Below are positions 1-64,000 of a stretch of 64,000 nucleotides of DNA, in pieces. Made by a program: the position numbers and the translations under genes. The stretch spans positions 3,308,001 to 3,372,000 of the forward strand of contig NZ_CP092968.1 of NCBI RefSeq assembly GCF_027571405.1, written 5' to 3'. The notes beneath the pieces were generated by a model. It worked only from the letters and a program-made list of their open reading frames with translations, made no database searches and was not told the DNA's origin. This stretch comes from Methylocystis parvus OBBP. Lineage in GTDB: Bacteria > Pseudomonadota > Alphaproteobacteria > Rhizobiales > Beijerinckiaceae. The first letter of the stretch is position 1. Each line of letters opens with the position of its first letter.

Positions 1-1187
1 TGGAGCGGCGCAACGCGCTCGCCGCATGGACGATCCTTCTCGGTATTGTCACCTTCTCCTTGAGCCTTGTCGGCACGTTTCTCGTGCGCTCGGGCGTTCT
101 TTCGAGCGTTCACGCCTTCGCGCAGGACCCGTCGCGCGGCGTCTTCATCCTTGCGCTCATCGCCACGGCGACGGGAGCGGCCTTGGCAATCTGGGCTTGG
201 CGGGCGCCGAGGCTCGAGAAGAGCGCGCCCTTCGCGCTCGTCAGTCGCGAAAGCAGCCTCGCGTTGAACAATGTCTTGCTCAGCACGGCGGCCTTCACCG
301 TCTTCCTCGGCACATTCTATCCGCTGGTCGTGGAGATGTTCGGCGCTGGGAAGATTTCGGTCGGGCCGCCTTATTTCGCGCGCACCTTCGCGCCGATCGG
401 CGCCATCCTCGTCGCGGCGGCGGCTTTCGGGCCCGCGCTCAGCTGGAAGCGGGATACGATGCGCGGCGCTTTTGCGCGGCTGCGTCCCGCCGCTCTCGCA
501 GGGATGGTTGCGCTCGCCGCGGTCACGATCTTCAGTCGAGACCTCGTTGCAGCTTTGCTCCTTGCCCTCGCGGCGTGGCTTGCGCTCGGCTCGCTCGTGG
601 TTCTCGCGCGCCGCGTCCGCCTCTTCGAGGCGTCTTTGCTCACCTCTCTTCGTCTCGCGCGCACGACGCCGCAGGCTTTCTACGGATTGGTCGTCGCGCA
701 TGCGGGCGTCGGCGTCATGCTCGCGGGCATGACCGGCGCGGCCTTCTGGTCGAGCGAGAAAACGGAGCGGCTTTACCCAGGCGATGCGCTCCGTTCAGGG
801 CAAGTCGAATTGCGCCTCGATTCTGTCGGCGACGTCGAGGGGCCGAACTATCAGGCGGAGCAGGCGCGCTTTACGCTGAAACGGGACGGCGCCTTCGTCG
901 CGCGTCTCGTCAGCGAGAGGCGCTATTTTCCGATGCGCGATCAGACGACGACGGCGGCCGGCATCCATACGAATCTCGTCGAGAACCTCTATGTCGCGCT
1001 GGGCGAAGCCGGCGATGGCGGCGGATGGGCGGTGCGTTTCTATCGGCATCCTTTCGTTCCGCTGGTCTGGATCGGCGGACTGATCATGGCGCTGGGCGGC
1101 TTCGTTTCGCTCGGCGACAAGAGACTGCGCATCGGCGCGCCGCAACGCGCGCGCGTTTGTCCAGTCGGAGCGGAGCAATGGTCGTGA
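1..1187 (+). CDS. ccmF: Cytochrome c-type biogenesis protein CcmF, C-terminal part (cut by window edge)
   Basis: This is the haem lyase subunit that attaches haem to apocytochrome c at the periplasmic face of the inner membrane. The reading frame is already open at base 3 and starts with residues ERRNALAAWTILLG, followed by the CcmF-type segment SLVGTFLVRSGVLSSVHAFA. Further membrane segments follow, including one near the C-terminus at about 1060-1110. Only about 394 of the usual 650 or so residues are present, and the WWD haem-handling domain lies before the window. The last 10 bases overlap ccmH, as expected for a translationally coupled ccm operon. Identity is clear from sequence style and gene order. 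Confidence 0.93.
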   Translation, partial: ERRNALAAWTILLGIVTFSLSLVGTFLVRSGVLSSVHAFAQDPSRGVFILALIATATGAALAIWAWRAPRLEKSAPFALVSRESSLALNNVLLSTAAFTVFLGTFYPLVVEMFGAGKISVGPPYFARTFAPIGAILVAAAAFGPALSWKRDTMRGAFARLRPAALAGMVALAAVTIFSRDLVAALLLALAAWLALGSLVVLARRVRLFEASLLTSLRLARTTPQAFYGLVVAHAGVGVMLAGMTGAAFWSSEKTERLYPGDALRSGQVELRLDSVGDVEGPNYQAEQARFTLKRDGAFVARLVSERRYFPMRDQTTTAAGIHTNLVENLYVALGEAGDGGGWAVRFYRHPFVPLVWIGGLIMALGGFVSLGDKRLRIGAPQRARVCPVGAEQWS

Positions 1188-1639
1188 GGCGCGTCTTTCT
1201 CGCGATGTTTCTTTTCGTTTCGGCGCCAGCCCTGGCGGCGCAGCCAGATGAGTCCCTCGCCGACGCGTCGCTCGAGGCGCGCGCCATGGCATTAGGGCGC
1301 GAATTGAGATGCGTCGTCTGCCAGAATCAGAGCATCGAAGATTCAAATGCGTCTCTCGCCCATGACCTGCGCGTGCTGCTGCGCGAGAGGCTGTCGGGCG
1401 GCGACAGTAATGAGGCGGCGATCGCCTACATATCCGCGCGCTACGGCGATTTCGTGCTGCTGAAACCGCCGCTGAAAGCGATGACCGCGCTGCTATGGGC
1501 GGGACCCGCGCTCTTTCTATTCGGCGCGCTCGCCTTGTTCCTGCGCTTCACCCGGCGCGGCGCGGTCGGGCCAGCGCCTTTGACCGCCGACGAGAAAGCA
1601 AAACTGGCGGCCTTCTTCGATGAGCGAGAACGCGCATGA
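1178..1639 (+). CDS. ccmH: Cytochrome c-type biogenesis protein CcmH (CycL)
   Basis: This is a membrane-anchored thiol oxidoreductase that keeps the CXXCH cysteines of apocytochrome c reduced for haem ligation. The 153-residue protein has an N-terminal signal segment (FLAMFLFVSAPALAA) and the diagnostic family motif LRCVVCQNQ near residue 45, which contains the redox CXXC pair. One transmembrane helix follows near residue 110 and a short cytoplasmic tail after it. The ATG at 1178 was chosen because it overlaps the ccmF stop and gives a proper signal peptide. Its own stop overlaps the ccmI start (ATGA), so ccmF-ccmH-ccmI form one operon. Confidence 0.95.
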   Translation: MVVRRVFLAMFLFVSAPALAAQPDESLADASLEARAMALGRELRCVVCQNQSIEDSNASLAHDLRVLLRERLSGGDSNEAAIAYISARYGDFVLLKPPLKAMTALLWAGPALFLFGALALFLRFTRRGAVGPAPLTADEKAKLAAFFDERERA

Positions 1640-2697
1640 TCCTTTGGCTTGTCCTGACCGCGATGACGTCGATCGCGGCCGTCTTTGTCGCCGCGCCCTT
1701 TCTTCGCGATTGGGAGACGCAAGCGCCGCCTCGCGAACGAGACGTCTTTCTGGACCAGCTTCGAGAGATCGAATTGGAGCGTTCGCGCGGAGATATCGAC
1801 GCCTCCAGCGCGGAGGCCGCCGCCAATGAAGTGCGCCGGCGACTTCTGGCTGCGCGCATCAATGACAGTCTCCCGCAGCTTTCCGCGAAAGAGCGCGCAT
1901 TCGCCGCGATCGGCGTCGCGGGGGTCGTCGCGCTCGGTTCCGTCGGTCTCTTCGCGCTCACCAGCGGACAGGCGCCGATGGCGCGCGACGAGCGTGAGAT
2001 TGCCGCCGTCCAAAGCGAGCCGCAAACGCCCTCGGTCGAGGAGATGGCGCGGCGTCTCGAGCGGCGTCTGAAAGACGATCCGGCCGATGTCGCCGGATGG
2101 CGCACGCTCGGCTGGGCGCGATTGCAGACGAACGCGTATAGAGACGCGGCGGCTGCCTACGCCAAGGCAATTGAATTGCAGCCAGACGCGGCGGACGCTT
2201 ACAGCGCGCGCGCGGAAGCGCTGATCAGAGCGTCGCAGGACAAAGTGAGCGAAGAGGCGCGATCCGCGCTCGACGCAGCCTTGGCGCGCGATCCCAAAGA
2301 TGCGCGCGCACGCTACTGGCTCGGCGTCGCCAGCATGCAGAAAGGCGACAGGAATGGCGCGCGAGACATTTGGCGCGATCTGTTGAGCGAGGGCGCCGAG
2401 GGCGATTTCGCGGCGGAGCTCAAACGGCGAATGTCGTCTCTTGACGGCGACGCCGCGTCGCAGCCGCGAAACGATGAATCCGCTATGATTCATTCGATGG
2501 TCGACGGGCTCGAACGGCGCCTTTCAGCTTCGCCAGCCGATGCGCAGGGCTGGATCCGCCTGATCAAGTCTCGAATGGTTCTGGGCGAGAGAGATAAGGC
2601 GCAAGATGCGCTGGAGCGCGCGCGTCGATCATTCGCAACTGACGCCGAGATCCGTCAACAGATCGAAGACGAGGCGAAAGAAGCGGGTCTTCGATAG
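1636..2697 (+). CDS. ccmI: Cytochrome c maturation protein CcmI (CycH), TPR apocytochrome chaperone
   Basis: CcmI binds apocytochrome c through a periplasmic TPR domain and hands it to CcmF/CcmH. The 353-residue protein begins with a membrane helix (WLVLTAMTSIAAVFVAAPFL) and has a cytoplasmic charged loop rich in leucine and arginine. A second helix lies around residues 95-115, followed by TPR-like repeats (ADVAGWRTLGWARLQTNAYRD and two later repeats to the C-terminus). This is the normal architecture and length for alphaproteobacterial CycH. The start overlaps the ccmH stop by four bases. No obvious transcription terminator follows. The next gene is on the other strand. Confidence 0.93.
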   Translation: MILWLVLTAMTSIAAVFVAAPFLRDWETQAPPRERDVFLDQLREIELERSRGDIDASSAEAAANEVRRRLLAARINDSLPQLSAKERAFAAIGVAGVVALGSVGLFALTSGQAPMARDEREIAAVQSEPQTPSVEEMARRLERRLKDDPADVAGWRTLGWARLQTNAYRDAAAAYAKAIELQPDAADAYSARAEALIRASQDKVSEEARSALDAALARDPKDARARYWLGVASMQKGDRNGARDIWRDLLSEGAEGDFAAELKRRMSSLDGDAASQPRNDESAMIHSMVDGLERRLSASPADAQGWIRLIKSRMVLGERDKAQDALERARRSFATDAEIRQQIEDEAKEAGLR

Positions 2698-2857
2698 CGT
2701 CCCCATCGCTCTTGCAGGACGACCATTCGACAAGCGTAAGACCCGTTTTCGAAGATGCGCGGTCGTGCGGCTCGATCATTACCGCTTCCACTAATCGGCG
2801 CGTAAGATGCAGAGCGGACCGCCGCGCGCTCGCCATGGCGAGTCTGTTCGCGAGGCT

Positions 2858-3283
2858 TCATTGCGCGGGGGCGATCGCGAGCGAGAGCTTCCTTGCGCGC
2901 GCCGCCGGCATCGGCGCGAAGTCGGATGTTTTGTGCGTCAGGCCAAGACGGCCGCGAAAAATCATGAAACCATTCGCGCCGGCATAAATATCGCCGACGC
3001 GCAGGGTCGGATCGTCCATGATGGCCACGGCGTCCAAACCCGTTCTTTCGCGCGGCAGGTTCGCACGCAATAGGAATTTCTGGATGGCGCGCGCAGCGAA
3101 GGCCTCATAGCCCATGCGTGCGCGCGCCACGCGTGCGGTCCATGTCCGCCCCGCCGGATCCACGCGCTCATTCGCGATCCCATAGGAGATCGCGAAGCCG
3201 CTTTCCTGCGCGCAGCTCGTCCAAGGCGACGCGACGACGGAAAATGCTGCGAGTGCGAAGCGAAAAGCGACAGCGTAGCGCAT
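2858..3283 (-). CDS. Hypothetical secreted protein
   Basis: The 141-residue protein begins with a plausible Sec signal peptide (residues about 1-25, ending CAQE). It continues as a small mixed alpha/beta domain with no motif that I recognise. The ATG at 3283 gives a complete signal peptide but has no clear Shine-Dalgarno sequence. It is followed on the same strand by nothing that would form an operon, and the upstream neighbour (3345-3650) is separated by about 60 bases. Codon use matches the rest of the genome, which supports a real gene. I cannot assign a function. Confidence 0.6.
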   Translation of the reverse strand: MRYAVAFRFALAAFSVVASPWTSCAQESGFAISYGIANERVDPAGRTWTARVARARMGYEAFAARAIQKFLLRANLPRERTGLDAVAIMDDPTLRVGDIYAGANGFMIFRGRLGLTHKTSDFAPMPAARARKLSLAIAPAQ

Positions 3284-3344
3284 GCACGGGAAACGCGGAC
3301 GCGCGGATATGGTTCCCCGACGCGCCCGCCGGCGATCCGCGCCT

Positions 3345-3650
3345 TTATTTCTCGCCGCTGCGCCAAAGCGCGCCGAACGCCATCCCGGCGAGAGCCGCGA
3401 TGATCAGCGCCGTCACGGGCTGGGCGCGCACGGACGTCTCGATCGTGGAGCGCCAGTCTTCCAGCGCCTCGCTCGCATTGTCGGCGGCCTGCTGTCCCTG
3501 TTCGCGCGCCGCCGCGTAGGTCTTGCCCGCCTGCTCCATGCCTTGTTCAACCATGCGCCCGGCCTGATTGGCGGCGGCGGAGGCCTGTTCCGCAACGACA
3601 GCGCCGATATTCGCCGCCTCGCGTTCGCGATTTCGCTTGAAGAGCTGCAT
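3345..3650 (-). CDS. Small YqjD/ElaB-like membrane-anchored protein (paralogue of 60407-60727)
   Basis: A 101-residue protein with a helical, glutamine/alanine-rich N-terminal two thirds and a C-terminal glycine-rich membrane segment (ALIIAALAGMAFGALW). This is the layout of the YqjD/ElaB (DUF883) proteins, which anchor in the inner membrane by the C-terminus and can bind ribosomes. I infer the relationship from layout, not from a decisive motif. The stretch around RSTIETSVRAQPVTAL closely resembles the protein at 60407-60727 (RTAVETSARSQPGTTV), so the two are paralogues. The start at 3650 has a GAGGAAG Shine-Dalgarno sequence. Longer in-frame starts upstream lack one. Confidence 0.7.
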   Translation of the reverse strand: MQLFKRNREREAANIGAVVAEQASAAANQAGRMVEQGMEQAGKTYAAAREQGQQAADNASEALEDWRSTIETSVRAQPVTALIIAALAGMAFGALWRSGEK

Positions 3651-3851
3651 CTTCGCTTCCTCGGTACGTATCGTCTCCGCGACGTGTCGCGTAGGCGAAC
3701 AACCAGAGGCGACCGGGGGTTGTTCCTGATCGACGGTCACAAAAAGGCGGCGGCGCTTGCGCATGCCGGTTGCGGCGGCGACCTCGCCGGCCACGCTGTC
3801 AACGGCCCTGAGCGACGCGTTCGCGCGCTTCCTCATGAAAAGCGAACGCGC

Positions 3852-4643
3852 TCATTCCGAAAGCTGGAGCGGCCTGTCTCTCATGGCGATGATCGGATCC
3901 GGGTCGACGGTGACGCCGCCGCGGAACGGATTGTCGAGCGCCGCGATGAGGAAAACGACGGCGCCGAGAAATACCGCCGTCGTCACGCCGAGCAGCAAAT
4001 GGACATGCGCCTCCATGTCGAAAAGACACATGAGAAGCATGTAGAGAAACGCCCCGAGATAAACGACGGACCATAAGGGCGCTGGAATTCCCGCGCTCTC
4101 CGCTGAAAGCAAAAGCCGGCGCTGCTCGATCATCACATTCACCTGCCGAAATGTTTCAGCATAGACGACGTCTTCGGTCTTGTTGGAAGGCTGGAAGTTC
4201 AGAAGCCTCGACATCATGCGGCGCAGAGTCGGCGACGAACCCGTGGCCGTCGGCGCATAAGGGTCCTTCGGCCAGTGCGTCTCCACCGCCTCGACGGCGT
4301 AATCATGCAGATCCTGTTGCAGCTCTTCGCGCAGCGGCATGGGAAAGCCGTTGAGGTCGTGATAGAGCGTCGCGAAAACGAGCGCTTTCTTCGAAACCGC
4401 ATCTTTGGCCGCGCTGAAATCCTGATAGGCTTCGACGGCGAGCAGGCCGAGCAGAATGCCGTAAAGCGCCGCGAAACTCTGCAGCGAGAAGCCGATCATG
4501 TCATTGGCGTTGCGCCGTTCGTGGATCCAGCGCTTCGAATAGGGACGGCAGACGAAAATGCCCAAAACCGTCAGTAAGACAAAACCGCCGCAGAACAGCA
4601 TCGCCATTTGTCCGGTAGAGAATCCCTTCAGGAAATCAGACAC
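3852..4643 (-). CDS. DUF4239 family membrane protein
   Basis: The 263-residue protein has two hydrophobic helices at the N-terminus (about 10-32 and 50-72), a long cytoplasmic or periplasmic middle region, and two more helices near residues 190-240. The segment DMIGFSLQSFAALYGILLGLLAVEAYQDF is typical of DUF4239, a bestrophin-like membrane family of unknown role. The region after the first helix pair contains the usual run of conserved charged residues. It stands alone on the minus strand. Function is not known for the family, although a channel-like role has been suggested because of the resemblance to bestrophins. Confidence 0.8.
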   Translation of the reverse strand: MSDFLKGFSTGQMAMLFCGGFVLLTVLGIFVCRPYSKRWIHERRNANDMIGFSLQSFAALYGILLGLLAVEAYQDFSAAKDAVSKKALVFATLYHDLNGFPMPLREELQQDLHDYAVEAVETHWPKDPYAPTATGSSPTLRRMMSRLLNFQPSNKTEDVVYAETFRQVNVMIEQRRLLLSAESAGIPAPLWSVVYLGAFLYMLLMCLFDMEAHVHLLLGVTTAVFLGAVVFLIAALDNPFRGGVTVDPDPIIAMRDRPLQLSE

Positions 4644-4847
4644 TGCGCATCTCCTTTTCGGGCATTAGGCGGCGCGGGCGCGACTTTGTCAAAGTCTTTG
4701 ACGTAGCGTCGAAATTTACGCTTTCTTCACCAAGCGCGGCTCGACGGAAACGTCGGGATTGCGGCAGACCGAAAGCCCTAGCCCCATCGCGAGCCGCGTC
4801 GTCGCGCGCACCCGGATGCGGATATGCGTCGATCGCACATTCAACCG

Positions 4848-5054
4848 TCAGCGTCTCATGAACCAGAAGATTGCGCTCAGAAGGACGCTCAGCAGCAGGG
4901 AGCTTGCGAGCGGAATATAAACTTTGAGGTCGCCGCGCTCATAGACGATGTCGCCGGGCAGGCGCCCGGGCGCAATGCCCAGGCGCTCCGCGACAAGCCA
5001 GAGCAGTCCGAGGCCGATGAGCGCGCCGCCGGCCAGAATCAATAATTTGGGCAT
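4848..5054 (-). CDS. DUF2905 family small membrane protein
   Basis: A 68-residue protein made of two transmembrane helices joined by the DUF2905 signature LGRLPGDIVYERGD-type loop (here IAPGRLPGDIVYERGDLKVYIP). The ATG at 5054 gives MPKLLIL as N-terminus, as is usual in the family. A longer in-frame start at 5105 would add 17 charged residues ahead of the first helix and is less likely. The family has no known function. Confidence 0.82.
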   Translation of the reverse strand: MPKLLILAGGALIGLGLLWLVAERLGIAPGRLPGDIVYERGDLKVYIPLASSLLLSVLLSAIFWFMRR

Positions 5055-5367
5055 TTTCGACGCGCCTTTCGCTCCCCGCGCGGATGACGTTGCGCGCGGT
5101 GACATATTGTCGCGAAGCGGCGATTTGCGAAGACCCCCGCTTGCAAAGAAACCGCCACGAAGTTACCTCGCCCCTCAGGTTTCGAGCGGCGAAAGTCGGC
5201 CCGCGGGTGCGACGAAATCGCCCAGTCGAATGAAGGCGCAATGGCGCGCCTTTCGCAAGGGCCTGTCGAGACGCAGAAGCCCTGAACCTGATGACGAATG
5301 TCTCTCTCAGATCGCGTGGCGGCGAAGCCCGGCGCCTGTTTGTGCGCCTGTTTTTGGAAGGTGTCGA
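5055..5367. other. Intergenic region without a recognisable gene
   Basis: No reading frame here has recognisable content. The stretch holds the upstream region of the minus-strand DUF2905 gene at 4848-5054 and possibly a leader for the tiny candidate gene at 5368. No strong hairpin with a T-run was seen. Confidence 0.5.
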
Positions 5368-5481
5368 ATGATGATGAGGCCGGATCATATTTGGATGGCG
5401 ATGACGATGGTGAAGCACGGCACGCTCGCGGGCGCGTTCATCTTCGCATTCAAACTCCTGCGTTTCGCCTTGACGCTTTGA
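5368..5481 (+). CDS. Candidate 37-residue membrane miniprotein
   Basis: A short ATG reading frame preceded by GGAAGG seven bases upstream. It encodes a methionine-rich N-terminus (MMMRPDHIWMAMTM) followed by a short hydrophobic helix (LAGAFIFAFKLLRFALTL). The frame is also open upstream without recognisable content, so coding is supported only by the ribosome binding site and hydrophobic pattern. It could equally be chance. Confidence 0.25.
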   Translation: MMMRPDHIWMAMTMVKHGTLAGAFIFAFKLLRFALTL

Positions 5482-5590
5482 CGGGCCCGGCCCCGCGCAT
5501 CGCCGCGCCGGGCCGTTAAATTGCATGATCCGCTCTTGACCTCTGCGCGCTTACCCATGACAGCTACCGGCCAGATCAGGGGAGCGCGAA

Positions 5591-6274
5591 ATGGCGGCGA
5601 TCGATGGACCGAGAGTAACGGCTAAATCCGGCAAAGCCCGGCAACTTGTTGTTTTCCTCCATGGTTTTGGCGCAGACGGCGCCGATCTCATCGAGATCGG
5701 GCGCCAGTGGCGCAGCTTCCTGCCCGACGCCGATTTCGTCGCGCCCCATGCGCCCGAGCGCTGCGCCATGTCGCCCATGGGGCGGCAATGGTTCCCCCTC
5801 ACCATGCGCGATCCGGACGAGCGCTGGCGCGGCGTGATCGCCGCCCGCCCGACGCTCGACGCCTTTCTCGATGAGGAGCTCGAAAAGCGCGGCATGGATG
5901 AGCGCTCGCTGGCTCTGGTCGGCTTCAGCCAGGGCACGATGATGGCGCTTCACGCCGGGCTGCGCCGGCGCGTCGCGCCCCGGGCCATTCTCGGCTATTC
6001 CGGCATTCTGGTGCTCGGCCCCGCCCAGCCGGGCGCCGAGCGGCCCGCCCAGAACCCGCCGCCCAATGTCCTGCTCGTCCATGGCGAGGAGGACGAGCTC
6101 ATTCCAATCGATGCGATGATGCTTTCCGCCAATTCGCTGGCGGATATGAATGTGCCGGCGCAATGGCACATGTCGGCCGGACTGGGTCACGGGATCGACA
6201 ATGCCGGGCTCATCCACGGCGCGCTGTTTCTGGCGCAGTCTTTCGGAGTGAAGGTCGAGTTCGGCCGGCGGTGA
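5591..6274 (+). CDS. Alpha/beta hydrolase of the phospholipase/carboxylesterase (YpfH) family
   Basis: A cytoplasmic serine esterase of 227 residues. The oxyanion loop HGFGADG lies at about residue 24, the nucleophile elbow GFSQG (Ser about 117) is followed by the conserved TMMAL helix, the acid lies in VHGEEDELIP and the catalytic histidine in SAGLGHGI. Length and motif order match the carboxylesterase/thioesterase family. The ATG is preceded by GGGGAGCG. It is monocistronic and convergent with the DUF2267 gene. The natural substrate cannot be read from sequence. Short-chain acyl esters or phospholipid-derived esters are typical. Confidence 0.88.
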   Translation: MAAIDGPRVTAKSGKARQLVVFLHGFGADGADLIEIGRQWRSFLPDADFVAPHAPERCAMSPMGRQWFPLTMRDPDERWRGVIAARPTLDAFLDEELEKRGMDERSLALVGFSQGTMMALHAGLRRRVAPRAILGYSGILVLGPAQPGAERPAQNPPPNVLLVHGEEDELIPIDAMMLSANSLADMNVPAQWHMSAGLGHGIDNAGLIHGALFLAQSFGVKVEFGRR

Positions 6275-6427
6275 GGTTGGGTGACGGCGAAGGGTCCTGC
6301 GGAATTTCTACCTTTTGCAAGGCATGCAGGGCTATCATCAGCTCGCCGTCGTGAAAGCCGAATAGCACACGCTTCCCGCTCGCCGTGAAGCGACGAGCGG
6401 AATTCCCCCTTATTTTGTCGGTTCGAT

Positions 6428-6847
6428 TCAAACGCGCCAAAACTCGACGGCCTCTTTGGGAAGGACGGAAAGAACGCGATCCAAATCGGCTTCGTTCAGA
6501 TTCCTGCGCAGCGCCGTCGCAACATCTCTTATTGCAGTGTCGGGTGAAAAATTGTGGTCACGCCGAAGCGACTGGACCTCTGCGGTCATCAGTTCACGTC
6601 TCTCAAATGGACGTTTCGGTTCGCGGATATCCCAGTCGAAAACAAAGATCGCTCGCAGCACAGGCGGCAGGACATCAGCGAATCTCAAGGCGTCGCCAAC
6701 ATCGAGACGACGACGGAAGACTTGAAGGACGCCTTGCGTCATCGTGTAGACCTGATTGCGGGTTGTGAGCCCGGATACGTCGATCGCATCGCGAAGAAAT
6801 TGTTCGAACTCTTCTGAAGCGTGCTGGTAATCCATAGGTATCGGCAT
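6428..6847 (-). CDS. DUF2267 domain protein
   Basis: The 139-residue all-helical protein has the DUF2267 pattern: an N-terminal helix pair (EEFEQFLRDAIDVSGL), the phrase RRRLDVGDALRFADVLPPVLRAIFV, and a second similar helical repeat ending LPKEAVEFW. The family is common in soil and stress-related gene clusters, but its biochemical role is unknown. The ATG at 6847 has AGGGA eight bases upstream. The ATG at 6835 has none, so the longer form is preferred. Confidence 0.8.
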   Translation of the reverse strand: MPIPMDYQHASEEFEQFLRDAIDVSGLTTRNQVYTMTQGVLQVFRRRLDVGDALRFADVLPPVLRAIFVFDWDIREPKRPFERRELMTAEVQSLRRDHNFSPDTAIRDVATALRRNLNEADLDRVLSVLPKEAVEFWRV

Positions 6848-6892
6848 TAAGGTTTCCCTGAAATTCTTGAATCATGCGCTCCCTTTTCCTGC

Positions 6893-7639
6893 TTACGCCG
6901 GCTCGGCGCCTTCCGGCTCCAGCACGGGCTCGAGCACCGGCTCCACGAGCGCCGGAATGCGCCGCGCCGCCCGGCGCAGCACCGGGCGGTAGAGCTGCTT
7001 TGTCGCCTCCACGACATGCACGCCGCCGCCGGGCAGCGAGAAACGGCCGGCGATCCGCTCGAAGGCGGGGGCGGAGCGCAGCAGCGTCACGCGCTGGAAG
7101 GGCGGCACATAAAGCGCCTCGCCCCAGAAAACGGGCAGGAACTGCGCCTCCTGCAACAGAGTCTGCAACTGGCCGCGCGAATAGGGGTGGCCGTGGCCGA
7201 ACGGCGTCGTGTCGACCCGCGCCCAGAGTCCCGTGCGGCTCGGCGCGACGATCACGACCCGGCCGCCCGGCGCGAGAATCCGCCAGACCTCGTCCAGAAG
7301 GTCCTGCGGATGCTCCTCGACCTCCAAAGCGTGCACGAGCAGGATGCGGTCGATGCTCTGATCGTGCAGCGGCGTCATCGAGGCTTCGACCAGCGCCGTC
7401 GCGGACTTGCCGTCGAGCGGCCAATGGACGACGCCCTGCGTCGCCGGCATGAAGGCGAGAACGCGCTGCGCCTTTTCGCGGAAGCCGTCGAGATAGGGCG
7501 TCGGGTAGCCCAGGCCCAGCACCCTCAGCCCGGCATGGTCCTCCCAGCGGGAGCGGACCATGCGGCCCACCACGCGGCGGGCCACCTCGCCCAGCGCCGT
7601 TTCGTAAAAGGCCCGCAATTCCACGACATCGAGCGCCAT
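6893..7639 (-). CDS. Class I SAM-dependent methyltransferase
   Basis: The 248-residue protein has a Rossmann-type methyltransferase fold. The SAM-binding strand is degenerate (LRVLGLGYPTPYLD). The later signature IDRILLVHALEVEEHPQDLLDEVWRILAPGGRVVIV is the typical post-I and motif IV region of the Methyltransf_11 type. It lies divergently from gloB (101 bases between starts), a pairing that I recall from other Rhizobiales, which suggests a shared promoter region. The substrate is unknown. The C-terminus is a proline/glutamate-rich tail of about 25 residues. Confidence 0.85.
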   Translation of the reverse strand: MALDVVELRAFYETALGEVARRVVGRMVRSRWEDHAGLRVLGLGYPTPYLDGFREKAQRVLAFMPATQGVVHWPLDGKSATALVEASMTPLHDQSIDRILLVHALEVEEHPQDLLDEVWRILAPGGRVVIVAPSRTGLWARVDTTPFGHGHPYSRGQLQTLLQEAQFLPVFWGEALYVPPFQRVTLLRSAPAFERIAGRFSLPGGGVHVVEATKQLYRPVLRRAARRIPALVEPVLEPVLEPEGAEPA

Positions 7640-7739
7640 GGCTGGATCATCCCCTTATTCGGGCGGCGACGCAATATGAGGTCTGGTCGCATTTTTGCGT
7701 GATGCCGGTATGATGCTCCGCATACAGCCGGAGAGACAT

Positions 7740-8513
7740 ATGCCTATCGACGTCGCCCAGTTCATTTGCCTCAGCGACAATTTCGGCCTGCTGATCCACG
7801 ACCGCGAGACCGGCGCGACCGCCAGCGTCGACGCGCCGGACGGGGCGGCGATCGCCGACGAGGCCGAGCGGCGCGGCTGGCCTCTGACCCACCTCCTCAT
7901 CACCCATCATCACCTCGACCATATCGAGGGATGGGAGATCCTCAAAAGGCGCTTTCCGCAGATGAAGATCGTCGGCTCCGCCAAGGACGCCAACCGTCTG
8001 CCGCCGCTCGATCAGGCCGTTTCGGACGGCGACGAGGTGGCGCTCGGCGCCTCCCGGGCCAAGGTCATCGCCACGCCCGGCCATACGCTCGGCCATGTCG
8101 TCTACTGGTTTCCGGACGACGAGGCGGTGTTTGTCGGCGACACGCTTTTTTCGCTGGGCTGCGGCCGCGTCTTCGAGGGCACGATGGACGATATGCGGCT
8201 TTCGCTCGAGACGGTCGCCAGTCTGCCGCGCGAGACTCTCATATATTGCGGCCACGAATATACGCAGGCCAATGGCCGTTTCGCCGTCACCGTCGACCCG
8301 GAAAACGAGGTGTTGCGCGAAAGGCTGAAAGCGGTGGACGAATTGCGCGCCGCCGGCAAATTCACGCTGCCGACGACGATCGCGCTCGAAAACGCCACCA
8401 ATCCCTTCCTGCGCGTCGAGGACCCGCTGGTGAAAAGGGCCATGGGCATGGACGACGCCGATCCCTTCGCCGTCTTCGCGGAGATGCGCGAACGCAAGAA
8501 CCGCTTCGCCTGA
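7740..8513 (+). CDS. gloB: Hydroxyacylglutathione hydrolase (glyoxalase II)
   Basis: GloB hydrolyses S-lactoylglutathione to lactate and glutathione, the second step of methylglyoxal detoxification. The 257-residue protein has the binuclear metal motif THHHLDH near residue 58. Further metal ligands are in TPGHTLGH and GDTLFSLGCGR, the substrate-site histidine is in CGHEYT, and the C-terminal domain contains the conserved lysine/arginine region. The start at 7740 has GGAGAG six bases before it. A longer in-frame start at 7695 lacks one. Its stop shares one base with the next start, so the cupin gene is cotranslated. Confidence 0.93.
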   Translation: MPIDVAQFICLSDNFGLLIHDRETGATASVDAPDGAAIADEAERRGWPLTHLLITHHHLDHIEGWEILKRRFPQMKIVGSAKDANRLPPLDQAVSDGDEVALGASRAKVIATPGHTLGHVVYWFPDDEAVFVGDTLFSLGCGRVFEGTMDDMRLSLETVASLPRETLIYCGHEYTQANGRFAVTVDPENEVLRERLKAVDELRAAGKFTLPTTIALENATNPFLRVEDPLVKRAMGMDDADPFAVFAEMRERKNRFA

Positions 8514-8953
8514 TGCCGGGCGTCGATCGACTTTCGGCCGAAGAGGTCGCGCGTCTGCTCGATCTCGCGCCGCATCCCGAGGGCGGCTTCTACCGCGAGA
8601 CGTTCCGCGATCCGCGTCAGATCGACGGCCGTTCCGTCGGCACGGCCATCTATTATCTGCTCCCGGCGGGGCAGGTCTCGGCCTGGCACCGCGTCGATGC
8701 GGGGGAAATCTGGCACTGGCACGCCGGCGCGCCATTGGCGCTGTCCCTATGCGAGGATGGCGGGCGGGTGACGACTTTGCGCCTCGGGCCCGATCTCGCG
8801 GGCGGCGAACGGCCGCAGAGGATCGCGCCGGCGGGCGTCTGGCAGTCGGCGAGGAGCCTCGGCGCCTGGACGCTTGTCGGCTGCACCGTCGCTCCGGGCT
8901 TCGAATTCGCCCATTTCGAGCTCGCCCCGCCCGATTTCTCGCCGCCCGGCTGA
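8513..8953 (+). CDS. Cupin, DUF985 family
   Basis: The 146-residue protein is a small cupin. It has the DUF985 opening LDLAPHPEGGFYRETFR, then YYLLPAGQVSAWHRVDAGEIWHWHAG with the metal-site histidines, and ends in the conserved GCTVAPGFEFAHFEL. The start overlaps the gloB stop by one base (TGATG), so the two are coupled. The family is predicted to bind metal and perhaps sugar or nucleotide derivatives. No activity is established here. Confidence 0.88.
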   Translation: MPGVDRLSAEEVARLLDLAPHPEGGFYRETFRDPRQIDGRSVGTAIYYLLPAGQVSAWHRVDAGEIWHWHAGAPLALSLCEDGGRVTTLRLGPDLAGGERPQRIAPAGVWQSARSLGAWTLVGCTVAPGFEFAHFELAPPDFSPPG

Positions 8954-9082
8954 CACAGTGGAGCTTTCGCCGCCGACGCTCTCGCTCGAGCTGGATTTGA
9001 CAGCTTCTGCGGGGCGGGGGCTTTTTGCCTCCCGCCAGATAGTGTATCGGGGCGCGCAAGGACAGAAGAGGAAACGACGCGC

Positions 9083-9898
9083 ATGTGCTGGAGCGGGGAA
9101 GCTTCGACGGTTTTGGCGGCGACGGGCATCGCCGGCGCGGCCTATTCCGCGCTCAAAAAGGACCCGGAGCCGCTCGCTCTCTGGGTCTGCCTTCTCTACT
9201 TCGCCAGCATGGAGTCGCTGCAGGCCGTCGCCTATTCGGTGCTCAACCAGTGCGACTCGCCATTGAATCAGGTGATGACCATGTTCGGTTATCTCCACAT
9301 CACCTTCCAACCCTTCTTCATCAACGCCGTCGCCCTCTATTTCATGCCCAAGGACAGCGCGAAGATCATCGCGCCCTGGGCCTATTTCGGCTGTTTCGTC
9401 GCCGCGATCCTCATGCTGATCCAGCTCTACCCCTTCAGCTGGGCGGGTCATTGCGCGCTCGGTCGCCCGCTTTGCGGCGAAGTGCTCTGCACGGTGCGCG
9501 GCGAATGGCACATTGCGTGGCTGCTGCCGACCAACGGCATCGGCAACAGCATGGCCGACAACGCCACGCTCGGCCGCGGCTATATCGGCTATCCGATGAT
9601 GGCCTTCTTCATCCCCTCGCTCTACGGAAGCTGGCGCTTCATCCTGTTCTCCTGGGTCGCCGGTCCGTGGCTCGCGAGCCTGACGACCAGCAACATCAAC
9701 GAATGGCCGGCGGTCTGGTGCCTGTTCTCGATCGGTCTCGTGCTCGCCATCATCAAGACGCCGTTGCGCTACCACCTGCATGTCGGCGACCCGTGGTGGA
9801 TGATGATCTGGAAGTGGTGGAAGCGGCGCAAGGCCGCGCGTGAGCCTGTCGCGGAAGCGGCCGGCGCGGCGACGCTGGCGAAAGAGCCAGCGGAGTAG
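9083..9898 (+). CDS. DUF5765 family polytopic membrane protein
   Basis: The 271-residue protein begins MCWSGEAS, as DUF5765 proteins do by recollection, and has about seven hydrophobic segments spread over residues 30-235. Charged residues lie at both ends (a lysine/arginine-rich C-terminal tail after WMMIWKWWKRRK). Conserved-looking cysteines occur in the loop CALGRPLCGEVLC. The ATG is preceded by GAGGAAACGACGC. It is monocistronic. The family has no known function and the assignment is by overall resemblance. Confidence 0.72.
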   Translation: MCWSGEASTVLAATGIAGAAYSALKKDPEPLALWVCLLYFASMESLQAVAYSVLNQCDSPLNQVMTMFGYLHITFQPFFINAVALYFMPKDSAKIIAPWAYFGCFVAAILMLIQLYPFSWAGHCALGRPLCGEVLCTVRGEWHIAWLLPTNGIGNSMADNATLGRGYIGYPMMAFFIPSLYGSWRFILFSWVAGPWLASLTTSNINEWPAVWCLFSIGLVLAIIKTPLRYHLHVGDPWWMMIWKWWKRRKAAREPVAEAAGAATLAKEPAE

Positions 9899-9948
9899 GC
9901 GTCGGTTCCCTCCCTCCGTGAAACGGGGTGGCCTTGCCCCTCGCCCCG

Positions 9949-9976
9949 GCCCTCTCCCGCAAGCGGGGTGAGGGAG
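9949..9976. repeat. REP-like hairpin
   Basis: The palindrome CCCTCTCCCGC-AA-GCGGGGTGAGGG sits between the convergent DUF5765 and pxpC genes. Such elements are scattered between genes in many Rhizobiales. It may also act as a transcription barrier, although no T-run follows. Confidence 0.6.
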
Positions 9977-9999
9977 AAAACGCGCAGTCGCGCAATGCG

Positions 10000-10998
10000 T
10001 CAATCCCGAGCGCTCACGACGCCCCCGATCAAATTCTCAGCCAGCAATTTCTCGGTCGACGCCTCATGCGCGAGCGGCGTCAGCGCGGCCCCCGTCGCAA
10101 GCTTCTCCCGCAGCGCCGCCCGCGCCGCGACGGCTTCCTCCCAATCGACCGCCCGAAAACGAAGGCGCTCTCCAGCCCGTAATTGCGCGAGTCGGCCGAG
10201 ATCCGCGCCGATCGTCGTGGCGATCTTCGGATAGCCGCCCGTGGGCTGGCGATCGGCCATCAGCACGAAGGGCAGGCCCGAGCCCGGAACCTGAATCGCG
10301 CCCATCGCCGCGCCGTCGGAGACGATGTCGTGACCGCGCGCATGCGTCAGGCGGGAGCCTTCCAGCGCATAGGCCATGCGGTCGCTGCGCGGGCCCACGC
10401 GCCATTCGGCGGAGAGGAAGGCGGCGATCGCCTCGGGCGAGAAATAATCGTCCTGCGGGCCGAGCATGACGCGGATCGGCGCATTGCCGGGCCGGAGCCA
10501 GGGCGCTTCGATCGAATAGACGCCATGCGGCGCGGGGCGGGCGGCGGAGAGCGGCAGCTCGGCGCCGGCCGCCAATGGCTTCGGTCCGATCCCGGAGCGG
10601 GCATGGGTCGCGAGCGAACCGAGCGCTCGCGGAAGGTTGAGACGGGCGCCGATGGCGACATAGCACCAGGCGCCGGAAACGCCGGCGCGGATCGTCAGAC
10701 GGGCGCCTGGGCGAAGCGCGAAGACGCAGGCCGGCGGCAGGACGACGCCGTCGAGGCGAAGGTCGAAGGCGCCGCCCGCGACGGCCATCGGCAGCGCCGC
10801 CTCCGCCGCTTCGACCGTGACGCCGCCGAGCGAGACTTCTATCGCCCAATCGGCCTCGCCGGCCTGCGTCGCCGTGACGAAGGCGGCTTGGTCCATCGGT
10901 CCGGCCGGCGTGACGCCGAAGCGCGAATGACCGAAACGCCCCGCATCCTGAATGGTGACGCCGGGCCCCGCCGCGCGGATGAGCAGCCGCGCACTCAT
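10000..10998 (-). CDS. pxpC: 5-oxoprolinase subunit C (biotin-dependent carboxyltransferase family)
   Basis: PxpC works with PxpA and PxpB in ATP-dependent opening of 5-oxoproline (pyroglutamate) to glutamate. The 332-residue protein starts MSARLLIRAAGPGVTIQDAGR, the standard KipA/PxpC opening, and contains the conserved FGVTPAGPMDQ, VMLGPQDDYF, SDRMAYALEG and SDGAAMGAIQVPGSGLPFVLMADRQPTGGYPKIA segments. The ATG at 10998 overlaps the pxpB stop by four bases, so the subunits are coupled. The reading frame is open upstream as an artefact inside pxpB. Confidence 0.93.
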   Translation of the reverse strand: MSARLLIRAAGPGVTIQDAGRFGHSRFGVTPAGPMDQAAFVTATQAGEADWAIEVSLGGVTVEAAEAALPMAVAGGAFDLRLDGVVLPPACVFALRPGARLTIRAGVSGAWCYVAIGARLNLPRALGSLATHARSGIGPKPLAAGAELPLSAARPAPHGVYSIEAPWLRPGNAPIRVMLGPQDDYFSPEAIAAFLSAEWRVGPRSDRMAYALEGSRLTHARGHDIVSDGAAMGAIQVPGSGLPFVLMADRQPTGGYPKIATTIGADLGRLAQLRAGERLRFRAVDWEEAVAARAALREKLATGAALTPLAHEASTEKLLAENLIGGVVSARD

Positions 10999-11771
10999 AG
11001 GGGCGCCTCCCGCCGCGCGACGATCTCGCCTTGCGCCGCGCGCGCGTCGAGCGAGGCGAAGGTCGCGGCGTCGATGGGCTCGAAGCGCAGGGCGTCGCCG
11101 GGCGCGATGAGGAAGGGCGGGTCGCGCTCCAGCGAAAAGAGTCGCTCCGGCGTGCGTCCGACGACATACCAGCCTGTCGGCATGGGATTGGTCGCGATAA
11201 GCGACAGTCCGCCGCCGATCAGCACGGCGCCTTCCGGCGTCGGCCCGCGCGGCGCAAGACGGCGGGGAATGGCGAGCGACTCGGGAAGTCCGCCGAGATA
11301 GCACCAGCCGGGCGCGAAGCCATACATATAGGCGCGGTATTCAGCGCCGGCGTGCGTCTTCGAGAGCGCTCGTGCGCTGAGGCCGAGGAGCGACGCGGCT
11401 TCCGCGATGTCCTCGGCGACGGCGGGGTCGTAGCAGCAGGGGATGATCCATCCGCCGCCGTCATTGCGAGGAGCGCCCGCGACGAAGCAATCCAGCGCCG
11501 CGGCGTCGCTTCTGGATTGCTTCGCTTCGCTCGCAATGACGGATTCAACCCATTCCGCCAGCGCCGCCCGCGAAATCTCCAGCGGTTCGTAATGTATAAG
11601 CAGTGAGCGATAGGTCGGCGTCGTTTCCGTCACGCCCGGCGGCGTCTCGCGACGCAAAGCTGCGTCGAGCGCCAGCACGCGCGCATTGACCTTGGCGTCG
11701 ACCGCGTCGCCGAACTCCACCGTCAGCGCCGCTTCGCCCTGGTCGAGAAAACGCGGGCGGTCGTAACGCAT
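10995..11771 (-). CDS. pxpB: 5-oxoprolinase subunit B with an in-frame repeat insertion
   Basis: The 258-residue protein matches PxpB/KipI: N-terminal FLDQGEAALTVEFGD, then the cyclophilin-like C-terminal domain with IPCCYDPAVAEDI, YRAYMYGFAPGWCYLGGLP, and GWYVVGRTPERLF. Between these parts, at about residues 77-104, lies a segment (VIASEAKQSRSDAAALDC and onwards) that is the translation of the palindromic repeat at 11460-11540. The insertion is 81 bases, so the frame is kept. It falls in the linker just before the IPCCYD strand, where family members vary, so the protein may still fold. Start ATG at 11771. It is coupled to pxpC. Confidence 0.92.
   Translation of the reverse strand: MRYDRPRFLDQGEAALTVEFGDAVDAKVNARVLALDAALRRETPPGVTETTPTYRSLLIHYEPLEISRAALAEWVESVIASEAKQSRSDAAALDCFVAGAPRNDGGGWIIPCCYDPAVAEDIAEAASLLGLSARALSKTHAGAEYRAYMYGFAPGWCYLGGLPESLAIPRRLAPRGPTPEGAVLIGGGLSLIATNPMPTGWYVVGRTPERLFSLERDPPFLIAPGDALRFEPIDAATFASLDARAAQGEIVARREAPL
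11460..11540. repeat. Palindromic repeat, copy 1, inside pxpB
   Basis: An 81-base imperfect palindrome starts GTCATTGCGAGGAGC and ends GCTTCGCTCGCAATGAC. Copies of the same element lie at 14488-14567 and 43314-43393. Here it is within the pxpB reading frame. The ends are mutually inverted over at least 14 bases. Confidence 0.92.
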
Positions 11772-11803
11772 CTAGCGAGCCGCTTCAGTTAAAGCGAGGA
11801 CGA

Positions 11804-11891
11804 CCCCCTCCCTCACCCTCCCCCTTCCAGGGGGAGGGAATTGGCGCCGCTTTGCTCCCTCCCCCTGGAAGGGGGAGGGTCGGGGTGGGGG
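11804..11891. repeat. Long inverted repeat between pxpB and pxpA
   Basis: Two 35-base arms (11804-11838 and 11857-11891) are inverted copies of each other, built from CCCTCCCCCTTCCAGGGGGAGGG-type blocks. Each arm is itself palindromic. It belongs to a common G-rich intergenic repeat type in Alphaproteobacteria. It could separate pxpA transcription from pxpB-pxpC. Confidence 0.85.
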
Positions 11892-11922
11892 TCCAAAAAC
11901 CTGGCGATCTGATCGAAGCAAG

Positions 11923-12699
11923 CTACCGGCCCTCGATAAAAGCGCGCAGCGAGAAGCCCTGCGCTTCGAGTCCTGCGCGCAGGCGCCGCGCCATCTCGAC
12001 GGCGTGCGCCGTGTCGCCATGCACGCAGATGGAGTCGATCGGCGTCTTCAAGCGCTTGCCCGTTATGGTGATCAGCGCGCGTTCCGCAAGCATGTCGTTA
12101 ACGCGCGCAAGCGCCGCGTCGCCATCCGTGATCACCGCGCCCGCCTCCCCGCGCGGCTGCAAGCCGCCGTCATCGACATAGGCGCGGTCGGCGAAGATTT
12201 CATGCGCGACGTTCAGCCCGGCGCCTTCACCGGCGTGGACCTGCTCGGAAAGCGCGATGGCGAGGAGCGTGAGCGAGGCGTCGACCGCGCGGGTCGCGCG
12301 CGCCAGCGCATCGGCGACGCCGGCGTCCCTTTCGGCGATATTGGCGAGCGCGCCATGCGCCTTCACATAACGGATTCGATGGCCGCTCAGCGCCGCAAGC
12401 GCCTGCGCCGCGCCGATCTGATAGGCGACGGCGTTTTCGATCTCTGCCTTCGTCATCGCCATGGGCCGGCGCCCGAATCCCGCGAGATCGGGAAAGCCGA
12501 CATGGGCGCCGACCGCGACGCCGTTCTCGCGGGCGAGCGCGAAAGTCTTCGCCATGATGTCCGGGTCGCCCGCGTGAAAGCCGCAGGCGACATTGGCGCT
12601 CGTCACCACCTGGAGCATGGCGTCGTCGTCGCCCATGCGCCACGGGCCGAAGCCCTCGCCGAGATCGGCGTTGAGATCGATGACTCTGTTTCGTTCCAT
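11923..12699 (-). CDS. pxpA: 5-oxoprolinase subunit A (LamB/YcsF family)
   Basis: PxpA is the 5-oxoprolinase subunit of the LamB/YcsF fold. The 258-residue protein opens IDLNADLGEGFGPW and contains TSANVACGFHAGDPDIM, GVAVGAHVGFPDLAGFGRR, the YVKAHGALAN loop and DSICVHGDTAHAVEMAR, all hallmark segments. It lies upstream of pxpB-pxpC on the same strand but is separated by about 150 bases carrying an inverted repeat, so it may have its own transcript. It is divergent from the radical SAM gene. Confidence 0.95.
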   Translation of the reverse strand: MERNRVIDLNADLGEGFGPWRMGDDDAMLQVVTSANVACGFHAGDPDIMAKTFALARENGVAVGAHVGFPDLAGFGRRPMAMTKAEIENAVAYQIGAAQALAALSGHRIRYVKAHGALANIAERDAGVADALARATRAVDASLTLLAIALSEQVHAGEGAGLNVAHEIFADRAYVDDGGLQPRGEAGAVITDGDAALARVNDMLAERALITITGKRLKTPIDSICVHGDTAHAVEMARRLRAGLEAQGFSLRAFIEGR

Positions 12700-12816
12700 T
12701 GGGTCGCGCCGCTCTATGGAAAACTATTTTAGCGTCCCGGCGCGCGGAGCGACAGCGGCCTCTTGCTTCTTCAGGCGGATCAGCCATTCTTGGGCCGGTT
12801 CACTGCGAGAAAGCAC

Positions 12817-14439
12817 ATGCTCGACGAGGCGGTTACGCAATGCGATCCAGCGTCTGCCGCGCCGCCGCCCGCCGCAGCGGAATTGGGCCGTCCGCCGGGG
12901 AGGCGCATTCTTTGCGTCTTCCCGCTTTATGAGCCCTCGCTCGGCTCGCTCGAATACGCCTATGACATTACCGGGACGCTGCGCGCCTTCATGCCGCCGC
13001 AGGGGCTGCTCGTCATCGCCGCGGCCTTGCCGGAAGGATGGGAGGTGCGCTTCGTCGACGAGAATGTCGCGCGGGCGAAGCGCGGCGACTTCAAATGGGC
13101 GGACGCCGTTTTCGTCTCCGGCATGCATGTCCAGCGCCGCCAGATCGACGACATCCGCCGCCGTGCGCATAAATACGGCAAGGTCGCGATTCTCGGCGGT
13201 CCGTCGGTCTCCGCCTGTCCGGAGTTCTATCCGCATTTCGACTATCTCCATGTCGGGGAGATGGGCGACGCCACGCGCGCGCTCTTCGCGCGCCTCGCCC
13301 GCGATTGCGCGCGGCCGGAACGGCAGATCGTCCTCGAGACCGGCGAGCGCACGCCGCTCGAGGATTTTCCGATTCCCGCTTATGAGCTGGTGAGCTTCGA
13401 TCATTATTTCATCGGCTCCATCCAGTTTTCGAGCGGCTGCCCCTATCGCTGCGAATTTTGCGACATACCCGGCCTCTATGGCCGCGTGCCGCGGCTGAAG
13501 CCGCCACAGCGCATCCTCGCGGAGCTCGACAAGCTGCGCGCCTGCGGGCTGACGACCTCGGTCTATTTCGTCGACGACAATCTCATCGCCAACCGCCGCG
13601 CCCTGCGGGAGCTTCTGCCGGTGCTGATCGCGTGGCAGGAGACGAATTCCTTCCCGCTCTCCTTCGCCTTCGAGGCGACGCTCAACATCGCGAAATATGA
13701 CGATCTGCTCGAGGGGCTTCGCGCCGCCTGTTTCACGACGATCTTCGTCGGGATCGAAACGCCGGAGGAGGAGGCGCTCTCCGCCATCGACAAGGAGCAG
13801 AATCTGGCGCTGCCGATTCTCGAGGGCGTGCGCCGGCTCAACGCGCATGGCATGGAGGTCGTCGCCGGCGTCATCATCGGGCTCGACACCGACGGTCCGG
13901 ACACCGCGCGCCGCATCATCGACTTTGTCGATCAGTCGTATATCCCCATGCTGACGATCAATCTTCTGCAGGCGCTGCCGAAGACGCCGCTTTGGGAGCG
14001 CCTGGAGAAAGAAGGGCGGCTCAGCGACGAGGCGGGTCGCGAATCCAACGTCGTCTTCAAGCGCTCCTACGAGGAGACCGTCGAAACCTGGCGCGACTGC
14101 CTGCGCCACGCCTACGATCCCGCGCGGCTCTTCGCGCGCTATGAAATCCTCACGCAGCACACTTTCCCCAATCGCCGGCCGCGCCCGCGTCCGCCGGATC
14201 AGGTGACGCCGAAGAATGTGCGCCGGGGAATGGCCATGCTGCTCAGGATCTGCTGGAAGCTCGGCGTCGTCGCCGATTACCGCAGGATCTTCTGGGCCTA
14301 TGCCTGGCCGCGCATCAAGACCGGCCGCATCGAGGACGTCATCAGCGTCGGCATCCTCGCCAAGCATCTCATCACTTATGCGCGAAAAGCCTGCGCCGGA
14401 AAGCTCAACGCCTCGAACTATTCGGCTCGCCTGAGGTGA
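12817..14439 (+). CDS. Cobalamin-binding radical SAM enzyme (DUF4070 type; HpnP-like possible)
   Basis: The 540-residue protein has an N-terminal B12-binding-like domain (about 30-155, RRILCVFPLYEPSLG to HVGEMGD). The radical SAM core carries CPYRCEFCD, with cysteines 208, 212 and 215 binding the 4Fe-4S cluster, and a C-terminal DUF4070 region follows. This architecture includes the hopanoid C2-methylase HpnP as well as other methyltransferases. I cannot separate them by eye, and no hopanoid genes lie nearby. The ATG at 12817 (GAGAAAG upstream) is preferred to an in-frame TTG at 12763. It is divergent from pxpA. Confidence 0.8.
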   Translation: MLDEAVTQCDPASAAPPPAAAELGRPPGRRILCVFPLYEPSLGSLEYAYDITGTLRAFMPPQGLLVIAAALPEGWEVRFVDENVARAKRGDFKWADAVFVSGMHVQRRQIDDIRRRAHKYGKVAILGGPSVSACPEFYPHFDYLHVGEMGDATRALFARLARDCARPERQIVLETGERTPLEDFPIPAYELVSFDHYFIGSIQFSSGCPYRCEFCDIPGLYGRVPRLKPPQRILAELDKLRACGLTTSVYFVDDNLIANRRALRELLPVLIAWQETNSFPLSFAFEATLNIAKYDDLLEGLRAACFTTIFVGIETPEEEALSAIDKEQNLALPILEGVRRLNAHGMEVVAGVIIGLDTDGPDTARRIIDFVDQSYIPMLTINLLQALPKTPLWERLEKEGRLSDEAGRESNVVFKRSYEETVETWRDCLRHAYDPARLFARYEILTQHTFPNRRPRPRPPDQVTPKNVRRGMAMLLRICWKLGVVADYRRIFWAYAWPRIKTGRIEDVISVGILAKHLITYARKACAGKLNASNYSARLR

Positions 14440-14487
14440 GGGGCGTCATATGGCGAAGACAATGTGAGTCCGAAAGGCGCATCCGCT

Positions 14488-14567
14488 GTCATTGCGAGGA
14501 GCGAAGCGACGAAGCAATCTAGAGCCACGTTGACGCTCCTGGATTGCTTCGCTTCGCTCGCAATGAC
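14488..14567. repeat. Palindromic repeat, copy 2
   Basis: An 80-base near palindrome (GTCATTGCGAGGAGCGAAGC to GCTTCGCTTCGCTCGCAATGAC) in the gap between the convergent radical SAM and leuB genes. It is the best-preserved of the three copies in this window. Confidence 0.92.
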
Positions 14568-14608
14568 GGCGGCGCAGCGGAAGGATCGAGCGCGATGGGC
14601 GAGGCGGC

Positions 14609-15718
14609 CTATCCCAATACCGCCTTCAGCTCCGCGACGATGGCGTCGCCCATCTGCGCGGTGGAGATCGAGGAGGGCGCGTCGCCCTTGATGTCGATGG
14701 TGCGCAGGCCCTTGGCGAGCACATTGGCGATCGCCGCGTCGATCGCGTCCGCCGCCTTGGCGTTGTCGAAACTATAGCGCATCGCCATGCCGAGCGAGCC
14801 GATCATGGCGATGGGGTTCGCAATGCCCTTGCCGGCGATGTCCGGCGCCGAGCCGTGGCAGGGCTCGTACATCGCCTTGCGGCTCCCATTCGCATCGGCG
14901 GCGCCGAGCGAAGCGGAGGGCAGCATGCCGAGCGAGCCGGTGAGCATCGCCGCCTCATCCGAGAGCATGTCGCCGAAAAGATTGTCCGTGACGATGACGT
15001 CGAACTGCTTGGGCCAACGCACGAGCTGCATGCCCAGCGCGTCGGCGAGCATGTGCTCGAGCTGCACGTCGGCATATTCGCGCTTGTGCAGCGCGGTGAT
15101 GACTTCGCGCCACAGATAGCCCGAGCGCATGACGTTCGCCTTATCGGACGAGGTCACCTTGTTCCCGCGCTTGCGCGCAAGCTCGAAAGCGACGCGGCCG
15201 ATGCGCTCGATCTCGTGGGTCGTATAAACCTGCGTGTCGACAGCGCGCTTCTCGCCGTTCTCGAGCGTGACGATCTCCTTCGGCTCGCCGAAATAGACGC
15301 CGCCCGTGAGTTCGCGCACGATCATGATGTCGAGGCCGTCGACGAGCTCGCGCTTGAGCGAGGAGGCGTCGGCGAGCGCCGGATAGCAGATCGCCGGGCG
15401 CAGATTGGCGAAGAGGGCGAGGTCCTTGCGCAGGCGCAGAAGGCCCGCCTCCGGGCGCACGGCGTAGGGCACGCCGTCCCATTTCGGCCCGCCGACGGCG
15501 GCCAGCAGCACCGCGTCCGCCGCATGAGCGAGCTTCATGTCGTCTTCGCTGATGGCGACCTTATGCGCGTCATAGGCCGCGCCGCCGACAAGGCCGCGCT
15601 CGATTTCGAACTTCGCCACGCCCGCCTGCCCGAGAAAAGCGATCACCTTCTCGGCTTCGGCGGAGATTTCCGGACCGATGCCGTCGCCGGGAAGGAGCAG
15701 GAGCTTGTAGGCGGACAT
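14609..15718 (-). CDS. leuB: 3-isopropylmalate dehydrogenase
   Basis: LeuB oxidises and decarboxylates 3-isopropylmalate in leucine biosynthesis, using NAD and a divalent metal. The 369-residue protein opens [15 protein letters not shown] and has the LeuB-specific substrate region [17 protein letters not shown]. It continues with the catalytic tyrosine and lysine region ([10 protein letters not shown]), [18 protein letters not shown] with the metal-binding aspartates, and the NAD-binding [14 protein letters not shown]. The ATG at 15718 has GAGG six bases upstream. Longer in-frame starts would add an unrelated extension. Divergent from the secreted protein gene at 16030. Confidence 0.95.
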
Positions 15719-16029
15719 GAAAGCCTCGTTTGCGCGTTGGAGAAAGATGCGCCCCCAATAGAGCGCGAAACGGCCCCGCGCAACTTGGCGGGCGCCGCCC
15801 CGCGCCGGCCGCCTCATGCGACAATTCGCGCCGCACCGCTCCCTTGCCGGGACAGGCGAAGCCGTGCAGCTTGAAAAAGGTCAATGAACAAGGCTTTCTG
15901 GGGCTGAAGCGCCGCCGCCGAACGAGCGGCGCTCCTCCAGGGAGCCAGGGGCGCGGGCGAAGAACCCGGCACAGGTTCTTCGCGGGATTGCGCTCTGAAT
16001 TGAACTTGAGGGAACGAGGGAGACGCACC
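15719..16029. other. Intergenic region between divergent leuB and a secreted-protein gene
   Basis: This 311-base stretch should carry the promoters of both flanking genes. It contains no supported reading frame, although frames stay open by high G+C. A strong Shine-Dalgarno sequence (GAGGGAG) lies just before 16030. No operator palindrome was evident. Confidence 0.5.
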
Positions 16030-16497
16030 ATGAAATTGATGAAAATCGTCGCTCTGGCGATGTTCGCGGCCTTTGCCGGGGCGGTCCCCGCCAAAGCCTT
16101 CTGCCTCGTAAATTGCGAGCCCAAGGCCGAGGACGCCAGGAAAGTCTTCGAGAATCTGATCAAGGACAAGTTCGACAAGGACGCGGTCATCGAGAAATTC
16201 GAGGTGACGCGCTTCTGGCCGCTCGACGTCGAGGGCGCGGGCCATGCGGGCTACGAGTTCTATTTCAAGGCGAGCGTGAAATTCCCCAAGGGCGCCAATC
16301 CGCAATGCAAGCCCGAAGGCGGCGCGCCGAAAGCCGGCTGCTCGGACAACACCAGCTATTACTCGACCACCATCCAGAACCAGATGATCAAGGACAAGCA
16401 GTATATCGAGCCCGGCAGGGTCATCGATTTCAGCGACGAGACGCGCTTCGACCAGGAAGGCTCGAAGTGGAAAGGCCAGGACGGCAATATGTACTGA
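16030..16497 (+). CDS. Hypothetical secreted protein
   Basis: The 155-residue protein has a clear Sec signal peptide (MKLMKIVALAMFAAFAGAVPAKA), then four cysteines (two close to the mature N-terminus in FCLVNC and two in QCKPEGGAPKAGC) that could form disulfides. The remainder is a soluble charged domain. The ATG follows GAGGGAGACGCACC, a good ribosome binding site. A strong intrinsic terminator follows at 16521, so the gene is probably monocistronic. I recognise no family. Confidence 0.75.
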   Translation: MKLMKIVALAMFAAFAGAVPAKAFCLVNCEPKAEDARKVFENLIKDKFDKDAVIEKFEVTRFWPLDVEGAGHAGYEFYFKASVKFPKGANPQCKPEGGAPKAGCSDNTSYYSTTIQNQMIKDKQYIEPGRVIDFSDETRFDQEGSKWKGQDGNMY

Positions 16498-16520
16498 TCC
16501 GGTTCGGCGGAAGGATTGGG

Positions 16521-16549
16521 AAAGCGGGCCCGGCGGCCCGCTTTTTTGT
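16521..16549 (+). terminator. Rho-independent terminator
   Basis: The hairpin AGCGGGCC-CGGC-GGCCCGCT is followed by six T residues, 24 bases after the stop of the secreted-protein gene. Confidence 0.9.
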
Positions 16550-16613
16550 TTGGCTTTATCTTGCAGGAACGTTGGCGTCGGCGTACTTAGCTAGATTAGC
16601 CAAGGAGGGGCTG

Positions 16614-16862
16614 GTGCTGGTCAATATTCACACCGCTAAATCGCAACTATCCAAGCTCATCGAAGCCGCCCTCTCCGGGGAAGACGTCGTTATCGCCAAG
16701 GGCGACAAGCCGGTCGTCCGCCTCGTCGCTATCGAACGCGGCGGCTTCAAAATAGGTTTCCTGCGAGACAGGGGCCTCGGCGCCGGCCCGGACTTTCTCG
16801 AGCCCATGCCGGAGGAAGAGCTTCAGCTCTGGGAGGGCGCCGCTTCGCCGTCGAAGCCGTGA
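16614..16862 (+). CDS. Type II antitoxin, Phd/YefM family
   Basis: The 82-residue protein opens with the family pattern VNIHTAKSQLSKLIEAALSGEDVVIAKGDKPVVRLV, the DNA-binding N-terminal domain of Phd/YefM antitoxins. A shorter acidic C-terminus (MPEEELQLWEG) is the part that normally wraps the toxin. The GTG at 16614 is preceded by AAGGAGGGG. Its stop overlaps the toxin start by three bases (GTGA), the usual coupling in such pairs. Autoregulation by operator binding upstream is expected but no operator was identified. Confidence 0.88.
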   Translation: MLVNIHTAKSQLSKLIEAALSGEDVVIAKGDKPVVRLVAIERGGFKIGFLRDRGLGAGPDFLEPMPEEELQLWEGAASPSKP

Positions 16863-17353
16863 CCGCTCTTCTCCTCGACACCCACGCCTGGGTCTGGAGC
16901 CTGACCGACGATCCCCGTTTGTCTGCGAGAGCGAGAGAGGCCGTCGCCGGTGCGGGCGGAGTCAATGTCAGCCCGATCAGTTTTTTTGAAATCTCTCAAA
17001 AGGCGCGGCTCGGGAAATGGCCGGAGATGGCGCCTTATGTCGATGCGCTTCCCAAGCTCCTTGTGGAACAGGGCGGCTTGGCGGCGCGTCTCAATCCTGC
17101 AATTTGCACGCTTGCCGGCAGCCTGACATGGGCGCATCGCGACCCATTCGATCGTTTGATCGCAGCGACCTCGATTTTGGAAGGGCTTTCCCTCGTCTCC
17201 GTCGACGCGGCGTTCGACGGCGTTGCGCCACGCATCTGGTCGTCGGGGCCGGTCGATCGCCCCTTCCTTGCGCTGCTCGCATGGTGTAGAAGCCGGCGAT
17301 GGTTTTGGCGTCGAGCCCGGCCGCGCCGGCGCTCCGCTCGGGAAGAAGGCTAG
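16859..17353 (+). CDS. PIN-domain toxin (VapC-like) with a C-terminal read-through extension
   Basis: VapC-like toxins are metal-dependent RNases. The four acidic residues are present: Asp7 in LLDTHAW, Glu44 in SFFEIS, Asp95/Asp98 in HRDPFDR and Asp116 in VSVDAAF. The fold ends at GVAPRIW (residue 127), where such proteins usually stop. Here the frame continues for 37 basic, tryptophan-rich residues up to three bases before secG. This tail reads the sequence that should be the secG leader, so a native stop may have been lost. The GTG start overlaps the antitoxin stop. Confidence 0.85.
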   Translation: MTALLLDTHAWVWSLTDDPRLSARAREAVAGAGGVNVSPISFFEISQKARLGKWPEMAPYVDALPKLLVEQGGLAARLNPAICTLAGSLTWAHRDPFDRLIAATSILEGLSLVSVDAAFDGVAPRIWSSGPVDRPFLALLAWCRSRRWFWRRARPRRRSAREEG

Positions 17354-17355
17354 AA

Positions 17356-18099
17356 ATGCTGCAGCAGATCATCATCGCGATCCACCTGATGGTGGTGACC
17401 GCGCTCGTCATTCTCGTTCTTTATCAAAAGTCCGAGGGCGGCGCGCTCGGCATGGGCGGCAGCGGCGTCTTCACCGGCCGCGGCCAGGCCAATGCGCTCA
17501 CCCGCGCCACCGGCATTCTCGCGACCATCTTCTTCCTCACCAGCATCGCCCTCACCGTGCTCCCGGCCTGGGAGCGCCGCGCCGCCGGCGGCGACGACTG
17601 GACCAAGGCGATCGACCAGAACGACATCAAGCTCAAGGAGATCAAGCCGGGCGAGAAGGAGCCGGAGGCCGGCAAGGACACGGTTTTCGACCAGCTCCAG
17701 CGCGCCCAGCAAAAACGCCAGCAGGGCGTGACCGGCGCCTCTCCGGCGGAAGAGAAGCCGGCCCTGCGCCCGTCGCAGGAGCCGCCCAAGGCCGAGGCCG
17801 AAGCCCCCAAATCCGAGGCTCCCAAAACCGAGGCGCCGAAGTCTGAGGCTCCCAAGTTCGACGCTCCCAAATTGGACGCTCCGAAGGCCGAGGCGCCGAA
17901 ATCCGAACCTGCGATGGAAGCGCCCAAAGCCGAAGCCCCGAAGGCGGAAGCGCCCAAATTCGAGGCTCCCGCCGCAGAGGCTCCCAAGCTCGACGCCCAG
18001 AAGCCCGACGCCGTGAAGCCTGAGGCCGTCAAGCCGGCTGAGGCGCCGAAGGCCGCGCCGGCCGCCCCGCCGACGCAGTGGAAATCCCCCGCGCAATAA
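17356..18099 (+). CDS. secG: Preprotein translocase subunit SecG with a long repetitive tail
   Basis: SecG is the small accessory subunit of SecYEG. The first 75 residues are normal: helix IIIAIHLMVVTALVILVLY, the family loop SEGGALGMGGSGVFTGRG, and helix GILATIFFLTSIALTVL. About 170 residues follow, including some ten or more APK-type units (EAPKSEAPKTEAPKSEAPK and variants with F, L or D), so the total is 247 residues against about 75-130 in most bacteria. Alphaproteobacterial SecG often has such a tail, although this one is long. ATG at 17356 follows GAAGG. It abuts the toxin gene and precedes pyrG. Confidence 0.9.
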   Translation: MLQQIIIAIHLMVVTALVILVLYQKSEGGALGMGGSGVFTGRGQANALTRATGILATIFFLTSIALTVLPAWERRAAGGDDWTKAIDQNDIKLKEIKPGEKEPEAGKDTVFDQLQRAQQKRQQGVTGASPAEEKPALRPSQEPPKAEAEAPKSEAPKTEAPKSEAPKFDAPKLDAPKAEAPKSEPAMEAPKAEAPKAEAPKFEAPAAEAPKLDAQKPDAVKPEAVKPAEAPKAAPAAPPTQWKSPAQ

Positions 18100-18194
18100 G
18101 CGCGGTCCGTCACACGCCCGACAAAGAAATCCGCTGGGGAAGAGTGCTTCCCCGGCGCAAATTGGCGCTATCAAAACCCAGCGAAAGGCGTTAG

Positions 18195-19835
<1,641 letters not shown>

Positions 19836-20236
19836 TCCTCTCCGCGTCATGACCGGGCTTGACCCGGCCATCCCGCCGCCATGCCCGGCGCAAGGCCGGG
19901 CATGGCGGACGAACAGGGCCGGGGCGTCCCGGATTTCCCTTATCGCCTCGTGCCGGAAATGGCGGCGAGGGTTTTCATGTCGTTTTGCGAGATTCGCGTG
20001 ATGCGACTGTCGCTCGCGTCGCGGGACATTGCCTGTTCTCCGTGGCGGGCAAAGTGTCGGCGCTCGTCACATGACGACGGCGTGAATGCGCGTCGCCGAC
20101 CGCATAAGCCATAAAATTAGGCCTCTACATCGGCCTCTCGACTCCCGCGAAGCGAATGTGCGATTGCAGACATATGGACAAATTCGAGCGGCCCCGCTGA
20201 GCGTGGACAAGGCCGCCTGTTGGCTGGGAGAGAAAT
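19836..20236. other. Upstream region of xoxF, with REP-like hairpins at its left end
   Basis: This 401-base stretch contains the hairpins at 19853-19908 and presumably the xoxF promoter. AT-rich spots occur near 20108-20120 (ATAAAATTAGG) and 20165-20185. No reading frame is convincing. No riboswitch-like structure was recognised by eye. Confidence 0.45.
19853..19908. repeat. REP-like double hairpin after pyrG
   Basis: The first small stem is CCGGG-N5-CCCGG (19853-19867). The second is a perfect 13-base stem, CCGCCATGCCCGG with its inverse, separated by 7 bases (19876-19908). GTCATGACCGGGCTTGACCCGG-type elements are widespread in Rhizobiales intergenic regions. It may help end pyrG transcription. 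Confidence 0.75.
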
Positions 20237-22294
20237 GTGAAGCCCGATACAAAAACCCTGCTCCTCACCGCGGCCGTCATCTGGGCGGCGGGCGGCGGCG
20301 CGTATTTCGTCGGCAATTCCCTGAACGAAAGGTTCCCCAAGGCGGCTCATGAAAGCGCTGGCGAAGAGCATGCGCCGGCCAAGCCCGCCGCCGCCGAGGC
20401 GCAATCCGCGCCGGCCGTCCAGCCGGCGCCGGCTCCCGTCGTCGCCGCTCCGGCTCCCGCCGCAGAACCCGCCCCCGTTCCTGCGGCCGCGTCTGCTGAT
20501 GACGAGTTGCTCACGTTGCAGAAGGACGCCAGGCAGTGGGCGTTGCCGACGGGCGACTACGCGAATCTGCGCCATTCGGGGCTGAAGCAGATCACGGCGG
20601 AGAATGTTGGGAAGCTTGCTCCTGCGTGGCAGTTCTCGACGGGCGTCCTGCGCGGCCATGAAGGCGCGCCGCTGGTCTTGAACAACGTCTCGGTCATGGA
20701 TTCGTCGGGCAAGACGCTGACGACGGACGTGATGTATCTGCATACGCCGTTCCCGAACATCGTCTATGCGCTCGACGCGAAGGACCCGGCGCATCAGATC
20801 CTGTGGAAATATGAGCCCAAGCAGGACCCGTCGGTGGTTCCGGTGATGTGCTGCGACACGGTCAATCGCGGCCTCGCCTATGGCGACGGCAAGATCTTCC
20901 TGGCGCAGGCCGACACGACGCTGATCGCGCTCGACGCCAAGACCGGCAAGCTGGTCTGGTCGGTGAAGAACGGCGATCCGTCCAAGGGCCAGACCTCGAC
21001 GGCCGCCCCGCATGTGTTCAAGGACAAGGTGCTCGTCGGCATCGCCGGCGGCGAGTTCGGCGTGCGCGGCCACATCACGGCCTATTCGGTCAAGGACGGC
21101 AAGCTGGTCTGGCGCGGCTACTCCATGGGCCCCGACGCCGACACGCTGATCGAGCCGGGCAAGACCACGCATCTCGGCAAGCCGGTCGAGAAGGACTCAG
21201 GCATCACGACCTGGGAAGGCGATCAGTGGCAGACGGGCGGCGGCACGACCTGGGGCTGGTACAGCTACGATCCGGAGCTGAACCAGATTTTCTACGGCTC
21301 GGGCAACCCCTCGACCTGGAACCCCAATCAGCGTCCGGGCGACAATCGCTGGTCGATGACGCTTTGGTCGCGCGACCTCGACACCGGCAAGGCGAAGTGG
21401 GTCTACCAGATGACGCCCCATGACGAGTGGGACTATGACGGCATCAACGAGGTGATCCTCGCCGACCAGGACATTGGCGGCAAGAAGGTGAAGACGGCGG
21501 TCCATTTCGACCGCAACGGCTTCGCCTATACGCTGGACCGCACCAATGGCGAGCTGCTGGTGGCGGAGAAGTATGATCCGGCGGTGAACTGGGCGACGAA
21601 GGTCGACATGGACAAGTCGTCCAAGACCTATGGGCGTCCGCTGGTGGTCGACAAATATTCGACGCAGCACAATGGCGAGGACACGAACACCCAGAACGTC
21701 TGCCCGGCCGCTCTCGGCTCGAAGGACGAACAGCCTGCGACGTTCGATCCGGCGACGCAGCTGTTCCTCGTTCCGACGAACCATGTGTGCATGGACTATG
21801 AGCCGTTCCGCGTGTCTTACACGGCGGGCCAGCCCTATGTCGGCGCGACGCTGGAAATGTTCCCGGCGGGCAAGGTTCTGGGCGACGGCACGAACCATAC
21901 GGGCAACTTCATCGCCTGGGACGCCAAGACGGGGAAGATCGTCTGGTCGAACAAGGAGCAGTTCTCGGCTTGGTCCGGCGCGGTGTCGACGGATGGCGGG
22001 GTGACCTTCTACGGGACGCTTGAGGGCTATCTGAAGGCGGTCGATTCGAAGACGGGCAAGGAGCTTTACAAGTATAAGACGCCGTCGGGCATCATCGGCA
22101 ATGTGATGACCTATGAGTCGGCCGGCAAGCAGTATGTGGCGGTTCTGTCGGGCGTCGGCGGCTGGGCGGGCATCGGCCTGGCGGCGGGCTTGTCGAAGTC
22201 CAACGAAGGCCTGGGCGCCGTCGGCAACTACGCCTCGCTCGCCAACTACACCGCCCTCGGCGGCGTGCTGACCGTCTTCGGGTTGCAGGAGTAA
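20237..22294 (+). CDS. xoxF: Lanthanide-dependent methanol dehydrogenase XoxF with N-terminal anchor and linker
   Basis: PQQ-dependent periplasmic alcohol dehydrogenase of 685 residues. The catalytic domain starts near residue 88. The adjacent cysteines of the disulfide that faces PQQ are Cys205-Cys206. Metal ligands are Glu273 (GGEFG) and Asn357 (GSGNP), the catalytic base is Asp399, and the extra Asp401 (DYD motif) marks the lanthanide form, since MxaF has Ala there. The N-terminus is unusual: an apparently uncleaved helix (about 8-26) and a proline/alanine linker (about 46-86) in place of a short cleaved signal peptide. The GTG start is the earliest possible in this frame. No cytochrome or xoxJ gene is adjacent. 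Confidence 0.95.
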
Positions 22295-22363
22295 TCCGCA
22301 GGAACCGCAAGAAGGCGCGCGTTGCTTTGTGACGCGCGCCATGCCGCGGAATGCTGACGAAAC

Positions 22364-22396
22364 AAAAACGCCCGGCGCATTGGACCGGGCGTTTTT
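22364..22396. terminator. Bidirectional intrinsic terminator
   Basis: The hairpin ACGCCCGG-N8-CCGGGCGT has an A-run before and a T-run after it. It sits between the convergent xoxF and histidine kinase genes and can serve both. Confidence 0.9.
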
Positions 22397-22427
22397 AATT
22401 TTGCAATCGAGCTGAAAGCGGCGCCTC

Positions 22428-25208
22428 TCACTCCGCGGCCAGCACCTGCGGCGGCGGGAAGGCGATTTCGATCAGCGTGCCTTCATTCTTGCGGCTCCTG
22501 ATCGTGAAGCTGGCATGGTTCGCTTCGATCAGCGCCTTGGTGAGCGGCAGGCCCAATCCCGTGCCGCGCACGCTGCGCGAGGTCGCCACCTGCTTGAAGG
22601 GCTCCAGCGCCGTCGCGACTTCATCTTCCGACATGCCGATGCCGGTGTCCTTCACGCGGATCACGACATAGCCGGCGTCGGTGAGCGCGGAAGAGACGAT
22701 GACCTGTCCGCCGGGCTCGCTGAATTTCATCGCGTTGGAGAGCAAGTTCAGCAAAATCTGCTTCAGCGAACGCTGGTCGGCGCGGATCGGCGGCAGGCGG
22801 TCGGCGAGCGCGAGGCGCATCACGACCTTCGCCTGATTGGCCTGCGTCTGCATGATCGACGCGCATTCGGCGATGACGGCGTTGGCGTCGACGCGGTCGA
22901 ATTCGAGCTCCATCTTTCCCGCCTCGATCTTGGAGAGATCGAGCAGGTCGTTGACGAGCGAGAGGACATGCGCGCCCGAGGAATGCACGTCCTTGAGATA
23001 GTCCTTGTAACGCTCGGAGCCGATGGGGCCGAAGCGCTCCTCCATCATCACTTCCGCGAAGCCGATAATGGCGTTGAGCGGCGTGCGGATCTCGTGGCTG
23101 ATGCGCGCGAGAAAGTCGGACTTCGCCGCATTGGCCTGTTCGGCGGCGTCGCGCGCGGCGGCGAGTTCGTCATGACGCTCGTCGGCGTCCGGCGCGCGCA
23201 GGCTGACGCAGAGTTTTTGCGCGGGGCCGAGGCGACGCAAGGTCGCTTCATAGGGACGTCCGCCGATGCGCGCATCGAGGCGCAGCGCTTCTCCCGTTTC
23301 CGCCGCGCGGCCGAGGCGCGCGGCGAAAGCGCGCTCGTCCTCCAGCGCGAAGAGCGAGGAAAAGGGCAGGCCGTCAAAGGCGCCTTTCTCGGCGTCGAAC
23401 AACGCCGCGAAAGCGCCCGTGGCGCTCTCGATGCGGCGATTGTCGTCGATGAGCGCGACGGCGACGCCGCTCGTCTCCAAAATGGCGCGCAGCAGGCTGT
23501 TGTCGGCGCGAACGCGCGCCAGTTTTTCGTCGCGCTCGCGGGCCAGCGCAAGCGCGCTTTCTTCTGGCCCGGGCGGACGATTGCGATTGCGCCGCAGCGT
23601 CACCAAAGTCGCAGGCGCGCCCTCCCAATCGACCGTCTGCAAATGGACGTCGACGTCCAGCGCCTCGCCGCCGCTCGCCTGCACGGCCGCGGCGCGGGCG
23701 CCCGGATCGCTAAGCGGCCGGCCGAAGAACATGCGCGCCAGCCCGCCATCGGCCTCGAAGCCCGCAAGGTCGTCATAGCCGAGATAGTCGAGCAGGGTGC
23801 GATTGGCGAAAAGCGTCTGCGCCCCGCGCGCGATGAGCAGGCCGACGGGCAGGCGGTCGAGCAGTCCTGCGGCCGCCGCCGGGAGGAATGCGGCCGGGGC
23901 GAGGGGCGCGGTCGTTGCGAGGGACAGGGGCGGGCGCTCTTCGGCCGCGCCGGCGCCGGCCAGCGCGCCGAGCTGCGCGGCGACGTCGTCGAGCGACGCG
24001 GCGGCGGGGACCTCTTCCGTTTCGGGGCGTTCCGCGCTCCCCATCCCGGGCTCGATCTGCTCCGGCGCGGCGGCGACCGCCTCTTCTCGGACAGAATCGG
24101 ACGCTGCGCTGGACGCGCCGCCATTCGTTACGCCGCCTGCGCGCAGGGCGCGAGCTATTTCTTCAAAGTTGAGTTTTTCGGCGGAGGTCAGCGGCTCGGC
24201 GGAGACCTCGTCCTCCGACGACGCAGCCTCCTGCCTTTGCTGGGGCGGCGGCCGCAACGGCACGACATTGGCGGCGGCGAAGCGCTCCGGCGCGGCCGGA
24301 GCCAAAGCCGGCGGCGGCGCCTCGGTCAGCGCGGGCGGCGCGGCATAGGCCGCGCGGTCGAGATGGATGACGCCATAGCCCTGAAAGCCGGCGAAGCGCC
24401 GGTCGGCGTCCATAGTCGGAAGGGCGCCGAGCGTCACCGGGACCCGCGCGCCCTCATCCGCGAGCGGCCACGCCGCCGAGACGCCTTTCCAGCTCTTCTG
24501 CGACGCGATCGCCTGAGCGAAGGCCGGGTCGAGGCCGAGCGCCGCCGCGACGAACGCAACCTCGCGGCCGAGTATGTCGGCGTTCGCTTCCCCCACGACG
24601 TCCGCCAGCACATGGGTCGCGTCCGTGAAGCGGCCGGCGGCGTCGGTTTTCCAGAGGAATCGTGCGGCGCGAGCGCCGTGGCGTTCGGCGAGACGCGCGC
24701 GCAGGGCCTCGGTCGCGGCCATCGGGTCGAAAGGCGCGGGCGCGTCGGCTGGCGGGGCGATCCGCGCGATCTCCGCCTCGCGCCTTCCTTCGCGCTCGGG
24801 CGCGCTCAGAGACGCCGGACGCACGCCGAGCGCCGCAATGACGAAACAGGCCGGGCCGTCTCTCTCGATCAGCTTGCGACAGAGGATGGTGATGGTCTGC
24901 GGCGCGTCGGCAAGTTCGAAGCGCAGCCGCTCGAGCCGCAGCGCCGCCCCATGGCGGACCGACTCGACGAGTTCCGCGAGACGCCTGGCGCCTGGCTCGT
25001 CGCTGAAAAAGAGCCGCGCCGCCAGCGCCTCCTTGTCGGCGCCGAAAACCGCGCGGGCGGCGGCGTTCAGGAAAACGATTTTAAGAGGGTCGCCCGAGGC
25101 GGCGACGATGGGCGCGCCGGAGGCGTCGAGGGCCGAGAAAGCGGGATCAGCCGCGATGCGGCTGGCGGCGATGTCGCCCCCATCGATCTCTGCCTCGAAA
25201 CTACTCAT
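22428..25208 (-). CDS. PAS-domain sensor histidine kinase, PdhS/PleC-like
   Basis: A 926-residue kinase without clear membrane helices. PAS-like segments occur near residues 35-95, 160-300 (FLWKTDAAGRFTDATHVLADVVG) and about 440-680. The dimerisation domain contains the phosphoacceptor His705 in SHEIRTPLNAIIGFAEVMMEERFGPIG, then the N box (LLNLLSNAMKFS), G1 box (VKDTGIGM) and G2 box (GTGLGLPL). The FGPIG...YKDYLKDVHSSGAHVLSLVNDLLDLSKIEAGK phrase matches the PleC/DivJ/PdhS kinases that control DivK and CtrA. A CtrA box lies 95 bases upstream. The start at 25208 is uncertain. Confidence 0.88.
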   Translation of the reverse strand: MSSFEAEIDGGDIAASRIAADPAFSALDASGAPIVAASGDPLKIVFLNAAARAVFGADKEALAARLFFSDEPGARRLAELVESVRHGAALRLERLRFELADAPQTITILCRKLIERDGPACFVIAALGVRPASLSAPEREGRREAEIARIAPPADAPAPFDPMAATEALRARLAERHGARAARFLWKTDAAGRFTDATHVLADVVGEANADILGREVAFVAAALGLDPAFAQAIASQKSWKGVSAAWPLADEGARVPVTLGALPTMDADRRFAGFQGYGVIHLDRAAYAAPPALTEAPPPALAPAAPERFAAANVVPLRPPPQQRQEAASSEDEVSAEPLTSAEKLNFEEIARALRAGGVTNGGASSAASDSVREEAVAAAPEQIEPGMGSAERPETEEVPAAASLDDVAAQLGALAGAGAAEERPPLSLATTAPLAPAAFLPAAAAGLLDRLPVGLLIARGAQTLFANRTLLDYLGYDDLAGFEADGGLARMFFGRPLSDPGARAAAVQASGGEALDVDVHLQTVDWEGAPATLVTLRRNRNRPPGPEESALALARERDEKLARVRADNSLLRAILETSGVAVALIDDNRRIESATGAFAALFDAEKGAFDGLPFSSLFALEDERAFAARLGRAAETGEALRLDARIGGRPYEATLRRLGPAQKLCVSLRAPDADERHDELAAARDAAEQANAAKSDFLARISHEIRTPLNAIIGFAEVMMEERFGPIGSERYKDYLKDVHSSGAHVLSLVNDLLDLSKIEAGKMELEFDRVDANAVIAECASIMQTQANQAKVVMRLALADRLPPIRADQRSLKQILLNLLSNAMKFSEPGGQVIVSSALTDAGYVVIRVKDTGIGMSEDEVATALEPFKQVATSRSVRGTGLGLPLTKALIEANHASFTIRSRKNEGTLIEIAFPPPQVLAAE

Positions 25209-25302
25209 GACGCTTGCCGCCCTTGCGACGGAGACGAACGCCGGTCCCGCGCGCCGCTCGCGCCGGAGCCGGCGCAATATGGCTAGCGCCCGAGCCCGGG
25301 CT

Positions 25303-25317
25303 TTAACGCAAACTTAA
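25303..25317. promoter_or_regulatory. CtrA binding site, full TTAA-N7-TTAA
   Basis: TTAA CGCAAAC TTAA matches the complete CtrA recognition pattern. It lies 95 bases from the chosen kinase start, so CtrA could feed back on the kinase gene. Binding is inferred. Confidence 0.65.
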
Positions 25318-25408
25318 TCCTACCCGGGCGGCCGGTCTATCCGGGTCGCCGAGTTTTCCGCGCTATTTCCGCCATGTCGTCGTTGAATGACGCGCCGCAC
25401 AATTTATA

Positions 25409-25422
25409 TTGCAATGCAGCAA
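25409..25422. promoter_or_regulatory. Candidate PhaR-type operator
   Basis: TTGCAATGCAGCAA is an inverted TTGC-N6-GCAA with an internal TGCA-A-TGCA. It lies 124 bases before the first phasin start and immediately after an AT-rich -10-like TATATT. PhaR/AniR repressors of phasin genes bind TGC/GCA-rich palindromes, but the match is inferred. Confidence 0.4.
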
Positions 25423-25545
25423 AGTTTCGGGCAAAGTCCGCCTCGCCCGCCGGTCGCGTCCGGTCGGCCGCGCCGGCGCGTCATCGTCCCTTCAAGCTGA
25501 GGACGAATGTTGAGGGAGCGACGGCGTCCGCAACAGGAGACATCC

Positions 25546-25902
25546 ATGGTTGATCCAATTTATCAGGTGCCCAACGAAGTTCGCGATTTCGCTGAAAAAA
25601 GCGTCGAGCAGGCGCGCAAGGCTTTTGAAGGCTTCGCCGGCGCGGCGCATAAGGCGCTGACTTCCGCGCCCGACCTTCCCATCGTCCCCGGCGCCAAGGA
25701 TGTCGGCACGAAGGCGCTGTCTTTCGCCGAAGCCAATGTCAATGCGGCGTTCGACCTCGCGCAGAAGCTCGTAAAGGCGAAGGACCCGCAGGAAGTTTTC
25801 CAGCTGCAGGCCGAATATGTGAAGTCGCAGCTCTCCGCCATCCAGGAGCAGACCAAGGAGCTCGGCGCCGCGATCCAGAAATCCACGACCCTGAAGTCCT
25901 GA
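25546..25902 (+). CDS. Phasin (polyhydroxyalkanoate granule protein)
   Basis: Phasins coat polyhydroxybutyrate granules. The 118-residue protein has the family helical pattern: VRDFAEKSVEQARKAFEGFAGAAHKAL, then KALSFAEANVNAAFDLAQKLVKAKDPQEVFQLQAEYVKSQLSAIQEQTKELGAAIQK. Both are amphipathic helices. ATG at 25546 has AGGAGA before it. An upstream in-frame start is less likely. It is followed by a second phasin-like gene 42 bases on. The pair probably forms one transcript ending at the terminator near 26500. Confidence 0.93.
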   Translation: MVDPIYQVPNEVRDFAEKSVEQARKAFEGFAGAAHKALTSAPDLPIVPGAKDVGTKALSFAEANVNAAFDLAQKLVKAKDPQEVFQLQAEYVKSQLSAIQEQTKELGAAIQKSTTLKS

Positions 25903-25944
25903 TCGTCCGCGATTCCCGATCACCCGCAACCGAGGAGCGGTAGC

Positions 25945-26457
25945 ATGGCGACGAAAAGCACAGGTGGTAGCCCAAGCAATTCCGTCGACGCCCAGCAGGA
26001 CATCCCTGCCGAGGCGCCGGCGGAAACGACGCCCGCCGTAGACGTCCCCGTCGCGCCAGTCGTCGCCGCCGAGATCGCTGCGCCGGAACCGGTCGGCGTC
26101 GACGCCGCGGCCGAGCCGGTCGCGGAGATCGTCGACATCGTCTCGGCGCCGCTCGCGCTCGTCGAGAAAGCGGTCGAATCGGCGACGGAAGGCTTCGCGG
26201 CCTCCTTTTCCTTCGACTCCTCGCAATGGTCGAAGAAATCGCTCGATCTGTGGGCGGAGAACGCCGCGGCGTTTTTCGATCTCGCCGAGCAGGTCTCGAA
26301 GGCCCAGAGCCTCGAGGAAATCGTCGATCTTCAGTCGCGTTTCGCCAAGGAGCGCGTCGAGGCTTTCATCCGTCAGTCGAAGGAGTTGATGGATTTCGCG
26401 AAAAGCGTGGCGGCGTTCACCGCGTCGCCGCTCTGCGCCGCGGGGAAGGCCGCCTGA
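25945..26457 (+). CDS. Phasin family protein with proline/alanine/valine-rich N-terminus
   Basis: The 170-residue protein has a low-complexity N-terminal half (residues about 15-60, AEAPAETTPAVDVPVAPVVAAEIA). The phasin-type C-terminal part (WAENAAAFFDLAEQVSKAQSLEEIVDLQSRFAKERVEAFIRQSKELMDFAKS) is similar to the upstream phasin helix. The last residues have a cysteine. It is 42 bases behind the first phasin in the same orientation, with GAGGAGCGGTAGC before its ATG. A granule role is inferred from family and tandem arrangement. Confidence 0.85.
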   Translation: MATKSTGGSPSNSVDAQQDIPAEAPAETTPAVDVPVAPVVAAEIAAPEPVGVDAAAEPVAEIVDIVSAPLALVEKAVESATEGFAASFSFDSSQWSKKSLDLWAENAAAFFDLAEQVSKAQSLEEIVDLQSRFAKERVEAFIRQSKELMDFAKSVAAFTASPLCAAGKAA

Positions 26458-26481
26458 GGCTCCCGACGTTTCGATTGAACG

Positions 26482-26517
26482 AGCGCTGGCGTCCACACGG
26501 GCGCCGGCGCTTTTTTT
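26482..26517 (+). terminator. Intrinsic terminator of the phasin transcript
   Basis: The hairpin with AGCGC-T-GGCG and CGCC-G-GCGCT arms is followed by seven T residues. It overlaps the 3' end of aroE on the other strand, so the genes converge. Confidence 0.85.
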
Positions 26518-27358
26518 ACAGGGTCGCCGCGATAAGCGCCCGGAGGGCCGGCGTCGCCTCCGGCATGGTTCCGGTCCAGTCGCGAAAGGCCGGCCGCGCC
26601 TGATGCAGAAGCATGCCGAGCCCGTCGACCGACGTCGCGCCCATGCGGCGGGCGGCGGTGAGGAGCGGCGTCTCCAGGGGCGCATAGACGATGTCCGCGA
26701 CCACGGCCGAGGACGGCAGGGCGGCGAGCGACAGATCGAGCGGCTCCTGCCCGATCATGCCTTGGCTCGTCGTATTGACGAGCAGTCCCGCGCCGGCGAG
26801 CCCCTCATGGCGCTCTTCCCATGGATAGGCCGAGACCGGCGCGCCGAAATCCGCGGCGAGACGATCCGCCCGGTCGCGCGTGCGGTTGAAAAGGCGGATT
26901 TCCTGCGCCCCCGCCTCGATGAGGCCCGAGACGATCGCGCGGGCGCCGCCCCCGGCCCCGATGATCACGCAAGCGCCCTCCGCCGCCCGCCAGCGCGGCG
27001 CCCCTTCGTGAAGCGACGCGACGAAGCCGTATCCGTCGTAATTGCGGCCTGTGAGCGCGCCGTCCTTGCTGACGACGACGCAGTTCACCGCGCCGATGCG
27101 CCCGGCGGCGGGATCGACGAAGTCAAGAAAATTGAGCGCCTTTTCCTTGTGGGGGATGGTGAGATTGCAGCCCGAAAAGCCCAGCGCCGGGAGAGCGCGC
27201 AAAGCCGCTTCGAGCCTTCCCGGCTCGACCGGGAGCGGAACATAGGTCCCTTCGATCCCATATTGCGCGAACCAGTGATTATGGATCTTGGGACTGCGCG
27301 AATGGGCGATGGGCCAGCCCATGACGCCGGCGAGGATAAAGCGGTGGTGCAGGGACAT
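26516..27358 (-). CDS. aroE: Shikimate dehydrogenase
   Basis: AroE reduces 3-dehydroshikimate to shikimate with NADPH. The 280-residue protein has the substrate motif HSRSPKIHNHWF, the lysine in NLTIPHKEKAL, the aspartate in GRNYDGYGF, the nucleotide-binding VIIGAGGGARAIVSGL, and NRTRDRADRLA. The C-terminal LGMLLHQA is conserved. ATG at 27358 has AAGGGAGG before it and was chosen over an earlier in-frame start that adds 11 residues. It is convergent with the phasin genes. Confidence 0.95.
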   Translation of the reverse strand: MSLHHRFILAGVMGWPIAHSRSPKIHNHWFAQYGIEGTYVPLPVEPGRLEAALRALPALGFSGCNLTIPHKEKALNFLDFVDPAAGRIGAVNCVVVSKDGALTGRNYDGYGFVASLHEGAPRWRAAEGACVIIGAGGGARAIVSGLIEAGAQEIRLFNRTRDRADRLAADFGAPVSAYPWEERHEGLAGAGLLVNTTSQGMIGQEPLDLSLAALPSSAVVADIVYAPLETPLLTAARRMGATSVDGLGMLLHQARPAFRDWTGTMPEATPALRALIAATL

Positions 27359-27537
27359 CGGGCCTCCCTTGGCGCGTCGCGGCGCAGACAATCACGATTC
27401 CCCGCCGAATAATAGCCATGAACCCGCCTTGCGCGCGAGGGCGACGACAGGTCTTTGCGGCAGGTCTTTGCGGCCCTGCGGAATCATGTCATCCATAGGC
27501 GAGAGGCCGGGGCGCGACGCCCGGCGGGAGAGACCGG

Positions 27538-27939
27538 ATGGACGCGGCGCGCAACCGCAGGCTCGACGCCCTTCTCGAAGACGCAGAACAATCCATCGCC
27601 GAACATTGGGAGCGTTGCCGCGACAGCGGCGTGGCCGGCGCCACGCGGGAGGCGACGGAACGCGTGGACGCCCGCATCCGGCAATATTTCAAGACGCTGA
27701 AGAGCCTGCCCGCCGGCGGGCCGGATGAAAAGATCGTCGCCGCGCTTCGCAGCCTCTATGACGATCTGATGCGCATCGACGCCGAGACGGGCGGCGGCTT
27801 TCTGGAGGAGGCCGAGCGCGACCTTCTGGAGCCGCTCGTCCTCAACGCCGCCGAAGCGGCCGGTCTCGACCCGAATAAGTTTCCCCGCCGCGAGCCGGCG
27901 GGGACGAAGCTCGATTTCAGCGCGGCGCGAGAGCGCTGA
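27538..27939 (+). CDS. Hypothetical helical protein
   Basis: A 133-residue charged, cytosolic protein made almost entirely of predicted helix, with no hydrophobic segment and one cysteine. GGGAGAGACCGG precedes the ATG. The last 23 bases overlap the 3' end of bioB on the opposite strand. Codon use is normal for this genome. I recognise no family, although the rhythm ([23 protein letters not shown]) suggests a helical bundle. Confidence 0.65.
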
Positions 27940-28876
27940 ACAGCGCGTCGTCCTCATTGACGCAAGCATTGCCGGTCGTCAGCAGCTTCTCGCCGTAGAA
28001 GATCGAATTCGCGCCGGCGACGAGGCAGAGAATCTGCGCTTCCTGCGTCAGGAAAGACCGGCCTGCCGACAACCGGACGCGCGCGCGCGGCGTCACGATG
28101 CGGGTCGTCGCGATCATGCGCACGAGGTCGAGAGGCTCCACCTTTTGCCGCTGCGCGAGCGGCGTGCCTTCGACGGGGACGAGCGTGTTGATCGGCACGC
28201 TTTCGGGATGCGGATCGAAGGAGGCCAGCACCTGCAGCATGCCCGCGCGGTCGCGCACGCTCTCGCCCATGCCGATAATGCCGCCGCAGCACATTTCGAG
28301 CCCCGCGCCGCGCACCGCCTTCAGCGTGTCGAGACGGTCCTGATAGGTGCGCGTCGTGATGATGTCGCCGTAAAATTCCGGTCCGGTGTCGAGATTGTGA
28401 TTATAGGCGGTGAGGCCCGCCTCGACGAGGCGCTTCGCCTGTCCGTCGTCGATCATGCCGAGCGTGACGCAGGCTTCCATGCCCAGTTCGCGCACGCCGC
28501 GCACCATGTCGACGACCGCGTCGAAGCGCTTGTCCCTGGGCGCCGAGCGCCAGGCGGCGCCCATGCAGAATCGGTCGGCCCCGGCGTCCTTCGCGGTCCG
28601 CGCGGCCGCGAGCACCTCGTCAGTTGACAGTAGGTCCACGCGATCGAGCTTCACCTCGCGATGATGCGCCGATTGCGGGCAATAGGAGCAATCTTCCGGG
28701 CAGCCGCCGGTCTTGATCGAAAGCAGCGCCGCCTTCTGCACGTCATTGACGTCATGATAGCGGCGATGGACGGCGTTGGCCTGGGCGATCAGATCGAGCA
28801 GCGGCAGATTATGGACGCCGACGATCTCCTCGACCGTCCAGTCGTGGCGGATGTTGAAGTCTGCGGGCGCATTCAT
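27917..28876 (-). CDS. bioB: Biotin synthase
   Basis: BioB inserts sulfur into dethiobiotin by radical SAM chemistry. The 319-residue protein has the SAM cluster motif CPEDCSYC (Cys59, 63, 66), the family phrase [52 protein letters not shown], and the second-cluster arginine/cysteine region. The length is normal. It is upstream of no other biotin gene in the window. Its stop overlaps the 3' end of the 27538 gene, and the membrane protein upstream overlaps its start by four bases. Confidence 0.97.
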
Positions 28877-29358
28877 TTCGCGGCTCCCTTGCGGTTCTGC
28901 GAGCGGGCGGCGAGCTTGCGCTCGGGCCCGGCGGCGGTTTCCACGCCTTTTCCCGTCAGGGTCATGAAGGCCACATAGAGCGCTGCGACCACGTCGAAGC
29001 CCACCGTCGCCATAACGAAGGGCGCGGGCGCGAAATCCCGCCCGGCGCCGAGATAATGCTCATAAAGGGTCCAGGCGGCGTGAAGCGCGAAGCCGGCGGT
29101 CACGAACCAGGGCGATCCGACGATCGACATGCCGGCGAGCGTGCCGAAAAAGGCGACGGCCGTCATCTCGAAGCCGACCCAGGTTTCGGAGTTCTGCGCG
29201 CGGAGCGCGAAGCCGACATAAAGAAAGCAGACGGCGATGAGCGCATAGGCGCCGAGCAGCGACGGCCGCGTCTTCGACCAGCGGGCGAGAACGACGAGCC
29301 CGACGGCGAAGAGCGCTCCGAGCCCCGAAAAGATGACGATTTCCACAGTGTCGAGCAT
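28873..29358 (-). CDS. Small four-helix membrane protein
   Basis: The 161-residue protein has hydrophobic segments at about 5-27, 35-53, 65-100 and 118-140, then a basic C-terminal tail. The phrase [15 protein letters not shown] gives a conserved-looking aromatic/histidine cluster. It overlaps bioB by four bases and would be cotranscribed with it, which suggests but does not prove a link to biotin metabolism or transport. The start at 29358 is uncertain. An in-frame start at 29406 adds 16 residues. I cannot name the family with confidence. Confidence 0.6.
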
Positions 29359-29577
29359 GGCGTGACCGGTTTTCCCGCAAAGATGCGGGCGATGGAGGAT
29401 GTTCAAGCCGCGGGAGGTCTATAAGCGGGGCGGGGGTTTGGAACAAGGGGCGCGTCCGCGCCCCCGGCGGCTCGCCAAATCGGCCGCCGGCGCCTTGCCA
29501 AATTGACGGCGGCGCCGCAATTTCCGTCGGCTTGCGCGGGGGATGAGCTCTTGCGTCCGACGATCGTGAGGCCGCCC

Positions 29578-29862
29578 GTGATCAGAATCGCCGCAATTGG
29601 CGTTGCGCTCTCTCTAAGTTGGGTCGCCCCGGCGCTCGCGGTCAACACCTGGGCGGGCAGCACCGCCGAGGAGATGGCGGAGGAGCAGGACGTCTGCGCG
29701 CCGGACGCTTACAAATTCTGCGGCGGAAACACGATCTTTATTTTCGAAATGGAGAACTGCCTGAAGGGCCATATGGGCCAGCTCTCCAAGCCGTGCCGCG
29801 CGCAGCTCTCGCCGACCAATTTCAAGAAATATTATCAGGAAGAGTGGCGCCCCTTTGACTGA
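29578..29862 (+). CDS. Cysteine-rich repeat secreted protein
   Basis: A small exported protein of 94 residues from the GTG at 29578, beginning IRIAAIGVALSLSWVAPALA as signal peptide. The mature part has four cysteines with pattern CAPDAYKFCGGNTIFIFEMENCLKGHM and LSKPCRAQL. This is the unit of the small cysteine-rich repeat proteins of Rhizobiales (Golgi-type Cys_rich_FGFR fold by recollection). The start is uncertain: alternative GTG or TTG starts lie up to 75 bases upstream, and none has a strong Shine-Dalgarno sequence. Confidence 0.72.
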   Translation: MIRIAAIGVALSLSWVAPALAVNTWAGSTAEEMAEEQDVCAPDAYKFCGGNTIFIFEMENCLKGHMGQLSKPCRAQLSPTNFKKYYQEEWRPFD

Positions 29863-30129
29863 AGCCGCGCTGCGGGGCGGATCTGACGTCCTTTCAGCGA
29901 CGGCGTCCGACGGCGATCCCGATTTGAGCAATTGCGGGACCATGATCCGCCGCCGCCTCGTCGAGCGCGGGCCCGAGGAAAGTTTTCGCGACGTTTCCCT
30001 TGCGCGGAAGGCCAGGTCCCTGATCGCGCGGGCTCGAACCATTTCGGCCGCGTCGAAAACTGGCCTCAACCCTGCTATAGCCTCTTAACCAGCGTCCCGG
30101 GGCGGGGCGTATCGTTTCAAGGGTTCATC

Positions 30130-32925
30130 ATGCAGCTCGACGCACAGACAAAGGACGCGCCGGCCGCGGCTTCGGCGGAGCCGGAGGCGCGGAGCGATCT
30201 ACCGCTCAATGAGGACATCCGCCTTCTCGGGCGTCTTCTCGGCGACGCGGTGCGCGAACATGAAGGGCCGGAAGCCTTCGAGCGAATCGAGACGATCCGC
30301 CGCCTCTCCGTCGCGGCGAGCCGCAACAAGGATCAGGACGCCGCGGCCAAGCTCGACGCGCTGCTGCGCTCGCTCTCGGCGAAAGAGGCGACGGCGGTCA
30401 TCCGCGCCTTCAGCTATTTCTCGCATCTCGCGAACATCGCGGAAGATCTGCATCCGCTCAAAGAGCGCGCGCGGGCGCTCGCCGATGGCGGAACGCTTGA
30501 CGAGCCGAGCCTGTCGCGCTCCTTCGCGCATCTGCGCAAGGCGGCGGTCGGCCCCGGCAAGATCGCCGCCGCCCTGTCGCGCGGCTGGATTTCGCCCGTG
30601 CTCACGGCGCATCCGACCGAGGTGCGCCGCCGCAGCCTCCTCGATACGGAGCGCGCCATCTTCAACCTGCTCGCCACGCGCGAGACTCTCAAGGGAAAGA
30701 AGGAGCGCGCGCATAACGAGATGCTGCTGCGCGCCCGCGTGCTGCAATTGTGGCAGACGGAGCTTCTGCGCGAGGCGCGTCTCACCGTGCGCGACGAGAT
30801 TGAGAATTCGCTCTCCTATTACCGCTCGACCTTCCTGCGCGAAATCCCGCGCCTCTACGCCGAGATCGAGGCGAAGCTCGAAGGGCTGCGCGTGCCGCCC
30901 TTCCTGCGCATGGGCGCCTGGGTCGGCGGCGACCGCGACGGCAATCCCAACGTCACGGCCGAGTCGCTCGTGACCGCGATGCGCATGCAATGCGATACGG
31001 CGCTGCGCTATTACCTCCTCGAAACGCACGAACTCGGCGCCGAGCTCTCGATCTCGCGGCGCTATGGCGGCGCCACCAAGGCGCTCGAGGATCTCGCCGC
31101 GCGCTCGGGCGACGACAATCCGCACCGCGACAACGAACCTTATCGCCGCGCGCTGATCGGGGTCTATTCGCGACTCGCCGGCACGCTCGAAAAGCTCACC
31201 GGCGGCCAGGCGGTTCGCCATGCGCTCGCGCCGGGCGAACCCTACGCCAATAGTTGGGCTTTCCTCGCCGATCTGGTGACGATCGACGAATCCTTGCGCA
31301 TCCATCACAGCGAAGTCATCGCCTCGCAGCGTCTGGAGCCGCTGATCCGCGCCGTGGAGGTCTTCGGTTTCCACCTCGCGACGCTCGATCTGCGCCAGAG
31401 TTCGGATCGCCATGAAGAGACCATCGCCGAACTTCTCGCCGCCGCGCGCGTGACGGAAGACTATGCGGCTCTGACGGAAGTCGAGAAGCAGCAGCTTCTC
31501 GTCCGCCTGCTCTCGGACCCACGGCCCGTGCGCCTGCCCGAACGCAGCTATAGCGACGCCGCGATGAGCGAACTCGCGATTTTCGAGCGCGCCATCGAGA
31601 TGCGCCGCCTCTATGGCGACGAAGCGATCCGCCATTACATCGTGAGCCATACGGAAACGGTGAGCGACCTTCTCGAAGTCCTGCTGCTTCAAAAAGAATG
31701 CGGCCTGATGCGCGGCACGCTCGATCCGCGCGACTCGGAGGCCGTCACGGCCGACCTCATCATCGTGCCGCTTTTCGAGACGATTGGCGATTTGCGCAAC
31801 GCCGCGCCGATCATGCGCGCCTTTTACGCGCTGCCGGGCATTCAGCGGCTCGTCGTCAACTCCGGCGCCCAGCAGGACATCATGCTGGGCTATTCCGACT
31901 CCAACAAGGACGGCGGCATCCTTACGAGCATCTGGGAGCTTTACCGCGCCTCGACGGCGCTCGCGGAAGTCTTCGCCTCGATGCCCAACATCGCCATGCG
32001 GCTCTTCCATGGCCGCGGCGGCACGGTGGGTCGCGGCGGCGGTCCGAGCTATGACGCCATCCTCGCCCAGCCGCCGGGCACAGTGAACGGCCAGATTCGT
32101 CTGACCGAACAGGGCGAGGTGATCGCGGCGAAATATTCAAATCCGCAAATCGGCCATTTGAATCTCGAGCTGCTCGTCGCCGCGGCGCTGGAAGCCACGC
32201 TGCTGTCGCAAAACAAGGCGCCGCCGCCGGAATTTCTGGAGGTCGCGGACGAATTGTCGCGCGCGGGCATGGCCGCCTATCGCGGGCTCGTCTACGAGAC
32301 CGAAGGCTTCGTCGACTATTTCTTCGCCTCGACGCCCATCTCCGAAATCGCCTCGCTCAATATCGGCTCGCGTCCGGCCTCGCGCAAACCTTCGCGCAAG
32401 ATCGAGGATCTGCGCGCCATTCCGTGGAGCTTCTCCTGGGCGCAGGCGCGCGTCGCGCTGCCGGGCTGGTTCGGCTTCGGCTCGGCCATAGCGGGATTTC
32501 TGGCGCAGGATGAAAAGGCGCGGCTCGATCTCCTGCGGCGCATGGCGAAGGAGTGGCCCTTCTTCCGCTCGCTCCTCTCCAATATCGACATGATCCTGTC
32601 GAAAACGGATCTGGAGATCGCGCGCCATTACGCGGAGCTGGTCGAGGACCGCGCGCTCGCCGAGCGGATCTTCGACATGATCGAGGCCGAACATGCGCGC
32701 TCGGTCGACGCGCTGACGAAGATTTCCGGCGCCAAGGAGCGTCTCGCCGACAATCCGGCGCTGGCGCGGTCCATCAAGCACCGCTTCCCCTATATCGCGC
32801 CCCTGAATTACATTCAGGCCGAGCTGATCCGGCGCCATCGCGGCGGCATGACCGATCCGGAAATCCGCGAAGGCATTTTGATGTCGATCAACGGCGTGTC
32901 GGCGGGCCTGCGCAATACTGGGTGA
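30130..32925 (+). CDS. ppc: Phosphoenolpyruvate carboxylase
   Basis: PEPC fixes bicarbonate onto PEP to give oxaloacetate, and in methylotrophs it is a key carboxylation of the serine cycle. The 931-residue protein carries the catalytic histidine region [12 protein letters not shown], the [11 protein letters not shown] motif, the second active-site region [10 protein letters not shown], and the glycine-rich [15 protein letters not shown]. The C-terminus ends in NTG, as in the family. The start at 30130 has AAGGG seven bases upstream. The frame is open before it but without family residues. No other serine-cycle gene is in view. Confidence 0.96.
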
Positions 32926-32969
32926 TTACGGGCAATGGATTTGCAAGGATTCGGCGGCATGCTGGTCGC

Positions 32970-33368
32970 ATGAGACAGATTCCGATCCCCAACTGGATCC
33001 CGCTCTTCGTGGCGGGTCTCTTCTTCCTCGTCGTCTGGTGGCGCCCGCTGCCCGGCGGCAGCCTGCCATGGCACATGCTGGCGTCCTTCCTCGTCGTCGC
33101 CGGGACGATGTGGTTCGGCTTCGGCGGCGGCGCCTCAAAGCTCCTCGGCGCGATGACGCTCTGGTTTGGGTTCACCATCTACGCTTTAGGTTTCCTGACC
33201 GCCGTCATGTTCGGAATTGTCGTCATGGCCCTCGTGTGGCGCGTGGCCACGGGCCAACGCGTCAGCGAGGCGCCCGTTCTACCGATCGCGTTCCCGGTTT
33301 TCGCGATCATGATCGCCTGTTCGCCCATGTGGAGCCATATCCTCGGCGCAATCGGCCGGGCGGCCTGA
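32970..33368 (+). CDS. Small polytopic membrane protein
   Basis: A 132-residue protein of about four hydrophobic helices: WIPLFVAGLFFLVVWW, LASFLVVAGTMWFGFGGG, GFTIYALGFLTAVMFGIVVMALV, and PVFAIMIACSPMWSHILG. It starts 45 bases after ppc on the same strand and is followed by a strong terminator, so it is likely the last gene of the ppc transcript. No family recognised. Confidence 0.65.
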   Translation: MRQIPIPNWIPLFVAGLFFLVVWWRPLPGGSLPWHMLASFLVVAGTMWFGFGGGASKLLGAMTLWFGFTIYALGFLTAVMFGIVVMALVWRVATGQRVSEAPVLPIAFPVFAIMIACSPMWSHILGAIGRAA

Positions 33369-33405
33369 AGCAAAGCCCCCGGCGCCGTCGGCGGGGAGCG
33401 GCGAC

Positions 33406-33442
33406 AAAAAAAAAGCGCGCCCCCGGTCGGGCGCGCTTTTTT
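33406..33442. terminator. Bidirectional intrinsic terminator
   Basis: The hairpin AGCGCGCCC with GGGCGCGCT has an A9 run before it and a T6 run after. It lies between the convergent ppc/membrane-protein transcript and the EAL gene. Confidence 0.92.
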
Positions 33443-33465
33443 CGTTGCTAAAATTCCCCGGCGCT

Positions 33466-35310
33466 TCAGATGAACGCGCCGGCCAGTTGGCGCTTGTCCT
33501 CGATTTGCGGGCGCGGATGCGACTCGGCGCGGCCGTAAAGCGCGCCCTGAAAAAACTCGACGCCCCAGTCACGGAGGATGCGCGCGGTCGCTTCATCCTC
33601 GACCCATTCCGCGACGACCTTGAGCGACAGATGGCGCGCGAGATCGATCAGCGTGCGCACGAAGAAGCGGTCGTCGGCGGAGGTCGCGATATTCTGAATA
33701 AAGGCGCCGTCGATCTTGACGATGTCGAAGGCGAGATCGCGCAGATTGCGGAAGGAGGTGTGGCCCGCGCCGAAATCGTCCATTGCGACCTTCACGCCGA
33801 GCTGCTTGCAGGCGGCGATCAGGTTCTTGGTCGTCTCGAAATCCTCGATCATGCAGGTCTCGGTGATTTCGACGATGAGCCTGTCGGGAATCGAAGGGTT
33901 GAGCGCGATGGCGGCGGCGAGGCGGTCCGGCCATTCCGGATCCAGCACCGTATTCATCGAGCAATTGACCGAGGCCCGAAAATCCGGTTCGGCGGTGAGG
34001 CGCTCCAGCGTCAATTCCATCACGCGCTGATCGAGAAGGCGCACGAGCCCGGCTTTTTCGGCGATCGGCAGCAACGCCGCCGGCGAAAGAGACGAACCGT
34101 CCGGCAGGCGCACGCGCAGCAGGGCCTCGTGGAAGGCGACCTCGCCGGTCGCGGCGTAGACGATCGGCTGAAAGGCGAGCTCCACGCGGCGCTCGTTCAG
34201 CGCTGAGACGATGCTGTCGGCGACATGCAGCGCCCGCAGGCGCGCATCCTCGCGGGCGAGCGACGACGTATAGGGGACAAAGCGCTTGCCGGCGGCCTGG
34301 CGGGCGACGTCGAGCGCTTCCTCGGCATGCTGGAAGAGAACGCGCGGTGCGCGGCCTTCGCGCGGCCCGATGACGCCCCCGATGCGGATCGTCGCCGGAA
34401 TGGCGCCGGCCGAGGTCTCGAAGGGCGCGCCCTTCACGAGTTCGAGCAGCCTGTTGGCGACCGCGAGCGTCTGCTCCGCGTCGCAATTGTCCAGCACCAG
34501 CGCGAATTTGTTGCCCGCGTGCCGGGCGACGACGTCGCAGGTCCGGACATTTTCGCGCAGGCGCCTGGCGAGTCCGGCGATGACCTCGTCGCCGGCGTCA
34601 TAACCATAGGTGCGGTTGAGCGCGAAGAGATTCTCGAGCGCGACGAGAAGCACGGCGAAGGGTTTGCGCGTGCGCTCGGCCTGCTGCAGGAAGCGGTTCA
34701 CATGTTCGGCGAGCTGGGCGCGGTTCAGGACCCCGGTGAGCGGATCGATCTGGGAGCCCAGCGCGAGCTTGCGCTCCATTTCGTGCCGCTCGGTGACGAC
34801 GCGCACGACGCCATGGGCGCGGACCGGCTTGCCGTCTTCGCCCTTGAACCAGCGGCCTGTGTCCTCGATCCAGATGGCGGGCGCCGGGCCCAATTCGCGC
34901 GGCTGGCGGAGGGCGTAGACCACTTGGAACGAGGCGCCTTCGCCATTGTCCGTCTGGTCGGACCGCATGATGGCGTCATAGCGCGAGCCGCCGCCTTCGC
35001 CGGCGACGCGTTCGCCATAGGCGAGGCCCGTGCCGAGGTCATCCTGGGCGATCGCGCCAAGGATCTCCGCGAGATTCGGTCCCCAGGTGAGGCGGTCGGT
35101 GACGATGTCCCAAGTGTAGACGACTTCGCCGATCGAAGAGAGGATCTGGCGCGGGTCGGGCCCGCTCGACATTTCGAGCGCGGCGGGCGGAGGAGCGGCG
35201 GCTGGCGGGGCAGCGGGCTGCGCCTGCAGCGGCGCTTTCAAAATGGATGAACGAATGGTCGTCGCAACGGGCGCTTCGGAGCCGCGATTTGCGATGTGGC
35301 GCAATTGCAT
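33466..35310 (-). CDS. PAS-GGDEF-EAL protein, likely cyclic-di-GMP phosphodiesterase
   Basis: A 614-residue cytosolic signalling protein. A PAS-like domain lies at about 50-175, followed by a GGDEF domain at about 180-345 whose active loop is AGNKF (265-269) instead of GGDEF, so cyclase activity is improbable. The EAL domain (about 360-605) keeps the signature EALLR (395-399), the metal-site EIT, DDFGAG (511-516) and VKID, so phosphodiesterase activity is likely. The first 45 residues are proline/alanine-rich. The start at 35310 lies 229 bases from the divergent rhodanese gene. Confidence 0.88.
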   Translation of the reverse strand: MQLRHIANRGSEAPVATTIRSSILKAPLQAQPAAPPAAAPPPAALEMSSGPDPRQILSSIGEVVYTWDIVTDRLTWGPNLAEILGAIAQDDLGTGLAYGERVAGEGGGSRYDAIMRSDQTDNGEGASFQVVYALRQPRELGPAPAIWIEDTGRWFKGEDGKPVRAHGVVRVVTERHEMERKLALGSQIDPLTGVLNRAQLAEHVNRFLQQAERTRKPFAVLLVALENLFALNRTYGYDAGDEVIAGLARRLRENVRTCDVVARHAGNKFALVLDNCDAEQTLAVANRLLELVKGAPFETSAGAIPATIRIGGVIGPREGRAPRVLFQHAEEALDVARQAAGKRFVPYTSSLAREDARLRALHVADSIVSALNERRVELAFQPIVYAATGEVAFHEALLRVRLPDGSSLSPAALLPIAEKAGLVRLLDQRVMELTLERLTAEPDFRASVNCSMNTVLDPEWPDRLAAAIALNPSIPDRLIVEITETCMIEDFETTKNLIAACKQLGVKVAMDDFGAGHTSFRNLRDLAFDIVKIDGAFIQNIATSADDRFFVRTLIDLARHLSLKVVAEWVEDEATARILRDWGVEFFQGALYGRAESHPRPQIEDKRQLAGAFI

Positions 35311-35539
35311 ATAGCGAGACCTTCAGCGCTGGACTTCGGAAAGACCCTTATCGCGCGCAATCGTAAATTCGGCGTTGCGTAATTGGTCGACGCCGGCCCC
35401 GAATTCCGGCGGGGTTTTGGAGAACTGCCGTTCCCGCCGGTTAATGATGTGCGAAAACAACGGCCTTCCATCTGCTGGACGCAGTCCGGCCGGCGTGCCA
35501 ATGATCCTTCCAAGAGCGATTAACAGGAGATTTCCACAG

Positions 35540-35875
35540 ATGACCGCCTCGCCCTTCAACGACATCAGGCTCGAAGACCTCAAGGCTGGCCTCGCCGACG
35601 GCTCGATCCTCCTCGTCGACGTCCGGGAGGCCGACGAATTTGCGGCCGGCCATATCAAGGGCGCCCTGTTCAATCCGTTGTCGCGCTTCGACCCGACGAA
35701 GCTGCCCGTCGCCGGAGAGGGGCAAAAGGTCGTGATCTATTGCCGGTCCGGCCGCCGTTCGGTCTCGGCGATGGAGCAGGCCCGTCTCGTCGGCCGGCGC
35801 GACGCCAATACCCATTTCGGCGGGGGCATCCTGGCTTGGCTGAACGCGGGCGAGCCGGTCGAGCAAGGTATGTAA
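35540..35875 (+). CDS. Single-domain rhodanese (thiosulfate sulfurtransferase-like)
   Basis: A 111-residue rhodanese. The opening DIRLEDLKAGLADGSILLVDVREADEFAAGHIKGALFNP is the family N-terminus and the active-site cysteine lies in VIYCRSGRRS, a common six-residue loop. The reaction moves sulfane sulfur to a thiophilic acceptor. The partner is not apparent. ATG at 35540 is preceded by ACAGGAGATTTCCACAG. Convergent with the epimerase gene. Confidence 0.92.
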   Translation: MTASPFNDIRLEDLKAGLADGSILLVDVREADEFAAGHIKGALFNPLSRFDPTKLPVAGEGQKVVIYCRSGRRSVSAMEQARLVGRRDANTHFGGGILAWLNAGEPVEQGM

Positions 35876-35942
35876 CCCCCGCGATTTCACACGTTTCGGG
35901 CACATTTTGCGAAAAGCGGGTCAGGCTTGCGCGCGGCGCGCT

Positions 35943-36926
35943 TCATCCCCAGAGCGCGGCCGCCGGCGGCGTCATGGTCGAGCCCTCATAGACAAGGCCC
36001 GGCTCCCGGTCGCGCGCGAGGAGAAGCGGGCCGTCGAGATCGACGAAGGCGGCCATCTGTCCGATGAAGGCCGCGGGCGCCATGGCGAGCGACGTGCCGA
36101 CCATGCAGCCGGCCATGATCTCGAAGCCCATCTTGCTGGCCGCCTGCGCCATGGCCAGGGCTTCCGTCAGGCCGCCCGTCTTGTCCAGCTTGACGTTCAC
36201 GGCGTCGTAGCGGCCCCGGAGGGCGGCGAGCGAAGCCGTTTCATGTGCGCTCTCGTCGGCGCAGACCGGAATCGGCCGGGCGATTCTCGCCAGCAGCTCG
36301 TCCTTTCCGGCGGGCAAAGGCTGTTCGACGAGCGCCACGCCGAAACGGGCGCAGGCGTCGAGCTGAGCTTCGAGCGTCTCGTCGCGCCACGCCTCGTTGG
36401 CGTCGACGATGAGCCGGGCGTGGGGCGCGCCCTCCCGCACCGCCGCCAGCCGCGCCTCGTCGCCTTCGCCGGCGAGTTTGATCTTCAGCAAGGGCCGGTC
36501 GGCCGCCTTCAGCGCCGCGGCGCGCATCTCCTCGGGCGTCCCCACCGAGAGCGTATAGGCGGTGACGAGCGGCGCCAGATGGTCGAAGCCGGCCGCTTTG
36601 TAGGCCCGGCGGCCCGAAAGCTTCGCCTCGAGGTCCCACATGGCGCAGTCGACGGCGTTGCGCGCGGCCCCCGCGGGCAGCAGGCGCTGGAGCGCCATGC
36701 GGTCGGCTCCGCTCTCAATGTCGCCGCGCGCGCCTTCGATCGCCGCGACGACGCTTTCGACGCTCTCCCCGTAACGGGCGTAGGGCACGCATTCCCCCCG
36801 CCCGAGGGCGTCGCCCGCGCGCAGCGTGGCGGTGACGACCCTCGCCTCCGTTTTGGCGCCGCGGGAAATTACGAATCGTCCCGCGATCGGAAAGGCCTCG
36901 ACGGCCAGCGTCAGTTCGACCTTCAT
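35943..36926 (-). CDS. Enolase-superfamily dipeptide epimerase (L-Ala-D/L-Glu or DgcA type)
   Basis: A 327-residue member of the mandelate racemase/muconate lactonising group. The proton-transfer lysines are in LKIKLAG (KxK) and KLDKTGG, with metal ligands in VDANEAW, EQPLP and CADES. The end, MAGCMVGTSLAMAPAAFI, is typical of L-Ala-D/L-Glu epimerases and of the N-acetyl-glutamate racemase DgcA. I cannot separate these by eye. ATG at 36926 has GGAGCGC before it. An upstream in-frame start adds 23 basic residues and is unlikely. Confidence 0.88.
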   Translation of the reverse strand: MKVELTLAVEAFPIAGRFVISRGAKTEARVVTATLRAGDALGRGECVPYARYGESVESVVAAIEGARGDIESGADRMALQRLLPAGAARNAVDCAMWDLEAKLSGRRAYKAAGFDHLAPLVTAYTLSVGTPEEMRAAALKAADRPLLKIKLAGEGDEARLAAVREGAPHARLIVDANEAWRDETLEAQLDACARFGVALVEQPLPAGKDELLARIARPIPVCADESAHETASLAALRGRYDAVNVKLDKTGGLTEALAMAQAASKMGFEIMAGCMVGTSLAMAPAAFIGQMAAFVDLDGPLLLARDREPGLVYEGSTMTPPAAALWG

Positions 36927-37054
36927 CTTGCGCTCCGCATCCGCTCGCCCTCTCTTGCGCCTCAGGCTGTGCGCCGGCGCGCTTGTCGACCGCATGTCAC
37001 GAAGTTAAGACGATTTGCAAGGTTCCGATCGAACGCGATCTCAAAAGAGGGCCT

Positions 37055-38197
37055 ATGTCTGTCGACGCCGCGCGAATACCTCCAGACGTCTCCCCCGCCG
37101 AGGGCGGCGCGCGTCTGGCGCTTGTCGGCGACTGGACGCTCTCGGCCTCGCGGCGCCTCGAACAAAAGGCGCAGGAGATCGTCGATCTCGGCCGCGCCGC
37201 CAATTTCGTCACAATCGACCTTTCGGGCGTCTCCCGGCTCGACACGGCGGGCGCCTGGCTCATCAACCGGTCGCGGCGCCTGCTCGCCGGAGCGAATGTC
37301 GGCGTCGCTTTGGAGCATGCGCGCCCGGAGCACGACATTCTGCTCGAAGAAGCGGCCTATCGCGACTTCGCCGCGCCAGCGCGCCGCCAGGTCCCGGCGA
37401 TCCTCCAGCTTCTCGATGATGTCGGGCGAGGGGTCGCTCTGGGGCTTTCGGAATTTTATCGCGGCGTCGCCTTTCTCGGCGAGTTCGTCGCCTCCATGGG
37501 CTATGTCGCGACGCATCCCAGGCATTTCCGCTTCACCTCGCTCGTCGTGCATATGGAGCTGATCGGCTTTCGAAGCGCGCCGATCATCATCCTCATCAAT
37601 CTGCTGGTCGGCGGCATCGTCGCGCAGCAAGGCATTTTCCAGCTCCTCCGGTTCGGCGCCTCGAGCTACACGGTCAGCCTCATCGGCATCCTCGTCCTGC
37701 GCGAACTCGGCGTTCTTCTGACCTCCATCATGATCGCCGGCCGCTCGGGCTCCGCCATCACAGCCGAAATCGGCTCGATGAAAATGCGGGAGGAGATCGA
37801 CGCGCTGCGGGTGATGGGCCTTTCTGTGATCGAAGTGCTCATCGCGCCGCGCGTGCTGGCGCTGGTGCTGTCGTTGCCGATCCTCACCTTCATCGCCGAC
37901 ATGGCGGCGCTCTTCGGCGGCATGCTCGTTTCCTGGGGCTATGGCGGCATCAGCCCGGCGGCCTTCGCCTCGCTGCTCAAGGAGGCGATCGCCTTTCACA
38001 CCTTCATGGTCGGCGTCATCAAGGCGCCTTTCATGGCGCTGGTCATTGGCCTGGTCGCGGCGATGGACGGTCTCGCGACGGAGGGTTCGGCCGAGTCGCT
38101 CGGCCGTCAGGTCACCTCCTCGGTCGTGAAGTCGATCTTCATGGTCATCGTCCTCGACGGCCTCTTCGCGGTCTTCTTCGCCGCGATCGATTATTGA
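37055..38197 (+). CDS. mlaE: MlaE-type permease with fused N-terminal STAS domain
   Basis: This is the membrane subunit of an outer-membrane lipid-asymmetry ABC transporter. Residues 1-115 form a STAS-like domain (VTIDLSGVSRLDTAGAWLI). The rest is the MlaE permease with about five helices and the conserved ELGVLLTSIMIAGRSGSAITAEIGSMKMREEIDALRVMG. The 380-residue length matches the STAS-fused form common in Alphaproteobacteria. In E. coli the STAS domain is separate (MlaB). ATG at 37055 has AGAGGG before it. It heads mlaE-mlaF-mlaD-lipoprotein. Confidence 0.93.
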   Translation: MSVDAARIPPDVSPAEGGARLALVGDWTLSASRRLEQKAQEIVDLGRAANFVTIDLSGVSRLDTAGAWLINRSRRLLAGANVGVALEHARPEHDILLEEAAYRDFAAPARRQVPAILQLLDDVGRGVALGLSEFYRGVAFLGEFVASMGYVATHPRHFRFTSLVVHMELIGFRSAPIIILINLLVGGIVAQQGIFQLLRFGASSYTVSLIGILVLRELGVLLTSIMIAGRSGSAITAEIGSMKMREEIDALRVMGLSVIEVLIAPRVLALVLSLPILTFIADMAALFGGMLVSWGYGGISPAAFASLLKEAIAFHTFMVGVIKAPFMALVIGLVAAMDGLATEGSAESLGRQVTSSVVKSIFMVIVLDGLFAVFFAAIDY

Positions 38198-38209
38198 GCG
38201 CGCCAGCCG

Positions 38210-39022
38210 ATGACCCTTCACCACGAGCACGGTTCGGCTCCACGACAATCGCCGGGCGACGTCGTCATCAGCGTGCGGGATCTTGTCGTCGGATTCGGCG
38301 AGAAGCTCGTGATGAACGGGCTCAATCTCGACGTCTATCGCGGCGAGGTGCTGGGCTTCGTCGGCGGCTCCGGCCAGGGCAAATCCGTGCTCACGCGCGC
38401 CATTCTCGGCCTCGTGCCGACGCGCGCCGGCTCCATCCGCATTTTCGGGCATGAGCGCGACAAGCTTCCTTCCAAGGAGCGCAAGGCGCTGGAGCAGCGC
38501 TGGGGCGTGCTCTTCCAGAACGGCGCGCTGTTTTCCGGGCTCACGGTCAAGCAGAACATCCAGATGCCGATGCGCGAGACGCGCGACCTGTCGCAGAAGC
38601 TGATGGACGAACTCGCCATGCTCAAGATCGAGCTTGTCGGCTTGAAGCCCGACGCGGCGGACAAATTTCCGTCGGAATTGTCGGGCGGCATGGTCAAGCG
38701 CGCGGCGCTGGCGCGCGCGCTGGCGCTCGACCCCGAACTCGTCTTCCTGGACGAGCCGACCTCCGGTCTCGACCCGATCGGCGCCGCGGAGTTTGACGAA
38801 CTGATCGGGACGCTGCAGGAAACGCTCGGGCTCACCGTGTTCATGGTGACCCACGACCTCGACAGCCTTTATTCGATTTGCGACCGGATCGCCGCGCTCG
38901 CTGACGGCAAAGTGATCGCTGAGGGGCCGCTCGAGACCCTGCTGCGGTCCGACCATCCCTGGCTGAGAGCCTATTTCCACGGGGTGCGCGGCGGGCGGCT
39001 CGCCGCCGCGACCGCCGATTGA
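38210..39022 (+). CDS. mlaF: MlaF-type ABC transporter ATP-binding subunit
   Basis: The 270-residue ATPase has Walker A GGSGQGKSV, a Q loop (WGVLFQNGALF), the ABC signature LSGGMVKRAALARAL, Walker B LVFLDEPTSGLD, and the H loop MVTHD. The sequence SGGMVKR is typical of the Mla/Mkl subfamily. It is 12 bases behind mlaE and 10 before mlaD, so the complex subunits are made together. It would energise lipid movement by the MlaE permease at the inner membrane. Confidence 0.95.
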   Translation: MTLHHEHGSAPRQSPGDVVISVRDLVVGFGEKLVMNGLNLDVYRGEVLGFVGGSGQGKSVLTRAILGLVPTRAGSIRIFGHERDKLPSKERKALEQRWGVLFQNGALFSGLTVKQNIQMPMRETRDLSQKLMDELAMLKIELVGLKPDAADKFPSELSGGMVKRAALARALALDPELVFLDEPTSGLDPIGAAEFDELIGTLQETLGLTVFMVTHDLDSLYSICDRIAALADGKVIAEGPLETLLRSDHPWLRAYFHGVRGGRLAAATAD

Positions 39023-39032
39023 GAGGACGACG

Positions 39033-39938
39033 ATGGAAACCCGCGCCAACTACGCCTTGATCGGGGCCTTCACCCTCGCGGCGATCTTCGCGGCGTTCGG
39101 CTTCGTCTACTGGTTCTCCGGACCGAGCCAGACCGGCAAGCAGGACGTCTATCAGATCGTCTTCTCGGGCTCCGTCTCGGGCCTCAGCCGAGGGTCGTCG
39201 GTTCTCTTCAACGGCGTCAAAGTCGGCGAGGTGACGCATCTGGCCATCTCCGAGAAAGACCCGAGCAAGGTCGACGTGCTGGTCCGGATCGACGAACGCA
39301 CGCCGGTCAAGACTAATACGCGCGCGCGCCTCGAGACGCGCGGCTTCACCGGCGTCGCGGACGTCCTGCTCGTCGGCGGCACGCCGGGCGCTCCCGATCT
39401 CGTCGCGGCGGAAGGACAGAAATATCCGCAGATCCAGGCCGAGCGCTCGGAAATTCAGAATCTCCTGGGCAATGTTCAGAATCTCTCCACCAAGGCGGCG
39501 GAGGTGCTGGTGAAGCTCGACAAGCTTCTGGACGAAAACAAGGACACGATCAGCGGCACGCTGAAAAACGCGGAAACCTTCACCAAGACGCTCGCCGACA
39601 ATTCAAACAACATCTCGGCTTTCATCAAGGACGCCTCCGAGGCGGCGCATTCCTTGAAGCCCGTCGCGGCGCGGCTCGACAGTTTCCTGGCGGCGGGCGA
39701 AAAGACGATCAAGGCGATCGATCCCAGGCAGCTCAAGGCGATCACCGGCAATGTCGCGAGCGCCTCGAACAGTCTGAAGAGCTTCTCGGCGACCGGTCTG
39801 AAGCAATATGAGCAACTCGCCGTCGACGCGCGCAAAGCCATCGATACGCTCGATCAGGCGATAAAGTCGATCGAGCGCGACCCGTCGCAATTCATCTGGG
39901 GTCCTTCCCAGACGACGCCTGAATATCGCGGTCGCTGA
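39033..39938 (+). CDS. mlaD: MlaD-type MCE domain protein
   Basis: A membrane-anchored periplasmic MCE protein of 301 residues. An N-terminal helix (LIGAFTLAAIFAAFGFVYWF) precedes the MCE domain with YQIVFSGSVSGLSRGSSVLFNGVKVGEVTHLAIS and RLETRGFTGVADVLLVGG. The C-terminal half is an amphipathic helical region (about 130-290) longer than in E. coli MlaD (183 residues), a common form in Alphaproteobacteria. It binds the lipid substrate in a hexameric ring. Confidence 0.93.
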   Translation: METRANYALIGAFTLAAIFAAFGFVYWFSGPSQTGKQDVYQIVFSGSVSGLSRGSSVLFNGVKVGEVTHLAISEKDPSKVDVLVRIDERTPVKTNTRARLETRGFTGVADVLLVGGTPGAPDLVAAEGQKYPQIQAERSEIQNLLGNVQNLSTKAAEVLVKLDKLLDENKDTISGTLKNAETFTKTLADNSNNISAFIKDASEAAHSLKPVAARLDSFLAAGEKTIKAIDPRQLKAITGNVASASNSLKSFSATGLKQYEQLAVDARKAIDTLDQAIKSIERDPSQFIWGPSQTTPEYRGR

Positions 39939-40019
39939 GGCTCTTTGTCGGCGCGGCCTTATGGTCTAGAAGAGCGAAAGCCGTTCAGGCTTGGGTTGAT
40001 CGCAAGGGGCATGCGGCCA

Positions 40020-40592
40020 ATGGCGTGGGGGAAAAATGCGCGCGCGCTCGTTTGCGCCGCCTTTGCCCTCTGCGCGGCGGGATGCGCGCAGCCGCCGAGC
40101 CAGGTTTTCGATCTCGCCGGCGCGTCGGTTCCGACGCATCGATCCGTCCGCGCCGATGGCGCGCTCTCCATTCGGGAGCCGATGGCGGTCTCGCCCACCA
40201 GCTCGAACCGCATCGTCCTCCGCGACGCGGACGGCAGCGTATTCGTGCTCCCCGACGTCGGATGGTCCGCCCCTCTTCCGCGCCTCCTGCGCGAACGCCT
40301 GATCGAATCTCTGCAGAAAGCGGATGTCGGCGCGGCGCGCATCGGCGGGAGCGGCCGGGCGCTGGCGACGGATATCCGCCGCTTCGAGATCGACGTGGCC
40401 CGCAATGTCGCGGTCGTCGAGATCTATGTCCGCATTCTGGACGAAAACACCGGCGCGGCGCGCGCCGCCCAGAATATCTCCGCCGAGACTTTCGCGCCGG
40501 CCCATACCGGCGCCGCCGCCGCCCTGGCGCTGACCGACGCCGCCGCGCAGGCGCTCGCCCGCATAGCCGCCTGGGCCCGTAGCCGGCTGTGA
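40020..40592 (+). CDS. ABC-type transport auxiliary lipoprotein (PqiC/LptE-like fold)
   Basis: A 190-residue lipoprotein. The lipobox LCAAGCAQ with the lipid-bearing cysteine lies near residue 23. The mature domain has FDLAGASVP, LREPMAV-type strands and VLPDVGWSAPLPRLLRERLIESLQKA, typical of the auxiliary lipoproteins that accompany MlaEFD-type transporters (ABC_trans_aux family). The start at 40020 fits an AAGGGG site at normal spacing. An ATG at 40011 is too close to it. It completes the operon, probably as outer-membrane anchored partner. Confidence 0.82.
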   Translation: MAWGKNARALVCAAFALCAAGCAQPPSQVFDLAGASVPTHRSVRADGALSIREPMAVSPTSSNRIVLRDADGSVFVLPDVGWSAPLPRLLRERLIESLQKADVGAARIGGSGRALATDIRRFEIDVARNVAVVEIYVRILDENTGAARAAQNISAETFAPAHTGAAAALALTDAAAQALARIAAWARSRL

Positions 40593-40904
40593 TCCGACCG
40601 TTCCCCGGCGCTCGATGAGCGTCAGGCGGGCGCGCCCCCGAAACGCGCTCGCCACATCCGTCATCGGCTGTTTCTCCAAACTGAATTTTGCGATTTGAGC
40701 GGCGATTCAGGACATTTGCGCAAATTCGGGCGAGGCGCGGCGTCCGCGCGGCCACAAGAGGGGGCTAGCGCGGCAAAGAAGCGGGTGCTAATCGAACGCA
40801 GCAAAAATCGGGGGTTCGGTTTGGCCGAACGACGGTAAGCGCCAGCGATCGCAATTGATTTTGCGGCGAAAGGCGCATCCGCGACGAGGGAAGAGACGGG
40901 CGTC
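40593..40904. other. Intergenic region before the ferredoxin gene
   Basis: This 312-base region holds the 3' end of the mla operon and the presumed promoter of the ferredoxin gene. No supported reading frame, terminator with T-run or clear operator was found. Confidence 0.5.
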
Positions 40905-41294
40905 ATGGTGAAGATGAGCTTCGACGACAAAGCGACGCGTTACGGCGCCGAACCGGGTGGCGGCGCGCCGACCAAGGTCAAGATCACGTTCGTCGATTCG
41001 AACGGCCAGCCGCGCACCGTCGAGGGCGAGGTCGGCTCCACCGTCATGGAGACCGCGCGCCGCAACGACATCCCCGAAATCGCCGCCGAATGCGGCGGCG
41101 CCTGCGCCTGCGCCACCTGCCACGTTTACGTCGATGAAAAATGGACGGAAAAGGTCGGCAAGCCCTCCCAGATGGAAGAGGACATGCTCGACTTCGCCTT
41201 CGACGTGAAGCCCAATTCGCGCCTCTGCTGCCAGATCACGGTGCGCCCGGAACTGGACGGTCTCGTCGTCAACACCCCCGCCCAGCAGGGCTGA
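40905..41294 (+). CDS. Adrenodoxin-type 2Fe-2S ferredoxin
   Basis: The 129-residue ferredoxin binds a 2Fe-2S cluster through Cys63-X5-Cys69-X2-Cys72 (ECGGACACATCHVYV) and Cys108 or Cys109 (RLCCQ). That is the adrenodoxin/putidaredoxin spacing. An N-terminal extension of about 25 residues precedes the fold. The next gene is a ferredoxin-NADP reductase 243 bases on, so this ferredoxin is its probable electron acceptor or donor. Monocistronic or leading the reductase transcript. Confidence 0.93.
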   Translation: MVKMSFDDKATRYGAEPGGGAPTKVKITFVDSNGQPRTVEGEVGSTVMETARRNDIPEIAAECGGACACATCHVYVDEKWTEKVGKPSQMEEDMLDFAFDVKPNSRLCCQITVRPELDGLVVNTPAQQG

Positions 41295-41534
41295 TCGGTC
41301 GCGCGCGGCGCTGCGGCGGCTTCGCGCCGCAGCGGTTTGGCGTTGCATCTTCCAACGAATGCTATAGACGAACGCGAGCGGCGGCGGATGGCTCATCCGC
41401 CGGTCGGCTGGCCGCGTTCGAAAATCCTCCCCGGTTTCTTCGTCTGGCCGTTTCCGATCGCTCGCGAGGGTGCTTCCCCCTTCGCCGCCGGAGGCCCCGA
41501 CGCGGCGCCCGCCGCCATTGAGACAAGGATTTAG

Positions 41535-42587
<1,053 letters not shown>

Positions 42588-42589
42588 TC

Positions 42590-43267
42590 GTGGACGTTAC
42601 GGTCCGGGCGCTCGACCTTGCGGGGATAACGGCCCCGCAATGGGAAGCGCTCGCCGCTTTGCTAGATGACGAGGAGCGCGCCCGTGCGGCGCGCTTCGCT
42701 TTTGAGGAAGACCGTCGATCCTACGTCGCCGCGCATGGGCTGTTGCGCCTGGAGCTTTCGCGCCGCGCCGCCCGCCCGCCGCAGGATTGGCGCTTCGCCG
42801 CGACGAAGCTCGGCAAACCCTACCTTCTCGATTGCGCGCGAGACCTGCGTTTCAGTCTCTCCCATACGCGCGGCATGGTCGCCGTCGCGGTCGCCGACGG
42901 CGCGGAGATCGGCGTCGACGTGGAGCCGTCCGACCGCCGCGCTGAAAGCATGAAACTCGCGCAACGTTTTTTCGCGCCGGAGGAAGTCGCGCTGCTCGCG
43001 GCCGTCGAGGGCGCGGCGCGGCGCGATATGTTTTTCGCGATCTGGACATTGAAAGAGGCCGTGGTGAAAACGACCGGACAGGGGCTCGCGCGCGCGCTCG
43101 ACAGTTTCGCGATCGCGCTCGATCCGCCGCGCGTGACGATGCTCGACGGCTCGGCGCAACAGTGGAGCGCGGCGCATTGGCGGCGCGGATCGTTTCATTT
43201 TGCGCTCGCCGCGCAAGGACCGGTTAGGGCTGATTTCAGCGAGGCGGAGCTCGCCTCATTGCTTTGA
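42590..43267 (+). CDS. 4'-phosphopantetheinyl transferase (Sfp type)
   Basis: A 225-residue enzyme that moves phosphopantetheine from coenzyme A onto a carrier protein serine. Motifs GVDVEPSD with the first metal residues and FFAIWTLKEAVVKTTGQGL with the second are plain. The N-terminal pseudo-dimer half has KLGKPYLLDCARDLRFSLSHTRGMVAVAV. GTG at 42590 is the only start that keeps the N-terminus and lies two bases after the reductase stop. The carrier-protein partner is not encoded here. Confidence 0.93.
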   Translation: MDVTVRALDLAGITAPQWEALAALLDDEERARAARFAFEEDRRSYVAAHGLLRLELSRRAARPPQDWRFAATKLGKPYLLDCARDLRFSLSHTRGMVAVAVADGAEIGVDVEPSDRRAESMKLAQRFFAPEEVALLAAVEGAARRDMFFAIWTLKEAVVKTTGQGLARALDSFAIALDPPRVTMLDGSAQQWSAAHWRRGSFHFALAAQGPVRADFSEAELASLL

Positions 43268-43313
43268 TCCCGATCCGTGCCAGAGTTGAGCGGCCTTTCG
43301 ATCGGCCGATTCC

Positions 43314-43393
43314 GTCATCGCGAGGAGCGGAGCGACAAAGCGATCCAGAGTTGTGATGACGCTTCTGGATTGCTTCGCTGCGCCCGCAATGAC
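43314..43393. repeat. Palindromic repeat, copy 3
   Basis: An 80-base diverged copy (GTCATCGCGAGGAGCGGAGC to GCTGCGCCCGCAATGAC) 32 bases before the Ntn-hydrolase start. In one frame it extends that reading frame upstream, but the proper start has its own ribosome binding site. Confidence 0.88.
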
Positions 43394-43424
43394 GGCGCCG
43401 CTTTTCTGTTTCAAGGATCATGCG

Positions 43425-44465
43425 ATGAAGAAGACCATTTGCAGCCTCGCCCTCAGCGCCGCCCTTTCCCTCTCGACGCTTCCCGCGGACGCCTGCACCC
43501 GCATCCTTTACGAGACGGGGACCAAGTCCTACATGGTCGGCCGCTCGATGGACTGGATGGTCGATCCCAATACCGACCTCTGGGCTTTCCCCAAGGGGAT
43601 GGCGCGCGATGGGGGCGTCCCGCAGGAGGCGATCAAATGGACCGCCAAGCACGGATCGGTGATCAGCTCCTTCTACAATCTCGCGACTGTCGACGGCATG
43701 AACGACGCCGGCCTCGTCGCCAATGTCCTTTATCTCGTCGAGGCGGACTATGGCGACGCGACGAAGTCGAAGAAGCCGAAGCTCTCCATCGGCGCCTGGG
43801 CGCAATATGCGCTCGACAATTTCGGCACGGTGGCCGAGGCGGTGACGGCCTTGCAGAAGGAGCCCTTCGTCCTGGTCGCGCCGGATCTTCCCGACGGCCA
43901 TAAAGCCGGCGCGCATCTCGCCATTGCGGACGCAACGGGCGACAGCGCCATTTTCGAATATCTGAACGGCAAGCTCGTCATCCACCACAGCCCGCAATAT
44001 AGGGTGATGACCAATTCGCCGAGCTATGACCAGCAGCTCGCCATCAACGCCTATTGGAATACGGTGGGCGGCCTGGAATTTCTGCCCGGCACGGCTCGCG
44101 CGTCCGATCGCTTCGCCCGCATCAGCTGGAATTTGAACGCGGCCGCCAAGGAGTCCGATCCGAGGCTCGCGACCGCCGCGACCTTCTCGCTGATCCGCGC
44201 CATCTCCGTGCCGCTGGGCATAACCGATCCCAAGGAGCCGAACATCGCCTCGACCGTCTGGCGCACCGTCTCGGACGTCGCGGCCAAACGCTATTATTTC
44301 GAGAGCGCGTACAATCCTGCGATCTTCTGGGTGGACCTCGAAAAGGTTTTGCCGGCGACGGGCGGCAAACCGATGAAGCTCGATCTGAGCGGACGGCCGA
44401 TGCTGTCGGACGAAGTATCGGAAAAGTTCGTGGCCGCGGAGCCTTTCAAGTTCATCTCTCACTAA
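43425..44465 (+). CDS. Exported linear amide C-N hydrolase (choloylglycine hydrolase family)
   Basis: A 346-residue Ntn-hydrolase. The signal peptide (residues 1-23, MKKTICSLALSAALSLSTLPADA) is cut directly before Cys24, which becomes the N-terminal nucleophile (CTRILYE), followed by VGRSMDWMVDPNTDLW. Family members hydrolyse bile-salt amides, penicillin V or acyl-homoserine lactones. In a free-living bacterium, acyl-homoserine lactone or acylamide substrates are plausible, but the sequence does not decide. ATG at 43425 has AAGGA upstream. The longer frame reads into the repeat. Convergent with the AraC gene. Confidence 0.9.
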   Translation: MKKTICSLALSAALSLSTLPADACTRILYETGTKSYMVGRSMDWMVDPNTDLWAFPKGMARDGGVPQEAIKWTAKHGSVISSFYNLATVDGMNDAGLVANVLYLVEADYGDATKSKKPKLSIGAWAQYALDNFGTVAEAVTALQKEPFVLVAPDLPDGHKAGAHLAIADATGDSAIFEYLNGKLVIHHSPQYRVMTNSPSYDQQLAINAYWNTVGGLEFLPGTARASDRFARISWNLNAAAKESDPRLATAATFSLIRAISVPLGITDPKEPNIASTVWRTVSDVAAKRYYFESAYNPAIFWVDLEKVLPATGGKPMKLDLSGRPMLSDEVSEKFVAAEPFKFISH

Positions 44466-44518
44466 GCGGTTCTTGGGGGGCTGGACGAGCCATCCACCCG
44501 GAGGGCGGAATTTGAACG

Positions 44519-45535
44519 TCATCCGCCGCGCTTGGCCAACTCCCGCCATCGACCGGGCGCCAGGCCGCTCCAGCTCTCGAACGCGCGGCTGAAATGCGCG
44601 AGGTCGCTATAGCCGAGCGTCAAGGCGATCTCGGTGATCGACAGATCGGGCTGACACAAAAGGTTTATGGCCCGTCTCTGCAGCGTGTTCTTCAGAAGGT
44701 CCGAAAAACTCAGTCCGAGTTCTCCGAGGCGGCGCTGGAGCGTCCGTTTCGACAGGCCGGTCCGGCTGACGATGCGGGAGAGGTCGGGACGACCGCCGAG
44801 TAATTCGAGATCGATCAGCACGCCGATATTGCCCGGCAAGTCGTCCGGAGCCGGTATGTCGAAGATGCGCGCGAGTTCGTCGGCGATCAGGCCTCGGTTC
44901 GCATTCAGATTCGGGTTGACCGCCATGAGCAGCCGCTTGTCGAAAACGATCGTCCCGGGACCGTCGCAAATCACCGTGTCGGCGCCCATTTGCTCGTCGA
45001 TCGAACGACGCGCCTTTGACGGCAGGCCGCCGACCATGACTCGGCTCGGCAGCCAGCGGGCGCCGGCGAAATGGCGGATCATGACGATCATGTACCAGAG
45101 CGCGAGCATCTCGTTCTGCGGCCGCCCTTCCGTGGCGGGGTCCGCCAGCTCATATGACCAGTGAACCTCGTCGCCATAGCGCCGTACGGCCAGCCGCGTC
45201 GCGCTCTGCATCATATGCGGCAGACTCGTTCCCGCGCGATGCATTGCTTCTAACAGGGTGGGAGCCTGCAAGACCCACTTGCCATAGACTCCGAGGCCCG
45301 CGATCGAGGTTTGGCGCCCGAGCCGCGCGGCGAAAGCCTCGTCTCGCAATTCGCGCGAGGCGGTCGCAAGAAGCCGGAAATGATCGCGTAACGGCAGAAG
45401 CGCGTCGGGCGAATCCAATAATTTAACGGGAAGATCGGCGCGGCGAAAAACCCGATCGATCGAGCCGCCATTCGCCGTGACGACGTCCGCGATCGGCCCG
45501 AGCGTGCTCGCGCGCGTATATCCGCTTCGTCGCAT
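44519..45535 (-). CDS. AraC-family transcription regulator (OruR/ArgR-like binding domain)
   Basis: A 338-residue regulator with an N-terminal Arabinose_bd-type sensory domain (about 20-200). The C-terminal double helix-turn-helix contains LSKRTLQRRLGELGLSF and ITEIALTLGYSDLAHFSRAFESWSGLAPGRWRE. It is divergent from the DUF3047 gene (139 bases between starts) and converges on the Ntn-hydrolase, so either neighbour may be a target. The ligand is unknown. ATG at 45535 carries no strong Shine-Dalgarno sequence. Confidence 0.9.
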   Translation of the reverse strand: MRRSGYTRASTLGPIADVVTANGGSIDRVFRRADLPVKLLDSPDALLPLRDHFRLLATASRELRDEAFAARLGRQTSIAGLGVYGKWVLQAPTLLEAMHRAGTSLPHMMQSATRLAVRRYGDEVHWSYELADPATEGRPQNEMLALWYMIVMIRHFAGARWLPSRVMVGGLPSKARRSIDEQMGADTVICDGPGTIVFDKRLLMAVNPNLNANRGLIADELARIFDIPAPDDLPGNIGVLIDLELLGGRPDLSRIVSRTGLSKRTLQRRLGELGLSFSDLLKNTLQRRAINLLCQPDLSITEIALTLGYSDLAHFSRAFESWSGLAPGRWRELAKRGG

Positions 45536-45673
45536 TCATTGCCCTCGCGCGCCATAAGAGGCCGCCTTTCGGCGCCGCCCGGCATGCAGATCGTCTCGGC
45601 GAACGATAACATTCGGCTCTCCGATTGCGAAACGACGCCGGCCGCGGTTCGGCGGGAGATCAGGAAGCGGCGA

Positions 45674-46906
45674 ATGTGCCTTTATTGCCTTGAACTTTCT
45701 TATGCGACGAATGGCTCAGGGCGCGGCGTCGTTTCGCGCCGCGACATTTTGCGACGCGCCGCGGCTCTCGGCGTGATCATGCCTTTCGCGGCCATGGGAT
45801 CGAAAGCCGCGTTCGCGGCTTCGTCCGACCGTCCGGCGGGGGCGGGCTTCAAGAAGGACGCGGAGGACCTCCTCGCCCGGGCCGACATGCCCGAACTCGC
45901 CGGCTATCGCGTGTTTGAGATCAACGGTTCGGATTTGCCCTGGATCGATCTTGGCCTCGAGGCCGCGAAAGGCCAGCAAGTGACTTTTCTCGTCGCCGGG
46001 CGATGGTGGCTGTCTCGTCCGCACGACCTCTGGTTCGCGCCCGGTCTCGCTTTCCATGCGCGCATGCGGGGCCAAAGGCCGATCTACAGTCCGGGAACGG
46101 ACACGAGCACAATGACCGCCTCTCATGACGGTCTCATCGAGGTGGCCCGCTTGGCGACGCTGTACGCCGACGAGGACGGCCGGCTCAGGATTCCGGAAGA
46201 CGTCTATCGCAGGGACGACGTGAACATTACCGGCGTTGCGCTCCTGTGGCGCGGCGCGGCGGCCAGGGGCCTCGAGAGCCTCGCGGCCCTTGGCGGGAAT
46301 ATCGGCGATCTTGCAGGCGCTGAACTGGCTCGCCTGAGGCGCAATCGCAAACTGCCGGAAGGCTGGTCCAATCTTTTCCTGCTCGGCGGCGGAGAGGAGA
46401 GCTTCATTCGGGACGCGAATGGCGAGATTGTGTGCGAGAGCGCGGGAAGCGCGTCCATTATCGAGCGTCCGCTGACGATCTCTCTCGCGTCCCGTCCGAA
46501 ACTCGGCTGGCGCTGGAAAATCGATCAATTGCCGTCAAACGTCGCGGAAGACCAGGCGCCCGTTCACGACTATCTGTCCATCGGCGTCAAATTCGCGGAT
46601 GGGCGAGACCTCACCTATATTTGGAGCTCGGCGCTGCCGACGGGCAAGGTTTTCCGCTGCCCGCTCGCCGGATGGGACGCCGTCGAGACCCATATGGTCG
46701 TCGATTCCGGCGCGAAAGGCCTTGGATCGTGGCGGGAGCTGGAGCGGGACGTCGCCGCCGACTACGCCACCCATATTGGCGGATCGGCGAAAGCGGTCAG
46801 CCATATCTGGCTGCTGGCGATCACGCCGTTCCAGCGGCGCCGCGGCGCGTGCCGTTACGCCGACGTCAGGGTCGCGACAGCCGACGGCGCGACACGAAAA
46901 CTGTAG
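45674..46906 (+). CDS. Tat-exported DUF3047 protein
   Basis: From the ATG at 45674 the protein has 410 residues. It opens with a twin-arginine signal (SRRDILRRAAALGVIMPFAA) and ends with a DUF3047 domain (about 270-410: WRWKIDQLPSNVAEDQAPVHDYLSIGVKF, SALPTGKVFRCPLAGWDAVETHMVV, KAVSHIWLLA). The middle region (about 70-260) is of unknown type and may be a carbohydrate-binding or lectin-like fold, judging from FLVAGRWWLS. Upstream in-frame ATGs at 45539 and 45587 give a longer cytosolic lead. The Tat motif favours the shorter form. Divergent from the AraC gene. Confidence 0.72.
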   Translation: MCLYCLELSYATNGSGRGVVSRRDILRRAAALGVIMPFAAMGSKAAFAASSDRPAGAGFKKDAEDLLARADMPELAGYRVFEINGSDLPWIDLGLEAAKGQQVTFLVAGRWWLSRPHDLWFAPGLAFHARMRGQRPIYSPGTDTSTMTASHDGLIEVARLATLYADEDGRLRIPEDVYRRDDVNITGVALLWRGAAARGLESLAALGGNIGDLAGAELARLRRNRKLPEGWSNLFLLGGGEESFIRDANGEIVCESAGSASIIERPLTISLASRPKLGWRWKIDQLPSNVAEDQAPVHDYLSIGVKFADGRDLTYIWSSALPTGKVFRCPLAGWDAVETHMVVDSGAKGLGSWRELERDVAADYATHIGGSAKAVSHIWLLAITPFQRRRGACRYADVRVATADGATRKL

Positions 46907-47024
46907 AATCGATCCGTTCCGGGCAGGCCGGCTCTTTCGCTCTGTCGGGGCGACGGCGCTAGAGAACGAATTCGAGAATGGGTCGCTGCCCCGATTCGGT
47001 TTCCCTTGCCCTTTGCCGGCGTCC

Positions 47025-47116
47025 TCGTGTATAAAGCTCAAAATTCCTTCTCATAACGATCATTTTCGGATGGTCGCCATTGAGAGTGGGGCCCTGCGGG
47101 GACCCGCTCTTTTTTG
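47025..47116 (+). ncRNA. rimP leader RNA with attenuator-like terminator
   Basis: The region before rimP carries an intrinsic-terminator hairpin AGAGTGGG-N12-CCCGCTCT (47083-47110) followed by T7. The segment 47025-47082 upstream is likely the transcribed leader. A cis-acting rimP leader is known from Rhizobiales in this position. Here I see the terminator stem and its setting, but I cannot confirm the conserved fold. Confidence 0.6.
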
Positions 47117-47152
47117 TTTGGCGAGACCGCAGCCGCGAACAGGACCGACAGC

Positions 47153-47911
47153 TTGACCGAAAACGCCGCACCCATCGACGCCGCCCTCGACGAGCCCCGC
47201 CTCGTCTCCGAGACGGGCGTCGCCGCGCGCGTGGCGCATCTCGCCGAGCCGGTGCTGGCGCAACTCGGCTTCCGGCTGGTGCGCGTCAAGCTGATGCAGC
47301 AGAACGGGCAGACGCTTCAGATCATGGCCGAGCGTCCCGACGGGATCATGACCATCGACGATTGCGAGGCGGCGAGCCAGGCGCTCTCTCCCGAACTCGA
47401 CGTCGCGGACATCGTCTCGGGCGAATATCGCCTCGAAATTTCCTCGCCCGGCGTCGACCGGCCGCTGGTGCGCGTTTCCGATTTCGCCCGCGCCGTGGGT
47501 CATGAGGCGCGCGTCGAGCTGACCCATCCGCTGGAGTCCGGCCGCAAGCGCTTTCGCGGGATCCTCATCGGCGTCGAGGGAGAAGGCCGCGCCGCAAAGG
47601 TGACGATCGAACGCAACGACGCGCGCGAAGATGAGGAAAAGCTGGTCGCTCTGCCGCTCGCCGATCTCGACGAAGCCAAGCTGATGCTGACGGAAGCGCT
47701 CATCCGGGAGTCGCTCCGCGCCGGCAAGCTCGAACAGGCCGCGCAGGAAGAAGAGGCGACGGAGCAGGAGCGCCCGCGCCGCGGGCCCGGCCGCTTCCGG
47801 GGTCCGCAGAAGAGCAAGGCGAAGCCGCTGGTTCCTGCCGGCGTTCAGACGCATTTCAAGAAAGGCCCGGCGCCAGGAAAGCCCCGAGCCGCCCGTTCCG
47901 AGGGAGACTGA
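47153..47911 (+). CDS. rimP: Ribosome maturation factor RimP
   Basis: RimP assists 30S subunit maturation. The 252-residue protein has the core [22 protein letters not shown], the conserved [16 protein letters not shown] and [14 protein letters not shown] segments, and a C-terminal lysine/arginine-rich extension (about 190-252) typical of Alphaproteobacteria. The TTG at 47153 has AGGA at good spacing. An in-frame TTG at 47114 overlaps the leader terminator and is unlikely. It is the first gene of rimP-nusA-ylxR-infB. Confidence 0.92.
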
Positions 47912-47914
47912 GCC

Positions 47915-49513
47915 ATGGCCGTCAGCGCCAACCGACTCGAAATTCTGCAGATCGCCGACGCCGTCGCGCGCGAAAAATCGATCGACCGCTCGATCGTCAT
48001 CGCCTCGATGGAGGACGCGCTGCAAAAGGCGGCCCGCTCGCGCTACGGTCAGGAGACCGAAGTGCGCGCCGAGATCAATCCCAAGACCGGGGAGGTGCGT
48101 TTCTCCCGCCTGCTGCTCGTCGTCGACAGGGTCGAGAACGAGGCGACGCAGATTTCCATCGAGGACGCCCGCAAGCGCAATCCCGCGGCGCAGGCCGGCG
48201 ACTGGATTTCCGAGACGTTGCCGCCCTTCGATTTCGGCCGCATCGCGGCCCAGTCGGCCAAGCAGATCATCGTGCAGAAGGTGCGCGAGGCCGAGCGCGA
48301 CCGCCAATATGACGAGTTCAAGGACCGCATCGGCGAGATCGTGAACGGCGTCGTCAAGCGCGTCGAATATGGCAATGTCATCATCGATCTGGCGCGCGGC
48401 GAAGGCGTCATCCGCCGCGACGAGATGATCCCGCGCGAAATGTTCCGCCCGGGCGACCGCGCCCGCGCCTATGTCTATGACGTGCGCCGCGAGCAGCGCG
48501 GGCCGCAGATCTTCCTGTCGCGCACCCATCCGCAATTCATGGCGAAGCTCTTCAAGCAGGAAGTGCCGGAAATCTACGACGGCGTGATTGAGGTGAAGTC
48601 GGTCGCGCGCGATCCGGGCTCGCGCGCCAAGATCGCCGTCGTGTCGCGCGACTCGTCGATCGATCCGGTCGGCGCCTGCGTCGGCATGCGCGGCTCGCGC
48701 GTTCAGGCGGTCGTGCAGGAATTGCAGGGCGAGCGCATCGACATCATTCCCTGGTCGGCGGACGCCGCGACCTTCATCGTCAACGCGCTGCAGCCGGCGG
48801 AAGTCGTCAAGGTGGTGCTCGACGAAGACAGCTCGCGCATCGAAGTCGTCGTGCCCGACGACCAGCTCTCTCTCGCGATCGGCCGCCGCGGCCAGAATGT
48901 CCGTCTCGCGTCGCAGCTCACCGGCTGGGACATCGACATTCTGACCGAGGCGGAAGAGTCCGAGCGCCGCCAGAGGGAATTCGAGGAGCGCACCAGGGGC
49001 TTCATGTCGGCGATCGACGTCGACGAAGTCGTCGGCCGCCTGCTCGCCTCCGAAGGGTTCCGCTCTGTCGAAGAACTCGCTTACGTCGAACTACCGGAGC
49101 TTGCGACGATCGAGGGCTTCGACGAGGAGACCGCGAACGAAATCCAGACGCGCGCACGCAATTACCTCGATCGCCTCGAGGCCGAGAATGAGGCCCGCCG
49201 CGTTGAGCTGGGCGTCGCCGACGAGCTGCGCGAGATCGACGGCATGACCACCGCCATGATGGTCAAGCTCGGCGAGAACGACGTGAAGACGATGGAGGAC
49301 TTCGCCGGCTGCGTGCCCGACGATCTCGTCGGCTGGACCGAAAAGAAGGACGGCGAGACGACCAAGCACGAAGGCTTCCTCGAGGGCGTCGACCTCTCCC
49401 GCGAGGAGGCGGAGGCGATGATCATGGCCGCGCGCGTGCGCGCAGGCTGGATCGAGGAGCAGACAGCCGAACCGGCGGAAGAAGAAGCGCCGGCGGAGGG
49501 CGAACAGGGATAG
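47915..49513 (+). CDS. nusA: Transcription elongation/termination factor NusA
   Basis: A 532-residue NusA with RNA polymerase-binding N-terminal domain, S1 domain (about 135-200, IGEIVNGVVKRVEYGNVIIDLARGEGVI), and two KH domains (VGACVGMRGSRVQAVVQEL and LSLAIGRRGQNVRLASQLTGW). A C-terminal pair of helix-hairpin-helix repeats follows (about 370-500), then an acidic end. Length and layout match alphaproteobacterial NusA. It starts four bases after rimP and ends overlapping ylxR by one base. Confidence 0.97.
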   Translation: MAVSANRLEILQIADAVAREKSIDRSIVIASMEDALQKAARSRYGQETEVRAEINPKTGEVRFSRLLLVVDRVENEATQISIEDARKRNPAAQAGDWISETLPPFDFGRIAAQSAKQIIVQKVREAERDRQYDEFKDRIGEIVNGVVKRVEYGNVIIDLARGEGVIRRDEMIPREMFRPGDRARAYVYDVRREQRGPQIFLSRTHPQFMAKLFKQEVPEIYDGVIEVKSVARDPGSRAKIAVVSRDSSIDPVGACVGMRGSRVQAVVQELQGERIDIIPWSADAATFIVNALQPAEVVKVVLDEDSSRIEVVVPDDQLSLAIGRRGQNVRLASQLTGWDIDILTEAEESERRQREFEERTRGFMSAIDVDEVVGRLLASEGFRSVEELAYVELPELATIEGFDEETANEIQTRARNYLDRLEAENEARRVELGVADELREIDGMTTAMMVKLGENDVKTMEDFAGCVPDDLVGWTEKKDGETTKHEGFLEGVDLSREEAEAMIMAARVRAGWIEEQTAEPAEEEAPAEGEQG

Positions 49514-50254
49514 TGGCGGCTTTGGCGAGCAAAGAACGCGAGTCCGAGCGGACCTGCATCGTCACGCGGCGGCGCGAGCCGCCCGAGGCGATGATCCGCT
49601 TCGTGCGCGGACCCGACGGGGTCATCGCGCCGGATATTCGCGCGCGCCTGCCGGGCCGCGGCGTCTGGGTCGGCGCCCGCGCCGAACTGGTGGCCGAGGC
49701 CGCGAAAAAGCGGATTTTCGCAAAGAGCCTCAAGGAGCAGGTCGAAGCGCCGGCGCAACTTGCGCAGGACGTCGACCGGCTGCTCGAGGCCGATTGCCTG
49801 CAAATGCTGGCGCTGGCGAATAAAGCCGGCGCGGTGACTGCGGGTTTCAACAAGGTCGCCGACCAGCTCGCGAAAAGCGCGGCGGCCATCCTGATCGAGG
49901 CCGCCGACGGCGGCGCGGACGGCAAGCGCAAGCTGCGTCAAAGCGCCCGGAGAGCCGACGCGGGAAACAGGCAGGAAAACGATGGCGTTCCCCCGATCGT
50001 CGGACTATTTACGTCAAGCCAATTGGATTTGGCTTTAGGTCGCACAAATGTGATACATGCTGCGCTCGCCTCTGGCGGGGCGGGGATGAGTTTTCTTTCG
50101 CGCTGCCGCCGGTTGGCGGCTTATCGGGGCGTGACGCTGGACGGCGCGCCCCTTGCGGCGCAGATGATGCGGGACGAAGAGCCGGACGCTGGCGAGCGGC
50201 CGGAAGAGACTGTGAATGCAATTGGGTCGGAAGCGGCCGAGGATCGGAAGCTGG

Positions 50255-50262
<8 letters not shown>
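49513..50262 (+). CDS. RNA-binding protein YlxR (DUF448) fused to an L7Ae-like region
   Basis: A 249-residue protein with an N-terminal YlxR/DUF448 domain ([31 protein letters not shown]) and a C-terminal region with L7Ae/L30e-like helices ([20 protein letters not shown] and further). The form with both parts is usual between nusA and infB in Alphaproteobacteria. The GTG start overlaps the nusA stop (TAGTG). The last eight bases overlap infB. It likely acts on nucleoid or ribosome-associated RNA. Confidence 0.88.
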
Positions 50263-52900
<2,638 letters not shown>

Positions 52901-52929
52901 AGGCGGCGGCTTGTCGTGGGAGGAACGCC

Positions 52930-53337
52930 ATGAGCGCGACGAGAGAGCAGCGGTTCGAGCTTGCGGTCAGAAAGATCGTGCAGGGAGCGACTGAACTCGA
53001 TCAATGCCTCGCGGCGCAACGGGGTTCTCGCGACGTGGCGTTGGCAAGAACTGTCCTGGCCGCTGAGAGATTGCTCCGTGAAGCGGGCGACGAGCTTGAC
53101 GCGAATGCGCGTCTCGATGCGGCGCAGGAGGCGTTAGAGCAATATTGCCAGAACTCCCCCGGCCCGGCGGTCGATTTCATGCTGGCTTCCCTGGAGCGGT
53201 CGGCCGGGACGATGTCGGAGATCGTCGACGAGACGCGGCGCGATCTCGTCGAGATGGAGGTTCGTAGAAAGCAGATTGATCGCACGCAGGCGCAGACGCG
53301 AGAAGTTCTCGAGCATCTGCTCGCGGAGACGCATTGA
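52930..53337 (+). CDS. Unknown helical protein X inserted between infB and rbfA
   Basis: A 135-residue, almost fully helical soluble protein (DVALARTVLAAERLLREAGDEL, ERSAGTMSEIVDETRRDLVEMEVRRKQIDRTQAQTREVLEHLLAETH). It follows infB by 30 bases with GGGAGGAACGCC before its ATG, so translation is well supported. Its stop overlaps the next start by one base. It uses somewhat less G+C-rich wobble codons than infB. Orthologous operons that I know run from infB directly to rbfA. No family recognised. Confidence 0.8.
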   Translation: MSATREQRFELAVRKIVQGATELDQCLAAQRGSRDVALARTVLAAERLLREAGDELDANARLDAAQEALEQYCQNSPGPAVDFMLASLERSAGTMSEIVDETRRDLVEMEVRRKQIDRTQAQTREVLEHLLAETH

Positions 53338-53678
53338 TGGGCGAAGGCGGGGAGGCGGAAAGGCCGCCGACGTCGCGAGATAGCGATGTCGGCGAGTGGA
53401 AGCTTTCCTGGAGACGCTTCCTCGAATTCGGGAAGAACATTCTCGAGCTTGAGCGCCTTGTGTCGTCGTTGAAGGCCGAAAACAGGGAGCTGCGGCGAGA
53501 GCTGCGCGACGTTCAACGGCAGCTCGACGAATTGAGCGGCGAAGTGAAAGGAATATCGAGGTTCGTCAGTAACGCGATGGACGACAGGATCGACGCGAAG
53601 GTCGAAAAGGCCGAAGTCCGCGCGTTTGAAAGACTCCTCGCCATGATGCGCGGGTCGTCATCCCGCGAAATCGAGTAA
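53337..53678 (+). CDS. Unknown coiled-coil protein Y between infB and rbfA
   Basis: A 113-residue protein with one strong coiled coil (about 35-75, [37 protein letters not shown]) and a charged tail. It starts in the TGATG overlap with gene X, so the two are translationally coupled, and ends 12 bases before rbfA. Its coupling to ribosome-assembly genes suggests a partner for the ribosome, membrane or cytoskeleton, but nothing in the sequence says which. Codon use resembles gene X. Confidence 0.78.
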
Positions 53679-53689
53679 TCTTAGGAAAA

Positions 53690-54109
53690 ATGTCCCGATC
53701 CCACCATTCCGCCGGCGCTGCGCCGTCGCAACGCATGCTGCGCGTCGCCGAACTCGTGCGGCACGCCATCGCGCAGATGCTGTCGCGCGGCGACATCAGC
53801 GATCCTGTGCTGGAAAAGCACGTCGTCACCGTCTCGCGCGTGAAGATGAGCCCCGACCTCAAGCTCGCGACCGTCTATGTCATGCCGCTCGGCGGCAAGG
53901 ACGAGCAGGAAGTCATCGGCGCGCTCGACCGGCACAAGAAATTTCTGCGCGGCGAGATCGCGCATGACGTGAATCTCAAATTCGCGCCGGAAATCCGTTT
54001 CCGCATCGACGACAGTTTCGACAATGTGTCGCGTATCGACGCCATCCTGAATTCCGAGCGCGTGAAGCGCGATCTGGAAGCGTCGGACGAAGACAAAGAC
54101 AACGTCTGA
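53690..54109 (+). CDS. rbfA: Ribosome-binding factor A
   Basis: RbfA helps mature the 30S subunit and 16S rRNA. The 139-residue protein has [46 protein letters not shown], and the KH-like end [32 protein letters not shown] precedes the ATG. It lies between gene Y and truB in one transcription direction, five bases before truB. Confidence 0.96.
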
Positions 54110-54114
54110 GAATT

Positions 54115-55017
54115 ATGAGCCAGAGAAGATCCAATCGCGCCGTCGTCGACGGCTGGGTGGTGCTCGACAAGCCGGTGGGGCTGACCTCCACGCAGGCCGT
54201 CTCGCGCCTGAAACGCATCTACAATGCGCAGAAGGCCGGCCATGCCGGCACGCTCGATCCGCTGGCGTCGGGCATTCTTCCGGTCGCCTTCGGCGAAGCG
54301 ACCAAGACCGTGCCCTTCGTGCAGGACGGCGAGAAGGCCTATCGCTTCACCGTCAAATGGGGCGCGGAGAGCAACACCGACGATTCCGATGGCGAGATCA
54401 CGCGCAGGAGCGACAAGCGGCCCGAGCGCGCCGAGATCGAACGGCTGACGCCGCAGTTCATCGGCGACATTCTGCAGACGCCGCCGCAATTCTCCGCGAT
54501 CAAGATCAGCGGCCAGCGCGCCTATGACCTTGCGCGCGAGGGCGAGACGGTGGAGCTGAAGGCGCGCGCCGTCACAATCCATTCGCTGACGATCGAAGCC
54601 TGTTCGCCGGAAGAGACCGTTTTCTACATGGCGTGCGGCAAGGGCGCCTATGTGCGCGCCATCGCCCGCGACCTCGGGCGCCTCATGGGCTGTTACGGCC
54701 ATGTCACCGCGTTGCGCCGCACGCGTGTCGGCCCCTTCGTCGAGGACGATTCCTACACGCTCGACGAGATCGAAAATCAGAAAATGGCCGGCGAGGCTTT
54801 GCTCTCGGTCGAGGCGGGCCTCACCGAGCTTCCTTGCGTCGTGGTCGATCGCGATACGGCGGCGCGGCTGCGTCGCGGCGGCTCCGTGATCCTGCGCGGC
54901 CGCGACGCGCCGGCGGAAGGCGTGGTCTATGCGGCCTGCGGCGGCGTGCCGGTCGCTTTCGGCGAAGTGGTGGAAGGCGCGCTGGAGCCGTCGCGCGTGT
55001 TCAACCTGCCGTTCTGA
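54115..55017 (+). CDS. truB: tRNA pseudouridine-55 synthase
   Basis: TruB makes pseudouridine 55 in the T-arm of tRNA. The 300-residue protein has the catalytic aspartate motif GHAGTLDPLASGILP, the conserved GWVVLDKPVGLTST opening, and LLQTPPQFSAIKI-type motifs (ILQTPPQFSAIKISGQRAYDLAREG). The C-terminal PUA-like region (LTELPCVVVDRDTAARLRRG) is normal. It starts five bases after rbfA. The stop directly abuts a toxin remnant on the other strand. Confidence 0.96.
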   Translation: MSQRRSNRAVVDGWVVLDKPVGLTSTQAVSRLKRIYNAQKAGHAGTLDPLASGILPVAFGEATKTVPFVQDGEKAYRFTVKWGAESNTDDSDGEITRRSDKRPERAEIERLTPQFIGDILQTPPQFSAIKISGQRAYDLAREGETVELKARAVTIHSLTIEACSPEETVFYMACGKGAYVRAIARDLGRLMGCYGHVTALRRTRVGPFVEDDSYTLDEIENQKMAGEALLSVEAGLTELPCVVVDRDTAARLRRGGSVILRGRDAPAEGVVYAACGGVPVAFGEVVEGALEPSRVFNLPF

Positions 55018-55164
55018 TCAGTCCGAACCAATAATGTCGACCCCCTCGGCGCGCGCAGCGTTCTCGAGGGCGGAGTCGAGCGTCGTAAGCGGTAAGCGCT
55101 GTCGAACCGCCAGTTCGAGATAGGAAGCGTCATAGACGGCGAGCTTATGCTTGATGGGTGTGCG
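55018..55164 (-). pseudogene. Remnant of a VapC-type PIN toxin
   Basis: Read on the minus strand, this stretch encodes a C-terminal PIN fragment (AVYDASYLELAVRQRLPLTT and LDSALENAARAEGVDIIGSD, then stop). It has the invariant helix and strand with the aspartate of TTLD. The frame is closed by a stop at 55165-55167, and no start or N-terminal half is present. The stop lies directly beside the truB stop. Confidence 0.78.
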
Positions 55165-55219
55165 TTAACGATCCCTGCGCGATGATAACGATCATCCCCG
55201 ACGATTCGCGCACCCTCTC

Positions 55220-56020
55220 ATGACCCGACCGCCCAAAATCCTCGTCTTCGATTCCGGCCTCGGCGGTCTCACGGTCTTTTCCGAGATCATCAAGCTGCGG
55301 CCGGGCGCCGATTACGTCTATTGCGCCGACGACGCCGGTTTTCCCTATGGCAATTGGAAGGAGCCCGACCTCGTGACCCGCGTCATGCAGGTGATGGCGG
55401 AGCTCATCGCCGAACATGCGCCGGACATGGTGGTCATCGCCTGCAATACGGCCTCGACGATCGTGCTGCCCTATCTGCGCGTGCATTGGCCGCAGACGCC
55501 GTTCGTCGGGACGGTGCCGGCCATCAAGCCCGCGGCGGAGCGTTCCCGTTCGCGCCTCATCTCCGTGCTCGGTACGCCGGGGACGGTGAAACGCGACTAC
55601 ACGCAGAACCTCATTGCGCAATTCGCCGCCCATTGCCGCGTCACGCTTGTCGGCTCGGCCAATCTGGCGAAGCTCGCCGAAGCGCAGATGCACGGACAGG
55701 GCGTCCGCGACGCAGACATCACGGCTGAGATTGCGCCCTGTTTCGTCGAGGAGAATGGCGCACGCACCGACGCGATCGCGCTCGCCTGCACGCATTATCC
55801 GTTGCTCGTGGAGGATTTCCGGCGCCTTGCGCCCTGGCCCGTCGACTGGATCGATCCGGCGCCCGCAATTGCGCGCCGCGCCGACTCTTTACTGCGCGAT
55901 AAGGGCGTCGAGGAAAGCTTTGCGAAAAAGGGCCAGGCGCGCGCGGTATTCACGAGCGGCGCGAAACCTGATCCCCAATTGCGCGCCACGCTCGCCCGCT
56001 ACGGCCTCGTCGCGGGCTGA
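55220..56020 (+). CDS. murI: Glutamate racemase
   Basis: MurI makes D-glutamate for peptidoglycan. The 266-residue protein carries LVFDSGLGGLTVFSEI, the proton-transfer cysteine in ACNTAST and the second one in LACTHYPLLVEDF, and the ENGARTD region. Length is normal. It reads away from the toxin remnant and converges on the di-haem peroxidase. A ribosome binding site is not obvious. Confidence 0.95.
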   Translation: MTRPPKILVFDSGLGGLTVFSEIIKLRPGADYVYCADDAGFPYGNWKEPDLVTRVMQVMAELIAEHAPDMVVIACNTASTIVLPYLRVHWPQTPFVGTVPAIKPAAERSRSRLISVLGTPGTVKRDYTQNLIAQFAAHCRVTLVGSANLAKLAEAQMHGQGVRDADITAEIAPCFVEENGARTDAIALACTHYPLLVEDFRRLAPWPVDWIDPAPAIARRADSLLRDKGVEESFAKKGQARAVFTSGAKPDPQLRATLARYGLVAG

Positions 56021-56086
56021 CGGGGAGAGCCGCGAGGAAAACGCGATCTGCGAAACCCCGAGCAGGCTCTGGCGAGACGGCGGGCG

Positions 56087-57328
56087 TCACCGCGCGGCGC
56101 GATCCGTCAGCGTCTCGAGAAACGCCGTGATGGCGTCGATCTCCTGTTCCGAAAGACGCGGCTTCTCGCCCGCCTTGCGGTCATAGGGAACCTCTTGCGT
56201 GTTGACGTTCTCGCGATATTCAGCGGGCAGATCGTCGAACTTCTCGGCCTTTCCCTGCGCGCCCTTCTGATACCAGCGCGCGGGATCCGTGTCGCGCGTC
56301 GCGTAGAAGGCGACGACGTCCCGCAGCTTCGTGAAGACGCCATTGTGCAGATAGGGGCCCGTCACCGCGACATTGCGCAGTGTCGGGACCTTGAACGCCC
56401 CGCAGACGCTGTTGATGTCGAAGCCGCCGGGCGCGAACTTGTCCAGGCCGCCGCGTTTGCACAGGCCAAGATCGGGCGCGTCGGCCGTCGCCGCGATGGC
56501 GGCGTTCTTCGGCGCCCCGAGCGCGTCATATGTGAAATCGGTGAAGAGCCAGTCCTGCGGATCGTGCGACTCTTTCTCGCCGGCATGGCAGGCGAGACAA
56601 TTGCCCTTCTTCGGGTCCTTGAAAAGCTCGAAGCCCTTCTGCTCGACGGCGGTGAGCCTGACCTTGCCGCGAAGATAATCGTCGAATTTCGACGCGAAGG
56701 GATGGAAGCGCGCGCTCGACTCGAAGGCGACGACGGCCTGCGCCATTTTCTCGAAGGCCTTGTCGGGATCGTCGAAAATCTTCTCGCCGTAAACGTCTTT
56801 GGCGAGCGCGGAATATGCGCCGTCGCGGATCGCCTCGACGGCGAAGCGCTTGGAGGGGGCGTTCATCTCGAGCGGATCGAGAAGCGGCCCCTCGAACTGC
56901 GCGAGAAGATCGCTCGCGCGCCCGTCCAGAAACTGCCCGCCCGCGGGAATTTTCTCGACCTTGCCCGTCTCCTCGTCCTTGTCGTCGATAAAGCCGAAAG
57001 GCGGGGCGAAGGACGCATACATGATGGAGGGCGTATTCCGCTTGCCGAGCGACTCCGGCTTCGAGCCGCGCGCCACGGCGGGAACGGGCGAGCCGTTCGC
57101 GCCCTGAAAGGCGGTCGCCGCGTCGTGACAGGAGGCGCAGGAAACGCCGGCCGGGCGCGAGAGGTTTTTGTCCTCGAAAATATGCTTTCCCAGCCGCTCG
57201 AGCGGCGTCAGTCCAGACTCTCCGGCGGGGGCCGGCGTTGCGCCTTCGAGCCCCATTGCCGGAAAGGAAAAGGCCGCGCATAGCGAAAGCGCCAGCGCGC
57301 CGCGTAGAACGAGGTGTCGAGGAAGCAT
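56087..57328 (-). CDS. Periplasmic di-haem cytochrome c peroxidase
   Basis: A 413-residue exported protein of the cytochrome c peroxidase/MauG family. The signal peptide (LRGALALSLCAAFSFPAMG) is followed by haem sites CASCH (Cys64, Cys67, His68) and CLACH (Cys244, Cys247, His248). It reduces H2O2 with electrons from c-type cytochromes or, in MauG-like relatives, makes long-range oxidations. The C-terminal phrase FKVPTLRNVAVTGPYLHNGVFTKLRDVVAFY is typical. The start at 57328 is preferred to a TTG at 57343. The ccm genes would mature it. Confidence 0.93.
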   Translation of the reverse strand: MLPRHLVLRGALALSLCAAFSFPAMGLEGATPAPAGESGLTPLERLGKHIFEDKNLSRPAGVSCASCHDAATAFQGANGSPVPAVARGSKPESLGKRNTPSIMYASFAPPFGFIDDKDEETGKVEKIPAGGQFLDGRASDLLAQFEGPLLDPLEMNAPSKRFAVEAIRDGAYSALAKDVYGEKIFDDPDKAFEKMAQAVVAFESSARFHPFASKFDDYLRGKVRLTAVEQKGFELFKDPKKGNCLACHAGEKESHDPQDWLFTDFTYDALGAPKNAAIAATADAPDLGLCKRGGLDKFAPGGFDINSVCGAFKVPTLRNVAVTGPYLHNGVFTKLRDVVAFYATRDTDPARWYQKGAQGKAEKFDDLPAEYRENVNTQEVPYDRKAGEKPRLSEQEIDAITAFLETLTDRAAR

Positions 57329-57507
57329 AGCCGCTCGCTTCAATAAAAAACGCGATCGACTCTAGAAAGCCTGCCGGCGCCGCGTCAATTTGGATAGCTT
57401 GGATTCGTTCCAGGAAGCCTGCGCTTCGTCGTCGCGGGGCGGCGCGCCGGCGCATGGCGCCCTGACGCAAATTATTCGAAGAAGGCGCGCGGCCGAAGGA
57501 GGCTCTC

Positions 57508-57888
57508 ATGCAAAAAATAAGAGTGACGTCTTTGCACTTTGCTTTCGCCTTGGCGGCTTCTCCGGCCTTTGCCGATTGCGCCGATCTCGCGGCCGAGGAG
57601 GCCAAAGTCGCCGCGGCGAAGAACTGCGGGGAGGCGTATAAAATCTACGAGGCGTGCCTTTGGGGTTCGACCGCCGACGTGCAGCGCGGCGGGACCGTGC
57701 AGGAAATTTGCGAGAAAGGCTTCCTTTCGACGCTGAGCGCCGCACGGAAAAAGCGTTACGACCGCGAGATCGCGCGGTGCGAGAAAGAGTACCGAAACGA
57801 GGACGGCACGATGTATCGGTCGATGGAGGCCGTCTGCGCCGCAGGGACGGCGCGCGATTTCTGGAAGAAATTCGGCGAAAAGAGATAA
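57508..57888 (+). CDS. Small secreted cysteine-containing protein
   Basis: The 126-residue protein has a signal peptide (MQKIRVTSLHFAFALAASPAFA) and six cysteines in the mature part (DCADLA, NCGEAY, ACLWGS, ICEKG, RCEKEY, VCAAG), which suggests disulfide bonds. The rest is charged and helical. It has good spacing from an upstream GGAGG. It converges with csbD. No family recognised. Confidence 0.72.
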   Translation: MQKIRVTSLHFAFALAASPAFADCADLAAEEAKVAAAKNCGEAYKIYEACLWGSTADVQRGGTVQEICEKGFLSTLSAARKKRYDREIARCEKEYRNEDGTMYRSMEAVCAAGTARDFWKKFGEKR

Positions 57889-57935
57889 CGCCCAAAAGAA
57901 AGGGCGGCCGGGGCGACGACCGCCGGTTTAGCCGA

Positions 57936-58139
57936 TTACTGCAGGTTCTTCAGCCAGTCGTCGACATTGCGCTTCGCCTGGTCCTTGCCGATCCCGTATT
58001 TTTCCTGGATCTTGCCTTCGAACTGCTCGCGATTGCCTTCCAGGCGATCAATGTCGTCATCGGTCAGTTCGCCCCACTTTTCCTTGATCTTGCCCTTGAA
58101 CTGCTTCCAGTTCCCCTCGATCCGGTTCCAATCCATCAT
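57936..58139 (-). CDS. CsbD-family stress protein
   Basis: A 67-residue, highly charged protein with the family opening MDWNRIEGNWKQFKGKIKEKWGELT and the second repeat EQFEGKIQEKYGIGKDQAKRNVDDWLKNL. AAGGAGA lies at the proper distance for the start at 58139. The family is induced by general stress in many bacteria, with unknown biochemistry. Confidence 0.94.
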   Translation of the reverse strand: MMDWNRIEGNWKQFKGKIKEKWGELTDDDIDRLEGNREQFEGKIQEKYGIGKDQAKRNVDDWLKNLQ

Positions 58140-58386
58140 GATCATTCTCCTTGGAGGGATGAGCGCTCGAGGCGCTCGCGGCCGGCGGAGTGAGAACCCG
58201 CCCGATGCGCCCAAAACGCTGCGGTCGCCGGCTTGTTCCGGCGCAAGCGGGGCTTAATAGGCGAATAACCGCCACAATTTATTGGTTCTGATTCGGGCTC
58301 GCGCTCGCCGGAACGACTTTCGGCGGCGATTGGCCGCGACTATTCCCGCCGGTTTTCGGCGGTCCACGACACGCAAGTGGGCAGGC

Positions 58387-59592
58387 ATGACGACGCAAGC
58401 AGACGACAAGGAACTCATGGCGGCTTTCGCCGAGTTCAAGGAAATCCTGAAGCGCGACGCGGAGTCCCCGAATGGGTCGAAAGCGCCGGAAGTGACGCTC
58501 GAACCGACCTTCAGCGCCGCGACGGAGGCGGGGCCGGAGCCGGTTCAACCGCCGCCATTTCCGGCGCTCGAGGCCGGCCCGGGGGATTTCGCGCCGCCGC
58601 CGATCGCGCCGACGGCGGCCGACGACGCCGGCTGGGCGCCGAAGACGTCGTCGGAAGACGCGCTTTTCGCCGCCGACAAGCCGTCGGAAGGCGGACGCCG
58701 CAAGCTGATCTATCTTTCGGTCGTCATCATCGCCGCAGGTCTCGCCGGGCTCGGCTGGACGCTCGCGAAATGGCGCGCGCCCGCCGAGGACGCCCCTATC
58801 GCCGACATTGCGCCGGCCGGATCGGAAGACGCGGCCCCGGCCGATCAGGCGACGGCCGAGGAGCCCGCCGCCGAGGCCCCGAAGGGCGAAGCCGCTGCGT
58901 CGGCCGAAGGCGACCCCGCGGCGCAAAGCGCCGAATTGCCGCCGCCGGCCGCTGAGGCGCCGGCCGCGGAATCCGCGCCCGCCCCTCAATCCGCGGCGGC
59001 CGAGGCCGCCGTCCCGCTACCAGCCGTTCCCGTCGTCCCGGCCGCGCCTGTCCCAGCGGCCCCGAAGCCGGCCGCGCCTGCGCCTGCGCCCGCTGCCCCG
59101 GCGGCTCCGGCCGCGCGCGCGGCCGTGGCGCCCGTTGCGCCCGCCGCAGGGGCGGCCGTTGCGCCTATCCCGGCCACGCCGGCCGGCGCCGTCGCCAAAC
59201 TGACGCCGCCCGCCGCGCCGGCCGCGCCCCCGGCCAACCGTTTCATGGCGTCGCCGCCCGAGACCCCGGCCGCCGCCGCGCCCGCCAAGCTGGAAGCGGT
59301 CAAGCATGAGCCCGCAAAGCCCGAGCTCGTTAGTCCGGAGCCGAAGCCGGCCGCGCCCGCCAAGGTCGCGAAGCCGAAGCCCAAGCCGGCGCAGGCCGCC
59401 AAAAAGCCGAAGCCGCGCGCGCCCGACGCCGCGCCTGCGGCTGAGGCCGCCGCGACGCCGGAGCCCATGCCCGCCGCGCCGCCGCCGCCGCCCCCGCCTC
59501 AGAACGAAGGCGGCGCCTTCGGCTTCGTGAAGCGCACCGTGAATTCAGTGGGTTCGGCCATCGGCAATGTGGGCCGCAGCATCGTCCCTTAG
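58387..59592 (+). CDS. Proline/alanine-rich single-pass membrane protein
   Basis: A 401-residue protein with an acidic cytosolic N-terminus (about 1-98), one membrane helix (LIYLSVVIIAAGLAGLGWTL, about 103-122), and a very low-complexity proline/alanine-rich region to about residue 375. A lysine-rich patch and a small conserved-looking C-terminal piece (GFVKRTVNSVGSAIGNVGRSIV) follow. The architecture suggests a protein that spans the periplasm with a flexible arm. Function unknown. ATG at 58387 was chosen for its position after the open, non-homologous lead. Confidence 0.7.
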   Translation: MTTQADDKELMAAFAEFKEILKRDAESPNGSKAPEVTLEPTFSAATEAGPEPVQPPPFPALEAGPGDFAPPPIAPTAADDAGWAPKTSSEDALFAADKPSEGGRRKLIYLSVVIIAAGLAGLGWTLAKWRAPAEDAPIADIAPAGSEDAAPADQATAEEPAAEAPKGEAAASAEGDPAAQSAELPPPAAEAPAAESAPAPQSAAAEAAVPLPAVPVVPAAPVPAAPKPAAPAPAPAAPAAPAARAAVAPVAPAAGAAVAPIPATPAGAVAKLTPPAAPAAPPANRFMASPPETPAAAAPAKLEAVKHEPAKPELVSPEPKPAAPAKVAKPKPKPAQAAKKPKPRAPDAAPAAEAAATPEPMPAAPPPPPPPQNEGGAFGFVKRTVNSVGSAIGNVGRSIVP

Positions 59593-59725
59593 AGCGCGCC
59601 TGGACGTCCCGCTTATTGGAGGCGCGCAACCCGTCGGCGATTTGCCAAATCGGCCGCTCCGTCGCAAGCTCATGCGTCGGGGCGGTTTTCCCGCTCCAAT
59701 GTTGTAGGTTCGGGAGAAAATCCGG

Positions 59726-60298
59726 ATGGCGAAGCCAACCCAGGCCGACGCAGAAGCGGCCGTGCGCGTCCTCATTGAATGGGCGGGCGACGATCCAAAT
59801 CGCGAGGGGCTGCTCGATACGCCCGCGCGCGTGGCCCGCTCCTACAGGGAGCTGTTCGCCGGCTATGAAATCGATCCGCGCGACTATCTCAAGCGGACCT
59901 TCGAGGAGGTCGGCGGCTATGACGAACTCGTCGTGCTCAAGAACATCCGCGTCGTGAGCTTTTGCGAGCATCACATGCTGCCGGTCCTCGGCCGCGCCCA
60001 TGTCGGCTATCTGCCGACGAACCGCGTCGTCGGCATCTCCAAGCTCGCGCGCGTGGTGCACGGCTTTTCGCGGCGGCTGCAGATCCAGGAGAAGCTGACG
60101 GCCGAGATCGCCGGGGCGATCCAGGACATTCTCCAGCCCCAGGGCGTCGGCGTCGTGATCGAGGCCGAACATAATTGCATGACGCTGCGCGGCGTGAACA
60201 CGCCGGGATCGTCGCTGACGACCAGCAAGCTCCTCGGCGTGATGCGCGACGATCCGCGCACGCGCGACGAATTTCTGGGGATGGCGCGGGGGCCGTAA
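59726..60298 (+). CDS. folE: GTP cyclohydrolase I
   Basis: FolE makes 7,8-dihydroneopterin triphosphate from GTP, the first step of folate and tetrahydromethanopterin synthesis. The 190-residue protein has zinc ligands in [12 protein letters not shown] and [10 protein letters not shown], and the [16 protein letters not shown] and LQIQEKLT motifs. In a methylotroph, pterin supply for C1 carriers is a likely use. Its neighbour downstream encodes a YqjD-like protein. Confidence 0.96.
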
Positions 60299-60406
60299 AG
60301 CCCAACTCTTCCTGTTGCGGCTTGCCCCTTATCCCAGCCCTTGGCCAGGAACATCTCCGCGCAAGTCGCGTTGACTCGCCACTTGCTCAAATCGTCGGAG
60401 GCGGCA

Positions 60407-60727
60407 ATGGCCGAGGAACGTAGTGTGCAGCAGCGCCAGCATAATGGGCATGGCGCGGGCGGCGAGATTTCGGGCGCGATTGCGGAACAGGCGTCGAATA
60501 CGGCCGAGCAGATGGGCCGGGCGGTTCAGCAGGGCGTCGGCCGCGCCAATGCGGCGATTTCCGCGGTTTCGGAGCGCAGCGGCCAGGCGGCGCAGCGCAC
60601 CGGCGAGGTTCTGGGCAATTTCCGCACGGCGGTCGAGACCTCCGCGCGCTCGCAGCCCGGCACGACTGTGGCTCTCGCGGCGCTCGCCGGTTTCGTCTTC
60701 GGCGCCTTCTGGCGGATGGGCAGGTGA
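60407..60727 (+). CDS. YqjD/ElaB-like membrane-anchored protein (paralogue of 3345-3650)
   Basis: A 106-residue protein with a polar helical body and a C-terminal glycine-rich membrane segment (VALAALAGFVFGAFW). It resembles the DUF883 proteins. GGAGGCGGCA precedes the ATG. The following gene encodes a small membrane protein, as in E. coli yqjD-yqjE. That parallel is inference. The last 35 residues are clearly related to those of the 3345 protein. Confidence 0.72.
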   Translation: MAEERSVQQRQHNGHGAGGEISGAIAEQASNTAEQMGRAVQQGVGRANAAISAVSERSGQAAQRTGEVLGNFRTAVETSARSQPGTTVALAALAGFVFGAFWRMGR

Positions 60728-60751
60728 TCCCTCTAGCCCGGCGGTGACGTC

Positions 60752-61252
60752 ATGTTCGAGCCGATTTTGAAGAGGGTCGAGAACGCGTTGGGCGCCACGG
60801 TCACGCGCGTCTCGGGGAATGCCATGGCGGCGATTCCGCTGCTCGTCGCCTTCGGCTTCGCTCTGGCGGCGGCGACCTATTGGGCGAATGACGAGCTTGG
60901 GCCTCTCTATGGCAATCTTGCGATCGCCGGCGCGTTTCTGGTCGTGGCCCTCATCGCGTTCACCTATGCCCGTCGGCGCGAAGCCGTTCAGCAGGCGCGC
61001 GCCAGCGCGGAGCTTGCGGCGCTCACCGAGGCGTCGCCGATGACGGCGATCTCGCGGGCGCTTCAATCGTCCAACGTCTCACAGGCTTTGTACGATCTGG
61101 CGAAAAACGCCGCGCCCGGCGCGGCGAAGAGCGCGGCGCGCGCGGCCATACGCGAGGCCCCCCGTAATCTGCCTCTGCTGATCGGCGCCGGACTGGGACT
61201 GATGGCGGCCTCGCGGCTCGTGAACGCCTGGACGAATGGCAGGCGGCACTGA
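60752..61252 (+). CDS. Small membrane protein, possible YqjE-like partner
   Basis: A 166-residue protein with two closely spaced N-terminal helices (AAIPLLVAFGFALAAATYWA and NLAIAGAFLVVALIAFTYA). A soluble middle region and a third, weaker hydrophobic stretch (LPLLIGAGLGLMAASRLV) follow. It starts 24 bases behind the YqjD-like gene in the same direction. The hairpin of helices resembles the phage-holin-like DUF1469/YqjE type, but I cannot confirm it. Convergent with ubiB. Confidence 0.65.
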   Translation: MFEPILKRVENALGATVTRVSGNAMAAIPLLVAFGFALAAATYWANDELGPLYGNLAIAGAFLVVALIAFTYARRREAVQQARASAELAALTEASPMTAISRALQSSNVSQALYDLAKNAAPGAAKSAARAAIREAPRNLPLLIGAGLGLMAASRLVNAWTNGRRH

Positions 61253-61296
61253 ACGTCAACTGGTCGTAAGCGAGACGGGCGCCTCGGTCGATCGCG

Positions 61297-62859
61297 TTAC
61301 CCGAACAGCCACGCTGCGAGAATTGCGATGGCGGCGAGTCCCAGCAGCAGCCGGTTGTCGGACCGCCGCCGGGTTTCCGCCATGGCGTCGATCGACTGCG
61401 GAGAAAGATTGACGCCCTGATCCGCCATCTTTGAAATGCGCTCGATCGCGGTCTCCGCGTCGGCCAGAGTCTTCGGCAGATGCGTGGCGAGCTTGGCCAG
61501 CTCCATGACGCTCTTGCCGGCGTCTTCGAGTTTCCCCTTGGGCCCGAGATTTTCCTCGATCCAGCCGCGCACGACCGGGTCGCAGGTCTTCCAGATGTCG
61601 AGCTTGGGATCGAGCGTGCGGGCGACGCCTTCCGCGACGACCATGGTCTTTTGCAGGAGCACCAGCTCGGTGCGCGTGCGCATGTCGAACAGCGCCGTGA
61701 CTTCGAAGAGCAGCGTCAAGAGCCGCGCCATGGAAATGTCGGAGGCGTTGACCGTATGCAGCGGCTCGCCGATGGCGCGCAGCGCCTGGGAGAATTCTTC
61801 GATCGAGTGTTTCGCCGGCACATAGCCGGCCTCGAAATGCACCTCCGCCACGCGGCGATAGTCGCGCACGATGAAGCCGTAGAGAATCTCGGCGAGAAAG
61901 CGCCGCTCCTTGACGCCGAGTCGGCCCATAATGCCGAAATCGATCGCGACGAGGCGGCCGGCTTTGTCGACGAAGAGATTACCCTGATGCATGTCGGCGT
62001 GAAAAAAGCCGTCGCGCATGGCGTGCCGCAGGAAGGATTGCAGCACATGGGCGCCGAGCGCCTTGAGGTCATGGCCTTCCGCCGCCACGCGCTCGAGATC
62101 GGAAAGCGGCGCGCCGTCGATCCATTCGAGCGTGAGCACTTCGCGCGCCGTGCGGTCCCAATCGACATGGGGCACGCGAATGTCGGGGTCCTTCTCGACA
62201 TTCCCGGCGAATTCGGAAGCGGCGGCGGCTTCGAGACGAAAGTCCGTTTCGAGCTTCACCGTGCGCGCCAGCGTATCGACGACCTCGACCATGCGCAGGC
62301 GGCGGCCTTCGGAAGTCCAGCGTTCGGCGAGGCGCGCGACCATATACATGTCGCGCAGATCGCGCGCGAACTGGCCTTCGACGCCGGGGCGCAGCACCTT
62401 CACGGCGATTTTGCGCTCCTTGCCGTCATAGCGCGCGGTCGCCATGTGCACTTGCGCCACGGAGGCGGCGGCGACGGGCTCGCCGAAGCTCGTGAAAACC
62501 GCGCCGATGGGCTTGCCGAGCGATTTCTCGACGATTTCGACCGCCTTGGCGCGGCCGAAAGGCGCCATGCGGTCCTGCAAAGCGGTCAGCGCGTCGGCGA
62601 TCTCGCCGCCCACGACGTCCGGACGCGTCGCGAGGAACTGGCCGAGCTTCACATAGGACGGGCCGATCTGCGACAGCGCGCGCACCAGCGCCGCGCCGGC
62701 GTTCTCGCCCTTGCCGATGGCGAAGAGATTGGCGAGCCGCACCAGAGGCGCGACGGCGGGAGGCAGCAGATTGAGATCGAGCGTCGTGAAGACGCCTTCG
62801 CGCGCCAGAATGTAACCGGCGCGCGCCAGTCGCAGAAAATTGCCGGTTTGCAGCAGCAT
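61297..62859 (-). CDS. ubiB: Ubiquinone biosynthesis protein UbiB (ABC1 kinase-like)
   Basis: UbiB is an atypical kinase-like ATPase needed for ubiquinone synthesis, at the inner membrane. The 520-residue protein has KLGQFLATRPDVV, the A-rich loop region AAASVAQVHMA, the catalytic-loop-like FHADMHQGNLFVDKAGRLVAIDFGIMGRL, and two C-terminal membrane helices (the last at about 500-518). It starts eight bases behind ubiE and would be cotranscribed with it. Confidence 0.93.
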   Translation of the reverse strand: MLLQTGNFLRLARAGYILAREGVFTTLDLNLLPPAVAPLVRLANLFAIGKGENAGAALVRALSQIGPSYVKLGQFLATRPDVVGGEIADALTALQDRMAPFGRAKAVEIVEKSLGKPIGAVFTSFGEPVAAASVAQVHMATARYDGKERKIAVKVLRPGVEGQFARDLRDMYMVARLAERWTSEGRRLRMVEVVDTLARTVKLETDFRLEAAAASEFAGNVEKDPDIRVPHVDWDRTAREVLTLEWIDGAPLSDLERVAAEGHDLKALGAHVLQSFLRHAMRDGFFHADMHQGNLFVDKAGRLVAIDFGIMGRLGVKERRFLAEILYGFIVRDYRRVAEVHFEAGYVPAKHSIEEFSQALRAIGEPLHTVNASDISMARLLTLLFEVTALFDMRTRTELVLLQKTMVVAEGVARTLDPKLDIWKTCDPVVRGWIEENLGPKGKLEDAGKSVMELAKLATHLPKTLADAETAIERISKMADQGVNLSPQSIDAMAETRRRSDNRLLLGLAAIAILAAWLFG

Positions 62860-62867
62860 TCGCGGCC

Positions 62868-63638
62868 TTAATATTTCCAGCCGGAATGGATCGCGACGAC
62901 GCCGCCGGTGAGGCGCTCATAGCCCGTGCGGCGGAAGCCCGCCTTCCGGATCATGCGCTCGAATTCGTCGGCGGCCGGGAATTGCCGGATCGACTCGACG
63001 AGATAGCGATAGGGCTCGCCGTCGCCGGCCACGAGCTTGCCGACAGCCGGGATCACGTTGAAGGAATAGGCCTCATAGATCTTGTCGAGGCCCGGCACGT
63101 TCACCTGCGAGAACTCCAGGCACAGGAAGCGGCCGCCCGGCTTCAGGACGCGATGGGCCTCCTCGAGCCCGATCTGAATGCGCGGGACGTTGCGAATGCC
63201 AAAGGCGATCGTATAGGCGTCGAAATGATTGTCCGGAAAGGGCAGGGACTCGGCGTTGGCCTGCACGAATTCGAGCTTCTCGTCGATCCCTTTCTCGCGG
63301 GCGCGGTCGCGGCCGACCTCCAGCATGTCGCCATTGATGTCGAGCACGGTGATTTCGGCGTCGGGGCCGGACGCCTTGGCGATGCGGAAGGCGACGTCGC
63401 CCGTGCCGCCGGCGACGTCGAGATGCTTGAAGCCCTTGCGGTTGCGCGCGTTGACCTTGGCCGCGAAAGTGTCCTTCCAGAGCCGGTGGAGGCCGCCGGA
63501 CATCAGGTCGTTCATCACGTCATAGCGGCGGGCGACCTTATGGAAGACGTCGTCCACGAGATGCTGCTTTTCGGACAGCGGCACCTCTGAATAGCCGAAA
63601 TGGGTCGAGCCCTCTCGGTCGGAATGGGAATCGGTCAT
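62868..63638 (-). CDS. ubiE: Ubiquinone/menaquinone methyltransferase UbiE
   Basis: UbiE C-methylates the demethylated quinone intermediate with SAM. The 256-residue protein has [22 protein letters not shown], the SAM site [54 protein letters not shown] and [15 protein letters not shown]. It is followed eight bases later by ubiB, a standard alphaproteobacterial pair. No upstream gene on its strand is close. Confidence 0.96.
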
Positions 63639-63713
63639 CTATCGCTCGCCTGACGTTTACGGACGGGGGAGGGTATAGCCGCTTGCGGGCGGGATGGCTA
63701 TGGGCGGGCCTTT

Positions 63714-64000
63714 TCAGCGTTCATGGGCCAGCAGGGCGGCGCTGAAGGCAAGAAAATCATCAAGATGCTTTGTGATGACGGCGACGATGATCGGCAGGAG
63801 AAGAGCCTGGTCGTCGTGAACCGCAATGTTTCGAAATCCGACCATTTTTTCCAGCCGCTTGGCGAGGTCCGGCTCGATCCGCCCGGCCGTCGCGAGGAGC
63901 GCGAAGACGTCCCGGGCGCTTTGGGGGACGCCGAGGCGGTCGCGCCGAATGAGATGATGGCCCATGTCGAGCGCCGCCTCGCAGGCGCGCTGGATGTTAA
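63714..64000 (-). CDS. HepT-like RNase toxin, partial (cut by window edge)
   Basis: HepT toxins are HEPN RNases inactivated by the MntA nucleotidyltransferase. The open frame here (96 or more residues) gives NIQRACEAALDMGHHLI, then the signature FRNIAVHDDQALLLP, and ends in a normal C-terminus. The canonical RX4HXY motif is R-X4-H-D-D here: the tyrosine that is adenylylated in characterised pairs is replaced by aspartate. The N-terminus and any MntA partner lie beyond the window. Confidence 0.82.
   Translation of the reverse strand, partial: NIQRACEAALDMGHHLIRRDRLGVPQSARDVFALLATAGRIEPDLAKRLEKMVGFRNIAVHDDQALLLPIIVAVITKHLDDFLAFSAALLAHER

Follow-up and report, generated by a model that had tools for sequence, protein, structure and literature searches.

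In Methylocystis parvus OBBP, a dispersed palindromic repeat is read in frame within pxpB, the gene for 5-oxoprolinase subunit B, and comparison with relatives supports its insertion into the interdomain linker of the protein. The insert resembles a CGTC-tagged REP in the form of a head-to-head dimer, with a short and a long arm on either side of a spacer. In sister lineages, and likewise in queA, short and long arms are found at the same site in opposite order, with the reading frame kept. Two aspects add to the published description of CGTC-tagged REPs: two repeat families have entered one and the same linker repeatedly, and arms are exchanged at fixed coding sites in two genes. The window, i.e. 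the whole 64,000-nt stretch of DNA analysed, sits on a 4.08-Mb contig of a genome comprising three contigs, and its relevant features are listed in Table 1.

Table 1. Location of the pxp genes, the REP dimer and further repeat copies within the window.
Feature	Position	Strand	Remarks
pxpC	10000..10998	-	PF02626/PF03746 in pxpB neighbours
pxpB, 5-oxoprolinase subunit B, host gene of insert	10995..11771	-	258 aa; CT_C_D (PF02682)
REP dimer, read in frame as PxpB residues 78-104 (VIASEAKQSRSDAAALDCFVAGAPRND)	11460..11540	-	81 nt, GTC...GAC
Long arm of dimer, second on coding strand	11460..11495	-	36 nt
Spacer between arms	11496..11511	-	16 nt, varies among copies and species
Short arm of dimer, first on coding strand	11512..11540	-	29 nt
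pxpA, 5-oxoprolinase subunit A	11923..12699	-	PF02626/PF03746 in pxpB neighbours
Second copy of repeat	14488..14569	-	between ORFs ending at 14439 and 14609
Third copy of repeat	43312..43395	-	among overlapping ORFs

The insert and its host gene

PxpB matches PF02682 (CT_C_D) over residues 7-221 (198.7 bits, Pfam), and with PF02626 and PF03746 next door it belongs to a pxpABC cluster (KipI family). Its score against TIGR00370 is 113.1, under the cut-off of 145.55. All three pxp genes are encoded on the minus strand; the start of pxpC overlaps the 3' end of pxpB by 4 bases (ATGA).

A sequence-only reading of the window had placed an 81-base element in frame inside pxpB, in the linker between the two halves of the protein. 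Both points are borne out: the boundaries agree to the base, and 2kwa aligns to the N-terminal domain (residues 10-75) and 2zp2 to the C-terminal domain from residue 110. The same reading had 27 residues added to the protein. The element does contribute 27 codons, but the net gain is about 14 residues relative to the median insert-free relative, and part of the old linker must therefore have gone. Among the 98 listed PxpB proteins without a recognised repeat, the median length is 244 aa, and 84 fall between 237 and 247. A further claim, that the element also lies between genes elsewhere in the window, is right for the second copy; the third is found amid overlapping ORFs (43236-44549 on the minus and 43353-44465 on the plus strand).

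The alignment with close relatives that had been proposed as a check shows that the insert is absent from most of them. The element or a remnant of it was found in 6 of the 36 pxpB loci fetched from the genus, namely in M. parvus itself (G000), G002, G030, G061 (with a 21-nt in-frame deletion), G010 and G022 (one arm left). Alignment scores were available for 11 of these loci, the rest being assigned from the length and sequence of their aligned linkers; one more pxpB copy, in G035, is not among the 36. A homologous segment of the same length in repeat-free relatives, which would have spoken against an insertion, was not seen, since their linkers are mostly shorter and unrelated. One insert-free locus (L019) has a linker of similar length and unrelated sequence, in the same length class as that of M. 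heyeri (P0084). At the left junction, L001, L004 and L008 differ from L002 and L003 by three codons, which would suit separate insertions. The loss of old linker, the recurrent insertion and the switching of arm order are beyond the view that a single sequence affords.

A probable CGTC-tagged REP of the head-to-head type

According to Di Nocera, De Gregorio and Rocco (2013; PMC3733652), CGTC-tagged REPs are predominant in alphaproteobacteria and lie mostly between genes, form head-to-head (HH) dimers, have some in-frame intragenic copies that encode 20-30 residues, and come without a transposase. The 11460-11540 insert appears to be a case of this kind. CGTC...GACG marks both ends of most of the 40 aligned copies from this genome, two opposed arms with outer tags were recognised in 126 of 130 loci, and the arms show ATTGC...GCAAT followed by CCA, that is, AT at the start of the stem and an unpaired CCA tail. 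The copies are dispersed, mainly between genes, over at least 40 places in this genome (40 of 159 candidates scored; copy counts per genome are lower bounds wherever candidates exceed those scored). No match to PF01797, the RAYT / IS200-type transposase family, was found in the genome. One feature does not readily fit: each arm alone pairs over 5 bp (ATTGC/GCAAT) by eye, against a stem of 8-9 bp and a loop of 4-5 nt in each unit of the family.

The complete insert folds into a hairpin of -48.9 kcal/mol, matched by 1 of 200 dinucleotide shuffles (z -4.95). In the 126 loci parsed, out of 130 from six genomes, the span from GTC to GAC is mostly 79, 80 or 81 nt (36, 51 and 27 loci); arms were parsed by pattern, and some are mis-split (e.g., L164, L041, L169). 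One copy, L127, is a pair of two short arms. In one genome (G033, contig C7, ~17124-18079 and 608336-608755), equal-scoring copies are clustered at regular distances of 110 to 326 bases, in contrast to the mostly dispersed copies in the other listings.

Copies inside frames supported by Pfam were seen in pxpB and queA only, in tests that covered the copies unevenly: the GC-pattern filter for coding copies took in 120 loci, 30 of the 40 from this genome and 90 from five others. A third intragenic candidate, L189, was dropped as it has no Pfam match. In 5 of the 10 frames tested (L040, L041, L049, L052, L128) a Pfam domain lies on one side of the element only, and these were not counted as intragenic.

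The comparison with Rickettsia palindromic elements made in the sequence-only reading is apt. Those of R. conorii also end in CGTC, and RPE-4 and RPE-6 are palindromic and lie in frame inside proteins that are likely functional, as related by Di Nocera et al. (PMC3733652). The host here differs in being a free-living methanotroph, and the likeness is one of description. Different REPs at about the same site are on record for recB of X. campestris and X. oryzae (PMC3733652). The parts of that account compared here do not describe a switch of arm order at a single site or the sharing of a linker by two repeat families, and in its main text the terms methyl-, 5-oxoprolin- and allophanate do not occur. 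The literature searched, which left most subscription papers outside, contained no report of REPs in PxpB, of arm swapping at one coding site or of one linker shared by two repeat families.

Recurrent inserts and swapped arms

The distribution of inserts was followed in the best 120 of 1270 PxpB matches. The equivalent QueA set comprises the best 120 of 4689, and both favour insert-bearing relatives because the queries carry the insert. REP-like linkers occur in 18 of these 120 PxpB proteins, on several branches. By score, 17 of the 116 linkers that were parsed are REP-encoded, 9 of them short-first and 8 long-first; the eighteenth (P0018, long-first) was read by eye and is one of four linkers that were not parsed (with P0049, P0067 and P0102). 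On the PxpB protein tree the presence of REPs needs 8 changes. Two proteins without a REP (P0013, P0016) fall within the main insert clade (support 83), so that losses or separate gains must be assumed.

An unrelated GC-rich repeat occupies the linker in four of the best 120 proteins. P0019 (z 8.3) and P0113 (z 5.0) were recognised by their score against the repeat at 11802-11893; P0106 (z 1.9) and P0116 (z 1.4) were accepted by eye, P0106 also by its sister P0113, and P0050, P0072 and P0115 (z 3.0-3.2) were not accepted. Going by these protein comparisons, the PxpB linker accepts inserts repeatedly, from two repeat families. The reference repeat itself is a near-perfect, GC-rich palindrome of 92 nt with 38-nt arms between pxpA and pxpB. 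It is present in this genome alone among 33 pxp loci compared, and peptides of a repeat resembling it are found in the PxpB linker of other lineages. A search of Rfam returned 20 matches, all below the gathering score and mostly to microRNA families on this hairpin.

Arm order in pxpB changes between close relatives. In a three-gene tree G022 (long-first) is the first of the insert genomes to branch off, then G000 (short-first) and G010 (long-first), followed by G002, G030 and G061 (short-first), with a support of 62 for all six, 90 without G022 and 100 at the inner nodes; a tree of pxpB only gives 69 for five insert genomes and does not place G022 with them. The PxpB protein tree contains three sister pairs of opposite arm order, each with a support of 100. 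In its main clade (16 tips) arm order needs 6 changes, about as many as under shuffling (mean 6.27), and thus shows no inertia. P0004 and P0009 have the short right junction NDGEW in common and the arms in opposite order.

The second in-frame copy, in queA (L045 / L228; G000, contig C1, ~706290-706372, outside the window), behaves in the same way. The element has the same offset and the same 81-nt span (CGTC to GAC) in G000, G002, G022, G030 and G061, and is long-first in G000 only. It is absent from 7 of the 12 genomes searched, including G010, whose close kin have it. Between G000 and G022 both junctions and the spacer are shared, and arm order differs: none of the 122 pool spacers attains the direct spacer score of 9.0, and 79 percent attain the inverted score of 3.0. 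For G000 against G030 and G002 the inverted reading scores higher than the direct one (8.0 and 11.0), but 34 and 15 percent of the pool do as well, so that chance would suffice. One of six such comparisons, with spacers delimited by hand, is informative; the three in pxpB are not. Among the listed QueA proteins, read by eye, P0123 has two short arms and P0125 perhaps two long arms.

Sites outside pxpB, probably mostly intergenic, were compared where both flanks could be aligned, pairs matching on one side only being left out. All 10 close pairs between G061 and G002 keep their arm order. Of 15 distant shared sites, 10 keep the order and 4 reverse it (involving three distinct G000 or G002 copies); one is uninformative because one of its copies has two short arms.

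The arms have changed far less than the synonymous sites around them. Between L001 and L003 they differ at 1 of 14.3 synonymous sites (pS 0.07), against 48 percent (0.48) in the flanks, and the six spacer codons change freely.

We suggest that a CGTC-tagged head-to-head dimer entered the flexible PxpB linker in the ancestor of a Methylocystis subclade and, to judge from the comparison with relatives, would have taken the place of roughly a dozen old linker codons. The inserts in pxpB and queA are of the phase 0 / 81 nt or phase 1 / 80 nt class, in which both arm orders are open in 24 of 28 and 42 of 54 copies, respectively. As a phase 0 / 81 nt insert would usually be open whichever arm comes first, it could be translated while PxpB keeps working. 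The arms may then have been rewritten continually by conversion, with the opposite arm or copies elsewhere in the genome as donor, while the spacer drifts; such conversion would leave the frame intact and yet give related species different arm orders, and hence different peptides. The arms were probably converted singly rather than the whole element inverted, because in the one pair with an informative spacer that spacer has not changed direction. Single-arm conversion is probably the simplest account of the shared spacer, the swapped and slowly changing arms and the homodimers. In the pxpB subtype the long and short arm are 6 nt apart (inner lengths 16 and 10), and a single conversion should therefore also keep the frame there. 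This account as a whole, from insertion through continued translation to rewriting of arms, appears to us fairly likely. Set against it are the REP-free P0013 and P0016 within the main insert clade, the weak placement of G022, the three-codon difference at the left junction, the absence of the queA insert from G010 and the spacer comparisons of G000 queA with G030 and G002.

Alternatively, the linker might serve as a landing site, with new REP insertions in every lineage, in either direction, and no rewriting in place. REP-like linkers on several branches with different junctions (P0014/P0017, P0020, P0025, P0026, P0018) point this way, as do the entry of a second, unrelated family into the same linker, the youthful look of the arms, the lack of inertia in arm order and the weak grouping of G022 with the other insert genomes (62). 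This explanation has difficulty, however, with the shared NDGEW junction of P0004 and P0009 and with the shared junctions and spacer of queA in G000 and G022, where arm order is opposite in both cases. Each fresh insertion would have to delete an identical stretch and stop at an identical base, which is improbable unless targeting is very precise, and we regard this route as rather doubtful.

Inversion of the whole element in place, as a small intragenic inverton with two alternative peptides, is unlikely. Intragenic invertons, reportedly described by Chanin in 2024, are said to be inverted repeats inside a gene that is open in both directions. The insert shares this layout, with both directions open in the phase and length classes that occur; sister lineages have their arms in opposite order, and four of the distant shared sites reverse it. 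It differs in that the spacer is not inverted in the one informative pair, queA of G000 and G022. Nor can inversion give short-short (P0123, copy L127) or long-long (perhaps P0125) dimers. As a general mechanism it was set aside, there being no usable spacer signal at the shared sites outside pxpB or in pxpB.

No invertase could be tied to the element. IS110 recombinases occur in 5 of the 6 genomes searched. REP matches in 27 IS110 loci amount to a full copy at a distance of some 1 kb from the gene in G010 (L244), a stretch of 22 nt (E 0.064) roughly 100 nt ahead of an IS110 gene match in G000 (L241) and pieces weaker still. These traces are weak or distant, and any link to IS110 is conjectural. 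All six IS110-type matches in G000 are located on the two smaller contigs (C2, C3), and the 40 listed REP places on C1.

Consequences for the protein

Recruitment of the repeat-encoded peptide for a function, e.g., regulation of PxpB, seems very unlikely. It would agree with the in-frame retention in several species and with the presence of a copy in queA. On the other hand, the amino acids of the spacer are free to change, and conservation of the arms extends to synonymous sites, as DNA-level processes predict; two different peptides and an unrelated repeat are found at the same place, and the insert region is poorly predicted in the structure model. There is no sign of a selected peptide, and the insert seems to behave as DNA.

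The sequence-only reading had left two possibilities, that PxpB tolerates the insert or that it is damaged. Decay of the gene is highly improbable: amino acids change three times faster in the insert than in the rest of the gene between L002 and L003 (dN 0.107 vs 0.035), but the flanks have a dN/dS of about 0.14 in three pairs of insert-bearing species, no stop occurs within the pxpB matches of the six insert genomes, the predicted fold is kept, with residues 90-103 alone poorly predicted, and pxpC overlaps the end of the gene. The flank dN/dS and the open frames favour tolerance instead, and PxpB is apparently unbroken by the insert. From purifying selection on the flanks, open frames and predicted fold we infer that the insert is translated and PxpB still active.

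In two enzymes of a free-living bacterium, protein-coding palindromes have persisted in more than one species. Forms without the insert, forms with either arm order and truncated forms make up a natural series, by which two questions become testable: how CGTC-tagged REPs spread without a transposase, and whether their arms evolve in concert. A caution for annotation is that a linker in an annotated protein can stem from a repeat. Part of a working protein may be subject to continued rewriting by small repeats. More tentatively, REP dimers inside genes could be self-editing linkers, in which continual conversion between the two arms or from the genomic pool rewrites a peptide again and again at a fixed site and length classes keep the frame. 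If so, one bacterial genus would be able to turn over a piece of several enzymes by concerted evolution at the DNA level.
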